The translations under genes were made by a program, and so were the position numbers. The notes under the pieces were generated by a model. It was not told where the DNA came from. It searched no databases and worked only from the letters and a program-made list of their open reading frames with translations. A DNA stretch of 64,000 nucleotides from the NCBI GenBank assembly GCA_036273715.1, contig DASUHB010000073.1, positions 1-64,000 on the forward strand, written 5' to 3'. Source of the DNA: Gemmatimonadaceae bacterium. Lineage in GTDB: Bacteria; Gemmatimonadota; Gemmatimonadetes; Gemmatimonadales; Gemmatimonadaceae. Shown here piece after piece: positions 1 through 64,000 of the stretch; the first letter of the stretch is position 1, and every line of letters starts with the position of its first letter.

Positions 1-1095
1 CTTCCACTCGACCGCATCGGCGGCGCGGCCGTCGGTGCCGAGCCCGCCGCCCTGCACGCGCAGCGCCTTGATGCGCGCGACGACGCGCTCGGCCTCGTGC
101 TCCTCGCCGTCGCATTCCACGACACGCACGGGATCGCCCTCGCCGAGCTCGCTCCACAGCTTCTTCGGGAAGATCTTCGGGTTGAGCGCGATCACCGCGT
201 TGGCCGCGCGCAGGATGGCCTCGGTGGAGCGGTAGTTCTGCTCCAGCGGAATGACCTTGAGCGACGGGAAGTCCGCGGGCAGCCGCTGCAGGTTCTCGAT
301 CGTGGCGCCGCGCCAGCCGTAGATGCTCTGGTCGTCGTCGCCCACCACGAGGACGTTGCCGTGCTCGCCGCCTAACAGAGAGATCAGCCGGTACTGCGCG
401 CGATTCGTGTCCTGGTATTCATCCACCAGGATGAACTGGAAGCGGCGCCGGTACTCGGCCAACCGGTCCGGATGCTGTTCCAGCAGGCGCACCGGCAGCA
501 CGAGCAGGTCATCGAAGTCCGCGGCGTTCGCTTCGCGCAGCGCCCGCTCGAGCAGCGGATACACCACGGCCGCGGCGCGCTCGACGGGATGCAGCGCTCG
601 CGCGGCGTACTCCTCCGGCGTCACCAGCGCGTTCTTGGCGTCGGAGATCTCGGCGCGCAGCGCCTTTGGCGCCCACTCCTTGGTGGAGATGCGCGCCTGC
701 TCCATCATCCGCCTAACGAGCGCGAGGCTGTCGTCCTCGTCGTAGATCGTGAAGCTCGCCGTGCGTCCCACCAGCGGCGCTTCGCGGCGCAGCATCCGCG
801 CGCCGATCGCGTGGAACGTTCCCGCCCACATACCTTCCGGTTCCTCGCCCAACAATCGCGCCACGCGCTCGCGCATCTCGCCTGCCGCCTTGTTCGTGAA
901 CGTGACCGCAAGAATGTGCCGCGGATCCACGCCGTGGTGCTCGATGAGCCGCGCGATGCGCGTCGTGAGCACGCGCGTCTTCCCGGAGCCCGCACCGGCG
1001 AGCACGAGAATCGGTCCCTCGAAATGCAAGACTGCCTCGCGCTGCGCGTCGTTGAGCGAGGCCAGCACGTCCGGCGAGATGGCGGTGCGACTCAT
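1..1095 (-). CDS. uvrD: UvrD/PcrA/Rep-type ATP-dependent DNA helicase, N-terminal 365 residues
   Basis: Superfamily 1A 3'-5' helicase acting in nucleotide-excision and mismatch repair. The first 365 codons are present and the reading frame runs off the left edge, so the C-terminal half is missing. Visible motifs in order: Walker A GAGSGKT near residue 35, motif Ia TFTNKAA, Walker B VDEYQDTN near residue 236, motif III GDDDQSIYGWRGA, motif IV QNYRS. The ATG overlaps the stop of the upstream sensor kinase (ATGA), so the two are probably translated together. UvrD, PcrA and Rep cannot be separated from this half alone; the helicase family itself is certain. Confidence 0.93.
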   Translation of the reverse strand, partial: MSRTAISPDVLASLNDAQREAVLHFEGPILVLAGAGSGKTRVLTTRIARLIEHHGVDPRHILAVTFTNKAAGEMRERVARLLGEEPEGMWAGTFHAIGARMLRREAPLVGRTASFTIYDEDDSLALVRRMMEQARISTKEWAPKALRAEISDAKNALVTPEEYAARALHPVERAAAVVYPLLERALREANAADFDDLLVLPVRLLEQHPDRLAEYRRRFQFILVDEYQDTNRAQYRLISLLGGEHGNVLVVGDDDQSIYGWRGATIENLQRLPADFPSLKVIPLEQNYRSTEAILRAANAVIALNPKIFPKKLWSELGEGDPVRVVECDGEEHEAERVVARIKALRVQGGGLGTDGRAADAVEWK

Positions 1096-2237
1096 CCCTG
1101 AAGTATAATGTCGAACGCCGCGCCTTTCTCGGACGGCGCGAGCACGAGTCGACCGCCGTGATTCTCTTCCACGATGCGCTTGGCGAGCGAGAGTCCAATC
1201 CCCCACCCCGACTGCTTGGTGGAATAGCCCGGCTCGAAGATGCGCGCGCGCAGCTCGCGCGGCACGCCGGGACCATCGTCGGCCACGCGCACACGCACAC
1301 GGTCGGGATCGAGCCGCTTCGTGGTCATGTACAGTCGGCCGCCGCGGCCCGCGAGCGCATCGAGTCCGTTCTTGACGAGCACTTCGAGCGCCCATTCGAG
1401 CAGCACCTCATCTCCTTCGATCACGATCGGCTCGTTCGCGCGCGACGCCACGAGCGTGACCGCGTGGGCGAGCGTCGGCACGCGCGCCTGGAAATACGCG
1501 CCGACGCGCACCACCAGGTCGCCGAGGTCGAGCTTGTCGCGGCGCGGCGGCCGGCCGATGCGCTCGAAGCGATGCGACACGCGCTCGAGCCGCTCCAGGT
1601 CCGCCTCCATGTGCCGCGCCGCCGATGCCGAGACCTCATCGTCCGCATGATCGCGCAACAGCTCGATCCATCCGCTCAAGCTCGAGAGCGGCGTCGCCAA
1701 CTGGTGCGCCGATTCGCGCGCCATGCCCGCCCACACGCGTTCGCGGTCGGCGCGGCTTCGCGTGCGAATCACGTACACGATCGCGGCTCCCGTTAGGACG
1801 AGCAGCGATGCCAGCAAGAGCGGAATGAAGCGCAGGCTCGTGATGAGCACGCTGTCGCCGAAGTGCACCTTGCCGATGCCGGGCTCGATTACGGGGGCGT
1901 TCTGTTTGTCGAGCGATGCGACGTAGGTGCGCACCCGCGGATCGGTGAGCGGCGCCGAAAACGGTAGATTCACCGCCGCCGTGGGCATTCCCGCCGTATC
2001 GGTGATGACGACCGGCACGCCCAGCTCGTTGATCTGCTGCGACAGCGCGAGCAACGCGGTGTTGCCCGATTCTTCGGTCGGATCGGTGAGCGCTTGATAC
2101 ACTCGCGCGTACATCGCGCCGTAGCGTCCGGCGTCGCGCCGGAGCTCGCGGACGACGCGCCGCGAGTACACGGTGTACGCGCTGAGAAGGACGGCGAGCA
2201 GTCCTCCGAGCACGACGACCGTCGCGCTGCGCCGCAT
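1092..2237 (-). CDS. Membrane sensor histidine kinase
   Basis: 381-residue two-component kinase. Transmembrane helix about 6-24, an extracytoplasmic sensor stretch about 25-128, second helix about 129-157. The dimerisation H-box carries the phosphoacceptor His178 in ESAHQLATPLSSL. The ATPase domain shows an N-box with Asn290, G1 DDGPG about 320-324 and G2 GWGIGLS about 344-350. No HAMP or PAS domain is evident. It sits 5 nt after serS and overlaps the helicase start. No response regulator is adjacent; the closest, at 4620-5051, lies in another operon on the other strand, so partner and stimulus are unknown. Confidence 0.92.
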   Translation of the reverse strand: MRRSATVVVLGGLLAVLLSAYTVYSRRVVRELRRDAGRYGAMYARVYQALTDPTEESGNTALLALSQQINELGVPVVITDTAGMPTAAVNLPFSAPLTDPRVRTYVASLDKQNAPVIEPGIGKVHFGDSVLITSLRFIPLLLASLLVLTGAAIVYVIRTRSRADRERVWAGMARESAHQLATPLSSLSGWIELLRDHADDEVSASAARHMEADLERLERVSHRFERIGRPPRRDKLDLGDLVVRVGAYFQARVPTLAHAVTLVASRANEPIVIEGDEVLLEWALEVLVKNGLDALAGRGGRLYMTTKRLDPDRVRVRVADDGPGVPRELRARIFEPGYSTKQSGWGIGLSLAKRIVEENHGGRLVLAPSEKGAAFDIILQG

Positions 2238-2242
2238 GGGCG

Positions 2243-3514
2243 TTAGCCGAGCGTGTCCGCGCCCAGGTAGGGACGCAGCGCTTCCGGCACGGCGACGGTG
2301 CCGTCGGCGCGCTGATGGTGCTCGAGCAACGCCACGATCGTGCGCGGAAAGGCGAGCCCCGATCCGTTGAGCGTGTGCACGAAGCGCGGCTTCTCACCGG
2401 GGCCGGGACGGTAGCGAATGTTCGCGCGCCGCGCTTGAAAGTCCGTGAACGTGGAACACGAGGACACCTCGAGCCACGCGCCGACGCCGGGTGCGAACAC
2501 CTCGAGGTCGTACGTCTTGGCGCTCGAGAATCCGGTATCGCCGGCGGCGAGAATCTTCACGCGATACGGCAGCTCGAGTTTTCTGAGCGCCGTTTCGGCG
2601 TGCGACGTGAGCAGCTCGAGCTGCGCGTCCGAGTCCTCCGGCCTCACGTACCGCACGAGCTCGACCTTGTCGAACTGGTGCACCCGGATCAGGCCGCGCG
2701 TGTCTTTGCCGTGGGCGCCAGCCTCGCGGCGGAAGCATTGCGAGTACGCGGTGAGCGCCATGGGCAGGTCGCCGGCATCCAGCACTTCGTCGCGATAGAG
2801 GTTGGTGACCGGAACTTCGGCGGTCGGAATGAGAAAGAAGTCGTCGCTGGTGACGTACGCATCCTCCTCGAATTTGGGCAGCTGGCCGGTGCCGGTCATC
2901 GAGCGGCGGTTGACCAGCGTGGGCACCCACACTTCCTCGTAGCCGTGTTGGCGCGTGGCGAGGTCGAGGAAGAACGCGAGGAGCGCGCGCACGAGCCGCG
3001 CGCCGCCGCGGCGAAAGACGATGAAGCCCGAGCCGGCGATCTTGGCGCCGCGCGGCAGATCCAGGATGCCTAACTGCTCGCCGACTTCCCAGTGCGGCCG
3101 GACGCCATCGTGCGACCGCGGCTCGCCCCACGTGCGGAGGACGCGGTTGGCCTCCTCGCCGCCCTCCGGCACGTCGCCTAACGGAATGTTCGGCAGCTCG
3201 TATTGCAGCCGCTCGAGCTCGGCGAACTGCGCGTCGTAAGCGTGCTGGAGGGCGGCGATCTCATCGCCTAACGCGCGGGTGCGGGCGATGACCTCCGACG
3301 CATCCTCGCCCGCCTTCTTGCGCCGGGCCACGTCCTGGCTGGCCGCGTTGCGCGCCGCCTGCTTCTCCTCGATCTGCCCGAGCAAGGCGCGCCGCTCGCG
3401 GTCGAGCGCTTCGGCCCGGTCGATCACGGGCCCAAGCATCTCGAGCTTCCCGCGACGGCGCATCCCGTCGCGAAGCGCCGCGATGTTCTCGCGCAGGAGC
3501 TTCAGGTCGTGCAC
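2243..3514 (-). CDS. serS: Serine--tRNA ligase
   Basis: Class II aminoacyl-tRNA synthetase charging tRNA-Ser (and tRNA-Sec where present); cytoplasmic. 423 residues, the usual SerRS length. The N-terminal long coiled-coil arm (about 1-105) begins MHDLKLLRENIAALR and is rich in charged heptads. The catalytic domain has motif 2 (QCFRREAG followed by GLIRVHQFDKVE) and motif 3 (LNGSGLAFPRTIVALLE) near the C-terminus. The start is a GTG one base after the TGA of the upstream lipoprotein gene, which implies re-initiation or coupling. The sensor kinase follows 5 nt downstream. Confidence 0.98.
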   Translation of the reverse strand: MHDLKLLRENIAALRDGMRRRGKLEMLGPVIDRAEALDRERRALLGQIEEKQAARNAASQDVARRKKAGEDASEVIARTRALGDEIAALQHAYDAQFAELERLQYELPNIPLGDVPEGGEEANRVLRTWGEPRSHDGVRPHWEVGEQLGILDLPRGAKIAGSGFIVFRRGGARLVRALLAFFLDLATRQHGYEEVWVPTLVNRRSMTGTGQLPKFEEDAYVTSDDFFLIPTAEVPVTNLYRDEVLDAGDLPMALTAYSQCFRREAGAHGKDTRGLIRVHQFDKVELVRYVRPEDSDAQLELLTSHAETALRKLELPYRVKILAAGDTGFSSAKTYDLEVFAPGVGAWLEVSSCSTFTDFQARRANIRYRPGPGEKPRFVHTLNGSGLAFPRTIVALLEHHQRADGTVAVPEALRPYLGADTLG

Positions 3515-3515
3515 G

Positions 3516-4124
3516 TCAGAATGTGGGGAGGCCTTCCTTGAACGATCGGAATCCGCAATTCGGGTCCACCACGATGCGGAAATAAATCGTGTTGCCCGCC
3601 GGATTCGTGAGCTCGTTGAACGGCGTGTAGTTGATGCTGTCGATGACGATCTTGGAATAAATGAACGTCTGCGACGTCACCAGTTGGACCGCGCACGCGC
3701 TCGACGCGGCCTGAACGACCAGGATCGTACCAACCTTGAGCGGCACGACCGTGCTGTCGTTGTAGGTCACGTTGGGCGCGAACGTGATCGCATCGAACGC
3801 CTGCGTGGAATCGACGATGAAGCCCGCGTTGCCGAACGACGCCACCGCGCGCGGCGGCTCGGCGTACGCCTGCGGATTCCCGAGGCTGTCCGGCCGAATG
3901 TCGAACACGATGTCGTAGTGCGTCGTCGGGCTCGTCGTGACGAGCTGGGGTCCGAACGTGTTGAGTGCGGTGGGCGCGTTGGTCGGCGCCTGCGTCAACC
4001 CGTACACGGCCAGCGTGTCGGCGATGACGTCAACCGTGGCGTGTACGGCGAACGGATTGCCGCACGCCGACGTCGCGAGCACGGCAAGAGCGCCAAAGGT
4101 CAAGACCAGCGATCTGGCCGGCAT
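3516..4124 (-). CDS. Putative lipoprotein of unknown function
   Basis: About 202 residues. From the ATG at 4124 the product begins with a basic residue, a hydrophobic stretch and a lipobox-like end (LATSACGNPF), so it is probably exported and lipidated. In-frame ATGs at 4151 and 4226 exist, but the promoter at 4168-4196 would start transcription about 4160, excluding 4226 and leaving almost no leader for 4151. The mature part is rich in Thr, Val and Asn, likely beta-structured, with two Cys late in the chain. No family recognised. The serS GTG lies one base beyond its stop. Confidence 0.7.
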   Translation of the reverse strand: MPARSLVLTFGALAVLATSACGNPFAVHATVDVIADTLAVYGLTQAPTNAPTALNTFGPQLVTTSPTTHYDIVFDIRPDSLGNPQAYAEPPRAVASFGNAGFIVDSTQAFDAITFAPNVTYNDSTVVPLKVGTILVVQAASSACAVQLVTSQTFIYSKIVIDSINYTPFNELTNPAGNTIYFRIVVDPNCGFRSFKEGLPTF

Positions 4125-4167
4125 GTGGCTGTGCAATGGTGAACTAAGCATCGTGGTGGATGGCGGA

Positions 4168-4196
4168 ACGATACCGACGCGGCGGTGCGGTTTCAA
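4168..4196 (-). promoter_or_regulatory. Sigma70-type promoter for the lipoprotein-serS-kinase-helicase operon
   Basis: Read on the minus strand: TTGAAA, 17-nt spacer, TATCGT. It fires away from the plus-strand promoter at 4211-4239, about 15 bp apart, so the two polymerases may compete. Predicted initiation is near 4160, giving a leader of about 36 nt to the ATG at 4124. Confidence 0.6.
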
Positions 4197-4210
4197 GTTA
4201 TTCTCCGTGC

Positions 4211-4239
4211 TTGACTTCACATACATCCGGGTCTAGCTT
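4211..4239 (+). promoter_or_regulatory. Sigma70-type promoter for the Roadblock-receiver-manC operon
   Basis: TTGACT, 17-nt spacer, TAGCTT. Predicted initiation is about 4246, leaving a leader of roughly 19 nt that contains GGAG at 4256-4259, five bases before the ATG at 4265. Confidence 0.55.
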
Positions 4240-4264
4240 CGCAGCACTCGAAGCCGGAGTGATG

Positions 4265-4618
4265 ATGCCTACGATTCGCGATTTGGTGGCCGCACTGCGC
4301 CAACGCGATGGTGTCGAGGCAGCCGTTGTGTTGGGTCGCGACGGTTTGCTCATCGACAGCCAAACGGAGCCAACCGTGGACGCGGAGCGCGTCGCGGCGC
4401 TGATCCCGTCCATCGTCGCCGCTGCCGACGAATACGGCTCGCACGACGAACGCGGCTCGCTCACCACTGCCGTGCTCGAGTTCGCGCAAGGCATCGCGAT
4501 CATCTCGGTGCTCAACAACGACGCCATTCTGGTCGTCCTCGCCAAGGCCACGGCGAACCTGGCGCCCCTGTTGTTCGAACTGCGGCGCAACCGCGAGAAC
4601 ATCGCCGCGCTTGTCTGA
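4265..4618 (+). CDS. Roadblock/LC7-domain protein
   Basis: 117-residue single-domain protein of the Roadblock/LC7 superfamily. In bacteria these often act as dimeric partners or GAP-like regulators of small Ras-like GTPases such as MglA. Beginning MPTIRDLVAALRQRDGVEAAVVLGRDGLL, it shows the helix-strand-strand opening and later an AIISVLNNDAILVVLA strand typical of the fold. Two ATGs are adjacent (4262 and 4265); the second has GGAG at the better spacing. No MglA-type GTPase is encoded in the window. The receiver gene follows one base after its stop, suggesting a joint signalling role. Confidence 0.8.
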   Translation: MPTIRDLVAALRQRDGVEAAVVLGRDGLLIDSQTEPTVDAERVAALIPSIVAAADEYGSHDERGSLTTAVLEFAQGIAIISVLNNDAILVVLAKATANLAPLLFELRRNRENIAALV

Positions 4619-4619
4619 G

Positions 4620-5051
4620 ATGCCCGTCGAAGCCGAGCGGCTTCACGTGTTGGTGGCGGACGACGAGCCGCACATCGGCCGCATCATCAAGATGAAGCTC
4701 GAGCAGGGGCCGTTTGCCGTCACGCTCGCGTACGACGGACGCGAAGCCTTGGATGCGCTCGCCCAGGACAGCGACGTCGCACTCGTGATGCTCGATCTCA
4801 TGATGCCGCATCTGTCCGGACTCGATGTGCTGGCGCGCATGCGCTCGGATACGCGCTGGCAGCGCCTGCCGTGCATCATCCTCACCGCGGCCGGCCAGGA
4901 ACAACATCACAGAGAAGCAATGGCCCTCGGCGCGAGTGAGTTCCTCACGAAGCCGTTCAGCCCCAAAAAGTTGTATGCACGCGCCGCGGATCTGCTCGGC
5001 GTGGGAGACGACGTCGAGCCTTCCGGAGAGCTGAGGACGCCCGAGTCGTGA
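4620..5051 (+). CDS. Single-domain response regulator (receiver only)
   Basis: 143-residue CheY-like receiver with no output domain. Acidic pocket Asp14-Asp15 (VADDEP), phosphoacceptor Asp59 (MLDLMMP), Thr89 (LTA), Lys111 (TKPF). The ATG at 4620 lies one base past the Roadblock stop; a TTG at 4611 would overlap it and is less likely. A tail of about 22 residues rich in Gly, Glu and Pro follows the domain. It presumably signals by protein contact. Its kinase is unknown; linkage to the Roadblock protein and to sugar-nucleotide enzymes hints at control of envelope or polysaccharide synthesis (inference). Confidence 0.9.
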   Translation: MPVEAERLHVLVADDEPHIGRIIKMKLEQGPFAVTLAYDGREALDALAQDSDVALVMLDLMMPHLSGLDVLARMRSDTRWQRLPCIILTAAGQEQHHREAMALGASEFLTKPFSPKKLYARAADLLGVGDDVEPSGELRTPES

Positions 5052-6082
5052 GCCGTTGGGCCGTCATTCTGGCCGGGGGCTCGGGCACGCGATTCTGGCC
5101 GCTCAGCACGCCCGAGCGACCCAAGCAGTTGCTCCCGCTCGCGACGAGCGAACCGCTGCTGGTCGATGCGATCCGCCGGTTAGGCCCGCTCGTGCCGGGG
5201 GAACGCACGCTCATCATCACATCGGCCGCGCTGGCCGACGCCGTTCATGCGGTGGTGCCTGCCCTGCCCCGCGCGAACATCGTGGGAGAGCCGCGCGCCG
5301 CGGGCACGGGGCCGGCGCTCGCGTGGGCTGCGGCGGACATCGCGCGACGCGACGCCGACGATCCGGTGATGATCTGCGTCCACGCCGACTGGTCCATTCG
5401 CAACGACGACGGATTTCGCGAGACGCTGTCGCGCGCGGCGGCGGTCGCCGAACGCCACGGTGCGTTAGTCACCGTCGGCATCGTGCCCGAGCGGCCCGAT
5501 CCGGGGTTCGGATACATTCAGCCCGGCGAGCACGTCACGGGCGCGCGGCGCGTCGCGCGATTCGCCGAGAAGCCCGATCGGGCGACAGCCGAGCGGATGA
5601 TGTCCGAGGGCTATCTCTGGAACTCCGGCATCTTCGTGTGGCGCGCGCAGGATTTTCTGGCCGAGATCGCCTCCCACACGCCGGAGATGTCGTCCGCGTT
5701 GCGACACGCGTCCGCGGGCGACATGAATGCCTTTTATTCCGCGGTCACACCGGTGACGGTGGACGAAGGCGTGCTCGAGCGCAGCCGCAACGTGCTGGTG
5801 ATCCCCGGCGAATTCGGATGGGACGATGTCGGCACCTGGGCGGCGCTCCGGCGCGTGCACGAGCGCGACGCTGCGGGCAATGCAGTGAGCGGCGATGTGC
5901 ACCTCGTGCGGGCGCGGGACTGCGTCGCCTACGCCGAAGAGCAAACCGTGGTGCTGTATGGAGTGGCGGACCTCGTGGTCGTGGCGCGCGACGGTCTCAC
6001 GGTCGTGACCACCACCGACGGCGCGGCCGACCTCAAGTCCCTCATCGACGCGTTGCCGGCGCACGTGCGGGACCGCCGGTGA
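5048..6082 (+). CDS. manC: Mannose-1-phosphate guanylyltransferase (ManC type)
   Basis: 344 residues. Transfers GMP from GTP to mannose-1-phosphate, giving GDP-mannose for glycans; cytoplasmic. The N-terminal signature LAGGSGTRFWPLSTPERPKQLLPL is diagnostic of the nucleotidyltransferase fold, with FAEKPD about residue 177 and the WNSGIFVW stretch typical of GMP enzymes. It lacks the C-terminal isomerase domain of long bifunctional ManC/AlgA. The GTG start overlaps the receiver stop (GTGA), and its own stop overlaps the next GTG. Another hexose-1-phosphate substrate is possible but less likely. Confidence 0.88.
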   Translation: MSRWAVILAGGSGTRFWPLSTPERPKQLLPLATSEPLLVDAIRRLGPLVPGERTLIITSAALADAVHAVVPALPRANIVGEPRAAGTGPALAWAAADIARRDADDPVMICVHADWSIRNDDGFRETLSRAAAVAERHGALVTVGIVPERPDPGFGYIQPGEHVTGARRVARFAEKPDRATAERMMSEGYLWNSGIFVWRAQDFLAEIASHTPEMSSALRHASAGDMNAFYSAVTPVTVDEGVLERSRNVLVIPGEFGWDDVGTWAALRRVHERDAAGNAVSGDVHLVRARDCVAYAEEQTVVLYGVADLVVVARDGLTVVTTTDGAADLKSLIDALPAHVRDRR

Positions 6083-7284
6083 CCGCCTTCTACCTGTACG
6101 ACGACGCCCAGGCGCGCGCCATCGCGCCGTTCGCGCTCACCCGTCCGTTAGGCGAAATGCGCGCCGGCGCGGAGCTGGTGCGCCGCCGCTGGGAGCTGGC
6201 GTTCGGCACCTCCGCGGCGGGCGCCGTCGTCGCGCCCCACCTCGACGCCTTCGACGAACCCGGTGCGCCGGCCGCCGCCACCGGCGTCCTGCCGGCGCGG
6301 GCGGTGCTGGTGAACAGCCGCTGCGTCACTCCGTTAGGCTGGAAGGCGCGCGACGCCGATGTCTGGACCTGCGCCGGGGCGATCGCCGCCGTCCGGCTGG
6401 CGCGCGACACGCCGGTCTCCGAGCTCGATCGCGGCGAGGCGCCGCTGGAATCGTTGGGCGCCGCCGGATCGCGCGTCGAACCCGTCGCGGGCCGATGGAT
6501 CACGGCGGTGTGGAGCTTCATTGCCGACCTCGTCGCCCAGCTCGCAGAGGACATCGCGGTGCTCGGTCCGCTCGCCGCGAGCGCCGAGCCCGCCGGCGCG
6601 ATCGTCATCGGCGCGCGGCCGATTTACGTCGAGCCGGAGGCCGTCATCGAGCCGGGCGTGGTCTTCGATGTGAGCGCCGGACCGGTGCTCGTGCGGCGCG
6701 GCGCAATCGTGCGCGCGTTCACGCGCCTCGTCGGGCCCTGCGTGGTCGGCGCCGGCGCTACCGTGCTCGGCGACCGCATCAACGGATGCGCCATCGGCGA
6801 CGGTGCCATCGTCCGCGGCGAGCTGAGCGAAACGATCGTGCTCGGCCACTCCAACAAGTCGCACGATGGATTCGTCGGGCATTCGTACCTGGGGCGCTGG
6901 GTGAACCTGGGCGCGGGAACGATCACCAGCAACCTGAAGAACACGTACGGCCCGGTGCAGATGTGGACGCCTAACGGAGTGCGGGACACGGGCCTCCTGA
7001 AGCTCGGCACCATGTTCGGCGACCACGTCAAGACGGGCATCGGACTCCGCCTGACCACCGGCACCGTACTCGGCGCCGGCAGCAACGTGTACGGCAGCAC
7101 CATGCCGCCCAAGGTCGTGCCGGCCTTCTCGTGGGGCGAGGGGGATGCGTTAGGCAATTACCGCCTCGACAAGTTCCTCGAGACGGCCGAGCGCGCCATG
7201 GGGCGGCGCGGCATGTCGTTGGGCGAGCGCGGACGCCGCCTGTTCGGCGACGCGTACGCGGTCGCGTCCGGCGTCGCCGTATGA
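6079..7284 (+). CDS. Alternative GlmU-type sugar nucleotidyltransferase/acyltransferase
   Basis: 401 residues from a GTG overlapping the manC stop. The N-terminus (YLYDDAQAR, then FALTRPLGEMRAG and RRRWE) matches the alternative bacterial GlmU family known from Bacteroidota, which lacks the classical LAAGxGTRM loop. The C-terminal half (about 180-370) is a left-handed beta-helix of hexapeptide repeats with GHSNKSHDGFVGHSYLG and NLGAGTITSNLKNTYG, as in GlmU acetyltransferase domains. Probable role: UDP-GlcNAc-type nucleotide sugar for cell wall or lipid A. The precise substrate is not shown by the sequence. Next to manC it suggests a sugar-activation operon. Confidence 0.8.
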   Translation: MTAFYLYDDAQARAIAPFALTRPLGEMRAGAELVRRRWELAFGTSAAGAVVAPHLDAFDEPGAPAAATGVLPARAVLVNSRCVTPLGWKARDADVWTCAGAIAAVRLARDTPVSELDRGEAPLESLGAAGSRVEPVAGRWITAVWSFIADLVAQLAEDIAVLGPLAASAEPAGAIVIGARPIYVEPEAVIEPGVVFDVSAGPVLVRRGAIVRAFTRLVGPCVVGAGATVLGDRINGCAIGDGAIVRGELSETIVLGHSNKSHDGFVGHSYLGRWVNLGAGTITSNLKNTYGPVQMWTPNGVRDTGLLKLGTMFGDHVKTGIGLRLTTGTVLGAGSNVYGSTMPPKVVPAFSWGEGDALGNYRLDKFLETAERAMGRRGMSLGERGRRLFGDAYAVASGVAV

Positions 7285-8078
7285 GAGCGTGGGCGCTGGG
7301 CACCGGCAGCTCGGGCAACGCGCTCGTCCTCGAGGCGGGCGACGGCCGCGTGCTCATCGACGCCGGCTTCCCGCCGCGCGAAATGGCACGCCGGCTTCGC
7401 GCGCTCGACATCGCGCCGGAATCGATCGAAGCGCTCATCCTCACGCACGAACACCACGATCACGCGCGCGCCGCGGCCTCATGCGCGACGAAATGGCGCT
7501 GGCACACGTACGCGAGCGCGGGGACGTGGCGGTCGCTGCATCGCCCGCGAACCGGCACGTCGTTCGTCAGCGGCGCGACGCTCGATCTCCGCACGATGTC
7601 CGTGCGCACGATGCGCATCGCGCACGATGCCGCCGAGCCCATCGCACTCGTTGCGACGGCGCGCGAATCCGGCGAGCGCCTGGGCGTCGCGTACGATGTC
7701 GGACACGCGACGCGCTCGCTCGTCGACGCACTCTCCGGACTCGATACGCTCATTCTCGAGTCCAACCACGATGAAGGATGGCTTCGGGCGGGACCGTACC
7801 CGCCGAGCGTGTGCGAGCGAATCGCGGGTCCGTTCGGCCACCTGAGCAACCGCGCCGCCGGCGCCGTGGCCGCCGCGTGCGCGCATCGCGGCCTCACGAC
7901 CGTGGTGCTGGCGCACTTGAGCCGGCGATGCAACAGCCCGGAGTTGGCGCACGCGTCGATGCGCGCCGCGTTGGGCAGGACCGCGTTTCGAGGGCGACTC
8001 TACGTGTCGGAACAGGACCGCCCGATCGCGATTGCGCTGACCGACGAGCGGGCACGGCAGATGTCGCTCAATTTGTGA
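7281..8078 (+). CDS. MBL-fold metallo-hydrolase (YycJ/WalJ-like)
   Basis: 265 residues, ATG overlapping the previous stop (ATGA). Opens with the GTGSSGNALVLEAG and VLIDAGFPPRE strands; metal-binding HxHxDH is His56-Glu-His58-His-Asp60-His61, with further ligands likely at DVGHAT and in the late AHLSRRCNSPELA segment. This pattern resembles the WalJ/YycJ group, exonuclease-like MBL proteins linked to DNA mismatch repair or cell-wall control. It is the last gene of the plus-strand operon starting at 4265. Substrate unproven. Confidence 0.85.
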   Translation: MRAWALGTGSSGNALVLEAGDGRVLIDAGFPPREMARRLRALDIAPESIEALILTHEHHDHARAAASCATKWRWHTYASAGTWRSLHRPRTGTSFVSGATLDLRTMSVRTMRIAHDAAEPIALVATARESGERLGVAYDVGHATRSLVDALSGLDTLILESNHDEGWLRAGPYPPSVCERIAGPFGHLSNRAAGAVAAACAHRGLTTVVLAHLSRRCNSPELAHASMRAALGRTAFRGRLYVSEQDRPIAIALTDERARQMSLNL

Positions 8079-8121
8079 TCTGGACGCGTGCGCTGGAGCG
8101 CCGTACATTGGCGCGAACGAG

Positions 8122-8208
8122 AAGCCGCCGGCCCGCGGTTTGGAAGAGAGACGTCGCGCGCAAGGAGAAGTCGACCGCGTACGCTCGTACCACCGGGACC
8201 GGCGGCTT
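8122..8208. repeat. Perfect 10-bp inverted repeat in a convergent spacer
   Basis: AAGCCGCCGG at 8122-8131 is matched by its complement CCGGCGGCTT at 8199-8208, 67 bases apart. It lies between the convergent ends of the MBL hydrolase (8078) and the transglycosylase (8305). It may join the two transcripts' 3' ends in a long-loop structure, but has no T-run; the rest of the 226-base gap shows nothing recognisable. Confidence 0.3.
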
Positions 8209-8304
8209 ATCGCATCTGCACGAGACGCGATCGCTGCTGCAGCACTCTGGATTAGTACGATCGGCGCAGAAAAGCGTTGCATCTCGGTCGCCGCGTCCGC
8301 CGCG

Positions 8305-9180
8305 TCAGGGCGGGCGCACCCCGTCGAACAGCAGCGCATAGGAACGCACGCGATCGAGATAATCGGCCGCCTCGATGCCCGCTGGGCCCAGGTCGGCGAG
8401 ATGCGCTGTCCACTGCGCGCCGTATCGGGCGACGAGATCGTGCACGACGAGGTAGCCGCGGTTGTAGCTCACGATCACGAGGTTGGCGAGCTGATCGTCG
8501 TCCAGCGGATGGCCTGCGGCAATGGCGCGGCGGGCAAAGCTCCCGTAGCCGCCGGGCCAGGTGTTGGTGGTCCATTTGTCGACGAGCATGCGCAGCCAGA
8601 ACACGGCGGCGCGCGCGCCTAACGCAGGATCGAACAGGTATTCGCTGCGCGAGGTGAGCACGCCGGCGGCGAGGAGCGAATCGATCGTGGCCGCCGACGC
8701 CGGCGCGTCGTGCACGAGCGGCGACCGCGGCCAGCGATGGATCTCGCGGCGCATCCAGGCGAAGCGGTCGGACGTCGCCATGGCGCGCAGGTCGGTGTCC
8801 GCCGCGGCAGTGAGCTGCGCGATGCCCAACGCAGCGGCGGCGCTCACGGCCAGCGAATCGCCGCCGCTCTCCTTGGCCAGGAGCGCGGCGGCGACCCCGG
8901 GATCAATGCCTAACCGAGTGTCGTGCGACCATCGCACGAGGCCGGGCGCGATGCGGCGCCACACCGCCTCGTAGCGGACCGTGTCGGCCACGCGCGGGCT
9001 GCCGTTGGCGTTCCGGAGCGCCGATGGCGCGACGTCGTGGAGTGTGACGCCGGCGCGTACGCGCACGTGGACCTGCGCGGCGCACGCAGGCGATGCCAGG
9101 CACATCGCGGCCAGCGCGACGGCGGCCGCCCATTCGACCACGCGCCGGCGGCGGTCACGGGAAGTCACTCTGCGCCGCAT
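8305..9180 (-). CDS. Secreted lytic transglycosylase (SLT domain)
   Basis: 291 residues with an Arg-rich start and a signal peptide (VVEWAAAVALAAMCLASPACA). The SLT fold is shown by AALLAKESGGDSLAVS (catalytic Glu104), ALGIAQLT, and a later VSYNRGYLVVHDLV segment as in the Slt/MltE group. Cleaves the MurNAc-GlcNAc bond of peptidoglycan to 1,6-anhydro products in the periplasm. The start lies 26 nt inside the end of the upstream lipoprotein gene, so they are probably co-transcribed. Confidence 0.85.
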   Translation of the reverse strand: MRRRVTSRDRRRRVVEWAAAVALAAMCLASPACAAQVHVRVRAGVTLHDVAPSALRNANGSPRVADTVRYEAVWRRIAPGLVRWSHDTRLGIDPGVAAALLAKESGGDSLAVSAAAALGIAQLTAAADTDLRAMATSDRFAWMRREIHRWPRSPLVHDAPASAATIDSLLAAGVLTSRSEYLFDPALGARAAVFWLRMLVDKWTTNTWPGGYGSFARRAIAAGHPLDDDQLANLVIVSYNRGYLVVHDLVARYGAQWTAHLADLGPAGIEAADYLDRVRSYALLFDGVRPP

Positions 9181-10354
9181 CCGGCGACGATGCGTCCCAC
9201 ACGACGGGGCCGATCGACGGCGGCAGGCTGCCCGAGAACGGCGCCGGCGTCGCGGATACGTGCGCCAACAGATCCGTCAACCGCCAGCGCGACGTGCTCA
9301 GCGTCCAGATCCACGTTTTCTGGGGCGACAGCACGGCGCCGCTCAACCACAGGCGGACGGCATCGTTGTCGGCGTCGTAGTAAAACGTCGACCGATAGAC
9401 GGCGTTGGCGTACGCCTGCACGTCGGTGCGTGCGACGAGCGGCGTGCGAAAGGTCTCCCATGTCACTCCGTCGACACTGCGGGAAAAAAACAGATCGTCG
9501 GCCGCACAGCCGGCGCCGTCGGGATAGGCGGCGAAGAGCGCCCAGTATTCGTGCTTGCTGGGAATGTACTGCACGTCGAGATGCCACGGCACGAAGCCGG
9601 GCTGGATGAGATCGACGGCCGATGGCTGCGACCAGTGCAGGCCATCGGCCGACGTGCGCCGCTCGACGACGGTCGACTGCGCCTGACAGCCGCCCTTCAC
9701 CGCATTCACGGACCACATGACCCAGACGCCGCTCGGCAGGCGCACGACCGCGGGCGACACGATGGCGATGCCCGTCGCGTGCACCACCGACACCGGCGCC
9801 GACCAGTGTTCGCCGTCCGCGCTCGCCCGCATGCGGATGTCGTCGGCGTTGTTCTGCGTTAGGCGGTAGTACATCCGCAGTTCGTTGGACACCGGATCGA
9901 ACACGAGGTCGGGATCCGAGTTGTGCGCCGGCGATGGCGGCGCGGGCACCAACGGATTCGTGACGCGCGGCGGCACGATCCAGCGGCGCGCGTCGTCAGT
10001 GAAGATCGACGGGTTTTCCAGGTTGGCGTTCCCGTTCGGGTACGGCGTGGCCGTCAGCCAGAACTCGTGGCCCGCGAAGCCGCCCGGAAAGACCGCGATG
10101 TCGGGGTGCACGAGCTGGCCCGAACCATCGTAGGTGGGCAGCGGGACGTTGCAGACGGTCTGGAGCCCGTCGCACACCGGCACGGGCGGCGCCGGGATTT
10201 CGTTAGGCGGAGGCGGCGGCGGGGGTGGCGGCGGATGCGGCGACGCGGCATCGCTGCACCCCGCGCCCGCCAACAGGGCAAGGACGCCGACGACGGCGAA
10301 CGACGCACGGCGGGCAGCGGCGCCCGCGCGAAGACGACCAGCATGATCGCTCAT
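9155..10354 (-). CDS. Lipoprotein with glycosidase-like beta-propeller repeats
   Basis: 399 residues. The ATG at 10354 is chosen because the next segment is a clear lipoprotein signal (VVGVLALLAGAGCSDAA) and a GGGA sits just upstream; the frame stays open to 10477 without signal features. A run of ten prolines follows the lipid-anchor Cys. The rest shows repeated blades of Asp-box or BNR-like type (ASADGEHWSAP, TSADGLHWSQP, SRSVDGVTWETF), as in sialidases and GH43/GH32-like surface proteins. Probably a surface carbohydrate-binding or hydrolytic protein; catalytic residues cannot be assigned. Confidence 0.72.
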   Translation of the reverse strand: MSDHAGRLRAGAAARRASFAVVGVLALLAGAGCSDAASPHPPPPPPPPPPNEIPAPPVPVCDGLQTVCNVPLPTYDGSGQLVHPDIAVFPGGFAGHEFWLTATPYPNGNANLENPSIFTDDARRWIVPPRVTNPLVPAPPSPAHNSDPDLVFDPVSNELRMYYRLTQNNADDIRMRASADGEHWSAPVSVVHATGIAIVSPAVVRLPSGVWVMWSVNAVKGGCQAQSTVVERRTSADGLHWSQPSAVDLIQPGFVPWHLDVQYIPSKHEYWALFAAYPDGAGCAADDLFFSRSVDGVTWETFRTPLVARTDVQAYANAVYRSTFYYDADNDAVRLWLSGAVLSPQKTWIWTLSTSRWRLTDLLAHVSATPAPFSGSLPPSIGPVVWDASSPDAAQSDFP

Positions 10355-10590
10355 GATTCCCGGCGGTGGGATCTCTCGCAAAATCGCCGTGCGTGCGTGA
10401 CAGTTCCGCTGCGTGCGGCCGTCGCGGCGAGTTGACACGAATCTGACACATGACGCGCAGGTGACTGTGCGCGCCACACTCGCGTTCAGAACGGTATACC
10501 CGCACGGAACCGATTTTCGTCACATCGGGTATTTGCGTTAGTCAACTGTCGTCGCGAGCCGACGACCACGCACATTCAGGCGGACAATCT

Positions 10591-10953
10591 ATGACTCGCA
10601 CGTATGGCGCTGCGGTGCTTGCGGCAGGACTCCTGGCCTCGTCGGCCTGCTTCCCCGGCAATTCTGCGTATCTCGCCCAGGCGCCGGGTCCCTCGGCGCA
10701 GGCAGACACGAACGCACCGGTCAACCAACAGCAGTTGCCGGGTGTGGTCGAGTATGACACCGAGGCTTTGCCCAACCAAATCGCGAAGCGACGCGCCGAT
10801 GCCTACAAGAAGATGACGCAGGCGTGCCACGGTCCGTACAAGATCGAGAACGAAGGGCCGGTGCTGCTCGACGGTGGGCGCGATGCCTCACCGACGTGGG
10901 TGATTCACTTCGCCTGCGCCGCCCCGGACTCGACCGCGTCATCGCAGCACTGA
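10591..10953 (+). CDS. Small putative lipoprotein
   Basis: 120 residues with a lipoprotein signal (AAVLAAGLLASSACFPGN). The mature part has a Gln/Asn/Pro-rich linker (about 30-50) and a compact domain with two Cys (MTQACHGPYKI and IHFACAAPD) that could form a disulphide. No family recognised. It diverges from the lipoprotein at 10354; in the 236-base gap a weak inverted repeat ATACCCG/CGGGTAT (10496-10502 and 10526-10532) might be an operator. A terminator follows. Confidence 0.72.
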   Translation: MTRTYGAAVLAAGLLASSACFPGNSAYLAQAPGPSAQADTNAPVNQQQLPGVVEYDTEALPNQIAKRRADAYKKMTQACHGPYKIENEGPVLLDGGRDASPTWVIHFACAAPDSTASSQH

Positions 10954-10984
10954 GGAAGCGGCGCGAAAGGTGACCGGAGCGAAA

Positions 10985-11015
10985 AACGGGGACCCGCGTC
11001 GCGCGGATCCCCGTT
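10985..11015. terminator. Bidirectional stem-loop terminator
   Basis: AACGGGGA at 10985-10992 pairs with TCCCCGTT at 11008-11015, extended inward by CCGC/GCGG around a short loop. A-run on the left and TTT on the right give U-tracts for both the small lipoprotein gene and groEL, which converge here. Confidence 0.7.
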
Positions 11016-11038
11016 TCCGTTAGACCGAGAGCCTGGGC

Positions 11039-12706
<1,668 letters not shown>

Positions 12707-12741
12707 TTACCGGCGCTATCGTTAGGCGCGCCGAGTGACCG

Positions 12742-13050
12742 TTAGGCGATCACCGCGAGGACGTCCGATTCGCGGAGAATCAGGTACTGCTCGCCATCGA
12801 TGGTGACCTCGGTGCCGCTGTACTTTCCGTACAGGACTTTGTCACCGACTTTGACATCCATCGGGACGCGCTTGTCCTTTTCGAAGCGGCCCGGTCCGAC
12901 GGCGACGATCTCGCCCTGCTGGGGCTTTTCCTTCGCCGTGTCGGGGATGTAGAGACCGCCGCGCATCTGCTCCGATTCCTCGAGAGCCTTGATGACGACG
13001 CGATCGGCCAGCGGATTGACCTTCACCGCGGTGGCACTCTTGGTGGCCAT
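12742..13050 (-). CDS. groES: Co-chaperonin GroES (10 kDa)
   Basis: 102 residues. Heptameric lid of GroEL. Shows [42 protein letters not shown], including the mobile loop and the conserved [13 protein letters not shown] strand. ATG at 13050 is chosen because GGAGG lies directly upstream; the longer open frame to 13206 runs over the CIRCE operator and promoter and is not coding. First gene of groESL, under HrcA-type heat-shock control. Confidence 0.98.
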
Positions 13051-13103
13051 AGGTCGCCTCCCTCCTCCAGTATGGGTTGCACGAAATGCTCGATTGAGCG
13101 GTG

Positions 13104-13130
13104 TTAGCACTCTTGCACTGCGAGTGCCAG
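13104..13130 (-). promoter_or_regulatory. CIRCE operator (HrcA binding site)
   Basis: TTAGCACTC, 9-nt spacer, GAGTGCCAG. The left arm is the exact consensus; the right differs from GAGTGCTAA at two positions. It sits 8 nt downstream of the -10 box of the groES promoter, the usual place for HrcA repression. No hrcA gene is in the window. Confidence 0.93.
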
Positions 13131-13138
13131 ACAAAGGG

Positions 13139-13166
13139 AAGATAGCGGCTCTTGCTCCAGTGTCAA
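13139..13166 (-). promoter_or_regulatory. Sigma70-type promoter of groESL
   Basis: On the minus strand: TTGACA, 16-nt spacer, TATCTT, followed at once by the CIRCE repeat. This near-consensus vegetative promoter with HrcA operator explains the heat-shock control. Confidence 0.82.
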
Positions 13167-13322
13167 TCCGGCCAATTGCAGCCGTCGTGCCCGCTAAGTT
13201 GGCCAAAATGAATGACTTATGTCTGTCATTCCGGCGGACAACACGGGCTCGTCACGGTTTCCCGGCCAGTCTGACGGTGCGCGAGCCGGGCTCGTCGCGC
13301 CGTGCGCGGGGCGGTCGAAGCG

Positions 13323-14108
13323 TTAGTCGGCGCTGCCGACGGTGAGCAGCTCGTGCGCGAGGCGCAGTCCTTCGAGCGTGAGGTACGGTTCGACGAGGTC
13401 GACCTCCGTACACAACGGCGCGACCAATTCGGCCAGGCCGCCGGTGGCAATCACCATCGGCTCTCGCGGCGATGGCCACTCGGCTTTGATGCGGCGCACG
13501 ATGCCGTCGATCGCATCGACGGAGCCGAACATCACGCCGGCGCGAATGCAATCTTCGGTGCGTTTGCCGATCGCGCGCGCCGGCGCGGCGAGCTCGGTGG
13601 CGGGGAGCTTCGACGTGCGGCGCACCAGCGTGTCCAACGACGTGCGCACGCCGGGCGCGATGACGCCGCCCAGGAACACCCCGTCGGCTGTGATGCAGTC
13701 GTAGGTCGTGGCGGTGCCCAGATCGACGACGATGGTGTCGGTGTGGTGGATGCGGCTCGCGGCGAGCGTGTTGATGATGCGGTCGGCGCCGACGGTGAGC
13801 GGCTCGTCGACATCCAGCGCGATGGGCAGGGCCGAGCGGCCATCGATGACGACCGCCGTTACGCCCAACCAGGTTAGGCACGCCTCGGCGAGCGGACCGG
13901 TGACGGGCGGCACGACGGATCCGATCGCCGCGCCCGTGACCGCGGAGGCCGCGACGTCCCGCGACCGCAGCAGGCCCGACAGCTCGAGCCCGATCTCGTC
14001 CGGCGTGCGCGATGCGTCGGTCATCACGCGCCAGTGCGCGACGAGCGTGCGGCCGTCGAACAGGCCGATGGTCGTCTCGGTGTTGCCCACGTCGAAGGCG
14101 AGTATCAC
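13323..14108 (-). CDS. coaX: Type III pantothenate kinase
   Basis: 261 residues. ATP-dependent phosphorylation of pantothenate, first step of coenzyme A synthesis; CoaX type belongs to the ASKHA fold. P-loop-like DVGNTETTIGLFDG, then pantothenate site TVGADRIINTLAA, DLGTATTYDCI and FLGGVIAPGVRTS, and ATGGLAELV. GTG start at 14108 has a strong GAGGAGG ribosome site and overlaps the birA stop (GTGA). It is the last gene of the long minus-strand cluster starting with moxR. Confidence 0.96.
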   Translation of the reverse strand: MILAFDVGNTETTIGLFDGRTLVAHWRVMTDASRTPDEIGLELSGLLRSRDVAASAVTGAAIGSVVPPVTGPLAEACLTWLGVTAVVIDGRSALPIALDVDEPLTVGADRIINTLAASRIHHTDTIVVDLGTATTYDCITADGVFLGGVIAPGVRTSLDTLVRRTSKLPATELAAPARAIGKRTEDCIRAGVMFGSVDAIDGIVRRIKAEWPSPREPMVIATGGLAELVAPLCTEVDLVEPYLTLEGLRLAHELLTVGSAD

Positions 14109-14851
14109 GCGTCCTCCTCGAAGACGAGAGAGCCGGACCGGCACGTGACGTCGCCGACGGCGGTGGCGACGAGGAGCGAGCCGCGCGCATCGATGCCCTG
14201 CACCACTCCCGGCGCCGGCAGGCGGCAGGCGCGGCCGCGCGCCATGTCGCGTTGCGCGTATTCGCCCAACTCGGCCTCCTTGAGCGCGCCGTGCGCCGCC
14301 GCGGCGCCGCGGATGGCGGGCACCACGGCCTCGAGCACCGGCACGCGCGATGCACCCGCGCGGAGCGCGCCGGCGTGCGCCACATCGGGCGGGAGGCGCA
14401 CGTTGATGCCGATGCCCACCGCCACCCATTCGATGCGCTGGTCGCGCCAGCGCGACTCGACCAGAATGCCGCACACCTTCCCCGCGGCGACGAACAGATC
14501 GTTCGGCCACTTGAGCCGCACCGGCGATTCGGCAAAGCGGTCGAGCGCCCGCGCGGCGCCGATGCCTAACCGAATCGCCAGCACGTCGGTCGCCGCGGCG
14601 TCCGTTGGCCGTTCGAGCATCGCGAGCCAGATGCCGCTGCCGGCGACCGACGTCCAGCGCCGCCCCTCGCGTCCGCGGCCCGCCGTCTGGCGCTCGGCGA
14701 TCACCAGCGAGCCCGCCGGCGCGCCCGATTCGCCTAACGCATGCGCGACGTCCAACGTCGACGTCACACTGTCGTGCACCTCGACGCGCGGCAGATCGAG
14801 CAGCGCCCGCAGCTCGTCCGCTCCACAGCCGTCGAAGGTTGCTTCAGCCAC
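14105..14851 (-). CDS. birA: Biotin--[acetyl-CoA-carboxylase] ligase
   Basis: 248 residues. Attaches biotin to the carrier protein of acetyl-CoA carboxylase. Signature GRGREGRRWTS (biotinyl-AMP loop), LKWPNDLFVAAGKVCGILVE and GIGINVRLP. No N-terminal helix-turn-helix is present, so this is a non-repressor (group I) ligase. Start chosen as the GTG at 14851, which overlaps the uppP stop by a few bases; the frame continues upstream but only inside uppP. The stop overlaps the coaX GTG. Confidence 0.94.
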   Translation of the reverse strand: MAEATFDGCGADELRALLDLPRVEVHDSVTSTLDVAHALGESGAPAGSLVIAERQTAGRGREGRRWTSVAGSGIWLAMLERPTDAAATDVLAIRLGIGAARALDRFAESPVRLKWPNDLFVAAGKVCGILVESRWRDQRIEWVAVGIGINVRLPPDVAHAGALRAGASRVPVLEAVVPAIRGAAAAHGALKEAELGEYAQRDMARGRACRLPAPGVVQGIDARGSLLVATAVGDVTCRSGSLVFEEDA

Positions 14852-15647
14852 GATAGTGCACGATGAGGAGTACGGCCACACCGGCCAGCACGCGATACAA
14901 GGCAAAGATGCCATAGCTCCGGCGCGTCACATAGCGGAGCAGCGCGGCGATGGCGAGCCAGCCGCTGATCGCCGACGCCAGCACCCCCGCGACGAGCGGC
15001 GCGCTCAGTCCCTGCTCGTGCAGCACGTGCGGCACTTTGAGGATCGCGGCAGCGGCAATGATCGGCATGCTCATGAGAAAGCTGAACACCGCCGCGCTCT
15101 CCCGGTCGAACCGATCGGCGAGCCCGGCGGTAATCGTGGAGCCGGAGCGCGATACGCCGGGAATGAGCGCGAAGATCTGCGCGATCCCGATGAGCAGCGC
15201 GTCGCGCCAGTTCATGTCGTGCAACGTGCGAACCTCGCGCGCGCCGCGATCGGCGAGCCAGAGCAGAACGCCGAGGATGATCATGGCCCACGCGATGAGC
15301 GCCGGCGCGCGGAACGTGGTCTCCGCGTACTTGTCGAGCGCGAGACCGGCGATGCCACCGGGAATCGTCGCGATGACGAGCAACACCACCCGCCGCTGCG
15401 ACTCGGTCGCGACCGTTCGCGTGGTGACGATCTCCCATGCGGCCCGGGCGAGCCGGATCCACTCATCGCGAAAATAGCCGAGCACGGCCACGAGCGTCCC
15501 GGTGTGCAGGGCGACGTCGAACGACAGGCCCGGCTCCGGCCAGTGGAGCAACCACGGTGTGAGCGCCAGGTGGGCCGAGCTGCTGATGGGCAGAAACTCG
15601 GACAAACCCTGGATGATGCCCAGCACTATTGCCTGGAAGAGCGTCAT
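14844..15647 (-). CDS. uppP: Undecaprenyl-diphosphatase
   Basis: 267 residues, polytopic inner-membrane enzyme (BacA family) that dephosphorylates undecaprenyl diphosphate to recycle the lipid carrier for peptidoglycan and other glycans. Motif 1 GLSEFLPISSSAHL near the N-terminus and motif 2 PGVSRSGSTITAGL in the middle carry the catalytic Glu, Ser, His and Arg residues. About eight hydrophobic segments. 24 nt after the prenyltransferase and overlapping birA. Activity of this type also gives some bacitracin tolerance. Confidence 0.96.
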   Translation of the reverse strand: MTLFQAIVLGIIQGLSEFLPISSSAHLALTPWLLHWPEPGLSFDVALHTGTLVAVLGYFRDEWIRLARAAWEIVTTRTVATESQRRVVLLVIATIPGGIAGLALDKYAETTFRAPALIAWAMIILGVLLWLADRGAREVRTLHDMNWRDALLIGIAQIFALIPGVSRSGSTITAGLADRFDRESAAVFSFLMSMPIIAAAAILKVPHVLHEQGLSAPLVAGVLASAISGWLAIAALLRYVTRRSYGIFALYRVLAGVAVLLIVHYRG

Positions 15648-15671
15648 GTCGATCGAATTGCGAGGGAGACG

Positions 15672-16481
15672 TCAGGGACGGATCGTTAGGAACGCGGCCA
15701 TGGCGCAGATCATGGCGAGCTTGAAGACGAGCGGGCTCCCGCGGTGGCCACGAACCGCGATGCCTACGGCATAGAGCACGAGCGCGGCGGCCGGAAGCAC
15801 GGCTGCCGCAAACCACGGTCGGGCGGCGACGAACGGGAGCAGGAGGAGCAGAAACGCGAGCGATGCGACCGACAGCACGGCGACGGCAACGGAGACGCCG
15901 GCGCTCACGGGCAGCGTGCGCCGAGAGCCGGCGTCGGCGGGCGCGTCCTCGAGATCCTTGGCCACCTCGCGAGCGAGGTGCAGCGGGACGGCGATGATCA
16001 CGAGGCTGATGGCGCCGCGCGGCCGGCCCACGGCCCATGCGCCATAGAGAAACGGGAGCGACGCGAGCACGGCGACGACGACGTTGCCCAACAATCCGGC
16101 GCGCTTGATCCACGGGCTGTACGCGTACATGAGCGCAACGACCGCCACGCTCAGGGCGCCGAGCTCGGGCAACGCTGCCGCTTCGAGCGCGACGCCCAAC
16201 ACACCGGCGGTCGTCGCAATGGCGCGCGCCGCGCGCGTGGACAGGCGTCCCGAGGGCAGCGGCCGGTCCGGGTGCGCGAGGCGGTCGATCTCGATGTCGG
16301 CGATGTCGTTCCAGACATTGGCGGTCACGGTTAGGCAGGCCGCGCCGACCGCGGCGAGCGCGATGCGCTCTCCGGGGCCCCACCCCACCCACCATGCGCC
16401 GAAGGCCACGCCCGACGCCGCGAGCGCGACGTTGGGCCAACGCGCCAGCCGGAGCAGCGCGTTAGCCAATCGTGCGCGCAT
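15672..16481 (-). CDS. UbiA-family prenyltransferase
   Basis: 269 residues with about eight membrane helices. First Asp-rich motif NDIADIEIDRLAHPDRPLPSG and second DLEDAPADAGSRRTLPV place it in the UbiA superfamily, which transfers an isoprenoid diphosphate tail to an acceptor. The sequence resembles the geranylgeranylglycerol-phosphate synthase or 4-hydroxybenzoate-type subgroup; acceptor and tail length are not readable. ATG at 16481 lies within the last 20 nt of bshA; an upstream ATG at 16535 would lie deeper in it and lacks support. Confidence 0.85.
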   Translation of the reverse strand: MRARLANALLRLARWPNVALAASGVAFGAWWVGWGPGERIALAAVGAACLTVTANVWNDIADIEIDRLAHPDRPLPSGRLSTRAARAIATTAGVLGVALEAAALPELGALSVAVVALMYAYSPWIKRAGLLGNVVVAVLASLPFLYGAWAVGRPRGAISLVIIAVPLHLAREVAKDLEDAPADAGSRRTLPVSAGVSVAVAVLSVASLAFLLLLLPFVAARPWFAAAVLPAAALVLYAVGIAVRGHRGSPLVFKLAMICAMAAFLTIRP

Positions 16482-17595
16482 AAAACGCTTCGTACCGGGC
16501 GACCATGTCGTCGCGGGCGAACCGGCGGCGCGCATCTGCCGCCGCGGCCGCGCTCATCTGCTGCCAGCGCACGCGGTCGCCGAGCAGCTCGAGCGACGCA
16601 GCGGCCATGCCGTCCACGTCGCCGACGTCGCGCAGGACGCCCGTCACGCCGTCGGTCACGACCTCGGGAATGCCGCCCACCCGCGACGCGACCACCGGCA
16701 CGCCGCACGACAGCGCCTCGAGCGCGCTCAATCCGAACGATTCGCTCTGGCTGGGCAGCAAAAAGAGATCGGCGCTGGCGAGCAGCGGCGCGACGACGTC
16801 GATCTTCCCCAGGAAATACGTGTCGTCCTGCACGTTGAGGTCGCGCGCTTCCTGCTCGGCGGACGTGCGCTCGGGCCCGTCGCCGACCATCACCAGCACG
16901 GCGGGCCGCTCGCGGCGGATGCGCGCAAAGATCTGCACGATGTCGCGCACCCGCTTCACGGGCCGGAAGTTGGACACGTGCATGACCACGGCGCGGTCGC
17001 CGTTGCTGCCTAACTGCTCGCGGAGCTGCGGCGAATGCGACGCGCGGTTGTACAGTACCGGGTCCACGAAATTGTGGATCACTTCCACGGCGCAGCCGGT
17101 GCAGCCGAACGCCTTGTACGTCTCGTGCTTGAGAAACTGCGACACGGCCGTCAGGCCGTCGGAGCGCTCGATCGAAAACTTGGTGATGGTCTGGAACGAC
17201 GGGTCCTGCCCAACGAGCGTGATGTCGGTGCCGTGCAGCGTCGTGATGATGCGCACGTCGACGTCATCGTTCTCCAGCATTTCCTTGGCGATCCACGCGC
17301 TCGTGGCGTGCGGGATGGCGTAGTGCGCATGGAGAATGTCGAGGCGGTGCTCCTGTACCACCTGGTGCATGCGCACCGCGAGCGCGAGGTCGTAAGGCGG
17401 ATACTCGAACAGCGGGTAGCGCACGACGTCGACTTCGTGGAAGAAGATGCGCGGCAGGAACGCGGGCAGGCGAAACGGCTGCTGATACGTGATGAAGTGC
17501 ACTTCGTGCCCGCGCTCGGCGAGCGCGATGCCGAGATCGGTGGCCACCGCACCGGATCCGCCGTACGTCGGATAACAGGTAATGCCGATCTTCAT
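16462..17595 (-). CDS. bshA: N-acetyl-alpha-D-glucosaminyl L-malate synthase BshA
   Basis: 377 residues, GT4 retaining glycosyltransferase joining GlcNAc from UDP-GlcNAc to L-malate, first step of bacillithiol synthesis. Opens MKIGITCYPTYGGSGAVATDLG as in BshA; LHAHYAIPHATSAW, TLHGTDITLVGQDPSF and SFGLSALEALSCGVPVVAS (GT4 EX7E region) are typical, as is the length. Later steps (bshB, bshC) are not in the window. ATG overlaps the miaA stop (ATGA). Another GT4 role is possible, but the start and the GTDIT stretch favour BshA. Confidence 0.9.
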   Translation of the reverse strand: MKIGITCYPTYGGSGAVATDLGIALAERGHEVHFITYQQPFRLPAFLPRIFFHEVDVVRYPLFEYPPYDLALAVRMHQVVQEHRLDILHAHYAIPHATSAWIAKEMLENDDVDVRIITTLHGTDITLVGQDPSFQTITKFSIERSDGLTAVSQFLKHETYKAFGCTGCAVEVIHNFVDPVLYNRASHSPQLREQLGSNGDRAVVMHVSNFRPVKRVRDIVQIFARIRRERPAVLVMVGDGPERTSAEQEARDLNVQDDTYFLGKIDVVAPLLASADLFLLPSQSESFGLSALEALSCGVPVVASRVGGIPEVVTDGVTGVLRDVGDVDGMAAASLELLGDRVRWQQMSAAAAADARRRFARDDMVARYEAFYARTIG

Positions 17596-18515
17596 CCCAT
17601 CCCCTCACGAGCGTCGTGCCACCAGGCCAGCGCGCGGTCGAGCGCATCGGGATCACGCGGATCGATACGCGTGACGTCGTCCGGCGACAGCTGATTGCGA
17701 ATCCACGTGCGTTGACGCTTGGCGTACTGGCGCGTCGCGATCAGAATCTGCTCGCGAGCGGCGGCCATGCCTAACTCTCCGCGCGCGAGCGAACGTACGG
17801 CCGCGTAACCGGTGGCGTTCCACGCCGGCGCGGCGGCCGAGACGCCTGCATCCAGCGCGCGGGCCTCGTCGGGCCACCCTCCGGCGAGCATCGCATCCAG
17901 CCGCGCTGCGAGCATCGGCCCCAACGCGGGGCCTGGATCGACTACAAGATATCGCGCGCGCAGCGGCTTCGCCCCCGGCGCGGTACGATGCCACTCCGAA
18001 AGCGGAATCCCCGTGAGCAACGCGACTTCGATGGCGCGCTCGAGCTGCGCACGGCCGAGGCCGGCACGCGCGGGGTCGAGCGCGGTGCACCATCGCTGCA
18101 ATTCCTGCAGGCGAAGCGTGCGCAGATGCTTCGCGATGTCCTGGCGCCGACGGACATCGAGCTCCGGTTCCAGGAAGAGCGGCGATGTGAGCGCGCGCAC
18201 ATAGAAGCCCGTGCCGCCCACGACCACGGGTTCGCGACCGGCGTGTCTGATGTCGTCGATCCACGCGGTCGCACCGTTCGCCCATGCGGCGGCCGAATAG
18301 CGTGTGTGGGGGTCGGCGACGTCGATGCCGAAATGCGGCACGCACGCGCGCTCGGCGGCGGTCGGCTTGGCAGTGCCGATGTCGAAACCGCGGTAGACCT
18401 GCCGCGAATCGGCGCTCACGATGCCTAACGGCGCGCGGGCGGCGAGCGCCAGCACGAGCGCGCTCTTGCCCGCGCCCGTGGGGCCGGTGACGACGCGGAG
18501 CCTACCGGCGGCCAA
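17592..18515 (-). CDS. miaA: tRNA dimethylallyltransferase
   Basis: 307 residues. Adds a dimethylallyl group to N6 of A37 in tRNAs reading UNN codons. P-loop GPTGAGKSALVLALA, then SADSRQVYRGFDIGTAKPT, VVGGTGFYVRALT, and ATRQYAKRQRTWIRNQ, all conserved. Start taken as the TTG at 18515, the nearest initiation codon before the P-loop, overlapping mutL by 14 nt; the frame is open further up but only within mutL. Pairing mutL-miaA is common in bacteria. Confidence 0.95.
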   Translation of the reverse strand: MAAGRLRVVTGPTGAGKSALVLALAARAPLGIVSADSRQVYRGFDIGTAKPTAAERACVPHFGIDVADPHTRYSAAAWANGATAWIDDIRHAGREPVVVGGTGFYVRALTSPLFLEPELDVRRRQDIAKHLRTLRLQELQRWCTALDPARAGLGRAQLERAIEVALLTGIPLSEWHRTAPGAKPLRARYLVVDPGPALGPMLAARLDAMLAGGWPDEARALDAGVSAAAPAWNATGYAAVRSLARGELGMAAAREQILIATRQYAKRQRTWIRNQLSPDDVTRIDPRDPDALDRALAWWHDAREGMG

Positions 18516-20235
18516 AGCGCCGCTCGAGCTCGTCCCAGGACAGCTGCACGATGGTCGATCGGCCGTGCACGTCGTGCGCCGGGAGTGTCGTGCGGGCGAG
18601 CGCCGTGTAGAGCGCGCGCATTTCGTCGGGCGAGAGCGGGTCCCCGGCCTTGATCGCCGCCTTGCACGCGAGCGTCGCGGCGAGATGATCGTGGCGCGAT
18701 GCGGCCGAGGGCGAGCGGTCGCCGGTGAGCGCGGCGAGCGTATCACGCAAGCAGCGCGGCGCATCGAAGCGCGGGTGCGGCATCGGGACGGCGCTCACGA
18801 TGAGCGTGTGTCCGCCGAAGCCCTCGATCTCGAATCCGAGGCGCTCGAACAGGGCGCGATGCTCATCGAACGCGTCGCCCTCGGCAGGGCCGAGGTGCAG
18901 CGTGATCGGGAAGAGCAAGCGCTGCGACGGCGCTTCGCCTCGCTCCAGCGTCCGCACGAAGCGCTCGTACAGCACGCGCTCGTGCGCCGAATGCTGATCG
19001 ATGAACACGATGCCGTCGTCGTGCTCGAAGGTGATGTACGTGCGGCGCACCTGCAGGAGCGGCGGCACGGGCACCGGGTCGGCGCGCGGCTCGGCCGGCG
19101 CGTCGGCCGTCGGCATGGCTCCGTTAGGCATGGGCGGCTCGGCGGCCGGCGCGAAGGCCGGCGCCCGCAGCACGTCCCGATCGACCGGCACGCCCGGCGC
19201 GAAGGCCGGCGGCCAGGCGCCGCCCCGGCCGCCGAACGTCGCCGCGCTCGATCCGGTGCCGAGCGCGCGCCGAACGGCGTGCTCCACGACGCGTTCGGTG
19301 GGCCAGCGGTCCCGAAACCGCACTTCCGCCTTGGCCGGGTGCACGTTGACGTCGAGGCCGTCGTTAGGCACCGTGAGCTCGAGCAGCAGCGTCGGCCGCA
19401 ACCCCGCGGGAATGGTGGAGCGGTAGGCGGCCTCCGCGGCGCGCACCAGGCCCGCATCGCGGATCGCGCGGCCGTTCACCGAGACGAAGAGCCGGCGGCT
19501 CGCCGTGCCGACATCGGCCGGACGCTCGACCAGTCCGGCGACGCGCACCTCGCCGCTCACGTCGTCCACATCCACCAGACGCTCGGCGAACGATGCGCCC
19601 CACAGCGCGCCGACGCGCGCGCGCAGCGTCGGCGCCGGCGGCAAGCCTAACACATTGCGGCCATCGTGGATCACGGTGACGCGCACGTCGCGACGCGTCA
19701 GCGCCAGCATCGTGAGCACGTCCACGATGCCCCGCCACTCCGAGCGCGCCGAACGCAAAAAACGTTGGCGCGCCGGGGCGTTGTAGAAAAGCCGCTCGAC
19801 CGTGACCGACGTCCCGCGGCGGCGCGCCGCGTCGCTCACATCCGGCAACGACCCGCCCGACATCGTGATGCGCGTCCCCGCACCGTCGACGGCAGCCGTG
19901 TCGATCTCGAGCTGCGATACCGACGCGATGGCCGGCAACGCCTCACCGCGAAAGCCGAAGCTCGCGACGCCCACCAGGTCCTCCGACTGGCGGATCTTCG
20001 ACGTCGCGTGACGCGCCAGCGCGAGCAACGCATCGTCGCGCTCCATCCCGCAGCCGTCATCGGCCACGCGGATTTTCACGCGGCCGCCGTCTTCGCACGT
20101 GACGTCGATGGAATGCGCGCCGGCATCGAGCGCGTTCTCGACCAGCTCCTTCACCACCGATGCCGGCCGCTCCACCACCTCGCCGGCAGCGATCTGATCG
20201 ACCACCGTGTTGTCGAGGATGGTGATGCGCGGCAT
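18502..20235 (-). CDS. mutL: DNA mismatch repair protein MutL
   Basis: 577 residues. GHKL ATPase of mismatch repair. N-terminal motifs ELVENALDAG, ADDGCGM and GFRGEALPAIASVS. The C-terminal domain has DQHSAHERVLYE, matching the endonuclease metal motif DQHA-x2-E-x4-E with Ser for Ala, and a late VHGRST segment, so latent nickase activity is plausible. A Pro/Ala-rich linker lies about 330-390. ATG at 20235 begins MPRITILDNTVVDQIAAGEVVERP; the frame upstream is in the gap. batD ends 31 nt before. Confidence 0.97.
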   Translation of the reverse strand: MPRITILDNTVVDQIAAGEVVERPASVVKELVENALDAGAHSIDVTCEDGGRVKIRVADDGCGMERDDALLALARHATSKIRQSEDLVGVASFGFRGEALPAIASVSQLEIDTAAVDGAGTRITMSGGSLPDVSDAARRRGTSVTVERLFYNAPARQRFLRSARSEWRGIVDVLTMLALTRRDVRVTVIHDGRNVLGLPPAPTLRARVGALWGASFAERLVDVDDVSGEVRVAGLVERPADVGTASRRLFVSVNGRAIRDAGLVRAAEAAYRSTIPAGLRPTLLLELTVPNDGLDVNVHPAKAEVRFRDRWPTERVVEHAVRRALGTGSSAATFGGRGGAWPPAFAPGVPVDRDVLRAPAFAPAAEPPMPNGAMPTADAPAEPRADPVPVPPLLQVRRTYITFEHDDGIVFIDQHSAHERVLYERFVRTLERGEAPSQRLLFPITLHLGPAEGDAFDEHRALFERLGFEIEGFGGHTLIVSAVPMPHPRFDAPRCLRDTLAALTGDRSPSAASRHDHLAATLACKAAIKAGDPLSPDEMRALYTALARTTLPAHDVHGRSTIVQLSWDELERRFGRR

Positions 20236-20266
20236 GCAGAAAGCTATGAGTGCCGCGGGAACAGCG

Positions 20267-22387
20267 TCAATTGCGCGCGAGCGAGGTGAGGTCGTCCGAC
20301 TCGGCCCAACCGTGGCGTCCACCATCGGTGGTGACGCGCGCCCAGGGGCCTTCGCGTTCGACGACGCGCGCGATTTCACCGGGACGCAGCGTTGTCGAGC
20401 GATCGGAGGCGAGGGCCGGCAGGTCGTGCAGCGGCGCGTCCTCCGTCACGACAACGAGGTCGCGGCCGGCGAGTCGCGCATCGACAGCCGCGGCGAGCGC
20501 ACCGAGCACAATGGCGACCGTCAGCGCGCCGACGATGAGCGGACGCGCGCCCGCCAATTTTCGGCGACGAGCGAGATACCAGCCCATGGCGACCCAGGCC
20601 GCGATCCAGAGCGCCGCGGCGACGAGCGCGATCGGTGCCGGCGGGACCGCCGGCACCGCGCCGAGTCCGCTCGCCGCTCCCAGGATTTCGAGACGATCCC
20701 GCACGTCGGAGGCAAGCGGTTCGATGCGCAGCGCGCGCTGCCAGCCAAGCGCCGCTCCGGCCGTATCACCAGCGCTGAATGCGGCGGTGCCGAAATTGGC
20801 CCACGCGTCCGCGGCGCGCGGGACGCGCGCCGTGATGTCGCCGAACACGCGCTCCGCCGCGGCGAAATGATGCGACTGATAGGCGACGACGCCGCGCTCG
20901 AAGAGCGCGGTGTCGGCATCGGGCGTCGCGGCGTGCACTCCGGCGGCGAACACGAGCAGGGCGAGGACCGCGGCAGTGACGGGCACGGTGCGCGGGCGGC
21001 ATGCTTCGCGATCGATTGCGCGATACGTGCGCTCGACGCGCTTGGCGAGCTCCGGCGTCGCGCGCGCGGCGTCGGAGCCGTCGTTGGAGAACGCGGCGGT
21101 ATCGAGCTCGTCGACTAACGCAGCGGCCGCGGCGGCGGTGCCGATCGAGACACCGGCGCGGCGCGCAGCGCGAGCAAGGACGCTCGGCTCGGCGAGCGTC
21201 GCGGGCACGGGGCCGGTGCCGAAGGCGCGGGCGCGGACGCGCGAGGCGACGGCGCGCAGAAATGCGCGCCGGAGCTCGCGCGTCGAGGGTGGGTCGGCGG
21301 CGCGCGTGAGCGCGAGGAGCGCGCGAGCCGGCGTCGCCGGCTTGCGCGCGCGTCGCGGCCGGCGCGCGGCGGCGAGGGCGAATGCCGGGAGCGGCGCGAG
21401 ACCCACCAGCCACCAGAACGGCACCTGCGTGTATGGCTCGGGCGCGATCGGTCCGCGATACGTCGAGCGCAGCGTGTAGCGTGGCGGCGCGACGCCGGTG
21501 TCGCTGCTCGCGAGCGTCCCCGACGCGATCGTCATGGGGACAGCCGGTGCGACCGCCGTCTCGTAGCGGCGCGCATCCGGATCGAAGTACGAGTAATGGA
21601 TCTCGGGTATCGTGAGGCGCCCGTCGTGCTGCGGCGTCACCACCCAATCGAATTCCTTGACGCCGCGGATGTCCAACGAATCGGGCGCCAGGTTGACGCG
21701 CTCCACCGTCGGCACCGCCGACGCCCATGGAATGGCGATCTGCGGTCGCGGAAACAGATTCACGTTGCCGCGGCCGGCGACGCTGACGGTGAGCAGAATC
21801 GGATCGCCGACGCGGCCACCTGTGCTGTCGACGTGCGACGCGATGTGCAGCGTGCCCACGGCGCCGTTCCAATCCGCCGGGCGGCCAGCTTCGGGCGGTT
21901 CGATCGCGATGACGACGGCGCTGTCGCTGCGCAGCTCGTAGGTCTCTTCGTGGCTGAAGAAGCTATACGTCAGCGGCATCGCGTACACGAGTCGCGCCGG
22001 CGGAATGGCGATGCGTCCTGGTGTGAGGGGGAACACGGCCCGCTCGTAGACGCGCGCTTCGTAGCGGTGCTGCCCAACGGTGCGCGTCGGAAAGCCGGAC
22101 GCGGTGGCGGGCGGTTCATAGGCCATGAGGCCGCGCATCTCGGGGGCGATCGCCTCGAGCCGCCGCATGCGGTCGCGCACGTTGGTGTCGAGGAAGACGC
22201 CCAGCTCGTAGGTCGACTGCTGTCCCACGTAGACGGTTTCCGGCGCGGCGAGCACGCGCACGTTGACGGCGGCGCTGGTGTCGAGCGGCGCGCGCGTGAC
22301 GATAGCCGGCGGCCGGCCCGAGCTGTCGATGCGCGACGCGCCGGGCGTCTGCACGCCTAACGCAAGGATCGCCAGGAGCGCGAGCAT
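20267..22387 (-). CDS. BatD-like protein with TPR and C-terminal SH3-like domain
   Basis: 706 residues. N-terminal signal-like helix, then a long extracytoplasmic beta-rich part (about 25-340, AAPETVYVGQQSTYELGVFLD and repeated Ig-like strands) typical of BatD (oxygen-tolerance) proteins. A helix about 360-380 anchors it. A second helix and a TPR-like stretch (TALFERGVVAYQSHHFAAAERVFGDI, WANFGTAAFSAGDTAGAALGWQRAL) follow, then two more helices, and a bacterial SH3-like end (LHDLPALASDRSTTLRPGEIARVVEREGPWARVTT). ATG at 22387 overlaps the batBC stop. Role: assembly or stress function with the MoxR ATPase. Confidence 0.8.
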   Translation of the reverse strand: MLALLAILALGVQTPGASRIDSSGRPPAIVTRAPLDTSAAVNVRVLAAPETVYVGQQSTYELGVFLDTNVRDRMRRLEAIAPEMRGLMAYEPPATASGFPTRTVGQHRYEARVYERAVFPLTPGRIAIPPARLVYAMPLTYSFFSHEETYELRSDSAVVIAIEPPEAGRPADWNGAVGTLHIASHVDSTGGRVGDPILLTVSVAGRGNVNLFPRPQIAIPWASAVPTVERVNLAPDSLDIRGVKEFDWVVTPQHDGRLTIPEIHYSYFDPDARRYETAVAPAVPMTIASGTLASSDTGVAPPRYTLRSTYRGPIAPEPYTQVPFWWLVGLAPLPAFALAAARRPRRARKPATPARALLALTRAADPPSTRELRRAFLRAVASRVRARAFGTGPVPATLAEPSVLARAARRAGVSIGTAAAAAALVDELDTAAFSNDGSDAARATPELAKRVERTYRAIDREACRPRTVPVTAAVLALLVFAAGVHAATPDADTALFERGVVAYQSHHFAAAERVFGDITARVPRAADAWANFGTAAFSAGDTAGAALGWQRALRIEPLASDVRDRLEILGAASGLGAVPAVPPAPIALVAAALWIAAWVAMGWYLARRRKLAGARPLIVGALTVAIVLGALAAAVDARLAGRDLVVVTEDAPLHDLPALASDRSTTLRPGEIARVVEREGPWARVTTDGGRHGWAESDDLTSLARN

Positions 22388-24093
22388 CACCAGTCCTTGC
22401 CGCCCGGCGGCGGCGTCGGCTGGTTTTCCTTCTGCTTGCGCGCCTGTACGTCGCGCTCCTCGCGCTCGGCGCTGTTGAGCAACTGCTCCGCCGAGCGCTT
22501 GTCGATGCCCGCGTTCGGATGTTGGGACTGCTTGGCCGCGGAGCCCTGTTCCGGGCGGTCCTGGTTGCGCGCTCCTCCGCCGCCGCCGCCGCCTTTCTTG
22601 TTCTTGTTGGCGAGCTCGTAGTTCCACTTGGCGTCGAGCTCGTTCGGCTTGAGCCGAAGCGCCTTACGGTAGGCATCGAGCGCCGACATGTACGCCTGCG
22701 AGGCGCCCTGTCCGGCCGAGGAGCGCGCGCGCTGCAGGTAGCCGAGTCCGAGGTTAAACAGCGCGCGATACCTGAGGTCCGCGTCGTCGGCGATCTGCGA
22801 CGCATGCTCGAGCGCGGCCAGCGCTTCGTCGCGCTCGCCGGCGGCGAGGAGCGCCGTGCCCAGATTGTACTCGAGCCGCGCCGAGGCTTTGCCGCTGCGG
22901 AGCGCCTGTTCGTACGCCGCCGCGGCTTCCTTGTAGCGGCCGGCCTTGAAGAGCTTGTCGCCATCGGAGCCGCGCCCGTGCGTCCCTTCCGCCCGGGCCA
23001 CGCGCGGCATGCCTAACGCAAGCACGAGCAGCAGCGCGGCCGCGATGCGCGACGCCGTCCCCGATGCGGCCGTCGCGCGGCGCGGGCGCCGCTCGGCAAG
23101 CATCGTGTCGGCCAGCACGAGCAGAATGGCCGGGATGAGAAAGAGCTGGAAGCGCGGTTTCCGCTCGCGACCCGTGGGCGTGGCGCGCCCCTCGCGCCGG
23201 AGCGCCGCCAGCGCGCGGCGAATCCGCGCCGCCTTGTCGGTGGCGCTGGCCTCGATGAACGTCCCGTGCGCGGCCTGTGCGGCGGCTTGCAGCATCTCCG
23301 GCGTGTAGTGTGTGATCACGATGTGGCCCGCTTGATCCTTCTTCTCAGTAATACCTTGCGGTCCAGCGATCGGGATGGTGGAGCCGTCGATCGTGCCAAA
23401 GCCAACCGTCACCACGGCAATCCCGGAGTCGGCCGCGGCCTTCGCGGCGGCCACGACGTCATCCACCGACTCGAACGACTCGCCATCGCTCATCACGATC
23501 AACGCCCGGTCGCTCGTCGTCGGCGTCGCCAACAGGAGCTGTGTGCCCTGTGCGATCGCGCGCGACATCGATGTGCCCGCTTCGCCGACAACCGTCGGAT
23601 CGAGATTGTCGAGATACAAGTCGAGCGCCCCCTGATCGACGGTGAGCGGCGTCAAGATGTAGCTGCGGCCCGCGAACGCGACGAGGCCGAAGCGGTCGCC
23701 GCCGGAGAGCGCGAGGAGCCGGCGTGCCTCCTCCTTCATGTTTTCCAGACGACTCGGGTGTTCGTCGGTCGCGAGCATCGAGAGCGACGCATCCATGGCC
23801 AGCACGATGTCGACGCCGCTGCCCCGCTCGATGGTGCGCTCGGTGCCCCAGCGCGGGCCGGCAAACGCCACGCCGGCGAATGCGGCGGCGAGACCGATGA
23901 AGGTCGCGCGGCGCCACGGCGACCGCTCGAGCGCAGGCGGAAGCAAGCGTTCGATTGCCACGGACGCGCCGAGACGGCGCAGACGCGTGCGCCGGCGCTT
24001 GTACGCGCCGACGATGAGGAGCACGACCACGAGCACCAGCGCCGGCGTCGCCGCGAGCATCCACGGATCGTCGAAGAACGGCGTCTCGATCAC
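22387..24093 (-). CDS. BatB-BatC fusion: VWA-domain membrane protein with TPR tail
   Basis: 568 residues. Two N-terminal helices, then a von Willebrand A domain (VDIVLAMDASLSMLATD, MIDAS DxSxS; TSMSRAI; VMSDGESFESV) like BatB. A helix about 330 is followed by a second signal-like helix, then TPR units (GDKLFKAGRYKEAAAAYEQALRSG, ARLEYNLGTALLAAGERDEALAALEHA) and a low-complexity Lys/Gly/Gln tail, like BatC. Elsewhere these are two genes. GTG at 24093 overlaps the batA stop (GTGA). Confidence 0.82.
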   Translation of the reverse strand: MIETPFFDDPWMLAATPALVLVVVLLIVGAYKRRRTRLRRLGASVAIERLLPPALERSPWRRATFIGLAAAFAGVAFAGPRWGTERTIERGSGVDIVLAMDASLSMLATDEHPSRLENMKEEARRLLALSGGDRFGLVAFAGRSYILTPLTVDQGALDLYLDNLDPTVVGEAGTSMSRAIAQGTQLLLATPTTSDRALIVMSDGESFESVDDVVAAAKAAADSGIAVVTVGFGTIDGSTIPIAGPQGITEKKDQAGHIVITHYTPEMLQAAAQAAHGTFIEASATDKAARIRRALAALRREGRATPTGRERKPRFQLFLIPAILLVLADTMLAERRPRRATAASGTASRIAAALLLVLALGMPRVARAEGTHGRGSDGDKLFKAGRYKEAAAAYEQALRSGKASARLEYNLGTALLAAGERDEALAALEHASQIADDADLRYRALFNLGLGYLQRARSSAGQGASQAYMSALDAYRKALRLKPNELDAKWNYELANKNKKGGGGGGGARNQDRPEQGSAAKQSQHPNAGIDKRSAEQLLNSAEREERDVQARKQKENQPTPPPGGKDW

Positions 24094-25082
24094 GGCAGGG
24101 GCCCCCGCCAGGCGAGCAGCAGCACTTCGCAGGCGAGCGCCAGCAGCGCCGCGCCTAACGGCCAGCGGAATTGCTCCGTGTACCGCACGTAGGTCCGCGC
24201 GTGCAGCGGCTCGCGCTCGAGCTGGTCGATCTGCTGATAGATGTTCTGCAGCGCGGCCGCGTCGACGGCGCGGAAGTATCGTCCGCCCGTCGTGCGCGCG
24301 ATGTCGCGCAGCAGCGCCTCGTCGATTTCGACCGGACGGTACTCGTAGCGCAGGCCCATGAGTCCGCGCCCAACGGGAACCGGCGCCATGCCTTCGGAGC
24401 CCACGCCGATGGTGTAGATCTTGACGCCGATCGCGGCCGCGGCCTGCGCGGCGGTGCGCGGATCGATCGCCCCGCGATTGTTCACGCCGTCCGTTAGGAG
24501 AATGATCACGCGTGACTTGCCCGGCGCCGTGCGCAGCCGGTTGGCCGCCGTCGCGATCGCCGTCCCGATCGCCGTGCCATCCTCGAGCTGTCCCGCCTCG
24601 AGGTTGTCGACCGCGGCGAGCAGCACCGGGTAGTCCACCGTGAGCGGCACCTGCGTGAGCGCTTCGGCGGCGAACGCCACCAGGCCGATGCGATCGTTGC
24701 GTCGCCCAACGATGAACTGCTTCACCTTGTCTTTCGCCACCTCGAGACGATTCTGCGGCTGGAAATCTTCCGACAACATCGAGCTGGACAGGTCGATCGC
24801 CAGCACGATGTTGATGCCTTCGGTGGTGACGTTCTCGGCGTGCGCGCCGGTGCGGGGCCGAGCGAGCGCGACGATGAGGCCGGCGAGCAGCAGGTTCCGC
24901 AGCGTGAACAGCGAGCGCGTCACGAAAAGGCCCGACCGCGGGCCGCGCGACAGCACGTCGGTGCGCGAGAACACGATGGCGGGCGGTCTCCGTCCGCGGC
25001 GCCACACCCACCACGCCGGCAGGGCGAGCAGCGCGAGGAGCACCCACGGCGCCCCGAAGCGCACGCTCTCCAGCCACGCCAT
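24090..25082 (-). CDS. BatA-type VWA-domain membrane protein
   Basis: 330 residues. Short N-terminal helix, second helix about 60-75, VWA domain with MIDAS (INIVLAIDLSSSMLSEDF; GTAIGTAIATAANRL; ILLTDGVNNRG), and a C-terminal helix (WPLGAALLALACEVLLLAW). Together with BatB it forms the metal-binding pair of Bat proteins that work with MoxR. ATG overlaps the stop of the upstream gene, and its own stop overlaps batBC. Confidence 0.86.
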   Translation of the reverse strand: MAWLESVRFGAPWVLLALLALPAWWVWRRGRRPPAIVFSRTDVLSRGPRSGLFVTRSLFTLRNLLLAGLIVALARPRTGAHAENVTTEGINIVLAIDLSSSMLSEDFQPQNRLEVAKDKVKQFIVGRRNDRIGLVAFAAEALTQVPLTVDYPVLLAAVDNLEAGQLEDGTAIGTAIATAANRLRTAPGKSRVIILLTDGVNNRGAIDPRTAAQAAAAIGVKIYTIGVGSEGMAPVPVGRGLMGLRYEYRPVEIDEALLRDIARTTGGRYFRAVDAAALQNIYQQIDQLEREPLHARTYVRYTEQFRWPLGAALLALACEVLLLAWRGPLP

Positions 25083-26032
25083 CACGCGGCTTGCTCCGCC
25101 TTCTGCGCCGCAGCGGCGGCTTGTTCGACGAGGGCGTGCTCGACATGCACCACGATCGCGCGCGTCTCTTTCACCAGCTCGCTCGCGCGTTCGCGCGTCA
25201 CCGGGCGGCGCGCGAACTTGATGAGATCCGTCTCGGCGAGCAGCGCGGCGGCGCGATCGAGCGGCACCGCGTTCACGTCGTGCACCGCGCCTAACAGTTC
25301 GCTGCTGGTGAGCGACCGCAGCGCTTCGGGGATGCGCGCCGCGAGGTAGTCGCGCGCGACATCGACGTTGAGGGTCACGAATCGTCCCCGCTCGCCGGCC
25401 TCGGCCAGCGCGAGCGCATCGAGGCGCGCGAACTCGCGTCGCGCCACGAGGAACGGCGAGAGCGCCGCTTCGGGACGCGTGCGGCCGCGGCGACGCCACC
25501 ACCAGATTGCAGCCCAGGCGAGCAACAGGAGGACGAGCGCGACGAGCGCCCAGACCCACCACGCGATCCCGGCGGCCATGACATCGCGCGCCGCCTTCGG
25601 AACGCGCCGCGCCGAGTCGGCCGGGAGGACGCTGCTCACGTGCACGGTGTCGCCGGCGACGGGGTAGCTCAGCACGCGGCCGTTCATCGTCACCGCGACG
25701 TTGCCTAACCTGGCCGATTGGCCGCCCGTGTCCCAGGCGACGAGCCGGTAGACCGCGGTGCGTTCGACGAAGCCGGTATCGGTGGCGGTGGTCTCCTGCC
25801 GCGGATCCACCGCTTCCACCGAGAGTCCGCTGTCGGGGCCCACCGGCATGCCGATGTCCGCGCCTAACGGAGCGCGCACGCGCACGGTGACCACGAAGGG
25901 TTCGCCGACCGTGACCACCGCCGGACGCACCGAGATGCCCATCTCGACGCGCGACACCGCCCCGCCCTGCGGCGCCGGGGCGGCGAGCGCCGCGTGCGGC
26001 ACGACGAGCATCGCCACGAGCGCCGCAATCAC
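25082..26032 (-). CDS. Membrane-anchored BatD-like protein of the MoxR/Bat cluster
   Basis: 316 residues from a GTG overlapping the DUF58 stop. Signal peptide (MIAALVAMLVVPHAALAA), an extracytoplasmic Ig-like portion (SVRPAVVTVGEPFVVTVRVRAPL), one membrane helix about 162-182 (WWVWALVALVLLLLAWAAIWWW) and a helical cytoplasmic part ending in an Ala-rich coiled region. This resembles the small unnamed subunit found between DUF58 and BatA genes. Biochemical role unknown. Confidence 0.62.
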   Translation of the reverse strand: MIAALVAMLVVPHAALAAPAPQGGAVSRVEMGISVRPAVVTVGEPFVVTVRVRAPLGADIGMPVGPDSGLSVEAVDPRQETTATDTGFVERTAVYRLVAWDTGGQSARLGNVAVTMNGRVLSYPVAGDTVHVSSVLPADSARRVPKAARDVMAAGIAWWVWALVALVLLLLAWAAIWWWRRRGRTRPEAALSPFLVARREFARLDALALAEAGERGRFVTLNVDVARDYLAARIPEALRSLTSSELLGAVHDVNAVPLDRAAALLAETDLIKFARRPVTRERASELVKETRAIVVHVEHALVEQAAAAAQKAEQAA

Positions 26033-26931
26033 CGCCCGATCCCCCGCTCCATGCGCATGCGGAAAAAGCGCAGCAGCGGTTCCACGTAGCTGCGCTCGGT
26101 GCGCACCGCGATCTCGTCGATGGCCAACCGCCGAAAGAGCTGCGTGCGCGCGTCGCGCTCGGTGCGCACCTGCCGGTCGTAGCGCTCGCGCACCTTGCGA
26201 TCGCTGGTGTTCACGTCCACCGTGGCGCCGGTCTCCGGATCGGTGAACCGCACCAGACCAACGTCGGGCAGCACGCGCTCGCGCGGATCTTCGATGGTCA
26301 CCGCGACCACATCGTGTCGTTGGGCGAGCTGCTTGAGCGGACGCTCCAGCGCCGGCGCCACGAAATCCGAAATCACGAAGATGATCGTGCGGTGCGGCAA
26401 GAGCCGCGACAGATATTCGGTCGCACGCCCGATATTGGTGCCCGCGGACTCGGGCTGCCAGGCAAGCAGATCGCGCACCAATCGCAGCACGTGCCGCCGT
26501 CCCTTCCCGGGCCGCACGAGATGCTCGATGCGATCGGTGAACAGCAGCGCGCCGACGCGATCGTTGTTGCGAATGGCGGCCATCGCCAGGATGGCGCTCA
26601 GCTCCGTCGCCAGCTCGCTCTTGAAGCGCGACACCGTCCCGAAGCGCTCCGATCCGGACAGATCGACGGCCAGCATCACCGTGAGCTCACGCTCCTCGAT
26701 GTAGCGCTTGATGTATGGGTGTCCCATGCGTGCCGTCACGTTCCAGTCGATGGCCCGCACTTCGTCTCCCGGCTGATACTCGCGCACCTCCGAGAACTCC
26801 ATGCCCTGACCCTTGAACACCGAGTGGTATTCGCCGGTGAAGAGCGAGTCCACGAGTCCACGCGTCTTGAGCTCGATCAGCTTCACCTGCCGGAGCACGT
26901 CGGGACTGGGGAGGTGCGACGTCCGCATCAC
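26029..26931 (-). CDS. DUF58-domain protein
   Basis: 300 residues. Standard partner of MoxR ATPases. Contains the DUF58 signature (GRGL-type start LKTRGLVDSLFTGEYHSVFKGQGMEFSEVREYQPGDEVRAIDWNVTAR) and a VWA-like fold with LAVDLSGSERFG, DSGSE being a partial MIDAS. Start is either the GTG at 26931 or the ATG at 26928; both overlap the moxR stop. Function in the Bat machine is not biochemically settled. Confidence 0.9.
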   Translation of the reverse strand: MMRTSHLPSPDVLRQVKLIELKTRGLVDSLFTGEYHSVFKGQGMEFSEVREYQPGDEVRAIDWNVTARMGHPYIKRYIEERELTVMLAVDLSGSERFGTVSRFKSELATELSAILAMAAIRNNDRVGALLFTDRIEHLVRPGKGRRHVLRLVRDLLAWQPESAGTNIGRATEYLSRLLPHRTIIFVISDFVAPALERPLKQLAQRHDVVAVTIEDPRERVLPDVGLVRFTDPETGATVDVNTSDRKVRERYDRQVRTERDARTQLFRRLAIDEIAVRTERSYVEPLLRFFRMRMERGIGR

Positions 26932-27902
26932 GGACTCTCGATGGCCGCCAGAATGCGCCGGATGATCTCGTCGCTCGAGACCTCTTCGGCTTCCGCTTCG
27001 TAGGTGGTGAGCACGCGATGGCGCAGGATGTCGGGGGCCACCGCCTTCACGTCGTCGGGCGTCACGAACGTGCGGCCGCGGAGGAACGCGTGCGCGCGCG
27101 ATCCCTGCGCCAGAAAAATCGTCGCGCGCGGACTGGCGCCGTATTCGATGAGCGGCGTGAGGTCGGACAGTCCCGCCTCTTTGGGCGTGCGCGTCGCGTG
27201 GACGATGTCCACGATGTAATCCACCACACGGTCGTCCACGTACAACTCGGCGATGCGTCGCCGCGCCTCGAGAATGACGCTCGGACTTGCAACTGCGTCG
27301 ATTGGAATCACCTGTCCGCCCGACATGCGCCGCATGATCTCCTTCTCTTCCTGTCGAGACGGATAGCCTACGTGCAGCTTGAGCATGAACCGGTCGACCT
27401 GCGCTTCGGGCAGTGGATACGTGCCTTCCTGCTCGATCGGATTCTGCGTCGCCAGCACGAGGAACGGCTCCTCGAGCGGATGCGTCACGCCGCCCAGGGT
27501 GACCTGTTTCTCCTGCATTGCCTCGAGCAACGCGCTCTGCACTTTCGCCGGTGCGCGGTTGATCTCGTCGGCGAGTATGATGTTGGCGAAGATCGGGCCC
27601 TTCTTGGCGCGGAACTGACCCGTCTGTTGGTCGAAGATCTGCGTGCCGATGACATCGGCGGGCAACAGATCAGGCGTGAACTGAATGCGCTGGAACGAGG
27701 TGTTGATTGCTTCGGCGAGCGTTTTGACCGTGAGCGTTTTTGCGAGACCCGGCACGCCCTCGAGCAGCACGTGTCCACCGGTGAGCAACCCGATGAGGAG
27801 TCGCTCGACCATGTAATCCTGGCCCACGATCCGGCGGCCGACCTGTTCGAGAATGCCCTGGACCAGCGCCGTATCGGCGGCCGGCATCGCGCGTGTCGCC
27901 AC
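26928..27902 (-). CDS. MoxR-family AAA+ ATPase
   Basis: 324 residues. Walker A GVPGLAKT, Walker B IILADEINRAP, sensor 1 LATQNPIEQEGTYPLPEAQVDRF, and a C-terminal AAA lid. MoxR proteins act as chaperones that activate or insert metal into VWA-domain partners, here BatA/BatB and DUF58 downstream. GTG start has GGAG five bases upstream. First gene of the 13-gene minus-strand train; the promoter should lie in 27903-28050 but no strong one was found. Confidence 0.92.
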   Translation of the reverse strand: MATRAMPAADTALVQGILEQVGRRIVGQDYMVERLLIGLLTGGHVLLEGVPGLAKTLTVKTLAEAINTSFQRIQFTPDLLPADVIGTQIFDQQTGQFRAKKGPIFANIILADEINRAPAKVQSALLEAMQEKQVTLGGVTHPLEEPFLVLATQNPIEQEGTYPLPEAQVDRFMLKLHVGYPSRQEEKEIMRRMSGGQVIPIDAVASPSVILEARRRIAELYVDDRVVDYIVDIVHATRTPKEAGLSDLTPLIEYGASPRATIFLAQGSRAHAFLRGRTFVTPDDVKAVAPDILRHRVLTTYEAEAEEVSSDEIIRRILAAIESP

Positions 27903-28050
27903 GACAGCTCCACACTGTGAAGGGTGAGTCGAAAACCTTCAGTAATACTACGCGTGGCTCAGGAAGGTTCGATGCGTCGGGAGGCGATCGTGTGTCCGGT
28001 CACGCACAATGAGCCTGCGGCATCGGTGCCGGCATGTACGGCTATCGAGA

Positions 28051-28103
28051 CGCGGACAGAGCGCGGACACAACAGACACGACCCGAGCATAGCACTCTGC
28101 CCG
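28051..28103. repeat. Copy of a dispersed intergenic repeat (GGACA/GACACGAC type)
   Basis: This stretch contains GGACACAACAGACACGAC, then GAGCATAGCACTCTGCC. Both halves recur at 39522-39545 and 39611-39627, where about 68 extra bases separate them. It lies between the stop of the Rossmann protein (28119) and moxR. No coding potential. Confidence 0.55.
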
Positions 28104-28118
28104 TCCGCCCTGCGTACT

Positions 28119-29750
28119 TCACCGCTTGACTCGGAACCCACCGTCCTCGTGTTCAAAAATCCAGACGGCGAGTTGGGCAGGTGCAATCGGCGCATTCGGA
28201 TCGACAGCGGTCCAGTCGGCACCGGAGCCGTTACCGGCGTGGGCTGTTGTATCGACGATCGAGCGTGCCCGCCGCACCCATTGCTCCATGTTGGACGGGC
28301 GCAAATCGACCCAGCCGCGCGGCGCGATGTCGGTGCCACGGCCGTCGGGGTGAACGACAACAGATTCGCCGCGCAAGACAGATTGTCCGTCGGACAGCAG
28401 AATGGGAAGCCCAACGGAGAGGATCTGGCGGCGAATCGCGTGTTCGCGTTCGCGGAGCAACGATTCGGCGTCGTGCGCGAGACGTGCCGGATCGGCCGTC
28501 GAGAGCAGCCGCACCGACGAGCACAGCCGTCCGAGCGCGTATGCCTCGTAGAGGAGCTTCGTGAGCCGCGGCGGACCGAGCATCTCGAACGCAATCGATC
28601 GCACGTGGTGTTCTTCCTCCAGGCGCGCGAGCCCGTCGACCGCCACCGCGCGCAGATAGCCCGCCCGATAGGTGGGTCCGAACGTCGCGCCATCGAGCGC
28701 CGCCACGACATCCTTGCCCGTCGGCCGGCCCTGCACTTCCGTGACCACCGTTTCGGCGATCTCTTCGGGCGTCACGAGCTCCATCTGGCCTAACGCACTC
28801 ACCGTCTCGAATTCGTCGCGCGCGAACACGCCGTTCTCGCCGACGTCGATGAACACGTTCTCGAGCGGCTCGCCGGTGCGCGTCCATCCTGCCGCATCCG
28901 GCGCGAACGCCGCATCGACGGACAGCGGTTCGGCGCAGTCGACGATCTCGATGGTGCGGCCGCGGCGGCGGATGGCGCCGTAGCCCAAGCGGCGCCAGGC
29001 GATCGCGGCGGTCGGCTTGATCTCGATCGTCGCCGGCGCGCCGGGCGTCCTGCCTAACAGAAACAGCAGCAGGCTCTGCGCCCCGGCGACCGCGCTCTTG
29101 GACATGAGCGTGCGCGACGGCTTCTCTTCGCTGTGCGTGTACGGGATGTTGAGTCCCATGCCGCCGGTGCCGCTCGTGCCGATCTTGACGTAGGTCTGCG
29201 TGCCGGCGCGGCGCATGCCCTCGACCAAGGCTTCGATGTGCCGGATGAGCTGCGGCAGCGGCAGCGTGAGCAGATGTCGTTCGACGCCCTCCCGCGTCAC
29301 GGTGCCGGCGTCGGCCGCGCGCAACAGCGACAGCGCGCTCGCGTGACCATCCTGGTAGGCGAGCGCGGTGGCGGTGTTGACGCAATCGACGACGAGGTCG
29401 GGGCGATAGTCCACCAACCAGGTGAAGAGCAGATTCTGATCGAGCGGGCTCTGGCCGTAGGGCGCGACGTAGTCTTCGACCAGACGGCGCCGCGCGGACT
29501 GGTCGGCGAGAATCTCGTCTCGCGAGCGCGTCGCGAGGTCGGCCGGCGCGAAGATGTTGCCCCACGCGGCGTCGATGGCGATGGCGCCGGCCAGTGCGCG
29601 CAGCTCGGCCACCGCCGGCTCCGCCTCCTCGCGCGTGAGGCCCGTGATGATGAGCCGCCGCGGCGTGAACGCCAGCAGGCGCTGCGCCACGGCCATCCCC
29701 ACCAGGCCGCTGCCGCCTAACAACAGGACCGTCGAGTTCCGCAGTTCCAT
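28119..29750 (-). CDS. NAD(P)-binding Rossmann-fold protein, function unknown
   Basis: 543 residues. N-terminal dinucleotide loop LLLGGSGLVGMAVAQRLL (about 9-26), then DLVVDCVNTATALAYQDG and KIGTSGTGGMGLNIPYTHSEEKPSRTL, resembling the short-chain reductase/epimerase superfamily. The C-terminal 250 residues match nothing I recognise. It lies 5 nt behind the rluB-like gene and ends the scpA-scpB operon. Substrate unknown. Confidence 0.7.
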   Translation of the reverse strand: MELRNSTVLLLGGSGLVGMAVAQRLLAFTPRRLIITGLTREEAEPAVAELRALAGAIAIDAAWGNIFAPADLATRSRDEILADQSARRRLVEDYVAPYGQSPLDQNLLFTWLVDYRPDLVVDCVNTATALAYQDGHASALSLLRAADAGTVTREGVERHLLTLPLPQLIRHIEALVEGMRRAGTQTYVKIGTSGTGGMGLNIPYTHSEEKPSRTLMSKSAVAGAQSLLLFLLGRTPGAPATIEIKPTAAIAWRRLGYGAIRRRGRTIEIVDCAEPLSVDAAFAPDAAGWTRTGEPLENVFIDVGENGVFARDEFETVSALGQMELVTPEEIAETVVTEVQGRPTGKDVVAALDGATFGPTYRAGYLRAVAVDGLARLEEEHHVRSIAFEMLGPPRLTKLLYEAYALGRLCSSVRLLSTADPARLAHDAESLLREREHAIRRQILSVGLPILLSDGQSVLRGESVVVHPDGRGTDIAPRGWVDLRPSNMEQWVRRARSIVDTTAHAGNGSGADWTAVDPNAPIAPAQLAVWIFEHEDGGFRVKR

Positions 29751-29755
29751 CGTGC

Positions 29756-30475
29756 CTAACGTTTCAGAGTGATCAGTTCGCGCAGCCCCGCGTGCTCGCG
29801 CGCCGTGGGCGGGCGGGTCTCACCCGGCGCCAGGCGGCCCAGGTGCACGGGGCCGAATTGGACGCGCACCAGACGCTCGACGCTCAACTCGAGCTCGCGG
29901 CACAGGCGCCGCACCTCCCGGTTTCGGCCCTCGGCGATCGTGACGCGGAGAATCCATCGGCCCGCGTCCACCGGCGTCGCTGCAATATCGTGCAGATCGA
30001 CCGGGCCGTCGTGCAACACCACGCCGCGGCGCGCTGCCCGTACGGCCGCCGGCGCATCGCCCTGCACGGTGACCTCGTACGTGCGCTCGACCTCGCCGCG
30101 CGGATGCATGAGCGCGTGGGCCGCGGCGCCATCGGTCGTGAACAGCAGGACGCCTTCGGTCAGGTAGTCGAGACGTCCCACGTACGTCAAACCTGGAATG
30201 GCCGGCACGAAGTCGAACACCGTGCGCCGTCCGCGCGGGTCCGACCGCGTGGTCATCACGCCGGCGGGCTTGTTGAGGACGAGCCACCGCTCGGCGACGG
30301 GGCCGCCGATGCGCTTGCCATCGACGACGATCGCGTCGCGATCCGGGTCGACCACCTGGCCGATCGCAGCCGTCGAGCCGTTGATGGTAACGCGGCCCGA
30401 TTCGACGAGGGCCTCGGCTTTGCGACGGGATGCGACACCCGCACGCGCGAGCGCGCGCTGAATGCGCATCGGCAT
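29756..30475 (-). CDS. rluB: RluB/RsuA-family rRNA pseudouridine synthase
   Basis: 239 residues. S4 RNA-binding domain (MRIQRALARAGVASRRKAEALVESGRVTING) and catalytic domain with VGRLDYLTEGVLLFTTDG (catalytic Asp) and AEGRNREVRRLCRELEL. Isomerises uridine in rRNA; RluB-type (23S) is favoured by the scpAB neighbourhood, but RsuA or RluE cannot be excluded. Two near ATGs, at 30475 and 30469; the first is taken. Starts 5 nt after scpB. Confidence 0.9.
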   Translation of the reverse strand: MPMRIQRALARAGVASRRKAEALVESGRVTINGSTAAIGQVVDPDRDAIVVDGKRIGGPVAERWLVLNKPAGVMTTRSDPRGRRTVFDFVPAIPGLTYVGRLDYLTEGVLLFTTDGAAAHALMHPRGEVERTYEVTVQGDAPAAVRAARRGVVLHDGPVDLHDIAATPVDAGRWILRVTIAEGRNREVRRLCRELELSVERLVRVQFGPVHLGRLAPGETRPPTAREHAGLRELITLKR

Positions 30476-30480
30476 GGCGA

Positions 30481-31023
30481 TCAGAGCGGACGTGGCTCCG
30501 CGCGCAGCGCTACGGCCAGCTCGTCGGCGCGCGGCAGCTCGCCCAGATGCCGCAGCGCGAACTGTTCGAGGAACGCAGGCGTGGTGCCGTAGCGCAGCGG
30601 TCGGCCTAACCCTTCGCCGCGGCCCACCACGTCGATCAACCCGCGCTCGAGGAGCGTCTTGAGCATCCCGCCCACCGACACGCCGCGGATCTCTTCGATG
30701 TCGGCGCGCCCGATGGGCTGCCGGTAGGCGACGATCGCCAGCGTCTCGAGCGCCGCCGACGACAGCCGCTGCGGCCGCGACGCCAACTGCGCCCGCTCGA
30801 TGGTCTCGGTGAATTCCGGGCGCGTGAGCACCTGCCAGCCGCCGCCTAACTCGACCAACTCGACGCCGTGTCCCTGGTTGTCGTAGCACTCGCGGATCTC
30901 GTCCAGCGCCATGGCGAACGCGGCGGGCGACGATTCGGGGTCGAGCGCGTAGAGCTCGTCGAGCAGCACCGGGCGGTCGCTCGCGAACAACGCGGCCTCA
31001 AGCAGCTTCGCTAGCGGCGTCAC
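30481..31023 (-). CDS. scpB: Segregation and condensation protein B
   Basis: 180 residues. Dimeric kite subunit of SMC-ScpAB condensin, two winged helices; LLEAALFASDRPVLLDELYAL, SAALETLAIVAYRQPIGRADIEEIRGV and LLERGLIDVVGRGEGLGRPLRYGTT are diagnostic. GTG at 31023 has GGAG seven bases upstream and overlaps the last 26 nt of scpA. No smc gene is in the window. Confidence 0.96.
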   Translation of the reverse strand: MTPLAKLLEAALFASDRPVLLDELYALDPESSPAAFAMALDEIRECYDNQGHGVELVELGGGWQVLTRPEFTETIERAQLASRPQRLSSAALETLAIVAYRQPIGRADIEEIRGVSVGGMLKTLLERGLIDVVGRGEGLGRPLRYGTTPAFLEQFALRHLGELPRADELAVALRAEPRPL

Positions 31024-31774
31024 GAGAAATCTCCACATCGGCGAACGGACGCGGCTGGCGGAGCCGCAACTCCCCGCGGCGCGCCAGCTCGAGCAAGCCG
31101 AGCAGCGCCGACAGCACTTCCCAGGGCTCGGCATCGAGCGCCACGACGTCGCGCCAGCGCGCGCTCGCCCGTAAGGCGAGCACCGCGCGAATGGTGGCGA
31201 TCGCGCCCTCCACGTCGAGCGCGCGCGGCACGATGTCGTGCACGTCGGGCTCGCGCAGCAGGCGGAGCACGCGGTCGACGGCCGCCAGCAGCTCGGGCAG
31301 CGACAGCGAGAGCGGCGACGCGGGCGGGGCCACCGGCTCGGCGACGAGGTAGCCGCGCGCGAACCGCCGCCGGCGCTCCTCGCCGCGATGCTCGAGCACG
31401 TCCACCACCTCACGCACCTGCTGGTACTCGAGCAGCCGCCTAACGAGCTCGGCGCGCGGATCGTCCCAGGCGTCGTCGTCGCCGTGGCGCGGCAGCAGCA
31501 TCTGCACCTTGATGCGTAAGAGCCGCGCCGCCATCTCGAGATAGTCGGCCGCCTGGCCCAGGCCTAACGTATGAATGCGCGCCAGAAACTGCTCGCAGAT
31601 GCGCGCGATCGGGATGTCGGTGATCTCGACCTGCTCTTCCCGGATCAGGGTGAGCAAGAGGTCGAGCGGTCCCGAGAACTGGTCCAGCTCGACGACGAAC
31701 GGCGACTCGTCGTTAGGCTCGGCCTCGGCGGTGAACGGCACGCTCGGCATGGGCTCGATGGCGACGGCGCTCAC
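30998..31774 (-). CDS. scpA: Segregation and condensation protein A
   Basis: 258 residues. Kleisin of SMC-ScpAB. FVVELDQFSGPLDLLLTLIREEQVEITDIPIARICEQFL is the N-terminal SMC-neck binding signature; AADYLEMAARLLRIKVQMLLPR follows; the C-terminal winged helix is in the last 80 residues. GTG at 31774 overlaps the protease stop (GTGA). The track open frame above it lies inside the protease gene. Confidence 0.95.
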   Translation of the reverse strand: MSAVAIEPMPSVPFTAEAEPNDESPFVVELDQFSGPLDLLLTLIREEQVEITDIPIARICEQFLARIHTLGLGQAADYLEMAARLLRIKVQMLLPRHGDDDAWDDPRAELVRRLLEYQQVREVVDVLEHRGEERRRRFARGYLVAEPVAPPASPLSLSLPELLAAVDRVLRLLREPDVHDIVPRALDVEGAIATIRAVLALRASARWRDVVALDAEPWEVLSALLGLLELARRGELRLRQPRPFADVEISRDAASEAA

Positions 31775-32463
31775 AGAATGCCCGCGAGAAACTGACTCGG
31801 TACGATGAACTGCACCACCGGTTGGACGAGGTACGCGTAGCCGACGAACGCGGGCTTCATCCAGATATCGAGAAAGCCCACGCCGACGTAGAGCAACACG
31901 ATGAGAATGATGATCCCGTAGCGCCCGAGCTTCTGATACTCGAGCGACCACGCCGGCGGCAGGAAATACTTGAGCACGTGCGAGCCGTCGAGCGGCGGCA
32001 GCGGCAACAGGTTGAACATCGCCAGAAACAGGTTGATCAAGATCCCGTAGATCACCATGGCCTGCAGGATCGCAATCACGCCCGCTGTCGCCGGAACGCC
32101 GCGCGCGATGAGTCCCAGGATGACTAACACCGGCACGCTCACGATTGCGATGAAAATGTTCGTGGCAATGCCGGCCAACGACACGATGATGTCGCCCCGC
32201 TTGAACTTCCTGTAGTTCCGCGGATTCACCGGAACCGGCCTTGCGCCGCCGATGATCGGACCGTGCGCCAACCACATCACGAGCGGCAACAGAATGCTCA
32301 TGAACGGGTCGATGTGCTTGATTGGATTCCAGGTGAGACGGCCGAGCTGATACGCTGTTGGATCGCCCTGCTTGAGGGCAGCGTACCCATGCGCGTACTC
32401 ATGCGCGATCATCGCGAAGAGCAGCGGCGGAAATGCCAGGAGAAAAGTCTGAAATGACCCCAA
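31771..32463 (-). CDS. Site-2-protease-type membrane metalloprotease (M50)
   Basis: 230 residues, about six helices. Zinc-binding HEYAHG (HExxH) in the first helix region and NLLPLPPLDGSHVLKYFLP (third ligand Asp) in a late one mark the short S2P/Rip1-like or FtsH-like rhomboid-independent M50B class. No PDZ domain. The start is TTG at 32463; the open frame starts nowhere better. First gene of the scpAB operon. It probably cleaves a membrane substrate or is a simple housekeeping zinc metalloprotease (YwhC type). Confidence 0.85.
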   Translation of the reverse strand: MGSFQTFLLAFPPLLFAMIAHEYAHGYAALKQGDPTAYQLGRLTWNPIKHIDPFMSILLPLVMWLAHGPIIGGARPVPVNPRNYRKFKRGDIIVSLAGIATNIFIAIVSVPVLVILGLIARGVPATAGVIAILQAMVIYGILINLFLAMFNLLPLPPLDGSHVLKYFLPPAWSLEYQKLGRYGIIILIVLLYVGVGFLDIWMKPAFVGYAYLVQPVVQFIVPSQFLAGIL

Positions 32464-32512
32464 GTATCGCCGGCCAAGGTGAGAAGCGAGTCTGCCTGAC
32501 TCGTCGGCGCGA

Positions 32513-32541
32513 AAGGTAGCGGGCCACTCTGCCTAAGTCAA
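32513..32541 (-). promoter_or_regulatory. Sigma70-type promoter for M50-scpAB operon
   Basis: On the minus strand: TTGACT, 17-nt spacer, TACCTT. It is divergent to the rpsT promoter at 32556-32584, with 14 bp between the -35 boxes. Confidence 0.65.
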
Positions 32542-32555
32542 AGATTTGTCGCGCC

Positions 32556-32584
32556 TTGACATCGATTACGTGCACTTCTAGACT
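32556..32584 (+). promoter_or_regulatory. Sigma70-type promoter of rpsT
   Basis: TTGACA, 17-nt spacer, TAGACT, near consensus as expected of a ribosomal-protein gene. Initiation about 32591 gives a leader of about 38 nt with GGAG six bases before the GTG at 32629. Confidence 0.78.
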
Positions 32585-32628
32585 ACGCGCTTCGCGGGAC
32601 CATTTCATCGAGCGCGTTGGAGACCCGA

Positions 32629-32868
32629 GTGCCACGGATCGATTCAGCAAAAAAGAACATGCGCAAGTCGCGCGCGGCAGCGGTCCGGAACCGCGCCCAG
32701 CGCTCCGAGCTTCGCACCGCAGTCAAGAAGGCGAGTGCATCAGACGCCACCGATGCGCACAAGAAGCGCGCGGTCCAACTGCTCGACCGCGCAGCACGCA
32801 AAGGCCTGATTCACCGCAACGCCGCAGCGCGCCGCAAAAGTCACCTGTCTAAAGGCGCACAAGGCTGA
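32629..32868 (+). CDS. rpsT: 30S ribosomal protein S20
   Basis: 79 residues, basic, three-helix protein binding 16S rRNA. MPRIDSAKKNMRKSRAAAVRNRAQRSELRTAVKKA is the classical S20 opening. The start is taken as GTG 32629 because GGAG lies six bases before it; a TTG at 32617 is the alternative. The last codons and TGA (32866-32868) are inside the left arm of a very long hairpin (32861-32996). Confidence 0.92.
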   Translation: MPRIDSAKKNMRKSRAAAVRNRAQRSELRTAVKKASASDATDAHKKRAVQLLDRAARKGLIHRNAAARRKSHLSKGAQG

Positions 32869-32996
32869 AAGGCGGACAACGCCGACAAAGCCCGACAAAA
32901 CGCTGATCGCTCGGCTGTAAGGGACGCGACGTCCCCGTACAGCCGAGCGATCAGCGTTTTGTCCGGCTTTGTCCGCGTTGTCCGCCTTTCAGCCTT
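32861..32996. terminator. Giant hairpin with 59-bp arms between rpsT and the zinc-ribbon gene
   Basis: Left arm 32861-32919, right arm 32938-32996; complementary at 57 of 59 positions. The 18-base centre holds GGGACG-CGA-CGTCCC, so the stem continues to the tip. The two mismatches (32883, 32893) are both C facing C in GACAAA/TTTGTC units. The left arm starts inside the last rpsT codons. Convergent genes suggest a bidirectional terminator, but arms this long are far beyond normal terminators. Confidence 0.85.
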
Positions 32997-33024
32997 TGTC
33001 CGTCCCTGTCCCGTTTTGTCCGCC
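32957..33024. repeat. Tandem TTTGTCCG-like units
   Basis: Units TTTTGTCCG, TTTGTCCG, TTGTCCG, TTTGTCCG, CTGTCCCG and TTTTGTCCG recur at about 10-base intervals, the first three forming the right arm of the giant hairpin and the rest running on to the stop of the zinc-ribbon gene at 33025. Confidence 0.6.
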
Positions 33025-34026
33025 TTAAAGGGCGGCGAGCTCTGCCCCGCAGCGCTCGCAATACCATTCCGTGGGATAATTGAGCGTGCCGCACTCCTGG
33101 CACTTGAGCGTCTTCACCTGATCCTGTCCCCCTTCCTTGGGCAGCGTGTTCTCCTCGACCGCTCGCCCAACGGTCGGCAGTGACGCACCGGTGGTGCTCG
33201 ACACCTGCGGCGGCGTGTGCGATCCGATTGCGCCCGACGCCGCGGACCGCGATCCACTGCCCTGCGTGCCGGCGCCGCTTCCTACCGCGACGCCTTCGCC
33301 GCTAGTGCGCGGCTCGATCATCGTCTTGAGGAACTCGAGATCGTCGAACGGACCGCCCGTTGGGCGAACGTCCGGTCCGCTGTTGCGGCGCGGCGCTGCG
33401 GAACCGGGAAGCACGTCGGAGGCGGGCGCCGCGGGCGCCGCGGCGGCCGGGCGCGCGGGAGTCTGCACACCGCGCTCGAACGACACTTGCTGCCAGTCGT
33501 CGCGTTTCGTCGCCGGCTGCGGAAGGGCCGCAGGACGCCGCTGGCTGTCCGGTGCTTGACTCGCCGGCGCCACCGCAGGCGCCGATGCCGGCGTCCCGCC
33601 GCTCGCCTCGAGCATCGCACGCAACTTCGCCAGCTCTTCCGCGACGTGAGACCGTTCATCGGCGACTGCGGCCAGGGCGGTCTCCGTGCGCGAGCGGATC
33701 TCCTCGTGATCCTCGGCGCTCAACTCGCCGACCGTCGACCGCAGCTCCGCCTCGAGCGCCTCGTCGCGATTCTTCGCGTCGTCGGCATCGAGCGTCGTCA
33801 GGCGTTCCATGAACGAGCGCTCGAGGTTCTGCAGTGCAGCGCGATGCGAGCCGAGCTCTTCGACCACGCGGGCGAGACGGGACGCATAGTCCTCGTGCAC
33901 GCGCTCGAAGATGTGCGACGGCGTGCTCGCGCGCTTTGCTTCGAGCATCGCAAGCCACGACTCGTAGCGTTGCCGCTCTTCGAACAACGCCGTCACCTGC
34001 TCCGTGTTTACCGCTGGCTCCGTCAT
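33025..34026 (-). CDS. Coiled-coil protein with C-terminal zinc ribbon
   Basis: 333 residues. Residues about 5-145 are strongly charged and helical (probably coiled coil); about 146-290 a low-complexity Ala/Pro/Ser/Gly linker; the C-terminus has a zinc ribbon, CQECGTLNYPTEWYCERCGAEL (two CxxC pairs). No membrane segment. Resembles small zinc-ribbon adaptor proteins; partner unknown. ATG overlaps the stop of the aldolase-like gene (ATGA), so it is translated as part of the pyr operon. Confidence 0.75.
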   Translation of the reverse strand: MTEPAVNTEQVTALFEERQRYESWLAMLEAKRASTPSHIFERVHEDYASRLARVVEELGSHRAALQNLERSFMERLTTLDADDAKNRDEALEAELRSTVGELSAEDHEEIRSRTETALAAVADERSHVAEELAKLRAMLEASGGTPASAPAVAPASQAPDSQRRPAALPQPATKRDDWQQVSFERGVQTPARPAAAAPAAPASDVLPGSAAPRRNSGPDVRPTGGPFDDLEFLKTMIEPRTSGEGVAVGSGAGTQGSGSRSAASGAIGSHTPPQVSSTTGASLPTVGRAVEENTLPKEGGQDQVKTLKCQECGTLNYPTEWYCERCGAELAAL

Positions 34027-34466
34027 GCCTTCCCCCGCCGGCTCGTGCGAGCCGTGCTGCGCGATTGGACATCTGAGCGTCGCGCGCGGGCAGCGACTAA
34101 CGCAGCCATCTGCTCCGCCGTGAGCTCGTTCACTCGACCGACCACACGCGCCGCCGGCACGGTGCGCGCCGCGTGTTCCATGCGTTCGTGCGCGGTCTCG
34201 GGCGACGGACCCAAGGCGACCGCGCCGTGATTAGCCAACAGAAACGATCCCGTCGCCGCCGAAGGATGCGCGTGCACAACCGCCATGACGGCCGGCCGTC
34301 GTGAGTACATTCTAAGGTCTAAAAAGACTTCCGACGATGGTTCACCGCAACTTCGTGTCCCGCGCGAGGTTCGACGGCTCCCATCAAGTGCCACCTCGAG
34401 CAGCTCCGACGGTCGGACGTCCGCCTTCGACATGGGCGCGGGCGTCACCAACACCCCGCGCGTCAT
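34023..34466 (-). CDS. Shortened class II aldolase/adducin-family protein
   Basis: 147 residues, against about 210-230 for the family. Shows TPAPMSKADVRPSELLEVALDG, EPSSEVFLDLRMYSRRPAVMAVVHAHP (zinc Glu and His-x-His) and LLANHGAVALGPSPETAHERMEHAA (third zinc His). About 45 residues that normally lie between the HAHP and ANHG motifs, and about 35 at the N-terminus, are missing. Frame is intact. ATG overlaps the pyrC stop and its stop overlaps the next gene. May be a remnant still carried for coupling, or a small metal protein. Confidence 0.7.
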   Translation of the reverse strand: MTRGVLVTPAPMSKADVRPSELLEVALDGSRRTSRGTRSCGEPSSEVFLDLRMYSRRPAVMAVVHAHPSAATGSFLLANHGAVALGPSPETAHERMEHAARTVPAARVVGRVNELTAEQMAALVAARARRSDVQSRSTARTSRRGKA

Positions 34467-35752
34467 CGATCCAACCGGTACACCACGTGGCCGCCGACGA
34501 TCGTGTAAATCGCTCGTCCCGTGAGCGTGCGTCCGGCGTACGGGGTGTTGCGGCCCTTGGAGAGGAACGCCGATGGGTCGACCTTCCAGGTTCGCGCCGG
34601 ATCGAACACGGTGACGTCGGCCACCGAGCCCTCGGCCAGCGTCCCGCCCGGTAAATGGAACAGCGAGGCCGGCCGGCACGACATGCGATCGACCAGCGTC
34701 GCGAAGTCGATGATGCCCGGACCGACGAGCTCCGTCACGACGAGCGCGAGCGCGGTCTCGAGCCCGATGATGCCGAACGGCGCATCGGTGAATTCGCGCT
34801 CCTTCGCATCATAGTGGTGCGGCGCGTGATCGGTGGCCACGAGATCGATCGTCCCATCGCGCAACGCTTCGCCTAACGCTGCCACGTCCTCGGCCGTGCG
34901 CAGCGGCGGGTTCATCTTGGCGTGCGTGTCGTAGCCCTCGCACGCGTCTTCGGTGAGGGTCAGGTGGTGCGGCGTCACTTCGGCGGTCACGCGAATCCCC
35001 CGCTCCTTGCCCCAGCGGATCAGCTCCACGCTGCCCCTGGTGCTCATGTGCGCCAGGTGCACGTGGCCGCCCGTGCGGCGCGCCAGGAGGATGTCGCGGA
35101 TCACCATGATCTCTTCGGCCTCCGTCGGAATGCCGGGAAGGCCTAACCGCGCGCTCACCACGCCCTCGTTCATGGCGCCGCCCTTGGCCAGCGTCGGTTC
35201 CTCGCAGTGATCGATCACCGGGATGGTGAACGCCTGCGCATACTCGAGCGCGGTGCGCATGAGGTGCGCGCTCGCGACGGGCCGGCCGTCGTCGCTCACC
35301 GCCACCGCGCCCGCGCCGACCATCTCGCCGAATTCAGCCAACGCCTCGCCGCGCTGCCCAACGGAGATCGCGCCGATCGGATACACCCGCGCCGCGCCGG
35401 CGCGGAGCGCCTGGCGAATGATGAACCCCACCGCCGCCTGGTTGTCGGTGACCGGCTCGGTGTTCGGCATCGCGCACACCGCCGTGAAGCCGCCGGCCGC
35501 CGCCGCGCGGGCGCCGGTTGCGATCGTCTCGACATCCTCGCGGCCCGGCTCGCGCAGATGGCAGTGCACGTCGATGAACCCCGGCGACACATAGCAGCCG
35601 GCGCAGTCCAGTATCTCGGTCGAGTCGCCGGCATCGATCGACCCGCCTAACTGAGCCACCGTGCCCTCGGCGATCAGGAGATCGCCCCGCGCGTCGAGTC
35701 GGCGCGACGGATCCAGGAGCGTGCCGCCTGTCAGGAGGAGCCGGCGCGGCAC
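34463..35752 (-). CDS. pyrC: Dihydroorotase
   Basis: 429 residues, zinc amidohydrolase cyclising N-carbamoyl-aspartate to dihydroorotate, third step of pyrimidine synthesis. DVHCHLREPGREDVETI (HxH metal site), TAVCAMPNTEPVTD, EVTPHHLTLTED, KMNPPLRTAEDV, ATDHAPHHYDAKE identify a class I dihydroorotase. GTG start one base after the pyrB TAG. Its TGA overlaps the aldolase ATG. No carbamoyl-lysine residue is obviously present in the expected place; class I enzymes use Asp instead. Confidence 0.96.
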   Translation of the reverse strand: MPRRLLLTGGTLLDPSRRLDARGDLLIAEGTVAQLGGSIDAGDSTEILDCAGCYVSPGFIDVHCHLREPGREDVETIATGARAAAAGGFTAVCAMPNTEPVTDNQAAVGFIIRQALRAGAARVYPIGAISVGQRGEALAEFGEMVGAGAVAVSDDGRPVASAHLMRTALEYAQAFTIPVIDHCEEPTLAKGGAMNEGVVSARLGLPGIPTEAEEIMVIRDILLARRTGGHVHLAHMSTRGSVELIRWGKERGIRVTAEVTPHHLTLTEDACEGYDTHAKMNPPLRTAEDVAALGEALRDGTIDLVATDHAPHHYDAKEREFTDAPFGIIGLETALALVVTELVGPGIIDFATLVDRMSCRPASLFHLPGGTLAEGSVADVTVFDPARTWKVDPSAFLSKGRNTPYAGRTLTGRAIYTIVGGHVVYRLDR

Positions 35753-36709
35753 CTATGCTCCTCCCTTCGCCGCTTCTGCCAGCTCCGGCCGGCCGCCGGC
35801 CAGCAGATAGAGCACCGCCATCCGGATCGCGACTCCGTTAGTCACCTGGTTGAGGATCACACTGTGCGGCCCGTCCGCGACGTCGGAATCGATTTCCACG
35901 CCGCGGTTCATCGGACCCGGGTGCAGAATGAGCACGTCGCGCGGCGCGCGCGCCAGTCGCTCGCGCGTCACCCCGAACACGCGGTTGTATTCGCGCAGCG
36001 ACGGAATGTAGCCTGCGGTCATCCGCTCCAATTGCAATCGTAGAATGTTGAGCGCTTCCGCCCACTCGATGGCTTCCTCGACGCGCGAAAACACCGTCAC
36101 TCCGAACTCGCCGATTGCCCACGGCAAGAGCGACCGCGGACCGCACACCGCCACCTCGGCGCCCATCTTCTTGAGGCCCCAGATGTTCGAGCGCGCGACA
36201 CGCGAGTGGAGCACGTCGCCGACGATGCACACGCGGCGTCCGGTCAGCACGCCGAAGTGATCCCGCAGCGTGAGGAGATCGAGCAGGCCTTGCGTCGGAT
36301 GCTCGTGCGTGCCGTCGCCCGCGTTGATCACGCTGCTCTCGATGCGATCGGCCAGAAACCGCGCCGCGCCCGAGGCGCCGTGCCGGATCACGACCATGTC
36401 GATGCGCATGGCCTCGAGGTTTCGCGCGGTGTCGACGAGCGTCTCGCCCTTCTGCACGCTCGACCCCGACGACGCGACGTTCACCGTGTCGGCGGACAAC
36501 CGCTTTTCGGCGAACTCGAACGAGATGCGCGTCCGGGTGGACGCCTCGAAGAACAGATTGACGATCGTTTGACCGCGCAGCGCCGGCACCTTCTTGATTG
36601 CGCGTTCCGAGATTTCCTTGAACGGTTCGGCGGTGTCGAGGACGAGTTGGATTTGCTCCGTCGTGAGCGGCTCGAGCCCCAGGAGATCCTTGCCGAGGGC
36701 GCTCGTCAC
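35753..36709 (-). CDS. pyrB: Aspartate carbamoyltransferase catalytic subunit
   Basis: 318 residues. Condenses carbamoyl phosphate and aspartate. [22 protein letters not shown] (carbamoyl-phosphate loop), [34 protein letters not shown] are conserved. ATG overlaps the pyrR stop (ATGA). No pyrI regulatory subunit or pyrA genes are in the window. Confidence 0.97.
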
Positions 36710-37254
36710 TCGTCGCCGTCCCGTCGCGCGATGACGACGCCGTCCTTCCCATCCAGCTCTTCGACGAGGACATCCACCCGGTCGCGCGGCGCCACGTTGA
36801 TCTTCTTGCCGACGACATCGGCGTGGATCGGCAGCTCGCGTCCGCCGCGATCGACTAACACGGCGAGGGCGATGCGGGCCGGTCGGCCGAAGTCCGCCAG
36901 CTCATCGAGGGCGGCGCGCACCGTCCGTCCCGTGTAGAGCACGTCGTCGACGATGACGACGAATTTGTCCTCGAGATCCCAGGGCAGCTTGGTCGCTCCG
37001 ACGACGGGTCGCGGTCCCACGGTCTGGAGATCGTCGCGATACAGCGTGATGTCGAGGGCGCCGCGCGGGATGTCGACATCGTCGCGGGCTTTGATCGTGG
37101 CGGCGATCCGCTCGGCGAGCTGCACGCCGCGGCGCTGAATGCCGACGATGATGAGGTTGTCCGTGCCGTCGTTCAGCTCGACGATTTCATCTGCCATGCG
37201 ACGCAGCGTGCGATCCATCGCGCGCGCGTCGAGAATCGTGGTTGGACTGGGCAT
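36706..37254 (-). CDS. pyrR: PyrR, pyrimidine operon attenuation regulator / uracil phosphoribosyltransferase
   Basis: 182 residues, phosphoribosyltransferase fold. PRPP loop [21 protein letters not shown], and [15 protein letters not shown]. PyrR binds pyr mRNA with UMP/UTP and promotes termination, besides a low uracil phosphoribosyltransferase activity. First gene of pyrR-B-C-(aldolase)-(zinc ribbon). A candidate leader terminator lies about 150-190 nt upstream (37409-37447), consistent with self-regulation of the operon. Confidence 0.95.
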
Positions 37255-37913
37255 GTCGTCCGAAGCGGGGACTTGGACAGCGGCCTGCTTAGACCCTGCG
37301 CCACATGCGACGTCGGGACCGGACGGACGTTAACGGGGACGCGGGGTCGAAGCAACCCGCGCATCGTGGGTTCCTCGCTTTGGAGACGCGGACTGAGCGG
37401 TCGACAAAACGCAATGCCCCTCCGGGCAGATACTCCGGCGGGGCGTTCGGAGAGTTGATCGCGCGAGGACCAGGTCTCCTCGACGAAGGGTCCGAAGGAT
37501 AACAAACAGGATGCACGTGATGGGGAGGATCGCTGCCACGCGAGGGAAGGTGCGTTGTTCGCGCGCGTGGCCTACACCAGGAACGTGAACGATGATGTTT
37601 GGACCTCCATGGCTGCGATTTTCCCCATCCCTAACATCCTTTTCGTTTTCCTTTGAACCGTTCGTCGTAAGGACTCGGCTAGCGCATGGACGACGCCTCC
37701 GACGACCGATCTCGCGAAAAGGTTTCCCGTTCGCGACAAGATTCACCATTCGCTTTCGATTTTGACCCGACCTTGACGCCGTGTGACAGAGTCCGCTCGA
37801 AACCCTAACGGGGTCTCAACCTCCACTGGGCGGGCCGATCGTAGTGTGAGTACCGAGGCCGCCGACCACGCTGACCGGCGAGCGGCAGGCCCGCCATACG
37901 ACCGGGAGGAGAC
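37255..37913. other. 659-base leader region of the pyr operon and upstream region of the secreted protein gene
   Basis: Holds the pyr attenuator candidate and hairpin (37409-37482). Downstream to 37913 an AT-richer stretch (about 37610-37670) and TTGACC/TTGACG words near 37762-37778, without a matching -10, are all that is seen. A minus-strand open frame of 139 codons (37330-37749) has a hydrophobic stretch but no homologue pattern and is not called. Confidence 0.4.
37409..37447 (-). terminator. Candidate attenuator terminator in the pyr leader
   Basis: On the minus strand GCCCCGCCGG and CCGGAGGGGC pair at 9 of 10 positions round a 9-base loop, then GCGTTTTGTC. A second hairpin CGAGGA/TCCTCG (37464-37482) lies just upstream. 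Position before pyrR fits PyrR-type attenuation. The Bacillus PyrR loop consensus was not found. Confidence 0.45.
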
Positions 37914-38414
37914 ATGCGTCGCCCAACAATCGAATCGCCGCGCGCTTTCGCGCTGGTCGCTGCCGCGACCCTGCTGGCTGCCCTTCCCGCCGCCGCCGCG
38001 GCGCAGCAACTCGCTTCCAACGTGCCCGACAGCCTGGAAGTCGCCACTCTCGCGCCGACGCCGATCCGCAGCGACGCCGATCGCGCCGCGCGCGAGACCC
38101 ACCCGTCGTGGCGCGGTCACGCGGACGGCAGGTTCAAGGGCACGGTAACACTGACGCTCGAGCGCATTGGTGTGCCGGAGAGCGCCATCGATCCGGCGTG
38201 GCCGGTGCTCGTGCGCTGGGAGTACGAGGGCCGAGATCCGTCCAAGTCGTTCACCGCCGAGCTGTTCGGAAGCGGCACGGCGAACGGCAAGATGCTGCTG
38301 CACGGTGTGATCACGAGCGGCTATCGTGCCGGACAGGAAGTGGAAGTGAACGTGGGTGGCGGTGCGGGCGCGAAGGCGACGATGGCCTTCGTCGATCCGA
38401 GCGCCGCGCAGTAG
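37914..38414 (+). CDS. Secreted protein of unknown function
   Basis: 166 residues. Signal peptide MRRPTIESPRAFALVAAATLLAALPAAAAAQQ; GGGAGGAGA ribosome site right before ATG. The mature part seems a single beta-sandwich domain (ETHPSWRGHADGRFKGTVTLTLERIGVPE, then VRWEYEGRDPSKSFTAELFGSGTANG). No family recognised. Convergent with the methyltransferase gene. Confidence 0.7.
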   Translation: MRRPTIESPRAFALVAAATLLAALPAAAAAQQLASNVPDSLEVATLAPTPIRSDADRAARETHPSWRGHADGRFKGTVTLTLERIGVPESAIDPAWPVLVRWEYEGRDPSKSFTAELFGSGTANGKMLLHGVITSGYRAGQEVEVNVGGGAGAKATMAFVDPSAAQ

Positions 38415-38491
38415 GTCGCATTCCGCCGCCTAACGGCGGCTCGGTTGGGTTCACGCGCCGCCGGTTCGTGTCGCGCTCTCCCCCGGAGCGA

Positions 38492-39304
38492 TCACGAATC
38501 GACGGCACGTGGACTTTCCTTCCGCTCTTCCTTGAGAATGCGCGTCACGAACCGCCAGCGTCGCCACGGCAGCACGATCGCCTGCCGCGTCGCGCGCTGC
38601 ACGCGCCGGCCGATCTCCCGGCCCAACGTCGGATGCGGCCGCGGCGGCTCGACCAACATGTCGTTCGTCTGCAGCACGCAGTGCACGTACTGGTTGCGCA
38701 TCCAGACGTCCTCGAGCGAGTAGTGCCGCAGCGTGAATCCCGCCGCGCCCGCCTCCGCGAGCAGCGCCGGCAGCTCGATGACGTTGTCGATGATCTGCAG
38801 CTCCTCCGGCCGGTCGCGCTCGAGAAAGCGCTGGTACTGCGGACTCGGATAGGTGAGGATCAACACCGCGTTGGGCGCCGCCAGCGCCTTGAGCCTAACG
38901 AAAAGCCCCGGACGCTCGGCGTCGGGAATGTGCTCGACCACGTCCACCATGGTGATCACATCGAGCGCGCCGCCTGTACGCGCTGCGATCTGCGCCGTGT
39001 CGTCCAGGATGTCGGCGGCGAAGAACGTCACGTTCGATTTCCGCACCGTGTGCGACGCGTACCAGACGTTGCGCGGGCTCAGGTCGATCCCCCACACCCG
39101 TCCGGCGCGCGCCCGCGCCGCGATCCGCTCGGTCACGATGCCGATGCCACACCCGACGTCGAGCACACGGTCGTTCTCGTGCACGTAGGGCTCGATCCGT
39201 CGCGCCGCTTGCTCGATGCGCTGGTTGCCGAACAGGCGATATTGCACCATGCGCGATTCGAGAAACTCATTATAGAAAGCGCGAACGTCGGCGCGACCGT
39301 CCAT
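38492..39304 (-). CDS. Class I SAM-dependent methyltransferase
   Basis: 270 residues. Motif I VLDVGCGIGIVTERIA, motif II GIDLSPRNVWYAS, then VITMVDVVEHIPDAERP. This is a small-molecule type methyltransferase, of the Methyltransf_25/UbiG-like group. C-terminal 60 residues are basic and could bind an acidic or lipid substrate (TLGREIGRRVQRATRQ). Substrate unknown. No neighbour gives a hint; both adjacent genes are of unknown function. Confidence 0.85.
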   Translation of the reverse strand: MDGRADVRAFYNEFLESRMVQYRLFGNQRIEQAARRIEPYVHENDRVLDVGCGIGIVTERIAARARAGRVWGIDLSPRNVWYASHTVRKSNVTFFAADILDDTAQIAARTGGALDVITMVDVVEHIPDAERPGLFVRLKALAAPNAVLILTYPSPQYQRFLERDRPEELQIIDNVIELPALLAEAGAAGFTLRHYSLEDVWMRNQYVHCVLQTNDMLVEPPRPHPTLGREIGRRVQRATRQAIVLPWRRWRFVTRILKEERKESPRAVDS

Positions 39305-39786
39305 TGAGACCTCTCGGTGTCACCTGCGGCGCGCGATGCGCCAGATACGCTGCCAGTGAACCGAAAACGCGCAAGACATGCGCCCCCGCGCGCGAAGACG
39401 TGAAGATCCGAAGAAGAAGCGAGCGCGGCACCTGCACGCATCTCGTGCGCAGGGTACGGGTTCAATGTGGCGCACGGTTCCCATGGCTTGCATCTACGTT
39501 CATGAAGACGCCGACAAGGCAGGACACAACCGACACGACACGAGCAACACCAAGCGTTGATTTTTTTGTCAGTGCATTGTCCGTTGTGTCCTGCTTGTCC
39601 GCATCTTCATGAGCGTAGCACTCTGCCACTCCGGCCTGCAACGAGTCTCATCGGGATACCGGACCAAACTGTACCTCTACCGTGAGCAGCGCATGCTTGA
39701 CGCTGACACGAGACGGCCTATCGTCTCTCGCCTGTCATTGTTGTCGAGTTCCACTCGAGCGGCTCGAAGCCCGCAGGAGAGCGCAC
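39305..39786. other. 482-base divergent intergenic region with a long imperfect palindrome
   Basis: Between the divergent starts of the methyltransferase and the PH-like protein. Its main content is the palindrome at 39494-39618. No obvious tRNA or ORF. No strong promoter pair was found. Confidence 0.5.
39494..39618. repeat. Imperfect 42-bp inverted repeat of GGACA/TGTCC units
   Basis: Left arm 39494-39535 and right arm 39577-39618 pair with five or six mismatches and one bulge (shared core TTCATGAAGA, then GCAGGACACAAC). At two places C faces C in GACA/TGTC units, as in the rpsT hairpin. The loop holds a T7 run (39561-39567). TAGCACTCTGCC follows the right arm, matching 28088-28101. Confidence 0.7.
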
Positions 39787-40149
39787 ATGGTTGACGTCTC
39801 GGTCGAGGGAGATCGCGTCCGTTTCGACGTAGACGGATGGGACAAGATGTGGGCGCTGAAAAGCCGGCTGGAGATTCCGCTCGAGCACATCACGTCGGTG
39901 CGCGTGGATCCCGAGCCCGCCCGCGGCTGGTGGCACGGATTCCGGATGCCCGGCACGCAGATTCCGGGTGTGCTCACCGCGGGCACCTTCTACCAGCACG
40001 ACGGCGCGGTGTTCTACGATGTGCACGACCCGGAGCACACGATCGTGATCGAGTTGGACCACGAGCACTACCGGCGGTTGGTCGTCGAGGTTGCCGATCC
40101 CGCCGCCGCCGTCTCCCTGCTCGAGGATGCGATACACGGCCGCGTGTGA
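39787..40149 (+). CDS. Small PH-like protein of unknown function
   Basis: 120 residues. No signal peptide. Alternating short strands (VDVSVEGDRVRFDVDGWDKMWALKSRLEIPLEHITSVRVDP, TFYQHDGAVFYDVHDPEHTIVIELDHEHYRRLVVEVADPAAAV) look like a bacterial PH-domain fold. AGGAG lies about 8 bases before the ATG. Convergent with the GlsB-like gene; a terminator separates them. Confidence 0.65.
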   Translation: MVDVSVEGDRVRFDVDGWDKMWALKSRLEIPLEHITSVRVDPEPARGWWHGFRMPGTQIPGVLTAGTFYQHDGAVFYDVHDPEHTIVIELDHEHYRRLVVEVADPAAAVSLLEDAIHGRV

Positions 40150-40196
40150 GCGAATGCGCAGGCGGGTGACCGATCTCCGCGCACGACGGAAAGGCC

Positions 40197-40246
40197 GACA
40201 AAATGAAACTGGGGCCAACGTTCGTTAGCCCCAGTTTCATTCTGTC
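40197..40246. terminator. Bidirectional terminator hairpin
   Basis: Left arm 40197-40215 and right arm 40228-40246 pair at 18 of 19 positions round a 12-base loop. AAAA and TTT tracts flank the core. It serves the convergent PH-like and GlsB-like genes. The outer part contains CCGACAAAA as in other palindromes of the window. Confidence 0.72.
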
Positions 40247-40273
40247 ATCCGTTAGACGGCGAGCAGTTCTGCG

Positions 40274-40534
40274 CTAGAGCTGCGCCCGCCGACCACCCGT
40301 CACCAGCCGCACGATCCAAGTGAGAATGACCGCGCCCAAAATCGCGATCAGGATCGTGTAGATAACCCCGCCGCTTCCCCGGAATCCCAGCGAGCGCATG
40401 ATGAATCCACCGATGATCGCGCCGATGATGCCGACCACGATGTCCATCAATGCGCCGTACCCGGATCCTTTCATCAGCTTGCCGGTGAGGTAGCCCGCGA
40501 TCAACCCCACGATGATCCACCACACGATTGCCAT
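40274..40534 (-). CDS. GlsB/YeaQ/YmgE-family small membrane protein
   Basis: 86 residues, three hydrophobic helices rich in Gly (MAIVWWIIVGLIAGYLTGKLMKG, MDIVVGIIGAIIGGFIM, YTILIAILGAVILTWIV). This is the transglycosylase-associated protein fold (PF04226), induced by stress in other bacteria, function uncertain. ATG at 40534 is chosen because the upstream part of the frame has no helix or ribosome site. Confidence 0.82.
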   Translation of the reverse strand: MAIVWWIIVGLIAGYLTGKLMKGSGYGALMDIVVGIIGAIIGGFIMRSLGFRGSGGVIYTILIAILGAVILTWIVRLVTGGRRAQL

Positions 40535-40834
40535 TGCAGTGTCCTCGGTTGAGGGAAACGAGCGTACGCGGATCCGGCCCAGGTAGCCGGCCTCCGCGGG
40601 GCTACTCTCGCACAAGTTGAGCCGGACCGAACCGGCTCGCAAGCCGCGCACACAACAATGGGCAAGACCGGCGGTCCGCTGGCTGAAATACGCCCCGGCG
40701 CTGTCGCTCACACATCGGGCGAGCCATGGTCCCGCTCTTGCCCGTCACGCGCTCTGTCCAATGCAGGGAGGCGGCATCGGACGTTGTGCCTGCCTTCACG
40801 CTTCGTGTACGCGTCTTCAGCGGAGTCTGCAGCT
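40535..40834. other. 300-base divergent gap
   Basis: Between GlsB-like and outer-membrane-protein genes. A perfect 7-bp stem GAGCCGG/CCGGCTC (40619-40638) with a 6-base loop stands in the middle; it might be a transcription-factor site or hairpin. No clear promoter was found. Confidence 0.35.
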
Positions 40835-41407
40835 ATGCGTGTGTCCATAGTCGTTCCCAGTCTCATGCTCGCCCTGGGCGCCGCCGCGGCCGCCCCGTCT
40901 CAGGCCCGCGCGCAAGTCGGGCTCGGCGTTGGCGGCGGTTTCACGTTCCCGGTGAGCTCGCTGAGCACCACGAACAAGACCGGGTATAACGTCCTGGCGG
41001 ACCTGTCGTTCCGCTCGGATTCGTTTCCGTTAGGCTTCCGGGTCGACGGAATGTTCAATTCGCTGCCCACCAAGATCACGGATGCCCGGACGCTCCAGGT
41101 CTGGACCGTGAACGCAAACCTGGTGGCGAACCTGGTGAACCAGCAGACCAAGCCGCCGGTGGTGCCGTACCTCATCGCCGGCATCGGCTGGTACAACGAC
41201 AAGTACCGGGCGCAAACCATCGGCAGCACGGTCGTCCTGTCGGGCAACACCAGCGAGAATGACTTCGGCATCAATGCCGGCGCGGGTCTCCGCATCGCGC
41301 TCGGCAGCTCGAGTCTCTTCGCCGAGGGCCGGTATCACTACGTGTTCACACCGCACCAGCGGCTGCAGATGATCCCCGTTACGTTCGGGATCAGTTTCGG
41401 CAACTGA
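40835..41407 (+). CDS. Outer-membrane beta-barrel protein
   Basis: 190 residues. Signal peptide MRVSIVVPSLMLALGAAAAAPSQARA, then about eight amphipathic strands (GLGVGGGFTFPVSSL, YNVLADLSFRSDSFPLGFRVDGMF, ...) and a last strand ending in Phe-Gly-Asn (PVTFGISFGN). Fits the OmpA/OmpX-like 8-stranded barrel group. ATG 40835 precedes the signal; the longer upstream frame is not credible. A terminator lies downstream. Confidence 0.8.
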   Translation: MRVSIVVPSLMLALGAAAAAPSQARAQVGLGVGGGFTFPVSSLSTTNKTGYNVLADLSFRSDSFPLGFRVDGMFNSLPTKITDARTLQVWTVNANLVANLVNQQTKPPVVPYLIAGIGWYNDKYRAQTIGSTVVLSGNTSENDFGINAGAGLRIALGSSSLFAEGRYHYVFTPHQRLQMIPVTFGISFGN

Positions 41408-41449
41408 CGCGGGACTCGCGCGCCGCGGCCAGCGCGGCGCGCCTAACGT

Positions 41450-41486
41450 GAAACCGGGCGACGGCAATCGGCCGCCGTCCGGTTTC
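41450..41486. terminator. Bidirectional stem-loop terminator
   Basis: GAAACCGG...CGGC (41450-41465) pairs with GCCG...CCGGTTTC (41471-41486) with two mismatches and a 5-base loop, between the convergent outer-membrane-protein gene and the TonB receptor gene. Mark for both strands. Confidence 0.65.
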
Positions 41487-41487
41487 G

Positions 41488-44175
41488 CTACGGCACGAGG
41501 CTGAGCGTGAGGCCGATGCTGCGCGTGCTCGGAAGGCCGGGCACCTCCTGACCCTGATCGGGCCCGGTGTCGAACACGCTTTGGGGATCGAAGTTGGGCG
41601 CGGCGCTGTGAACCAGAAGATTGCGACCGATTGCGGCGACCTCGAGCGTTCTCAGATGCAGTCGCGCCGCCACACGCGGCTGCACCGTGTACGCGAGCCG
41701 GACTTCCCGCAGCTCGATGGCGCTCCCGTCGAAGGCCGCGATGTTCGCATCGCCTGCGATGAACTCGTAGTACTCCTGCGGAGAGATGGCCGTCGTATTC
41801 GGCGTCCCGTCCGGGTTCACGCCCGGCAGAATGATCGTTCCGCCCTGTTGCCGCAGGCCGAGCGTGGACGAGAGCGTGCCGGCCATCGTTCCCCACATGT
41901 TCGTCCGGCTGTACACGCGGCCGCCGTGCCGACTGCCGACCAGGAGCACCAGCGAAAGCTGGCGATATCGCAGGTCGCTCTCGAGGCCGCCCACCCACGA
42001 CGGCAGCTCCGAGCCGAGCGCCTGCAGTTGGTCCTCCGGCGTGCCGTCCTCGATGATCATTCGGCCTAACGAGTCGCGTACCGGCGCATAGGCAACGATG
42101 CTGCCGTACGGATGGCCGGTCAGGATCGACGCGCTGCCGATGCCGTTGATCCCGATCAGCGACGGCGGTCCCTGCACGTGGCTGTGGTTCTTCGCAAAGC
42201 GAAGGCCGAGGTCCCATTCGAGACCGTTTGCGCCCTTGACCGCGGCGCCGTTCAGCGCGAGCTCGATGCCGCGATCGGTAACGGCCAGCGAGCGCTCCGT
42301 CGGAGACGGGATCTCGAAGACGAGGAATCGCGACACCGTGCGTTCATCATAGTATGTGGCGCTGAGCGACGCGCGATCGTGCAGGAATCCGAGATCGATC
42401 CCTTCTTCCTGGGAGATCGTGCGATCGAGCAGCAAGAACTGAGTTTCGCCGCCGACCTGCGCCCAACTGGCCCGCAGCTTCCCGGCAGAGACCAGGCCGC
42501 CCAACATGCCGCGACTCGTTGGGCGCGCGAAATCGTAGGCGACGGAGACAGACGGGTAGAATTGAGGTCCCGTTGCCAACCAATCCTTGCGTCCGGTAGC
42601 GTCGAGAAAGAGCATGCTGTCGACCGACGCGCCAAGCCGCCCGTAGACGCTGTTCGTCTGGGCGCGGCGCGAACTGCGGGCCAGTGAGACCAGGCCGCCT
42701 AACTGATCCCTGATGGTGGTTGCTTGCGTCGTCAGGCCGCCGCGGGTCGCCAGGCCGGCGTCGAGGCTCATGGCGAGGGCCGCGGTCAACGGGCGTGCGA
42801 CGCTCACCAGCAGATCGGAATTCTGTTCGCGATAGGTCGTGGCGCCCGCGGAACCGGTCACCTCGGTGAACAGCGGCTCGGTCGCCAGGACGTCTTGGGC
42901 GAACTCGCGATCGTGCCACCAGTCGATGCCGCTGCGGATGGACGCACGCAGCCACGGCGCAAATGCGTAGTCGGCGCTGATCACACCGAGCGCGTGATCC
43001 CGGTTGTCGCCGTTGGTATTGACGAACGCATCCCAGTACGGGTTGTTGATGCCGAAGGCAGTGGCGAACGAGTTCTGGCGCGTCGTCAGGGCGTCGGAGC
43101 GCATGCGGCTCGGATCGAGCGCGCTCCCCTCGAAGAGGAACACCTGAAAGGGATTGTCGCCATCCAGTCCCTGCACCGGCTGCTGTTTTGCGTCGAAGTG
43201 CGTGTACGCGCCATCGATGCGCACGCGCAGCCGCGGCAGCACATCCATGCCGGCCGACAACGACGTCCCCAGGCGATCGGAGCCGCTGTTCGGCGACACG
43301 CCGGCCTGGCCGACGCGCGAGATGCCTAACCGTACGTCGCCGCGCGCCGACGCGGCCGACACCGCGGCCGTCGTGGTCGACGTGTGCCCCTGCACGAGAT
43401 AGTCTCGCAGATCGTTCGGCTGCGCCACCAGCGGCGCCGGCTGGCCGCTGCTCCACCACTGCACCTGCTCGGTGCCGTAGACCGCGGGCCCCCAGGTGCC
43501 GAAGCCGCCCGGCGAGTAGACGCCGTCGCTGCCCAACGCAAAGCGACTCTGGAACTGCGGGAGCCGCTGTGGCGACTCGAACGTGTAATCCTGGCGCGCG
43601 GTGACGGCAAAGCCGCTCGAGCGCGCGGCCCGCGTGGTCGTGATGAGCACGGCGCCGTTCTGCGCGCGGCTGCCGTACAGCGCGGCCGCGTTAGGCCCAT
43701 TGAGCACGGTGATCGAGGCGACGTCGTTCGGGTCGATGTCGCCCAACAAGCTGCCGAAATCGATGTTGCCGTTCCGGCCGGTGACGCTCTGGTTGGCCAC
43801 CGGTACGCCGTCGACGACGAACAGCGGCTGGTCGTTGCCGCCTGCCGTGCGCGCGCCGCGGAGCAACAGGCTCACCGAGCTGCCGGACGCGCCGGTGCCG
43901 CTGACGTCCGCGCCGGTGACGCGCCCGGCGAGCGCCCTCACGATGTTGGTCTCGCCCGCCGCGGTAAGCCCGTCGCCGGACACGGTCTGTTGGGCAGCGC
44001 CGAGCGATCCGCGATCGCGCTCGATGCCCAGCGCCGTGACGGCGCGGTGCGACGAATCGGCCGGAACGCCCGGGAGCACCGTCGCCGGCACAGTGTGTTG
44101 GGCAGCGAGCATTGGCGCGGCGGCTACCAGCGCCGCGCTCAAGGCGGCGGCGAGACGGCAGGCACAATGGGACAT
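41488..44175 (-). CDS. TonB-dependent receptor, SusC/RagA-like
   Basis: 895 residues. Signal peptide about 1-25. The plug domain starts about residue 70: GETNIVRALAGRVTGADVSGTGASGSSVSLLLRGART, FVVDGVPVANQ, IDPNDVASITVLNGPNAAALYGSRAQNGAVLITTT, all typical of SusC/RagA. The rest is the 22-strand barrel, C-terminal residues RSIGLTLSLVP. No SusD lipoprotein gene is adjacent, and no carboxypeptidase-like N-terminal domain is evident. It imports a large substrate, probably glycan or peptide, by TonB. ATG 44175 is chosen over 44244 for the signal peptide. Confidence 0.88.
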   Translation of the reverse strand: MSHCACRLAAALSAALVAAAPMLAAQHTVPATVLPGVPADSSHRAVTALGIERDRGSLGAAQQTVSGDGLTAAGETNIVRALAGRVTGADVSGTGASGSSVSLLLRGARTAGGNDQPLFVVDGVPVANQSVTGRNGNIDFGSLLGDIDPNDVASITVLNGPNAAALYGSRAQNGAVLITTTRAARSSGFAVTARQDYTFESPQRLPQFQSRFALGSDGVYSPGGFGTWGPAVYGTEQVQWWSSGQPAPLVAQPNDLRDYLVQGHTSTTTAAVSAASARGDVRLGISRVGQAGVSPNSGSDRLGTSLSAGMDVLPRLRVRIDGAYTHFDAKQQPVQGLDGDNPFQVFLFEGSALDPSRMRSDALTTRQNSFATAFGINNPYWDAFVNTNGDNRDHALGVISADYAFAPWLRASIRSGIDWWHDREFAQDVLATEPLFTEVTGSAGATTYREQNSDLLVSVARPLTAALAMSLDAGLATRGGLTTQATTIRDQLGGLVSLARSSRRAQTNSVYGRLGASVDSMLFLDATGRKDWLATGPQFYPSVSVAYDFARPTSRGMLGGLVSAGKLRASWAQVGGETQFLLLDRTISQEEGIDLGFLHDRASLSATYYDERTVSRFLVFEIPSPTERSLAVTDRGIELALNGAAVKGANGLEWDLGLRFAKNHSHVQGPPSLIGINGIGSASILTGHPYGSIVAYAPVRDSLGRMIIEDGTPEDQLQALGSELPSWVGGLESDLRYRQLSLVLLVGSRHGGRVYSRTNMWGTMAGTLSSTLGLRQQGGTIILPGVNPDGTPNTTAISPQEYYEFIAGDANIAAFDGSAIELREVRLAYTVQPRVAARLHLRTLEVAAIGRNLLVHSAAPNFDPQSVFDTGPDQGQEVPGLPSTRSIGLTLSLVP

Positions 44176-44357
44176 GGGATCGAGCGCGAGAGGAACGCGG
44201 CCGGGCGGCCGGAGTGGCCGAGCCGGCGCCGGCGCGTGCGGCATCGCGCGCGGGCCGCGTCCGTTAGGGAGGGAGTAACGTTAGGCGGCTGCGCCCGCCG
44301 CCGCAAGGCCGGCCGCGCCACCCGGTGCCGGCCAAGCGGCACGAACTGCCGGCGCGC

Positions 44358-47018
44358 CTACTCCGACCGCAGCGTGATCGAGGGATCCACCCGCGCCGCG
44401 CGGGACGCCGGAATCCAACAGGCCAGCGCCGACACGACGGCGAGCAGCACCACGACGCCCGCGTAGGTCACGGGATCGAGGCGCGACACGCCGAACAACA
44501 GCGTCACCAGCGCCCGGCTCGCCGCCACCGCGCCCGCCAGGCCGATCGCGACGCCCACCACCGTCAAGCCCATGCCCTCGCGCACGACGAGCGCTAGAAT
44601 CTGCGACTGCGTCGCGCCTAACGCAGAGCGCACGCCGATTTCCCGCGTGCGCTCGGCCACGCTGCCCGAGAGCACGCCGTACAGACCGATCGCCGCCAAC
44701 GCCAAGGCCGCCGCCGCGAAAATCTCGAAGACGATGAGGACGAACCGCCGCTCGGCCGCCGACTGCCGCACCAGCGCCGCCATCGTCGCCACCCGCGTGA
44801 CCGGCTGGTCGCGATCCACCGACCAGATGGCCCGCTTGACTAACGGAATCAGCGACACCGGCTGGACGCGCGCGCGCACGACCAGCGTTTGTACGTTGTC
44901 TACCCAGTCCCACTGCCCGGACGCGACGTAGAACTGATCCTCTTGGGCCACGGCCAGCGACGTCTGCTTCACGTCGCCCACCACGCCCACGACGTAGTCC
45001 CACGGCCGCTTCGCATCGCCGAGCTCCGGACCGACACGCACGCGCTGGCCGATCGGATTCTGACCCGGGAACCGCCGCTTCGCGAACGACTCGTTGATCA
45101 CGAGCGCTTCCGGCGCCCCGGGCAGGTCGTGCGCGTCGACGAGACGGCCCGCGCGCAGCGGAATGCCCATCGTCTTGAAGTAGTCCGGCGTGACGGCGTA
45201 GCGGAGCGCCGATCCCTCGTCGCCGCTCTTCACGGCGTCGTTCTCGAACGCAATGCCGTAGGCGTCGACATCGCCGCTCAACGGCAGTTGACTCGTGAAC
45301 GCCGCCGACGCTACGCCGGGCACCGCGCGCACCGCGTCGAGCGCCTGCGCGAAGAACTCGAGCCGCGCGCTGTCCGACGCGTAGCGGTGACCGGCCGCAT
45401 CGATCTGCATCGTGAGCACGTTGGTCGCGTCGAAGCCCGGCGCAACCGCGAACAGCTGCGCAAGACTGCGCAGCAACAGCCCCGCGCCCACGAGCAGCAC
45501 GAGCGCGAGCGCCACTTCGGCGACCACGAGCACGCGGCGGCTGGCAGCGTGTCCCCCGGCAACGCGCGAGGATGCGCGCGCGAGCCCGGGGCCGGCGGCG
45601 TTCCTGGACGCGCGCAGCGCCGGTGCAATGCCGACGGCGATGCCGATGATTGCCGTCACAAGGAGCGCGAAGGCGAACGCGCGGCCGTCGAGTCCGATGG
45701 CGCCAGCGCGCGGCACTCCCTCCGGCGTGAGCGCGATGAGCCCGCGCACCCCCGCCTCGGCCACGCCTAACGCAAGAACGCCGCCGCACGCGGCGAGCAC
45801 CAGGCTCTCGGTCAGCAGCTGGCGCACGAGGCGGCCGCGGCCCGCGCCCAACGCGACGCGCATCGCGAACTCGTCCGCGCGCTGGGCCCCGCGCGCCAGC
45901 AGCAGGTTGGCCACGTTGACGCAGGCGATGGCCAGCAGCAGCACCACCGCCCCCAGCACCGCGAGCAGCGCCGGCCTCACGCCGCTCGTCACATCGTACT
46001 GGAGCGCGTGCACCATCAGGCCGTCGTTGAGCGATGCCCAGGCCGGCCGTGGGAAGTCCGCTTGGGGCGAGTGGGCAATGGCATTCAGCTCGCGGCGCGC
46101 CTCGTCGAGGCTCACCCCCGGCTCGAGACGGCCGATCATCGCCTGATGGTGGCCCCACTCGCGGCTCTCGAAGGCGGCACGCGGCCGCATCTGCAGCGGC
46201 GTCCAGACGTCGGCGGCGGCTTCGAGCACGTTGTCGAAGCCCGCCGGCATCACGCCGATCACGGTGAACGGATTGCCATCGAGGTCGATGACGCGGCCGA
46301 CGACATTGCGATCGCCGCCGAACCGCCGCGCGACCAGACGCGCGCTCAGGATGGCGACGCGGGGCCCGCCCGGCCGGTCGTCGGCGTCGGCGAAGTTGCG
46401 GCCGAGCGCCGGCGAGATGCCCAACACGCGAAAATAACTCGCGCTCACCTGCTGCCCCGCGAGACGCTCGGGCTCGCCGTCGCCCGACAGGGCCGGCTGC
46501 CACGCGTCGATCGCGGCGAGCGCTTGAAATACGCGGCTGCGTTGGGCAATCTCGACGTAGGTCCCGTACGTGGTCGCGAGGCGGGATCCGTCGGCGCGCA
46601 CGTCCGAGATCATCACCACACGATCCGCGTGCGGGTAGGCGAGCGGCTCGAACAGAATCGGGTTCACCGCGCCGAAGATGGCGGTGGCGGCGCCGATGCC
46701 TAACGCAAGCGTGAGCACGGCCACCACCGCGAAGCCGGGGTGGGTGCGCAGGCGTCGCACCGCGACCCTGAGATCGCCGGCCGTGGACGCGGCGATGTTC
46801 TCCCAACCAGAATCCCGCACCTGCTCCCGCACGACCACCGGATTCCCGATCTCGATCGCCGCCGCGCGCCGAGCCGCCGCCTCCGTGAGACCGCGCCCGA
46901 TGTGCGCCGCGGTGGCCTGATCGAGATAATGCGCGACCTCGTCGTCCACATCGCGATCCGAGGCGCCCCGGTGCACGAGCACGCGCAACCCCCGCGCTAC
47001 CTGCCGCCAGAGCGACAC
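44358..47018 (-). CDS. ADOP-type ABC transporter permease (MacB/FtsX family)
   Basis: 886 residues. N-terminal helical domain (VARGLRVLVHRGASDRDVDDEVAHYLDQ) typical of acidobacterial duplicated orphan permeases, then two FtsX-like permease halves with large periplasmic MacB_PCD domains (VVVREQVRDSGWENIA..., RLRTHPGFAVVAVLTLALGIGAATAIFG; RFVLIVFEIFAAAALALAAIGLYGVLSGSVAERTREIGVRSALGA). About eight helices. No ATPase gene adjacent. PadR gene lies 3 nt upstream. Transported substrate unknown. Confidence 0.88.
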   Translation of the reverse strand: MSLWRQVARGLRVLVHRGASDRDVDDEVAHYLDQATAAHIGRGLTEAAARRAAAIEIGNPVVVREQVRDSGWENIAASTAGDLRVAVRRLRTHPGFAVVAVLTLALGIGAATAIFGAVNPILFEPLAYPHADRVVMISDVRADGSRLATTYGTYVEIAQRSRVFQALAAIDAWQPALSGDGEPERLAGQQVSASYFRVLGISPALGRNFADADDRPGGPRVAILSARLVARRFGGDRNVVGRVIDLDGNPFTVIGVMPAGFDNVLEAAADVWTPLQMRPRAAFESREWGHHQAMIGRLEPGVSLDEARRELNAIAHSPQADFPRPAWASLNDGLMVHALQYDVTSGVRPALLAVLGAVVLLLAIACVNVANLLLARGAQRADEFAMRVALGAGRGRLVRQLLTESLVLAACGGVLALGVAEAGVRGLIALTPEGVPRAGAIGLDGRAFAFALLVTAIIGIAVGIAPALRASRNAAGPGLARASSRVAGGHAASRRVLVVAEVALALVLLVGAGLLLRSLAQLFAVAPGFDATNVLTMQIDAAGHRYASDSARLEFFAQALDAVRAVPGVASAAFTSQLPLSGDVDAYGIAFENDAVKSGDEGSALRYAVTPDYFKTMGIPLRAGRLVDAHDLPGAPEALVINESFAKRRFPGQNPIGQRVRVGPELGDAKRPWDYVVGVVGDVKQTSLAVAQEDQFYVASGQWDWVDNVQTLVVRARVQPVSLIPLVKRAIWSVDRDQPVTRVATMAALVRQSAAERRFVLIVFEIFAAAALALAAIGLYGVLSGSVAERTREIGVRSALGATQSQILALVVREGMGLTVVGVAIGLAGAVAASRALVTLLFGVSRLDPVTYAGVVVLLAVVSALACWIPASRAARVDPSITLRSE

Positions 47019-47021
47019 GCG

Positions 47022-47357
47022 TTAGGCCTCGGCTTTGAGCAGCCGCGCGATAGCCGTCGCGCGCTGGTTCCACGTGGACGTTTCCACCTCGAGCTGCTTG
47101 CGCCCTGCCCGCGTCAGCGCGTAGTACCGCGCCCGCCGCGCGTTCTCCGTCTGCCGCCACTCCGCGTCCAGCCACCCCGCCCGCTCGAGTCGCTGCAGCG
47201 CCGTGAGCAGCGAACCCGGGTTGATGCGGAACACGCCGCGCGAGATCTGCTCGATGCGCCGCGCGATGCCGAACCCGTGCATCGGCTCGAGGCTCAGTGT
47301 CTTGAGGATGAGCAGATCCAGCGTGCCCTGGATCACATCCGTATTGGGCTCGACCAA
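47022..47357 (-). CDS. PadR-family transcriptional regulator
   Basis: 111 residues. QGTLDLLILKTLSLEPMHGFGIARRIEQISRGVFRINPGSLLTALQRLERAGWL is the PadR winged helix; the remainder is the short dimerisation helix. Probably represses itself and the ADOP permease directly downstream (3 nt). Start is TTG at 47357; GTG at 47336 is equally close to the domain. -35-like TTGACA is at 47408-47413 on the minus strand, -10 poor. Confidence 0.86.
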   Translation of the reverse strand: MVEPNTDVIQGTLDLLILKTLSLEPMHGFGIARRIEQISRGVFRINPGSLLTALQRLERAGWLDAEWRQTENARRARYYALTRAGRKQLEVETSTWNQRATAIARLLKAEA

Positions 47358-47518
47358 CGCGCGCTCCGGGTGACGAGGCTGTACCCAGGATGCGCGCTCT
47401 CATCTTGATTGTCAAGGGTTGATCGCCAACAGGGCCAGCCACCCGGACGCCGGGGGTTGCAGGCGCCGCGTCTTCTGCGCCATGTTGTGCAACGGAGAAC
47501 GTCTAACCGGACCGCGCC

Positions 47519-47983
47519 ATGACGACCATCTTTGGCAGGCTGCGCCGCTTCGCCCCCGCCCTGCTCTGCCTCACGGGCTTCGCGTGCATGACCTAGCCCG
47601 TCACGCCGGTGAATGAATTGCGCCCCGGGAACAGCGTCCAGCTGACGCTCACCGATTCCGCGATTCCTGCCTTGGCTCCGCGCCTCGGCCCGGGCGTGTT
47701 CCGCGTCCAGGGCAAACTGCACGAGGTCGATTCGCTCGCCTTACTGCTTCAGGTGTCGAACACCACGTCCACACGGAACATCGATTACCATTTCGCGCCG
47801 AGCATGCAGTGGGGAGGCGGCGCGGTGTCGATTCCGCGCACCGGCGTCGCCGCCGCACGCCAGGGACACTTCTCGCTGCTGCGCACCGCGCTCGGCATCG
47901 CGTTCGTCGGTGGGGCGGCCGCGCTCACGGCAAGCCTCATGCACCACGCGCCGGCCCAAGCCACGCGGGCGACTTACCCGTGA
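47519..47983 (+). pseudogene. Lipoprotein gene interrupted by an in-frame TAG
   Basis: ATG at 47519 opens a clear lipoprotein signal (RLRRFAPALLCLTGFAC), then Met-Thr and TAG at 47594-47596, two codons beyond the lipobox Cys. The same frame continues for 129 codons (PVTPVNELRPGNSVQLTLTDSAIPALAPRLGPGVFRVQGKLHEVD...) to 47983, with a hydrophobic segment near the end. Either a recent nonsense mutation, suppression or sequencing error. The internal GTG at 47609 has no signal for translation alone. Confidence 0.7.
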
Positions 47984-48167
47984 GCGCGCGAGACGCCCCT
48001 CGACAACAGACATTGTGCTGAACGGCGGTGACGTGCGACATCGGATGTCTTCTCGCCCTCGCCGTCGCCTTCGGTAGTATCGCAGTACACACTCCAGTTG
48101 GCGGGCACCGTCGATGGTGCGCGCCCGGCTTCTGCGCGAAGTCGCGGCATCCGTTCGATCCGCCTTC

Positions 48168-49544
48168 CTAACGCGCGCCGGCGCCCAACCGAAAGGTCAT
48201 CGCGCGAAAATCGATCGTGTACCCGCCGTACCGGGCGGCCATGGTCCCCGACAAGTTGCCGTAGTACGCGTCGAACGGCGTCTTTGCCTCCTCGCGCATC
48301 ACGAAGACGCTGTCGAGGACAGCCTGGTGTCCACCAATCGCGAGCGGGAGCCGGGCGAGCTCGTATCCTGCGTACGTCTTGTCGCCGCCCGCGCCACCGA
48401 TGTGCGTGTGGGTCGGATCGAGACCGCTGAGGAGCGTCGAGTACGCGCGGCAGAAACGCACCGTGAGCAGGGTCGCGTCGGCGCCGCTGTCGAAATGAAA
48501 GAGACGCGTCGAATCTCCCACTGTTGCCGACACGACGGGCGACAGATCGTCCAGGAACAGGTTCGATGAATCACTCGGCGCCTCGCCCGCCGCCGGATCG
48601 ACGCGCAGACTGTCGGTGCCGATGGCGAGTCGGCCCAACGCCTCGAGCACCGGATAGCCGAGGATGGCGGTGATCTGGAACTTGATCTGCGGAATGTCGA
48701 GCATGCTGTCGGGCATCACGAGCACGACGACGTTCTCGACGCGCGCGGCGCCGATGCGCAACTCCGGAATCACCGCCACCCGAGACGGGACAGCGACCCC
48801 AGTGATGCCGCTCGTCGTCGATCCACTCGTGATCACGTGGAGGCGGAGCCGCCGCGCCACCGTTTCGGTGATGGTCGAGAGGTTCGCACCCGTGTCGAAA
48901 ATCCATTTGGACGAATCGCGCCCGACGTGGACCGTGACGTCGCGCAGTCCGATGGCGTTAGGCGTGAGCGGGATGGCAAACGGAGACGACACCGCCGTGC
49001 GCTGCCTGGGCGCGTCGCGCAGCGCGCGCCGCAGCAGCAGCTCGCTGCGCAGGTCGGTGCGATCCGCCGGCGCCATCGTCGCGGCGCTCGCCCGATAGAG
49101 GCGCTCGAGTGCATTGGCGGCGTCGCCGTACCGATACGTCTTCATGTAATCATCGGCGAGCGTCTTCAATGCCACCCGGAAACGCGCCGAATCGGCGACA
49201 GGATCGAGACGCGGTACCAGCGGCTCGAGATCCCGGATCGACTGCGCGTTCTCGTTCTCCTTGTTGGCGATTACGCCGCGCACGTAATCGAGCGTCGGCG
49301 CCGGCGCGCCCGCGCGCGCGCTCGCAGCCGCCAACCACCGCGCGAGCGCGATGTACCGGTGCTCGGCGAGCAGCCAGTCCGGCCTGGCGGGCGCATCGAG
49401 CGCCGGCTCCGGGCGACTAACGGACGGCGGGTCGCAGATGGGAGCGGGGAGCGCACTCGGCCGGCGCGCGCCGAGGAGCGCAGCAAGCAGCGCGACGACC
49501 GCACCCACCGCCGACGCAGCACGTCGCCGACGCATCGTGACCAT
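48168..49544 (-). CDS. Two-lobed pepsin/retropepsin-like aspartic protease
   Basis: 458 residues. N-terminal signal-anchor (AVGAVVALLAALLGA), a helical part about 55-180, and two aspartic protease lobes: FDTGANLSTIT with Asp217 and FHFDSGADATLLT with Asp352; ALGYPVLEALGRL and GNLSGTM (ILG-type conserved loops) follow each. Single-lobe homodimers are usual in bacteria; two lobes in one chain are uncommon. The surroundings (ADOP permeases, lipoproteins) give no substrate. Probably periplasmic or surface-exposed. Confidence 0.75.
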   Translation of the reverse strand: MVTMRRRRAASAVGAVVALLAALLGARRPSALPAPICDPPSVSRPEPALDAPARPDWLLAEHRYIALARWLAAASARAGAPAPTLDYVRGVIANKENENAQSIRDLEPLVPRLDPVADSARFRVALKTLADDYMKTYRYGDAANALERLYRASAATMAPADRTDLRSELLLRRALRDAPRQRTAVSSPFAIPLTPNAIGLRDVTVHVGRDSSKWIFDTGANLSTITETVARRLRLHVITSGSTTSGITGVAVPSRVAVIPELRIGAARVENVVVLVMPDSMLDIPQIKFQITAILGYPVLEALGRLAIGTDSLRVDPAAGEAPSDSSNLFLDDLSPVVSATVGDSTRLFHFDSGADATLLTVRFCRAYSTLLSGLDPTHTHIGGAGGDKTYAGYELARLPLAIGGHQAVLDSVFVMREEAKTPFDAYYGNLSGTMAARYGGYTIDFRAMTFRLGAGAR

Positions 49545-49761
49545 GCAACACCTCGGACTGAGAACGATTCGTCCTGCCTAACGGCGAGCCCTGGTCGGCC
49601 CGACGGACAAGACGGCAGGAGAAAAATCGGCCGGCGTCATCCCGCTGTCAACGCGCCCCGAGCACGCCGCCGGCGACAATGTCAGCGTTGCGTCAACGGG
49701 ATCGAGCGCGCCGATGCGCGAGCGCCCATGCACGCGAGCCGAACGCTGCTCCTCTTGACAT

Positions 49762-49802
49762 TCGGGAGAAGAGAGCCCACGTTCTCCCGACACCCGGGAG
49801 AA
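49762..49802 (+). promoter_or_regulatory. Candidate PadR operator
   Basis: TCGGGAGAA (49762-49770) is matched by its complement TTCTCCCGA (49782-49790), spaced 11 bases, and CGGGAGAA occurs a third time at 49795-49802. A TTGACA (49755-49760) lies just upstream. Ten bases later is the PadR gene start at 49812. PadR proteins usually bind such inverted repeats at their own promoters. Confidence 0.55.
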
Positions 49803-49811
49803 GACGCCACC

Positions 49812-50180
49812 ATGTCGTTTCACGACAGCGCCCGTTCGCGCATGGTTCGCACCGAGTCCGCCGAGCAGGTGCTGCAGGGCACGCTCGACCTGCTGATCCT
49901 GAAGACGCTGTCGCTCGAGCCGATGCACGGCTGGGGTCTCGCGCACCGAATTCAGGAGCTGTCGCGCGATCTCCTCCAGGTTGGGCAAGGCTCGATCTAC
50001 CCGGCCGTCGTGCGCCTCGAACAGCGCGGCTGGGTATCCACGTCCTGGCGTACGACCGAGAACAATCGGCGGGCGAAGTACTACACGGTTACCGTTGCCG
50101 GCCGGCGCGCCATGGGGCAGGAGCTCGCAAGCTGGAAGCGATTCGTCGCCGCAGTCACGCTCGTCGTGGAGGCTACGTGA
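49812..50180 (+). CDS. PadR-family transcriptional regulator
   Basis: 122 residues. QGTLDLLILKTLSLEPMHGWGLAHRIQELSRDLLQVGQGSIYPAVVRLEQRGWVS plus RRAKYYTVTVAGRRAMGQE is the PadR winged helix. Close relative of the PadR at 47022-47357. Likely autorepressor acting on the repeat at 49762-49802 and on the downstream ADOP permease, whose GTG overlaps its stop. Confidence 0.9.
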   Translation: MSFHDSARSRMVRTESAEQVLQGTLDLLILKTLSLEPMHGWGLAHRIQELSRDLLQVGQGSIYPAVVRLEQRGWVSTSWRTTENNRRAKYYTVTVAGRRAMGQELASWKRFVAAVTLVVEAT

Positions 50181-52906
50181 GGGTCACGGTGTGGGACCGC
50201 ATGAAGATGTTCCTGACTCGTGGGCGCGAGTCGCTGCACCGCCACCGGATCATGATGGATCTCGATGACGAGCTGCGCACGCATCTCGAGATGGAAACGG
50301 CCTACAACATGACCCGCGGCATGCCGCCCGCAGACGCGGCCCGCGCGGCCAGGATCGCGATCGGCGGCGTGGAGACCGTGCGTGAGCAGGTGGGCGATGC
50401 CCGCGGGTTCAGCATCATCGACAATCTCGTGCGGGACATCCGCTTTGCGTTTCGCCAACTTCGCCGGACGCCGGCGTTCACGGCGAGCATTGCCGCGACG
50501 CTCGCAATTGGCATCGGCGGGACCACCGCCATATTCGCGGTGCTGGACTCGGTCGTTCTCCGTCCTCTGCCCTATCCGAATGCTAACCGTCTGGTAGGCG
50601 TCTGGTGGTCCCTGCCCGGCATGGGCTTCCCGCTGGCGCCGCAGTCCGTGAGCACGTACTTCGCCATCAAGCGTCTTGCGACGTCCTTCGATGGCATCGG
50701 CGTGGTCGATCGGACGGCGGTGAACGTGGTCACGCGCGCCGGCGACGAACACGCCGAGCGTCTCAACGGCGCCGCGGCCAGCGCGAACCTCTTTTCGCTG
50801 CTGGGCCCCCGGTTCATCGCCGGGCGCCCGTACACGGCCGCCGAGGACGTGCCTAACGCAACACCCGTGGTGGTCATCAGCGAAGGCTTCTGGCGACGGC
50901 ATTACGGCGGCGACCGCACCGTCATCGGCAAGCAGCTGATCGTCGATGGACAATCGCGCACCATCGTCGGGGTCACTGCCTCCGGGTTCCATTTTCCCGA
51001 CGAGGGGACGCAGCTCTGGACGCCGATCGAGCTGGATTCCGCGACGGCGTACGGCGGTCCGTTCGCGCACCAGGCATTCGCGCGCCTGCGTCCGGGCGTC
51101 ACGATCGATGACGCTCGGCGCGAAATCGCGCGGTTGATGCCGCGCATGGGCGAGCTCTATCCCGACATCGCGCCGTCGATGGCGTTGGCCGAGTTTCTGC
51201 GGCAGGCCCACGCGGGCGTCGTCGTGCACCCGATGCGGGACGACGTGGTCGGCGGATTCGGCACCGTCGCGATCATCGCGGCGGCGGCCGGTGTGCTGCT
51301 GTTCGCGATTGCCCTTGCGAATGCGGCGAGCCTGCTGCTCACGCGCGCCGAAGGCCGGCAGCGCGAGCTGGCGCTGCGGGTGGTGTTGGGCGCCGGCACT
51401 CGGCGCGTGCTGGCGCAGTTCGTGGCCGAGTCGCTGCTGTTAGGCGCGTTGGGCGGCGTGGCCGGTGTGGCCATCGCGCGCATCGGCATCCGCGCGCTCG
51501 TGGATGCCGCGCCGCAGGGCATTCCGCGGTTGTCGGAAATTGCTTTGCATCCGGCGGTCATCGGATTCGCCGTCGGCATCACCATCGCCATGGCCTTCGC
51601 CTGCAGCTCGATCGCGTGGCTGCGCCTCGACGTGCGGAACCTGGGCAACCGTCTGCGCGATGGATCGCGCGGCGGGACGACGGGACGCGATCGCCAGCGC
51701 GCGCGCCGCACGTTAGTCGTGACGCAAGTCGCGTTCGCAACGCTGCTCGTGACGGGCGCCGCGTTTCTCCTGCAGAACGCATATCGCCTGCGGCGCGCGG
51801 ATCCCGGCTTCGATGCCAGTCACACGCTCACCGCGTGGATCTCGCTGCCGCTCGTGGCGTATCCACACGACAGCGACGCGGTGCGCTATGCGCAGCGGCT
51901 CGTGACGCGGGTTCGCAAGCTGCCGGGCGTCAGCGCCGCCGGCGTGAGCTCCAAACTTCCGATGTTCCAGTTAGGCTCGACGTACACCCCCGTGTGGAGC
52001 GACGCGGATCCGGGAACGTCGACGACGCTGCCCCCCTCCGATCTCGCGCTCACGGCCGGCGACGGATTCTTCCCGGCGCTCGGCATCCCGATCGTTGCCG
52101 GTCGGGATTTCTATCCCGGCGGCAGGCAGTCGCCGTACGAGGCGATCATCGACCGCTCGCTCGCCCATCGCTACTGGGGCGACTCGACGGGTGCGCGCGC
52201 CATCGGGCGCCGCATCCGCCTTACGCAAGATCCGAGGAGCGATTCGTGGTACACGGTCGTCGGCGTCGTCGGGTCGGTGGCCGACACGTCGCTCGCCGGC
52301 CCTCGCGTCGGCGTCGTCTATCTGCCCAACGTCGTCTCGCCGGACACCAACCGCTCGGTGGTGATGCGCGTGCTGGCGCTCGCCGTCAAATCATCCGGCG
52401 ATCCGCACGCGATGCGTACCCTCGTCGAGCGCGCGATCACGGATGTCGATGGGTCCGTGCCGCCGTTCCGCGTGAAGCCGATGACGGACGTGCTGCGCGA
52501 GTCGACGGCGCGACTCTGGTTCATGGTCACCATTCTCGCCACGACGGGAACCATTGCCCTGCTGCTCGCGGCGATCGGGCTGTACGGCGTGCTCTCGTAT
52601 CTCGTCAACGCGAGGGCGAAAGAGATGAGCATTCGCATGGCGATGGGTGCGCTGCCATCGACGGTGGCCGCGTTCGTGACGCGGCAGGGCATGGCGATGG
52701 CGGGCATTGGCGTGGTGATCGGCGCCGCGGCGTTTCTCGTGCTGGCGCGCGACATCGAGTCCATGCAGTCCGGCCTCACGGGCCCCGCGGTGGCGACGAT
52801 CGTCGCCGCGCCGATCGCGCTGATCTGCATCACGACCTGTGCGAGCTGGGTGCCCGCGCGCCGAGCCGCGCACGCGGACCCCGCCCGTGCCCTGTCCGCC
52901 GACTGA
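50177..52906 (+). CDS. ADOP-type ABC transporter permease (MacB/FtsX family)
   Basis: 909 residues from the GTG at 50177, overlapping the PadR stop (GTGA), GGAG upstream. Architecture as in the permease at 44358-47018: N-terminal helical domain with MMDLDDELRTHLEMETAYNM, helix IAATLAIGIGGTTAIFAVL, PCD domains with VVVISEGFWRRHYGGDRTVIGKQL, and last FtsX helices (TIALLLAAIGLYGVLSYLVNARAKEMSIRMAMGAL). Substrate and ATPase partner unknown. The longer frame upstream of GTG is in the PadR gene and false. Confidence 0.9.
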   Translation: MRVTVWDRMKMFLTRGRESLHRHRIMMDLDDELRTHLEMETAYNMTRGMPPADAARAARIAIGGVETVREQVGDARGFSIIDNLVRDIRFAFRQLRRTPAFTASIAATLAIGIGGTTAIFAVLDSVVLRPLPYPNANRLVGVWWSLPGMGFPLAPQSVSTYFAIKRLATSFDGIGVVDRTAVNVVTRAGDEHAERLNGAAASANLFSLLGPRFIAGRPYTAAEDVPNATPVVVISEGFWRRHYGGDRTVIGKQLIVDGQSRTIVGVTASGFHFPDEGTQLWTPIELDSATAYGGPFAHQAFARLRPGVTIDDARREIARLMPRMGELYPDIAPSMALAEFLRQAHAGVVVHPMRDDVVGGFGTVAIIAAAAGVLLFAIALANAASLLLTRAEGRQRELALRVVLGAGTRRVLAQFVAESLLLGALGGVAGVAIARIGIRALVDAAPQGIPRLSEIALHPAVIGFAVGITIAMAFACSSIAWLRLDVRNLGNRLRDGSRGGTTGRDRQRARRTLVVTQVAFATLLVTGAAFLLQNAYRLRRADPGFDASHTLTAWISLPLVAYPHDSDAVRYAQRLVTRVRKLPGVSAAGVSSKLPMFQLGSTYTPVWSDADPGTSTTLPPSDLALTAGDGFFPALGIPIVAGRDFYPGGRQSPYEAIIDRSLAHRYWGDSTGARAIGRRIRLTQDPRSDSWYTVVGVVGSVADTSLAGPRVGVVYLPNVVSPDTNRSVVMRVLALAVKSSGDPHAMRTLVERAITDVDGSVPPFRVKPMTDVLRESTARLWFMVTILATTGTIALLLAAIGLYGVLSYLVNARAKEMSIRMAMGALPSTVAAFVTRQGMAMAGIGVVIGAAAFLVLARDIESMQSGLTGPAVATIVAAPIALICITTCASWVPARRAAHADPARALSAD

Positions 52907-52915
52907 CGGCAGCAG

Positions 52916-53668
52916 CTACTTTCCGGTCGAGTCGTTAGGCAAGCGGTACACGACCTTCCCGCTGTCGTCCAGGAACTCGAGGGACGCGTTGTTCGCGCTG
53001 TCCACCGCCAGCTTGACGCGCGCCTTCCCCTTCTTGTCCATGAGCAGCACCGCGGCGTCATCGTTCTTCGTCCGCCCAACGAACACGCGCTGCGTGAAGT
53101 GGCCGAACGCCTTGTCGTACTTCTGCTGGAACGACTTGAACGCCGCGCGCTGGGCCGCGGTGTCCTTCATGGCCTGAATGTCGTTGAGCGCGCGCGCCAT
53201 GTCGCCGGTGAGCGGTTCGTTCGGCTGATCCCACACCAGCAGACCGGATTGTTTCGTCGTCCCATGCTGCTCGTAGTCGAGGCCCACGGCTTCCTGCTGG
53301 CGGAAGTGGTCGAAGCGAATGGTGCTGCTCGCCTCGGGCACGCCGTTCACCATGTGCGTCTCGTACGTAAGGCCGCCGTTCTCGTCGCCATCGTCGTTGA
53401 AGAAGAGCAGTCCTGCCCCGCGGTGTCCGTTGCGATACTTGAGCTCGACGCCGCCGATGGTGCCGCCGGGAAATTCGTCGGTGTTGGAAATGGCGAGGCG
53501 GATCGTGCCGTTGGTCTCGCGGATGTTGATGCGGTGCGCGTTGATCTGGTCGAAGTCCACGGTTTTCGGCGAGCGGAACGCGGTGAAGAGCAGCACGGCG
53601 AACAAGAGCGACGAGAGGATGGCGTACGCCTTCAGGATGCGCACTTCCTTGCGGAGTTTCTCATCCAT
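52916..53668 (-). CDS. Membrane-anchored protein of unknown function
   Basis: 250 residues. N-terminal cytoplasmic basic segment, one helix (ILKAYAILSSLLFAVLLFTAF, about 11-31) and a large exported part with repeated short beta strands (INIRETNGTIRLAISNTDEFPGGTIGGVELKYRNGHRGAGLLFFND; AVLLMDKKGKARVKLAVDSANNASLEFLDDSGKVVYRLP). No enzyme motif. The two similar strand-rich segments suggest an internal repeat. Convergent with the ADOP permease (9-base gap). Confidence 0.6.
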   Translation of the reverse strand: MDEKLRKEVRILKAYAILSSLLFAVLLFTAFRSPKTVDFDQINAHRINIRETNGTIRLAISNTDEFPGGTIGGVELKYRNGHRGAGLLFFNDDGDENGGLTYETHMVNGVPEASSTIRFDHFRQQEAVGLDYEQHGTTKQSGLLVWDQPNEPLTGDMARALNDIQAMKDTAAQRAAFKSFQQKYDKAFGHFTQRVFVGRTKNDDAAVLLMDKKGKARVKLAVDSANNASLEFLDDSGKVVYRLPNDSTGK

Positions 53669-53728
53669 GGTGGATCTCCCTCGGTGCGGTCGGCGGCAAA
53701 GGCGCGTGCGCGACGGCGGATGGCAGGT

Positions 53729-53792
53729 TGTCCGGACCGCTGGGGCCGGCCGGCGAAATGTCCGGACAAATATACGGCGGGTGCGCTATAAT
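53729..53792 (+). promoter_or_regulatory. Two TGTCCGGAC palindromes before a TATAAT box
   Basis: TGTCCGGAC occurs at 53729-53737 and 53759-53767, 30 bases (about three helical turns) apart; the second forms the 10-mer palindrome TGTCCGGACA. TATAAT at 53787-53792 lies 19 bases beyond. The gap is a divergent one between the unknown membrane protein and the VOC gene. A repressor or activator site is likely; no match to a known factor. Confidence 0.4.
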
Positions 53793-53872
53793 AATAGTAG
53801 GAACAGCTGTGCCCGCTTTTCGCCGCCCCCACTCATCTGACCGTCGTCTCATCGCAGGAGCCATCAGACGCC

Positions 53873-54322
53873 ATGACCCGCCGCCCCGAGCGCTACCGAA
53901 ACGCGATCGTCCCGCACATCTACATCGATGGCGCCGACCGGGCCATCGCCTTCTACGTGCGCGCGTTCGGCGCCGTCGAGCTCTTCCGCATCGCCGCGCC
54001 TAACGGCAAGATCGTTCACGCCGAGCTCGACATCGCGGGATCGGTGATCATGCTCGGCGATCCGGATCATCGGCTGTACGAGGAACCTCGGACGCTTGGC
54101 GCATGTACCGCGGGCCTGCACATCATGACTGATGACGACGCCGCGCTGATCGAGCGCGCGGTGCGCGCCGGCTGCGAGCTGATTCAGCCGCCGACGCCCA
54201 TGTTCTACGGCGCGCGCTCGGCGAGTGTGCGCGATCCGTTCGGGCACGTGTGGGTGGTGCTCGCCTGGATCGAGGATCTCTCGCCGCAAGAGGTGCAGGC
54301 AAGGGCCGCGAGAACGGATTGA
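53873..54322 (+). CDS. VOC-family (glyoxalase/bleomycin-resistance fold) protein
   Basis: 149 residues. PHIYIDGADRAIAFYVRAFGAVELFRI, HAELDIAGSVIMLGDPDH and ASVRDPFGHVWVVLAWIEDL are typical of PhnB-like VOC proteins, with His and Glu as possible metal ligands. May bind a small molecule or metal; function not inferable. It ends about 78 bases before the his leader peptide. Confidence 0.82.
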   Translation: MTRRPERYRNAIVPHIYIDGADRAIAFYVRAFGAVELFRIAAPNGKIVHAELDIAGSVIMLGDPDHRLYEEPRTLGACTAGLHIMTDDDAALIERAVRAGCELIQPPTPMFYGARSASVRDPFGHVWVVLAWIEDLSPQEVQARAARTD

Positions 54323-54364
54323 ATGGATTACGGCCAACGAGTCTTTGTTCTTTGTCTCCGCACT

Positions 54365-54393
54365 TTGACACCCGCACGTCCATCGCATATGTT
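54365..54393 (+). promoter_or_regulatory. Sigma70-type promoter of the his operon
   Basis: TTGACA, 17-nt spacer, TATGTT. The -10 box ends at 54393 and the leader peptide ATG starts at 54400, so transcription would start at or within one base of the A of the ATG, i.e. the leader peptide would be translated from a leaderless mRNA. Confidence 0.7.
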
Positions 54394-54399
54394 GTTGCC

Positions 54400-54489
54400 A
54401 TGCACGCTCACCGCGTCACCCACCATCACGCGCTTCACCACCACGGCCCGACGGGTCGCGGCGGAGCGCGCATGCGGATGACTCGGTAA
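54400..54489 (+). CDS. Histidine operon leader peptide
   Basis: 29 residues, eight of them His: positions 2, 4, 8, 9, 10, 13, 14 and 15 (ATG CAC GCT CAC ... CAC CAT CAC GCG CTT CAC CAC CAC). The last part is Arg/Gly-rich. Too short to have another role and placed right before hisG and a terminator: ribosome stalling at His codons when His-tRNA is scarce would prevent the terminator, as in the enterobacterial his leader. Confidence 0.88.
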   Translation: MHAHRVTHHHALHHHGPTGRGGARMRMTR

Positions 54490-54511
54490 GCATCCACCAT
54501 TCACGCTCCGC
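54450..54511 (+). promoter_or_regulatory. Alternative pairing segments of the his attenuator
   Basis: GCGGAGCG (54461-54468) can pair with CGCTCCGC (54504-54511). GACGGG (54450-54455) can pair with CCCGTC (54518-54523), the left arm of the terminator. Segment 54450-54468 would be covered or freed by the ribosome, so these pairings can switch the terminator on or off. Confidence 0.5.
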
Positions 54512-54514
54512 TCG

Positions 54515-54548
54515 AGGCCCGTCCACTTCTGGACGGGCCTTTTCTGTT
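54515..54548 (+). terminator. Rho-independent attenuator terminator before hisG
   Basis: Perfect 10-bp stem AGGCCCGTCC (54515-54524) / GGACGGGCCT (54531-54540), loop ACTTCT, then TTTCTGTTT. Placed 26 bases after the leader stop and 20 bases before the hisG GTG, it is the his attenuator. Confidence 0.87.
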
Positions 54549-54560
54549 TGCCCAACGACC

Positions 54561-55421
54561 GTGCTACGAATCGCCCTGCCCAACAAAGGCCGACTGGCCG
54601 ACGACGCCCGCGAGCTGTTCCGCGACGCCGGCGTCGACGTGCGCGCGCGCGATGAACGCGCACTCACCTCCACCCTCGGCGACCTGTTCGAGGCCATCTT
54701 CGTCCGCGCCCAGGACATTCCCGAGTTCGTCGCCGATGGCGCCGCGGATGCCGGCGTCACCGGAGCCGACCTCATCGCCGAGTCCGATCGCGCTCTGAAC
54801 ACGCTCGCCGATCTCGAGTTCGGTCGCTGCCGCCTCGTCGTGGCGGCCACCGACGCCAGCGACATTCGCGCGGTCGAAGCGATTCCGCACGGAGCGCGTG
54901 TCGCGACCAGCTTCCCGCGTGTCGCCGCGCGCTTCTTCGCGGCCGCGCGCCGCACGGTGGAAATCGTACCGGTGTCCGGCGCATCCGAGATCGCGCCCCA
55001 CATTGGCATCGCGGACGTGATCGTCGATCTCGTTGCCACCGGCTCCACGCTGCGCGTGAACGGACTGCACGAAGTCGCCACGATTCTCGAATCGTCGGCG
55101 CGCATGGTGACGGCGAGCGCCCCGCGACGCCCGGACTGCGGGCGCGTGCTCGACGACCTCGTCGGCGCCCTCGAGTCCGTGCTGCGGGCGCGCGGCCAGC
55201 GCTACCTCATGGCCAACGTGCCGCGCGCCCGCCTAACGCAAGTCAAGCGCGTGCTCCCGGGGCTCAACGGCCCAACGGTGGTCGACATCATGAACAGCGG
55301 CGAACACGTCGCGGTGCACGCCGTTGTGCCGGCGTCGGGCGTCTACCGCATCGTCGCCGAGCTCAAGGCCCTGGACGCCGAGGGCATTCTCGTCACGCGC
55401 ATCGAGAGGCTCATGCCATGA
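54561..55421 (+). CDS. hisG: ATP phosphoribosyltransferase, long form
   Basis: 286 residues, the long homohexameric HisG with a C-terminal ACT-like regulatory domain (the short form needs HisZ, not present here). First committed step: PRPP plus ATP to phosphoribosyl-ATP. LRIALPNKGRLADDARELF start, GADLIAESD and IADVIVDLVATGSTLRVNGL (PRPP site). GTG start; no strong ribosome site, as it lies directly behind the attenuator. Stop overlaps hisD. Confidence 0.97.
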   Translation: MLRIALPNKGRLADDARELFRDAGVDVRARDERALTSTLGDLFEAIFVRAQDIPEFVADGAADAGVTGADLIAESDRALNTLADLEFGRCRLVVAATDASDIRAVEAIPHGARVATSFPRVAARFFAAARRTVEIVPVSGASEIAPHIGIADVIVDLVATGSTLRVNGLHEVATILESSARMVTASAPRRPDCGRVLDDLVGALESVLRARGQRYLMANVPRARLTQVKRVLPGLNGPTVVDIMNSGEHVAVHAVVPASGVYRIVAELKALDAEGILVTRIERLMP

Positions 55422-56728
55422 GTGTCGCCGTCGCGGTCCCCACGCGGTACACCGGACGCGTTCGCGATCTCACGCCGGCCGTGTACCGATGGTTGTGCGA
55501 TCGCTCCACGTCCAGCGATCCCGGCGTCCGCGCGAGCGTGGCATCGCTGATCGCCGACGTGCGCGCCCGGGGTGACACGGCGCTGCGCGAGCTCGCCCAA
55601 CGCTACGATGGCGTGTCGCTCGAGTCGCTCGAGGTGCCGCGAACGCAGTGGAACCGGGCGCTGGATGCGCTGGACGCGGGGCTGCGCCGCGCCATCCACC
55701 GTGCGGCGCGCAACATCTTCCATGCGCACGATGCCATGCGCCCGCAGACGTTCCTCTGCGAGACGGAGCCCGGCATCGTCGTTGGGCGAAGGCCGGACCC
55801 GCTCGCGCGAGTCGGCGTCTACGCGCCGGGCGGCGACGCCGCCTACCCGAGCAGCGTCCTCATGGGTGCCATACCGGCGCGCGCCGCCGGCGTCGGCGAG
55901 GTGGTGTTGTGTTCGCCGCCTCGCGGGTGCGAGCCCTCACCACTCGTCCTGGCGGCCGCGGCGATCGCGAACGTCGATCGGGTGTTCGCCGTCGGCGGCG
56001 CCGGCGCCATCGCGGCAATGGCGTATGGCACGGACACCATTCCGCCCGTGGATCGCATCGTTGGGCCCGGCAACGCATACGTCGCCGAAGCGAAGCTCCA
56101 GGTGACGGGAGCGGTCGCGATCGACTCGCCGGCGGGGCCGAGCGAGTTGCTCGTGATCGCCGACGAGTCGTGCGACCCTCGGCACGTCGCGCTGGAGATG
56201 CTGGCGCAGGCCGAGCACGATGCGCGCGCGTGCGTCGTCGCCGTCGTGATCGGCGACGGCACGGCGCGGAGCCTAACGGCCGCCATCGGCGCCGCGCTCG
56301 CCGCCCAACCGCGGCGCGATGTGATCGCCCGGGCGTTCGCGAACAACGGCGGCGTGCTCGTGGCCGAGTCGCTTGGCGAGGCGATCGCCTTTGCCGCCGA
56401 CTACGCGCCCGAGCACTTGCTGCTCGCCGTCGCGGACGCCGACAGCGCACTCGACCGGGTCCGCAACGCCGGCACCGTGTTCGTCGGCGCCACGGCGTCC
56501 GTGGCGTTCGGCGACTACATGACGGGCGCCAATCACGTCCTGCCGACAGGCGGTCTTGCCCGGTCCTACTCCGGCCTGTCGCCGCTCGACTTCGTCCGTT
56601 GGACGACGTATCAGCGCGTCAGCGCGCGCGCCGCCGCGGCGCTCGCGCCGGACGTGGCGGCGTTCGCGGTAGGCGAAGGCCTGCCGGGACACGCGATCGC
56701 CGCCCGGTCCGCCGGAGGCCTAACGTGA
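55418..56728 (+). CDS. hisD: Histidinol dehydrogenase
   Basis: 436 residues. Two-step NAD-dependent oxidation of histidinol to histidine; zinc enzyme. VGVYAPGGDAAYPSSVLMGAIPA, GPGNAYVAEAKLQVTGAVAIDSPAGPSELLVIAD and AEHDARA, PEHLLLAVAD are conserved. ATG overlaps the hisG stop (ATGA). The very long open frame across its 3' part and hisC is a frame shadow. Confidence 0.98.
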   Translation: MSVAVAVPTRYTGRVRDLTPAVYRWLCDRSTSSDPGVRASVASLIADVRARGDTALRELAQRYDGVSLESLEVPRTQWNRALDALDAGLRRAIHRAARNIFHAHDAMRPQTFLCETEPGIVVGRRPDPLARVGVYAPGGDAAYPSSVLMGAIPARAAGVGEVVLCSPPRGCEPSPLVLAAAAIANVDRVFAVGGAGAIAAMAYGTDTIPPVDRIVGPGNAYVAEAKLQVTGAVAIDSPAGPSELLVIADESCDPRHVALEMLAQAEHDARACVVAVVIGDGTARSLTAAIGAALAAQPRRDVIARAFANNGGVLVAESLGEAIAFAADYAPEHLLLAVADADSALDRVRNAGTVFVGATASVAFGDYMTGANHVLPTGGLARSYSGLSPLDFVRWTTYQRVSARAAAALAPDVAAFAVGEGLPGHAIAARSAGGLT

Positions 56729-57801
56729 CCCCGCCGCCGCTGCGCACGCGCACGAGCTACGCGGACCTCGCGCTCTACACGCCCGATCGCCGCCCGTGTG
56801 CCATCGACCTGAGCGACAATACCAACCTGTGGGGCATGCCGCCAGCCGCGGAGCGCGCGATTCGCGACGCTGCCTCGTCGACCGTGACCCGATATCCGGA
56901 GGTCTATGCGCAGTCGCTCAAGTGCGCGCTCGCCGGCTACGCCGGCGTGGAGCCTGCGTCGATCGTGACCGGCTGCGGCTCGGACGATGTGCTCGATTCC
57001 GCGATCCGAGCCTTCGCCGAACCCGGCGACCGCATCGCGATTCCGGATCCGTCATTCGCCATGATGCCGGCGTTCGCGCGCATGAACGCGCTGGCGCCGG
57101 TGCTCGTGCCCCTGACCGGCGACTACGACGTCGACGCGGACGCCATGACCGCAACCAATGCGGCCATCGTCTACCTGTGTTCGCCTAACAATCCCACCGG
57201 CACGGCGCTCTCGCGCTCGGCGATCGAGCGCATCGCGGCGCGCGCACGCGGCGTCGTGATCATCGACGAAGCCTACGCCGAGTTCGCGGGCTGCAGCATG
57301 GTCGACCTGGCGATGGGCAGCGGTCGTGTCCTCATCGTACGGACGATGTCGAAGGCGTTCGGGCTCGCCGGGCTCCGCATCGGGTACGCGATCGGCCATC
57401 CCGGGCTCGTCGCCGAAGTGGAGAAGTCCCGCGGTCCATACAAGACGAACGCGCTCGCCGAGCGGGCGGCGCTGGCTGTGTTAGGCACGGACCTCGACTG
57501 GGTCCAGACCCGCGTCCACGCGGCCATCGAAATGCGCGGCGCGCTCGTTCGTGCGTTGCAAGACCTCGGGCGCAGCCCCCTGCCCTCGCACGCCAACTTC
57601 GTGCTCGTGCCGGTCGCGCACGCGGCCTCCGTCGCCGCCGCGCTCCGCGCGCGAGGGATTGCCGTGCGTCCCTTCGAGGGGCTCCGCGCACCGGCCGGCA
57701 GCGCCCTCGCGTCGACCGGCGGATGCGCGCTGCGCATGACCGTCGGCCCGTGGCCGATGCTCGACCAGGCGTTAGGCGCACTGCGCGAGGTCTTGCCGTG
57801 A
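56725..57801 (+). CDS. hisC: Histidinol-phosphate aminotransferase
   Basis: 358 residues. PLP-dependent fold-type I transaminase. LYTPDRRPCAIDLSDNTNLWGMPPAAERAI, GCGSDDVLDSAIRAF, YLCSPNNPTGTALS, VVIIDEAYAEFAG (PLP Asp, Tyr), VRTMSKAFGLAGLRIGYAIG (Lys in SKAFG). GTG overlaps the hisD stop (GTGA). Confidence 0.96.
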   Translation: MTPPPLRTRTSYADLALYTPDRRPCAIDLSDNTNLWGMPPAAERAIRDAASSTVTRYPEVYAQSLKCALAGYAGVEPASIVTGCGSDDVLDSAIRAFAEPGDRIAIPDPSFAMMPAFARMNALAPVLVPLTGDYDVDADAMTATNAAIVYLCSPNNPTGTALSRSAIERIAARARGVVIIDEAYAEFAGCSMVDLAMGSGRVLIVRTMSKAFGLAGLRIGYAIGHPGLVAEVEKSRGPYKTNALAERAALAVLGTDLDWVQTRVHAAIEMRGALVRALQDLGRSPLPSHANFVLVPVAHAASVAAALRARGIAVRPFEGLRAPAGSALASTGGCALRMTVGPWPMLDQALGALREVLP

Positions 57802-58397
57802 TGCGCGTGACGATCTTCGACTACGGCGCCGGCAACCTGCACTCGCTGGCCAAGGCGCTCGCCGGCGACGGCGTGTCGGTGGCGATCGACGGAGACCCCC
57901 TGATCGCGCTGCGCACCGACGTGCTCGTCCTGCCGGGCGTCGGCAACTTTCGCCAGGCGGCCGCGCGCCTAACGCCGGCGCGCGCCGCGATGCGCGACGC
58001 CATCCGCGCCGGACTGCCCACCCTCGGCGTCTGCCTCGGCATGCAGCTCCTCTTCGACGCGAGCACCGAAGGCCCGGGACGCGGCCTCGGCGTCATCGCT
58101 GGACGCGTGTCGCGTCTCGCGGCGTTCCGCGTGCCGCACATCGGCTGGAACACCGTGGACGATGCACGCGATCCGCTGTTCCGCGCCGCGCCGCTGCGCA
58201 CGGCGTACTTCGCCAACGGCTATGCGTGCCGCCCCGAAGATGACACGCTCGTCACCGCGTGGACGACACACGACCGCGACCGGTTCCCTGCCGTCGTCCG
58301 CGCCGGCCGCACCGTCGGCGTGCAGTTCCATCCGGAAAAGAGCTCGCTCGCCGGTGTCCAGTTCGTGCACGCCTTTCTCGCCGGATTGTCCGCATGA
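57801..58397 (+). CDS. hisH: Imidazole glycerol phosphate synthase, glutaminase subunit
   Basis: 198 residues. Class I amidotransferase that feeds ammonia to HisF. Catalytic Cys in GVCLGMQLLF, His and Glu in GVQFHPEKSS. ATG shares one base with the hisC stop (TGATG). Confidence 0.97.
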   Translation: MRVTIFDYGAGNLHSLAKALAGDGVSVAIDGDPLIALRTDVLVLPGVGNFRQAAARLTPARAAMRDAIRAGLPTLGVCLGMQLLFDASTEGPGRGLGVIAGRVSRLAAFRVPHIGWNTVDDARDPLFRAAPLRTAYFANGYACRPEDDTLVTAWTTHDRDRFPAVVRAGRTVGVQFHPEKSSLAGVQFVHAFLAGLSA

Positions 58398-59107
58398 TCG
58401 CCATTCCGGCCATCGATGTCCGCGATGGCGCGTGCGTGCAGCTGGTGGGCGGCTCGTTCGACGACGAGCGCGTGCGCCTTCCCGATCCGTGCGCGGTCAT
58501 GCGCCGATGGGTCGACGCCGGATTTCGCCGCGTGCACGTGGTCGACCTCGACGCCGCGTTAGGCACCGGCGGGAACGCGATGCCGGTGCAGGCGCTGCTG
58601 GCCGACGGGCGCGCGCGCGTCCAGGTTGGCGGCGGGATACGAACCGCCGAGCGCGCCGACCAGCTGTTGGCAGCGGGCGCCGCTCACGTCGTGGTAGCGA
58701 CGCGCGCCATCGATGATCCGCAATGGCTCGGCGAGCTCGCCGGCCGGCATCCGTACCGTCTCATTGTCGCACTGGATGTGCGCGACCGCACGGTCGTCAC
58801 GCACGGCTGGGCCCGGCGCTCGAGGCTCCAGGTCGGCGATGCCATCGCCGCGCTCGACGGGCTCGCGTTAGGCGGCGTGCTCGTGACCGCGGTGCACGCG
58901 GAAGGCCGGCTCGACGGCCCCGATGTGCCGCTCGTCGAACACGTCGCCTCGCGGACGCCGCATCCGCTGATCGCCGCAGGCGGTATCGCGACGATGGGCG
59001 ACCTCCGCTCGCTCGCGTCAGCCGGCGCCGCCGCCGCAGTGATCGGCATGGCGCTTTACACCGGTGCGCTCGATCCGCGCGCCGTCCAGGAGGAGTTTCA
59101 CGAATGA
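58394..59107 (+). CDS. hisA: Phosphoribosylformimino-5-aminoimidazole carboxamide ribotide isomerase
   Basis: 237 residues, TIM barrel. IPAIDVRDGACVQLVGG, VDLDAALGTGGN, VQVGGGIRTAERADQLLAAG, IAAGGIATMGDLRSLA. Amadori isomerisation of ProFAR. ATG overlaps the hisH stop. Confidence 0.96.
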   Translation: MIAIPAIDVRDGACVQLVGGSFDDERVRLPDPCAVMRRWVDAGFRRVHVVDLDAALGTGGNAMPVQALLADGRARVQVGGGIRTAERADQLLAAGAAHVVVATRAIDDPQWLGELAGRHPYRLIVALDVRDRTVVTHGWARRSRLQVGDAIAALDGLALGGVLVTAVHAEGRLDGPDVPLVEHVASRTPHPLIAAGGIATMGDLRSLASAGAAAAVIGMALYTGALDPRAVQEEFHE

Positions 59108-59643
59108 CCACAGCACGACGCCGGACGCGCGAGACCACCGTGCGGGTCGAGATCTCGACGGACGACTTATCCGTCGACATCGCGACGACGATTCCGTTTC
59201 TCGACCACATGCTCGTGACCCTCGCCCGCTACGCCGCGCTCGGCGTGTGTGTCAGCGCCGAGGGCGATCTGCCCCACCACGTGAGCGAAGACGTCGCGAT
59301 CACGCTTGGCGCCGCCGTTGCCGCTCGCCGCTCGGAAACGGCCGCGCGCTTCGGCGACCGCACCGTGGCGATGGATGATGCGCTCGTGCAATGCGTGCTC
59401 GATGCCGGCGGCCGGTCGTACTACGAGGGCCCATTGCCGAGCGTCCGCTACGATCACTGGATGCGGTCCTTCGCCGAGCACGCGCGGATCACGCTGCACC
59501 TGCGCGTGCTCCGCGGACGCGACCGGCATCACATCGTCGAGGCAGCGTTCAAGGCACTCGGCCTCGCGATGCGCGACGCGATGGTCGAAACCGGCATGTC
59601 GTTAGGCACGAAAGGAGCAGTGGCGCTGGAGGTGGACGCATGA
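59104..59643 (+). CDS. hisB: Imidazoleglycerol-phosphate dehydratase
   Basis: 179 residues, monofunctional HisB without the N-terminal phosphatase domain; the phosphatase is replaced by the IMPase-type gene two genes on. TIPFLDHMLVTLARYA, DLPHHVSEDVAI (metal site), RDRHHIVEAAFKALGLAMRDA. ATG overlaps the hisA stop. Confidence 0.96.
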   Translation: MTTARRRTRETTVRVEISTDDLSVDIATTIPFLDHMLVTLARYAALGVCVSAEGDLPHHVSEDVAITLGAAVAARRSETAARFGDRTVAMDDALVQCVLDAGGRSYYEGPLPSVRYDHWMRSFAEHARITLHLRVLRGRDRHHIVEAAFKALGLAMRDAMVETGMSLGTKGAVALEVDA

Positions 59644-60404
59644 CGCTGCGCAAACGCGTGATCGTATGCCTCGACGTCGCCGGCGGCAGCGTGGTGAAGG
59701 GCGTTCGGTTCGCCGGCTTGCGCGCGATGGGCGATCCGGTCGCGCTCGCATCCGAGTACGAAGCGGCGGGCGCGGATGAAATCGTGTTCCTGGATGTGTC
59801 CGCCGCTCTCGACGATCGCGAGACGCTCCTCGACTGCGTACGCCGCACGGCCGATGTCCTCTTCATTCCCCTGACAGTGGGCGGCGGCGTTCGTTCTGTC
59901 GACGACGCATCGCGGGCCTTACGCGCCGGCGCCGACAAAATCGCGGTGAACACCGCCGCCGTGGCGAGGCCCGCGCTCCTCACCGAGTTGAGCGCGCACT
60001 TGGGTGCGCAGTGCGTGGTGGCGAGCATCGATGCCCGGCGCACGCGCGATCACTGGGAAGTGTTCGTTCGAGGCGCCACGACGCCGACGGGGCGCGACGC
60101 GATCGCGTGGGCGCGAGAATGCGTCGAGCGCGGCGCCGGCGAAATCCTGCTCACGAGCATCGACCGCGACGGCACGCGCGCCGGATACGATCTCGCACTC
60201 ACGCAGGCGGTCGCGGCGTCCGTGTCGGTTCCCGTGATCGCGTCCGGCGGCGCCGGCTCGGCGGAAGATGTGCGCCGTGTGCTAACGGACACGGGCGCCG
60301 ATGCCGCGCTCGTGGCCGGCATCCTGCACGACGGCGGCACGACCGTCGATGCGATCAAGCTCGCGCTGGCCAACGGCAACGTTTGCGTTCGGGACGCCGT
60401 ATGA
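59640..60404 (+). CDS. hisF: Imidazole glycerol phosphate synthase, cyclase subunit
   Basis: 254 residues, TIM barrel. RVIVCLDVAGGSVVKGVRFAGL (catalytic Asp), LTVGGGVRSVDDASRALRAGADKIAVNTAA, LLTSIDRDGTRAGYD (second catalytic Asp), VIASGGAGSAEDV. Cyclises with ammonia from HisH. The usual CLDVKDGRVVKG is slightly altered (VAGGS). ATG overlaps the hisB stop. Confidence 0.97.
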   Translation: MTLRKRVIVCLDVAGGSVVKGVRFAGLRAMGDPVALASEYEAAGADEIVFLDVSAALDDRETLLDCVRRTADVLFIPLTVGGGVRSVDDASRALRAGADKIAVNTAAVARPALLTELSAHLGAQCVVASIDARRTRDHWEVFVRGATTPTGRDAIAWARECVERGAGEILLTSIDRDGTRAGYDLALTQAVAASVSVPVIASGGAGSAEDVRRVLTDTGADAALVAGILHDGGTTVDAIKLALANGNVCVRDAV

Positions 60405-61192
60405 GCGACGACCGGTCGCTGCTCCTGGAGGCGGTGAGCGATGTCGCGCGATCCGCCGGCGCCACCGCCTTGCGATACTTCAATTCGCGGCTTTCGATCG
60501 AGCGCAAGACCGACGGCTCACCGGTTACCGTTGCCGACCGGGCGGCCGAGCAGCAGGCGCGCGAGTGGATCATCGCGCGCTTCCCGGACGACGGCATCGT
60601 CGGCGAGGAGCTCGCTGCAGTTAGGCGGGAATCGCGGCGCCGATGGATCATCGATCCGATCGACGGCACCGGATCGTTCGTGCGCGGCGTGCCGCTCTGG
60701 GGAACGCTCGTGGCGGTGTGCGACGGCACGCGGGTGCTCGCCGGCGCGGCGTGCTTCCCCGCGCTCGGCGAGCTGGTCTCGGCCGCCGTCGGGCTCGGCG
60801 CGTGGTGGAACGGCGCGCGCTGCCGGGTGTCGGGCGTGCGCGCGATCGAGGACGCGACCGTCCTGACGACCGACCACCGCTTCGCGCGTACGCCGGAGCG
60901 CCTAACTGGCTGGCGGACGCTCGCGGCGCGCGCATCACTGGCGCGCGATTGGGGCGATTGCTACGGCTATTTCCTCGTCGCTACCGGACGCGCCGAAGTC
61001 ATGATCGACGGCGTGCTCGCCGATTGGGATGCAGCGGCGCTCTTCCCGGTGATTCGCGAGGCCGGCGGCGTGTTCACGGATTGCGCCGGCCGCGAGACGC
61101 CATTCGGCTCGAGCGCGGTGGCCACGAACGCGGCGCTCGCACACGAGGCGCGCGCGCTGCTCGACGTTCCTGTTTCCGGTGAAGCACCATGA
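60401..61192 (+). CDS. hisN: Histidinol-phosphatase, inositol monophosphatase type
   Basis: 263 residues. IMPase-family magnesium phosphatase; metal site VGEEL (Glu), WIIDPIDGTGSFVRGVP (DPIDGT) and the late DWDAAALFPVIREAGG. Located in the his operon between hisF and hisIE, so histidinol-phosphate is the likely substrate. ATG overlaps the hisF stop (ATGA). Without context it could be an inositol or PAP phosphatase. Confidence 0.9.
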   Translation: MSDDRSLLLEAVSDVARSAGATALRYFNSRLSIERKTDGSPVTVADRAAEQQAREWIIARFPDDGIVGEELAAVRRESRRRWIIDPIDGTGSFVRGVPLWGTLVAVCDGTRVLAGAACFPALGELVSAAVGLGAWWNGARCRVSGVRAIEDATVLTTDHRFARTPERLTGWRTLAARASLARDWGDCYGYFLVATGRAEVMIDGVLADWDAAALFPVIREAGGVFTDCAGRETPFGSSAVATNAALAHEARALLDVPVSGEAP

Positions 61193-61815
61193 CGCGTCCA
61201 CTCGATCTCGATGCGCTCGATTTCGAGAAGGGCGGCGGACTGGTGACGGTCGTCGCGCAGGACGCATCGACCGGCGCCGTTTTGATGGTCGCGTTCGCCG
61301 ATCGTGTCGCGCTCGAGCGCACGCTGGAGACGGGGGAGATGCACTATCACTCGCGGCGACGCGGGCTGTGGCACAAGGGGTTGGCGAGCGGCAGCGTGCA
61401 GCGCGTGGTGTCGCTGTCGGCCGATTGCGATGGCGATGCGGTGCTCGCGCGCGTGCATTCGACGGGGGCTGCGTGCCACACCGGTGACGCATCCTGTTTC
61501 GGCGGCGCGGCGGTCGATGCGGACGCGCTCGCTTCGCTGGATGCCGTGATTGCGTCACGCGCCGCGGACCGTTCGGGCCCGTCGCCAAGCTACACGCGCC
61601 GCCTTCTCACCGACCGCAACCTGCGCCTCAAGAAACTCGGCGAAGAGTGCGCCGAGCTGGTGGTTGCGTTAGGCGACGGCGACGCGGAGCGCGCGACGGC
61701 CGAGGCCGCCGACCTTGTGTATCACGCGCTCGTCGCATTGCGGGCGCTGGGCGTGGGCCTCGATGAGGTGCGTACGGTCCTGTCACGTCGCGAGCGTGAA
61801 GGCCGTGCGCCGTGA
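61189..61815 (+). CDS. hisI: Bifunctional phosphoribosyl-AMP cyclohydrolase / phosphoribosyl-ATP pyrophosphatase
   Basis: 208 residues (HisIE). HisI half: GEMHYHSRRRGLWHKGLASG, SADCDGDAVLARVH, CHTGDASCF (zinc Cys). HisE half: RNLRLKKLGEECAELVVALGDGDAERATAEAADLVYHALVALRALG. The two carry out steps 3 and 2 of the pathway. Last gene of the operon, ATG overlaps hisN stop. Confidence 0.97.
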   Translation: MTRPLDLDALDFEKGGGLVTVVAQDASTGAVLMVAFADRVALERTLETGEMHYHSRRRGLWHKGLASGSVQRVVSLSADCDGDAVLARVHSTGAACHTGDASCFGGAAVDADALASLDAVIASRAADRSGPSPSYTRRLLTDRNLRLKKLGEECAELVVALGDGDAERATAEAADLVYHALVALRALGVGLDEVRTVLSRREREGRAP

Positions 61816-62242
61816 GCGGCGATTCGGATCGCTCATGGCGTTCTCCGGATCCCTCCCGCGTGCTGCGGCCCACCGGAAGCGGCCTAACGGTTGGGCAATG
61901 CTTGCTCTTGACGGTTCGTCCCGGCCATCGGCCGGGTCCGGCGACCCGTTGAAGGACCGGCAGCCGCGCAGCAGAGCTAACGGCCCTCCGAGGGACGTGC
62001 GTCGGAACGCCGTGAGGCACGCTCCGACGATCGAGAGTCGGCGTGTCGGCAGCCAGCTGGCGCGGAAACGCGTGCGCCGCCGACCCGAACCCGCCATTGC
62101 GTATTGACCAAATGACCAATGTGTGGTACTATTCATTGGTCGCTTGGCCAATCCGACTCCAGGCCTGTCCCGCGAGACGGAGCACTGCCGTCACGGCGAT
62201 TGAAAATGCTCGTTCATGAGCACGCTCCCACTCGGAGGGTCT
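61816..62242. other. 427-base gap after the his operon, rich in stem-loops
   Basis: Small hairpin TGAGCG/CGCTCA at 61814-61836 right at the hisIE stop; CCCGGCC-ATC-GGCCGGG at 61920-61936; further GC-rich dyads to about 62070. The promoter/operator at 62104-62141 follows. No ORF or known RNA motif seen. Confidence 0.4.
62104..62141 (+). promoter_or_regulatory. Sigma70 promoter with overlapping operator
   Basis: TTGACC (62104-62109), 17-nt spacer, TACTAT (62127-62132). Within and over it GACCAATG (62114-62121) and CATTGGTC (62134-62141) form a perfect 8-bp inverted repeat with 12-base spacer, and TTGACCAA/TTGGCCAA related halves flank it. A repressor bound there would block the -10. The gene driven is the lipoprotein at 62243. 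Confidence 0.68.
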
Positions 62243-62728
62243 ATGCGCACCAGCCAATACCTCACCCTCGCCGCCATGGCGCTCGCAGTGTGTGGCTGTA
62301 ATCCGTTCCACCATCAGCATGCAGTGGAAGTCAGCAACGGCGACGTGAACCTCAACTCGCGTTGGCACGCGAACCTCGCCAGCCCGGCTGATCTCGCAGG
62401 CGCCGTGCAGATGAAAGGGTCGGCCACCATGGCGCCAAGCGCGGCCGGCGGTAAGACGACAATCACCTTGGACATCGCGAACGCGGCGCCCGGCGGCGTC
62501 CACCCGTGGGCCGTGCACCGCGGCCAATGCGGCGCCGATGATGGAGTGTTTGGTGCGGCGGAATCCTATCAGCCGGTGAAAATCGAGGGCGACGGCCATG
62601 GATCCGCGGTTGCTACGATCCCGGTCGAGACGCCAACCGCGGGCAATTTCTTTGTGAGCGTGCGTGCCTCGGCCGGCAACCGAGAGACCATCGTCGCCTG
62701 CGGAAATCTCGCACCGCCGACGCCCTAA
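62243..62728 (+). CDS. Lipoprotein with CHRD/superoxide-dismutase-like domain
   Basis: 161 residues. GGAGG before ATG 62243 selects this start. Signal ending in LAVCGCNPF. The mature domain (GAVQMKGSATMAPSAAGGKTTITLDIANAAPGGVHPWAVHRGQCGADDGVFG... VEIPVETPTAGNFFVSVRAS) resembles the CHRD/SodC-like beta-sandwich, with His residues but no full copper site. Role in the periplasm or outer membrane unknown. Regulated by the upstream operator. Confidence 0.7.
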   Translation: MRTSQYLTLAAMALAVCGCNPFHHQHAVEVSNGDVNLNSRWHANLASPADLAGAVQMKGSATMAPSAAGGKTTITLDIANAAPGGVHPWAVHRGQCGADDGVFGAAESYQPVKIEGDGHGSAVATIPVETPTAGNFFVSVRASAGNRETIVACGNLAPPTP

Positions 62729-62746
62729 CGCAGCCGGACGGACTAC

Positions 62747-62771
62747 GACCGGGCACGCAACACGCCCGGTC
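62747..62771 (+). terminator. Stem-loop after the lipoprotein gene
   Basis: GACCGGGC (62747-62754) / GCCCGGTC (62764-62771), perfect 8 bp, 9-base loop, without a T-run. A possible terminator or 3' stabilising hairpin. Confidence 0.45.
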
Positions 62772-62815
62772 GGGTCTCGCCGCTTCGCGCACCGCGTCAG
62801 GAGTCGCGCGACAAG

Positions 62816-62877
62816 TTGACAAACAGGATCGCACGTCGAAGTAATGCAGGGTGTCGCAATGGTCACCAGATTGCGAC
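62816..62877 (+). promoter_or_regulatory. Promoter-like TTGACA and inverted repeat before the CheB/CheR gene
   Basis: TTGACA at 62816-62821; a -10-like AGTAAT lies 18 bases on (62840-62845). Then GTCGCAAT (62853-62860) and ATTGCGAC (62870-62877) form a perfect 8-bp inverted repeat with 9-base spacing: operator or leader hairpin for the gene at 62999. Confidence 0.4.
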
Positions 62878-62998
62878 AGGCCGCATCTAGAACTCACCGG
62901 CGCTTCTGGCGACGCCTCTGCAACCGGGAGTTTGCGATGGCGCATCGTTTGGTTACCATCCCTTCGTGGTCGCTCATCGGACCCGGTCTGCCGGCGAA

Positions 62999-64000
62999 AT
63001 GCGCCGAGCGGTCCCTCCTAACGATGCCGTGTGCCCAGTGACGGCGACGAACGTCGTCACCGCGGACGCAAGCCAGACGCACCACGCGCCTCGCGTTCGT
63101 GTCGTCGCGGTGGGAGCCTCGGCGGGCGGCCTCGATGCACTCACGCAGTTGCTCGGCCAACTCCCTGCGGATACCGGACTCGCGTACGTACTCGTTCAAC
63201 ACCTCGATCCCGCGCACGAAAGCATTCTGGCCGACCTGCTCGCCCGCGCGACGATCATCCCGGTGATGCAGGCCACCGACGGCCTGCGGATCGAAGCCGA
63301 CCATGCCTACGTCATCCCGCCCGGCGTCCAGATGACGCTGGCGGATGGCCATCTCAGGCTCGTCCCGCGCGACCGCCGTGGCGGTCCGGCGCGATCGATC
63401 GACGTATTTTTCCGTTCCGTAGCCGATGTGCACGGCAGCGATGCCGTCGGCGTAGTCCTCTCGGGCACGGGCTCGGATGGCGCGTTAGGACTCGAGGCGA
63501 TCAAGGGCGTGGGCGGGATGACCTTCGCGCAGAATCCGGCCTCGGCCGGCTACGACGGAATGCCTCGCGCAGCAGCGGCCACCGGTTGCGTGGACTTCGT
63601 GCTGCCGCCGGCCGACATCGCAACGCACCTGGCGCGCATCGGGCACCCTGCCGGCAACGGCGGGGCGGACTCCGGACACACACCATCCCCCGGCGCGCTC
63701 GCGCCGATCCTGGACCTCGTTAGGCAACGAACGGGCGTCGACTTCTCGCAATACAAGGTGGGCACCGTCCATCGCCGCATCCTGCGACGCATGGTGATGG
63801 GCAACGCGGACGCGTTCGACGACTATGCGGAGATGCTGCACACCAACGCCGCCGAAGTGGACGCCCTCTACGCGGACTTGCTGATCAGCGTCACGCGGTT
63901 CTTCCGCGATCCCGACGTCTTCGCCGCCCTTGGCAAATCGATATTCCCCGAATTGCTCAAACGGCGTCAGCCGGAGGAGTCGATTCGTGTATGGGTCCCC
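62999..64000 (+). CDS. CheB-CheR fusion chemotaxis-type protein, N-terminal part
   Basis: 334 residues present; runs off the right edge. CheB methylesterase domain: Ser41 in VGASAGGLDAL, His68 in VQHLDP, Asp160 in SGTGSDGALG, the catalytic triad; no receiver domain before it. From about residue 225 the CheR N-terminal region (LAPILDLVRQRTGVDFSQYKVGTVHRRILRRMV, ISVTRFFRDPDVF) follows. Such CheB/CheR proteins usually continue with PAS and kinase domains. ATG 62999 is taken; a GTG at 63038 is also possible. Confidence 0.9.
   Translation, partial: MRRAVPPNDAVCPVTATNVVTADASQTHHAPRVRVVAVGASAGGLDALTQLLGQLPADTGLAYVLVQHLDPAHESILADLLARATIIPVMQATDGLRIEADHAYVIPPGVQMTLADGHLRLVPRDRRGGPARSIDVFFRSVADVHGSDAVGVVLSGTGSDGALGLEAIKGVGGMTFAQNPASAGYDGMPRAAAATGCVDFVLPPADIATHLARIGHPAGNGGADSGHTPSPGALAPILDLVRQRTGVDFSQYKVGTVHRRILRRMVMGNADAFDDYAEMLHTNAAEVDALYADLLISVTRFFRDPDVFAALGKSIFPELLKRRQPEESIRVWVP

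Follow-up and report, generated by a model that had tools for sequence, protein, structure and literature searches.

Background

His attenuators are described from Proteobacteria and from some Firmicutes (PMC9413887). The initial annotation of the DNA studied here had regarded such attenuators as known mainly from Proteobacteria, a statement which has to be widened to include these Firmicutes. Leaderless leader peptides have been mapped in Streptomyces lividans (leuL, trpL, ilvL and others, PMC8079986), and the trpL transcript of Sinorhizobium meliloti has the leader-peptide ATG at its very 5' end (PMC7298713). In mycobacteria, leaderless polycysteine short ORFs control a downstream operon (Canestrari 2020, cited in PMC13236596). 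Leaderless leader peptides are already known elsewhere (Streptomyces, mycobacteria, Sinorhizobium), while the His version and its presence in the phyla considered below appear to be undescribed. Literature searches combining Gemmatimonadetes or Gemmatimonas with these topics returned nothing, and a search on myxobacterial His attenuation returned only an unrelated paper, within the library that was searched. At the gathering score no Rfam family matched, nor did his_leader turn up among the weaker matches up to E = 5.

We analyzed the region upstream of hisG in a stretch of 64,000 nucleotides of DNA of a soil bacterium of the Gemmatimonadaceae, referred to as the window. Our main reading, to which we give a probability of about 0.9 from sequence and comparison, is that this region constitutes the ribosome-mediated transcription attenuator of the his operon, with a sensor peptide translated from a leaderless mRNA.

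Organization of the locus

The his operon is complete and consists of hisG, hisD, an aminotransferase gene (hisC), hisH, hisA, hisB, hisF, an inositol-phosphatase-type gene, which is probably hisN, and hisIE, and ends at 61815. The initial annotation had pointed to eight His in 29 residues, a -10 box ending six bases before the leader ATG, alternative pairings and a strong terminator just before hisG. All four were recovered, the antiterminator competing with the terminator (Table 1).

Table 1. Coordinates of the promoter, leader and hisG features in the window
Feature	Position	Strand	Remarks
-35 hexamer TTGACA	54365..54370	+	TTGAC kept 34-40 nt before the start codon in 94/103 related leaders
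-10 hexamer TATGTT	54388..54393	+	17-nt spacer after the -35 box; T, A and T columns of 1.4-1.5 bits in relatives
Six bases GTTGCC	between the -10 end (54393) and the ATG at 54400	+	
Leader peptide ORF MHAHRVTHHHALHHHGPTGRGGARMRMTR, then stop	54400..54489	+	29 aa, 8 His
Sensing codons: three consecutive His at codons 8-10 and again at 13-15	54421..54444	+	clustered His codons in relatives
Possible protector: small hairpin GGCCC-GAC-GGGTC within the codons for Gly-Pro-Thr-Gly-Arg	54445..54457	+	predicted fold
Segment 2 (5' strand of the antiterminator); its ACGGG copies the 3' arm of the terminator	54450..54468	+	
Segment 3 (3' strand of the antiterminator), which overlaps the 5' arm of the terminator	54504..54523	+	
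Intrinsic terminator hairpin GAGGCCCGTCCA-CTTC-TGGACGGGCCTT, then T-rich tail TTCTGTTT	54514..54541	+	12-bp stem
hisG (long form, C-terminal domain present), opening the his operon	54561..55421	+	PF01634, PF08029

The chance expectation of these elements was evaluated in the window. The TTGACA/TATGTT pair is the sole promoter-like site in the 800 bp from 54000 to 54800, where 0.2 are expected, and a promoter followed by an ATG at such spacing was found twice in the 64 kb, against 0.03 expected from shuffled sequence. The window holds a single short ORF with at least six His and at least 25% His; 30 block shuffles gave none. The second promoter-ATG match (20233-20270, minus strand) precedes a mutL-like ORF (20235), for which a leaderless mRNA is likewise predicted.

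Conservation of the leader among relatives

Relatives were picked by similarity to the query hisG; after removal of duplicates, 82 long-form loci with upstream DNA were retained, from Gemmatimonadota, Myxococcota and Eisenbacteria. The nearest hisG genes are those of Gemmatimonadota, followed by those of myxobacteria and Eisenbacteria. Every one of the 82 distinct loci has a His-rich leader before hisG, and every one has a terminator there. Among 40 further loci of the phylum, a His-rich leader is present in 21 (families f1, f2, f4, f5, f7 and f8), and 20 of these 21 also carry the terminator; counting these further loci, the leader occurs in six Gemmatimonadota families. No His leader was found directly upstream of the short-form hisG genes (f2, f6 and f11; L136-L145 and L131-L135), and it is absent at the f5 loci L119, L124 and L125 and at the f9 locus L130. 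The leader seems to accompany the long form of hisG. A search for plasmid matches to the leader gave none.

In the HisG tree the 20 myxobacterial sequences form one clade (support 1.0) amid Gemmatimonadota and Eisenbacteria, with weak deeper nodes. In a sample chosen by similarity to the query and with deeper nodes of this kind, transfer of the his operon together with its leader is only a suggestion. Two his leaders of myxobacterial and Gemmatimonadota type lie on contigs titled Comamonas sp. (L069) and Candidatus Kuenenia (L098), which may be mislabelled or misbinned.

Predicted start of the sensor mRNA

The distance between promoter and start codon is nearly constant: in 94 of the 103 leaders it amounts to 34-40 nt, counted from the first base of TTGAC. 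When the leaders are aligned on TTGAC, the 30 upstream columns contain about 0 bits, and only the -35 box, the -10 box and then the start stand out. From the end of the -10 box to the start, 5-11 nt are counted in nearly all leaders matching the hexamer rule, the commonest value being 6. Transcription from sigma-70 promoters usually starts 6-8 nt after the -10 box, and a 5' UTR of 0 to about 4 nt is therefore predicted. A gap of 9-10 nt between the -10 box and the start, as seen in about a third of the relatives, would correspond to a 5' UTR of 2-4 nt, not exactly zero. Myxobacterial -10 boxes often fall outside the strict hexamer rule; their TTGAC-to-start distance lies in the same range. The starts first assigned in L009 and L039 are too late; in L039 the promoter rule is satisfied by an in-frame ATG further upstream.

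No Shine-Dalgarno (SD) site is seen near the leader ATG of the window, where only the six bases GTTGCC separate it from the -10 box. An SD-like tetramer occurs in only 7 of 94 leaders, nearly always inside promoter sequence, which would be untranscribed. Since the hisG starts of these genomes also seldom show an SD tetramer (10/82), the promoter spacing, and not the missing SD, is the main argument for a leaderless mRNA. With TTGAC at so constant a distance from the start, and with no other conserved element upstream, the predicted 5' UTR of the sensor mRNA is very probably absent or at most about 5 nt long.

Terminator and antiterminator

The full leader is predicted to fold with -68.5 kcal/mol (z -5.0), leaving its first six bases, including the AUG, unpaired. 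The terminator alone reaches -23.2 kcal/mol (z -6.3). When the upstream strand is removed, 54446-54525 folds as a single long hairpin of -45.3 kcal/mol (z -5.3), in which GACGGGTC (54450-54457) pairs with GGCCCGTC (54516-54523), that is, with the 5' half of the terminator stem. Across the leaders the 5' arm of the terminator is nearly always GGCCCGTC, and its complement ACGGGYCG, in the Thr-Gly-Arg codons of the peptide, copies the terminator 3' arm.

The native leaders were compared with 200 synonymous recodings each. The duplex of segment 2 with the terminator arm is stronger than the mean of the recodings in 93% of 102 leaders, with mean values of -24.6 kcal/mol for native and -21.2 kcal/mol for recoded sequences; no p-value is attached to these figures, the related sequences being non-independent. 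Native segment 2 also pairs fairly well with the arms of other species, because the stem sequence is highly conserved. Coordinated changes are present: in one leader (L117) all three strands are changed, the terminator arms reading CCTGTC / GACAGG and the peptide codons ACAGG, and another (L030) has the GCGGG version in all three places. Fold, recoding and three-way changes agree in describing an antiterminator which includes the terminator 5' arm and is mutually exclusive with the terminator, as in ribosome-mediated attenuators.

The ACGGG element is kept in shifted reading frames, GPTGRG in one frame corresponding to GSRAG or LRVG peptides in several leaders. As the element outlasts these shifts, the comparison points to selection on the RNA rather than on the peptide. 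The same test by synonymous recoding, applied to the protector hairpin, placed 67% of leaders below the mean, a weak support for this structure.

Conservation of Gly-Pro-Thr-Gly-Arg as a peptide was also considered and was rejected, the RNA element persisting despite the frame shift. CGGGYCG is found in another reading frame in L009, L015, L033, L044, L055 and L106, with GSRAG, RVG and PRAA peptides.

The stop codon is about 36 nt past the core of segment 2 in the window, and 16-47 nt past it across leaders. At the distance seen here, a ribosome at the stop codon would not itself cover segment 2.

Proposed mechanism and alternatives

The spacing of the promoter, the peptide, the terminator and the antiterminator are seen directly in the sequence and in the comparison, as is the fact that they are conserved together; from them we infer the start site, the translation of the peptide and the response to histidine. 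RNA polymerase would start at the ATG at 54400, or within a base or so of it, and a ribosome would bind the 5'-terminal AUG without an SD site. When charged His-tRNA is scarce, the ribosome would stall in the His codons (54421-54444) and cover the upstream partner strand, leaving segment 2 free. Free segment 2 would then pair with segment 3, the terminator would not form, and hisG to hisIE would be transcribed. With plentiful histidine the ribosome would proceed to 54487 and the terminator would end transcription; in this state the ribosome may lie between segments 2 and 3 and separate them, or it may have been released or have moved on, so that the upstream hairpin re-forms. This stall-antiterminator scheme is modelled, by analogy, on established leader-peptide attenuation. 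The initial annotation had proposed a classical his attenuator whose mRNA starts at the leader ATG and is translated without a ribosome site. The first proposal is supported by the peptide, terminator and antiterminator kept in about 100 relatives with compensatory changes. The start at the ATG gains from the conserved TTGAC spacing and the unconserved upstream sequence, as a prediction, and the lack of a ribosome site agrees with the sequence upstream of the ATG.

The attenuator might be real and yet belong to an ordinary 5' UTR transcribed from another upstream promoter, the TTGACA/TATGTT match being incidental. Promoter matches by themselves are not proof, the start site is only predicted, and an in-frame ORF with a GTG start opens at 54250. 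Such a 5' UTR would nevertheless have to coexist with a promoter distance that is near-fixed across phyla, an unconserved sequence further upstream, an ATG lacking an SD and a region from 54000 to 54800 with no other promoter-like site; we consider it unlikely. A quite different alternative is that the hairpin is a mere terminator of the upstream gene and the His-rich ORF is incidental. A Pfam Glyoxalase gene on the same strand does end at 54322; however, a promoter and the His-rich ORF intervene between this gene and the hairpin, and in about 100 genomes peptide, terminator and antiterminator are kept as a set ahead of hisG and change in a coordinated way. This alternative is largely refuted, and we leave it a negligible share.

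Control could also be exerted by a trans-acting protein, or on the translation of hisG, instead of by ribosome-coupled termination. Sequestering of the hisG start is conceivable for a gene without an evident SD, but a full intrinsic terminator with its T-tract stands before this start, and the matching antiterminator depends on codons of the peptide, which makes control of this kind very improbable. We retain ribosome-mediated attenuation with a leaderless sensor mRNA as the reading of the locus.

The same design before other genes

In the same genome, a promoter of the same spacing is followed by a Tyr-rich leader, MNRAPRSYSYRYYYVPRATGRERRRVRD, a terminator and a Biopterin_H gene (L226:353-560, G000:C29). 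The Biopterin_H gene is probably that of phenylalanine 4-hydroxylase, an enzyme whose product is tyrosine. Within the leader ORF, CCACGGGACGC is a near-copy of CCACGGGCCGC, the 3' arm of the terminator; an antiterminator of -40.9 kcal/mol is also predicted. We regard this leader as a candidate Tyr-sensing attenuator. L238 and L258 have related Tyr-rich leaders before the homologue, whereas most other homologues lack them.

Three relatives have Leu-rich leaders (e.g. MHRANLLLLSSALGLLGRGLLCMGGKERTE) in which the promoter spacing is the same and a terminator follows: G025 and G241 (L185 and L186), where the search near leuA found them before that gene, and G228 (L180), where a third one lies on the other strand. 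Under the same promoter rule, 25 Gemmatimonadaceae genomes gave no Trp leaders before trpE and no Ile/Val/Leu leaders before ilvB.

On balance it seems probable, with appreciable room for doubt, that Gemmatimonadota and myxobacteria share a class of leaderless leader-peptide attenuators (His in both; also Leu and Tyr in Gemmatimonadota) in which a part of the ORF that copies the terminator 3' arm serves as the switch RNA, that the His version spread between phyla with its operon, and that an attenuator of phenylalanine hydroxylase, sensing Tyr and so far undescribed, belongs to this class.

Significance and comparison with known systems

The classical his attenuator is now placed in phyla for which we found no report of it, and the comparison suggests that a transcript starting at the sensor's own AUG is a conserved design there. 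Leaderless initiation needs no SD site and can use whole 70S ribosomes. Whether it suits an attenuator which needs a ribosome loaded before the polymerase passes the terminator is a testable question. The signature of promoter plus peptide offers a means to find amino-acid sensors in little-studied phyla; it has already led to the Tyr leader of phenylalanine hydroxylase, and the Leu leaders of relatives share the promoter spacing.

With the enterobacterial his leader (hisL; Rfam his_leader) the locus shares a His-rich peptide before the his operon, a terminator and an antiterminator; it differs from hisL in its predicted leaderless sensor mRNA and in having segment 2 inside the ORF. The position of segment 2 also separates it from the textbook trp attenuator, since here a ribosome at the stop codon leaves segment 2 uncovered. 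The Firmicutes His attenuators (PMC9413887) also combine a His-rich peptide, a terminator and an antiterminator before the his operon, in unrelated lineages. The mycobacterial polycysteine ORFs resemble the present leader as leaderless short ORFs rich in the sensed amino acid; they sense cysteine and, according to PMC13236596, act by translation attenuation and not by an intrinsic terminator switch. The trpL / peTrpL system of Sinorhizobium meliloti likewise has a transcript start at the leader ATG, predicted in our case, and transcription attenuation, whereas its peptide concerns Trp, is 14 aa long, belongs to Alphaproteobacteria and, like the RNA, also acts in trans (PMC7298713). The leaders of Streptomyces lividans are from Actinobacteria, the eight listed include none for His, and their start sites were mapped whereas ours are predicted; they are like the present leader in having no 5' UTR (predicted here), a promoter of the form nTGACn + TAnnnT and an attenuator before amino-acid genes (PMC8079986).
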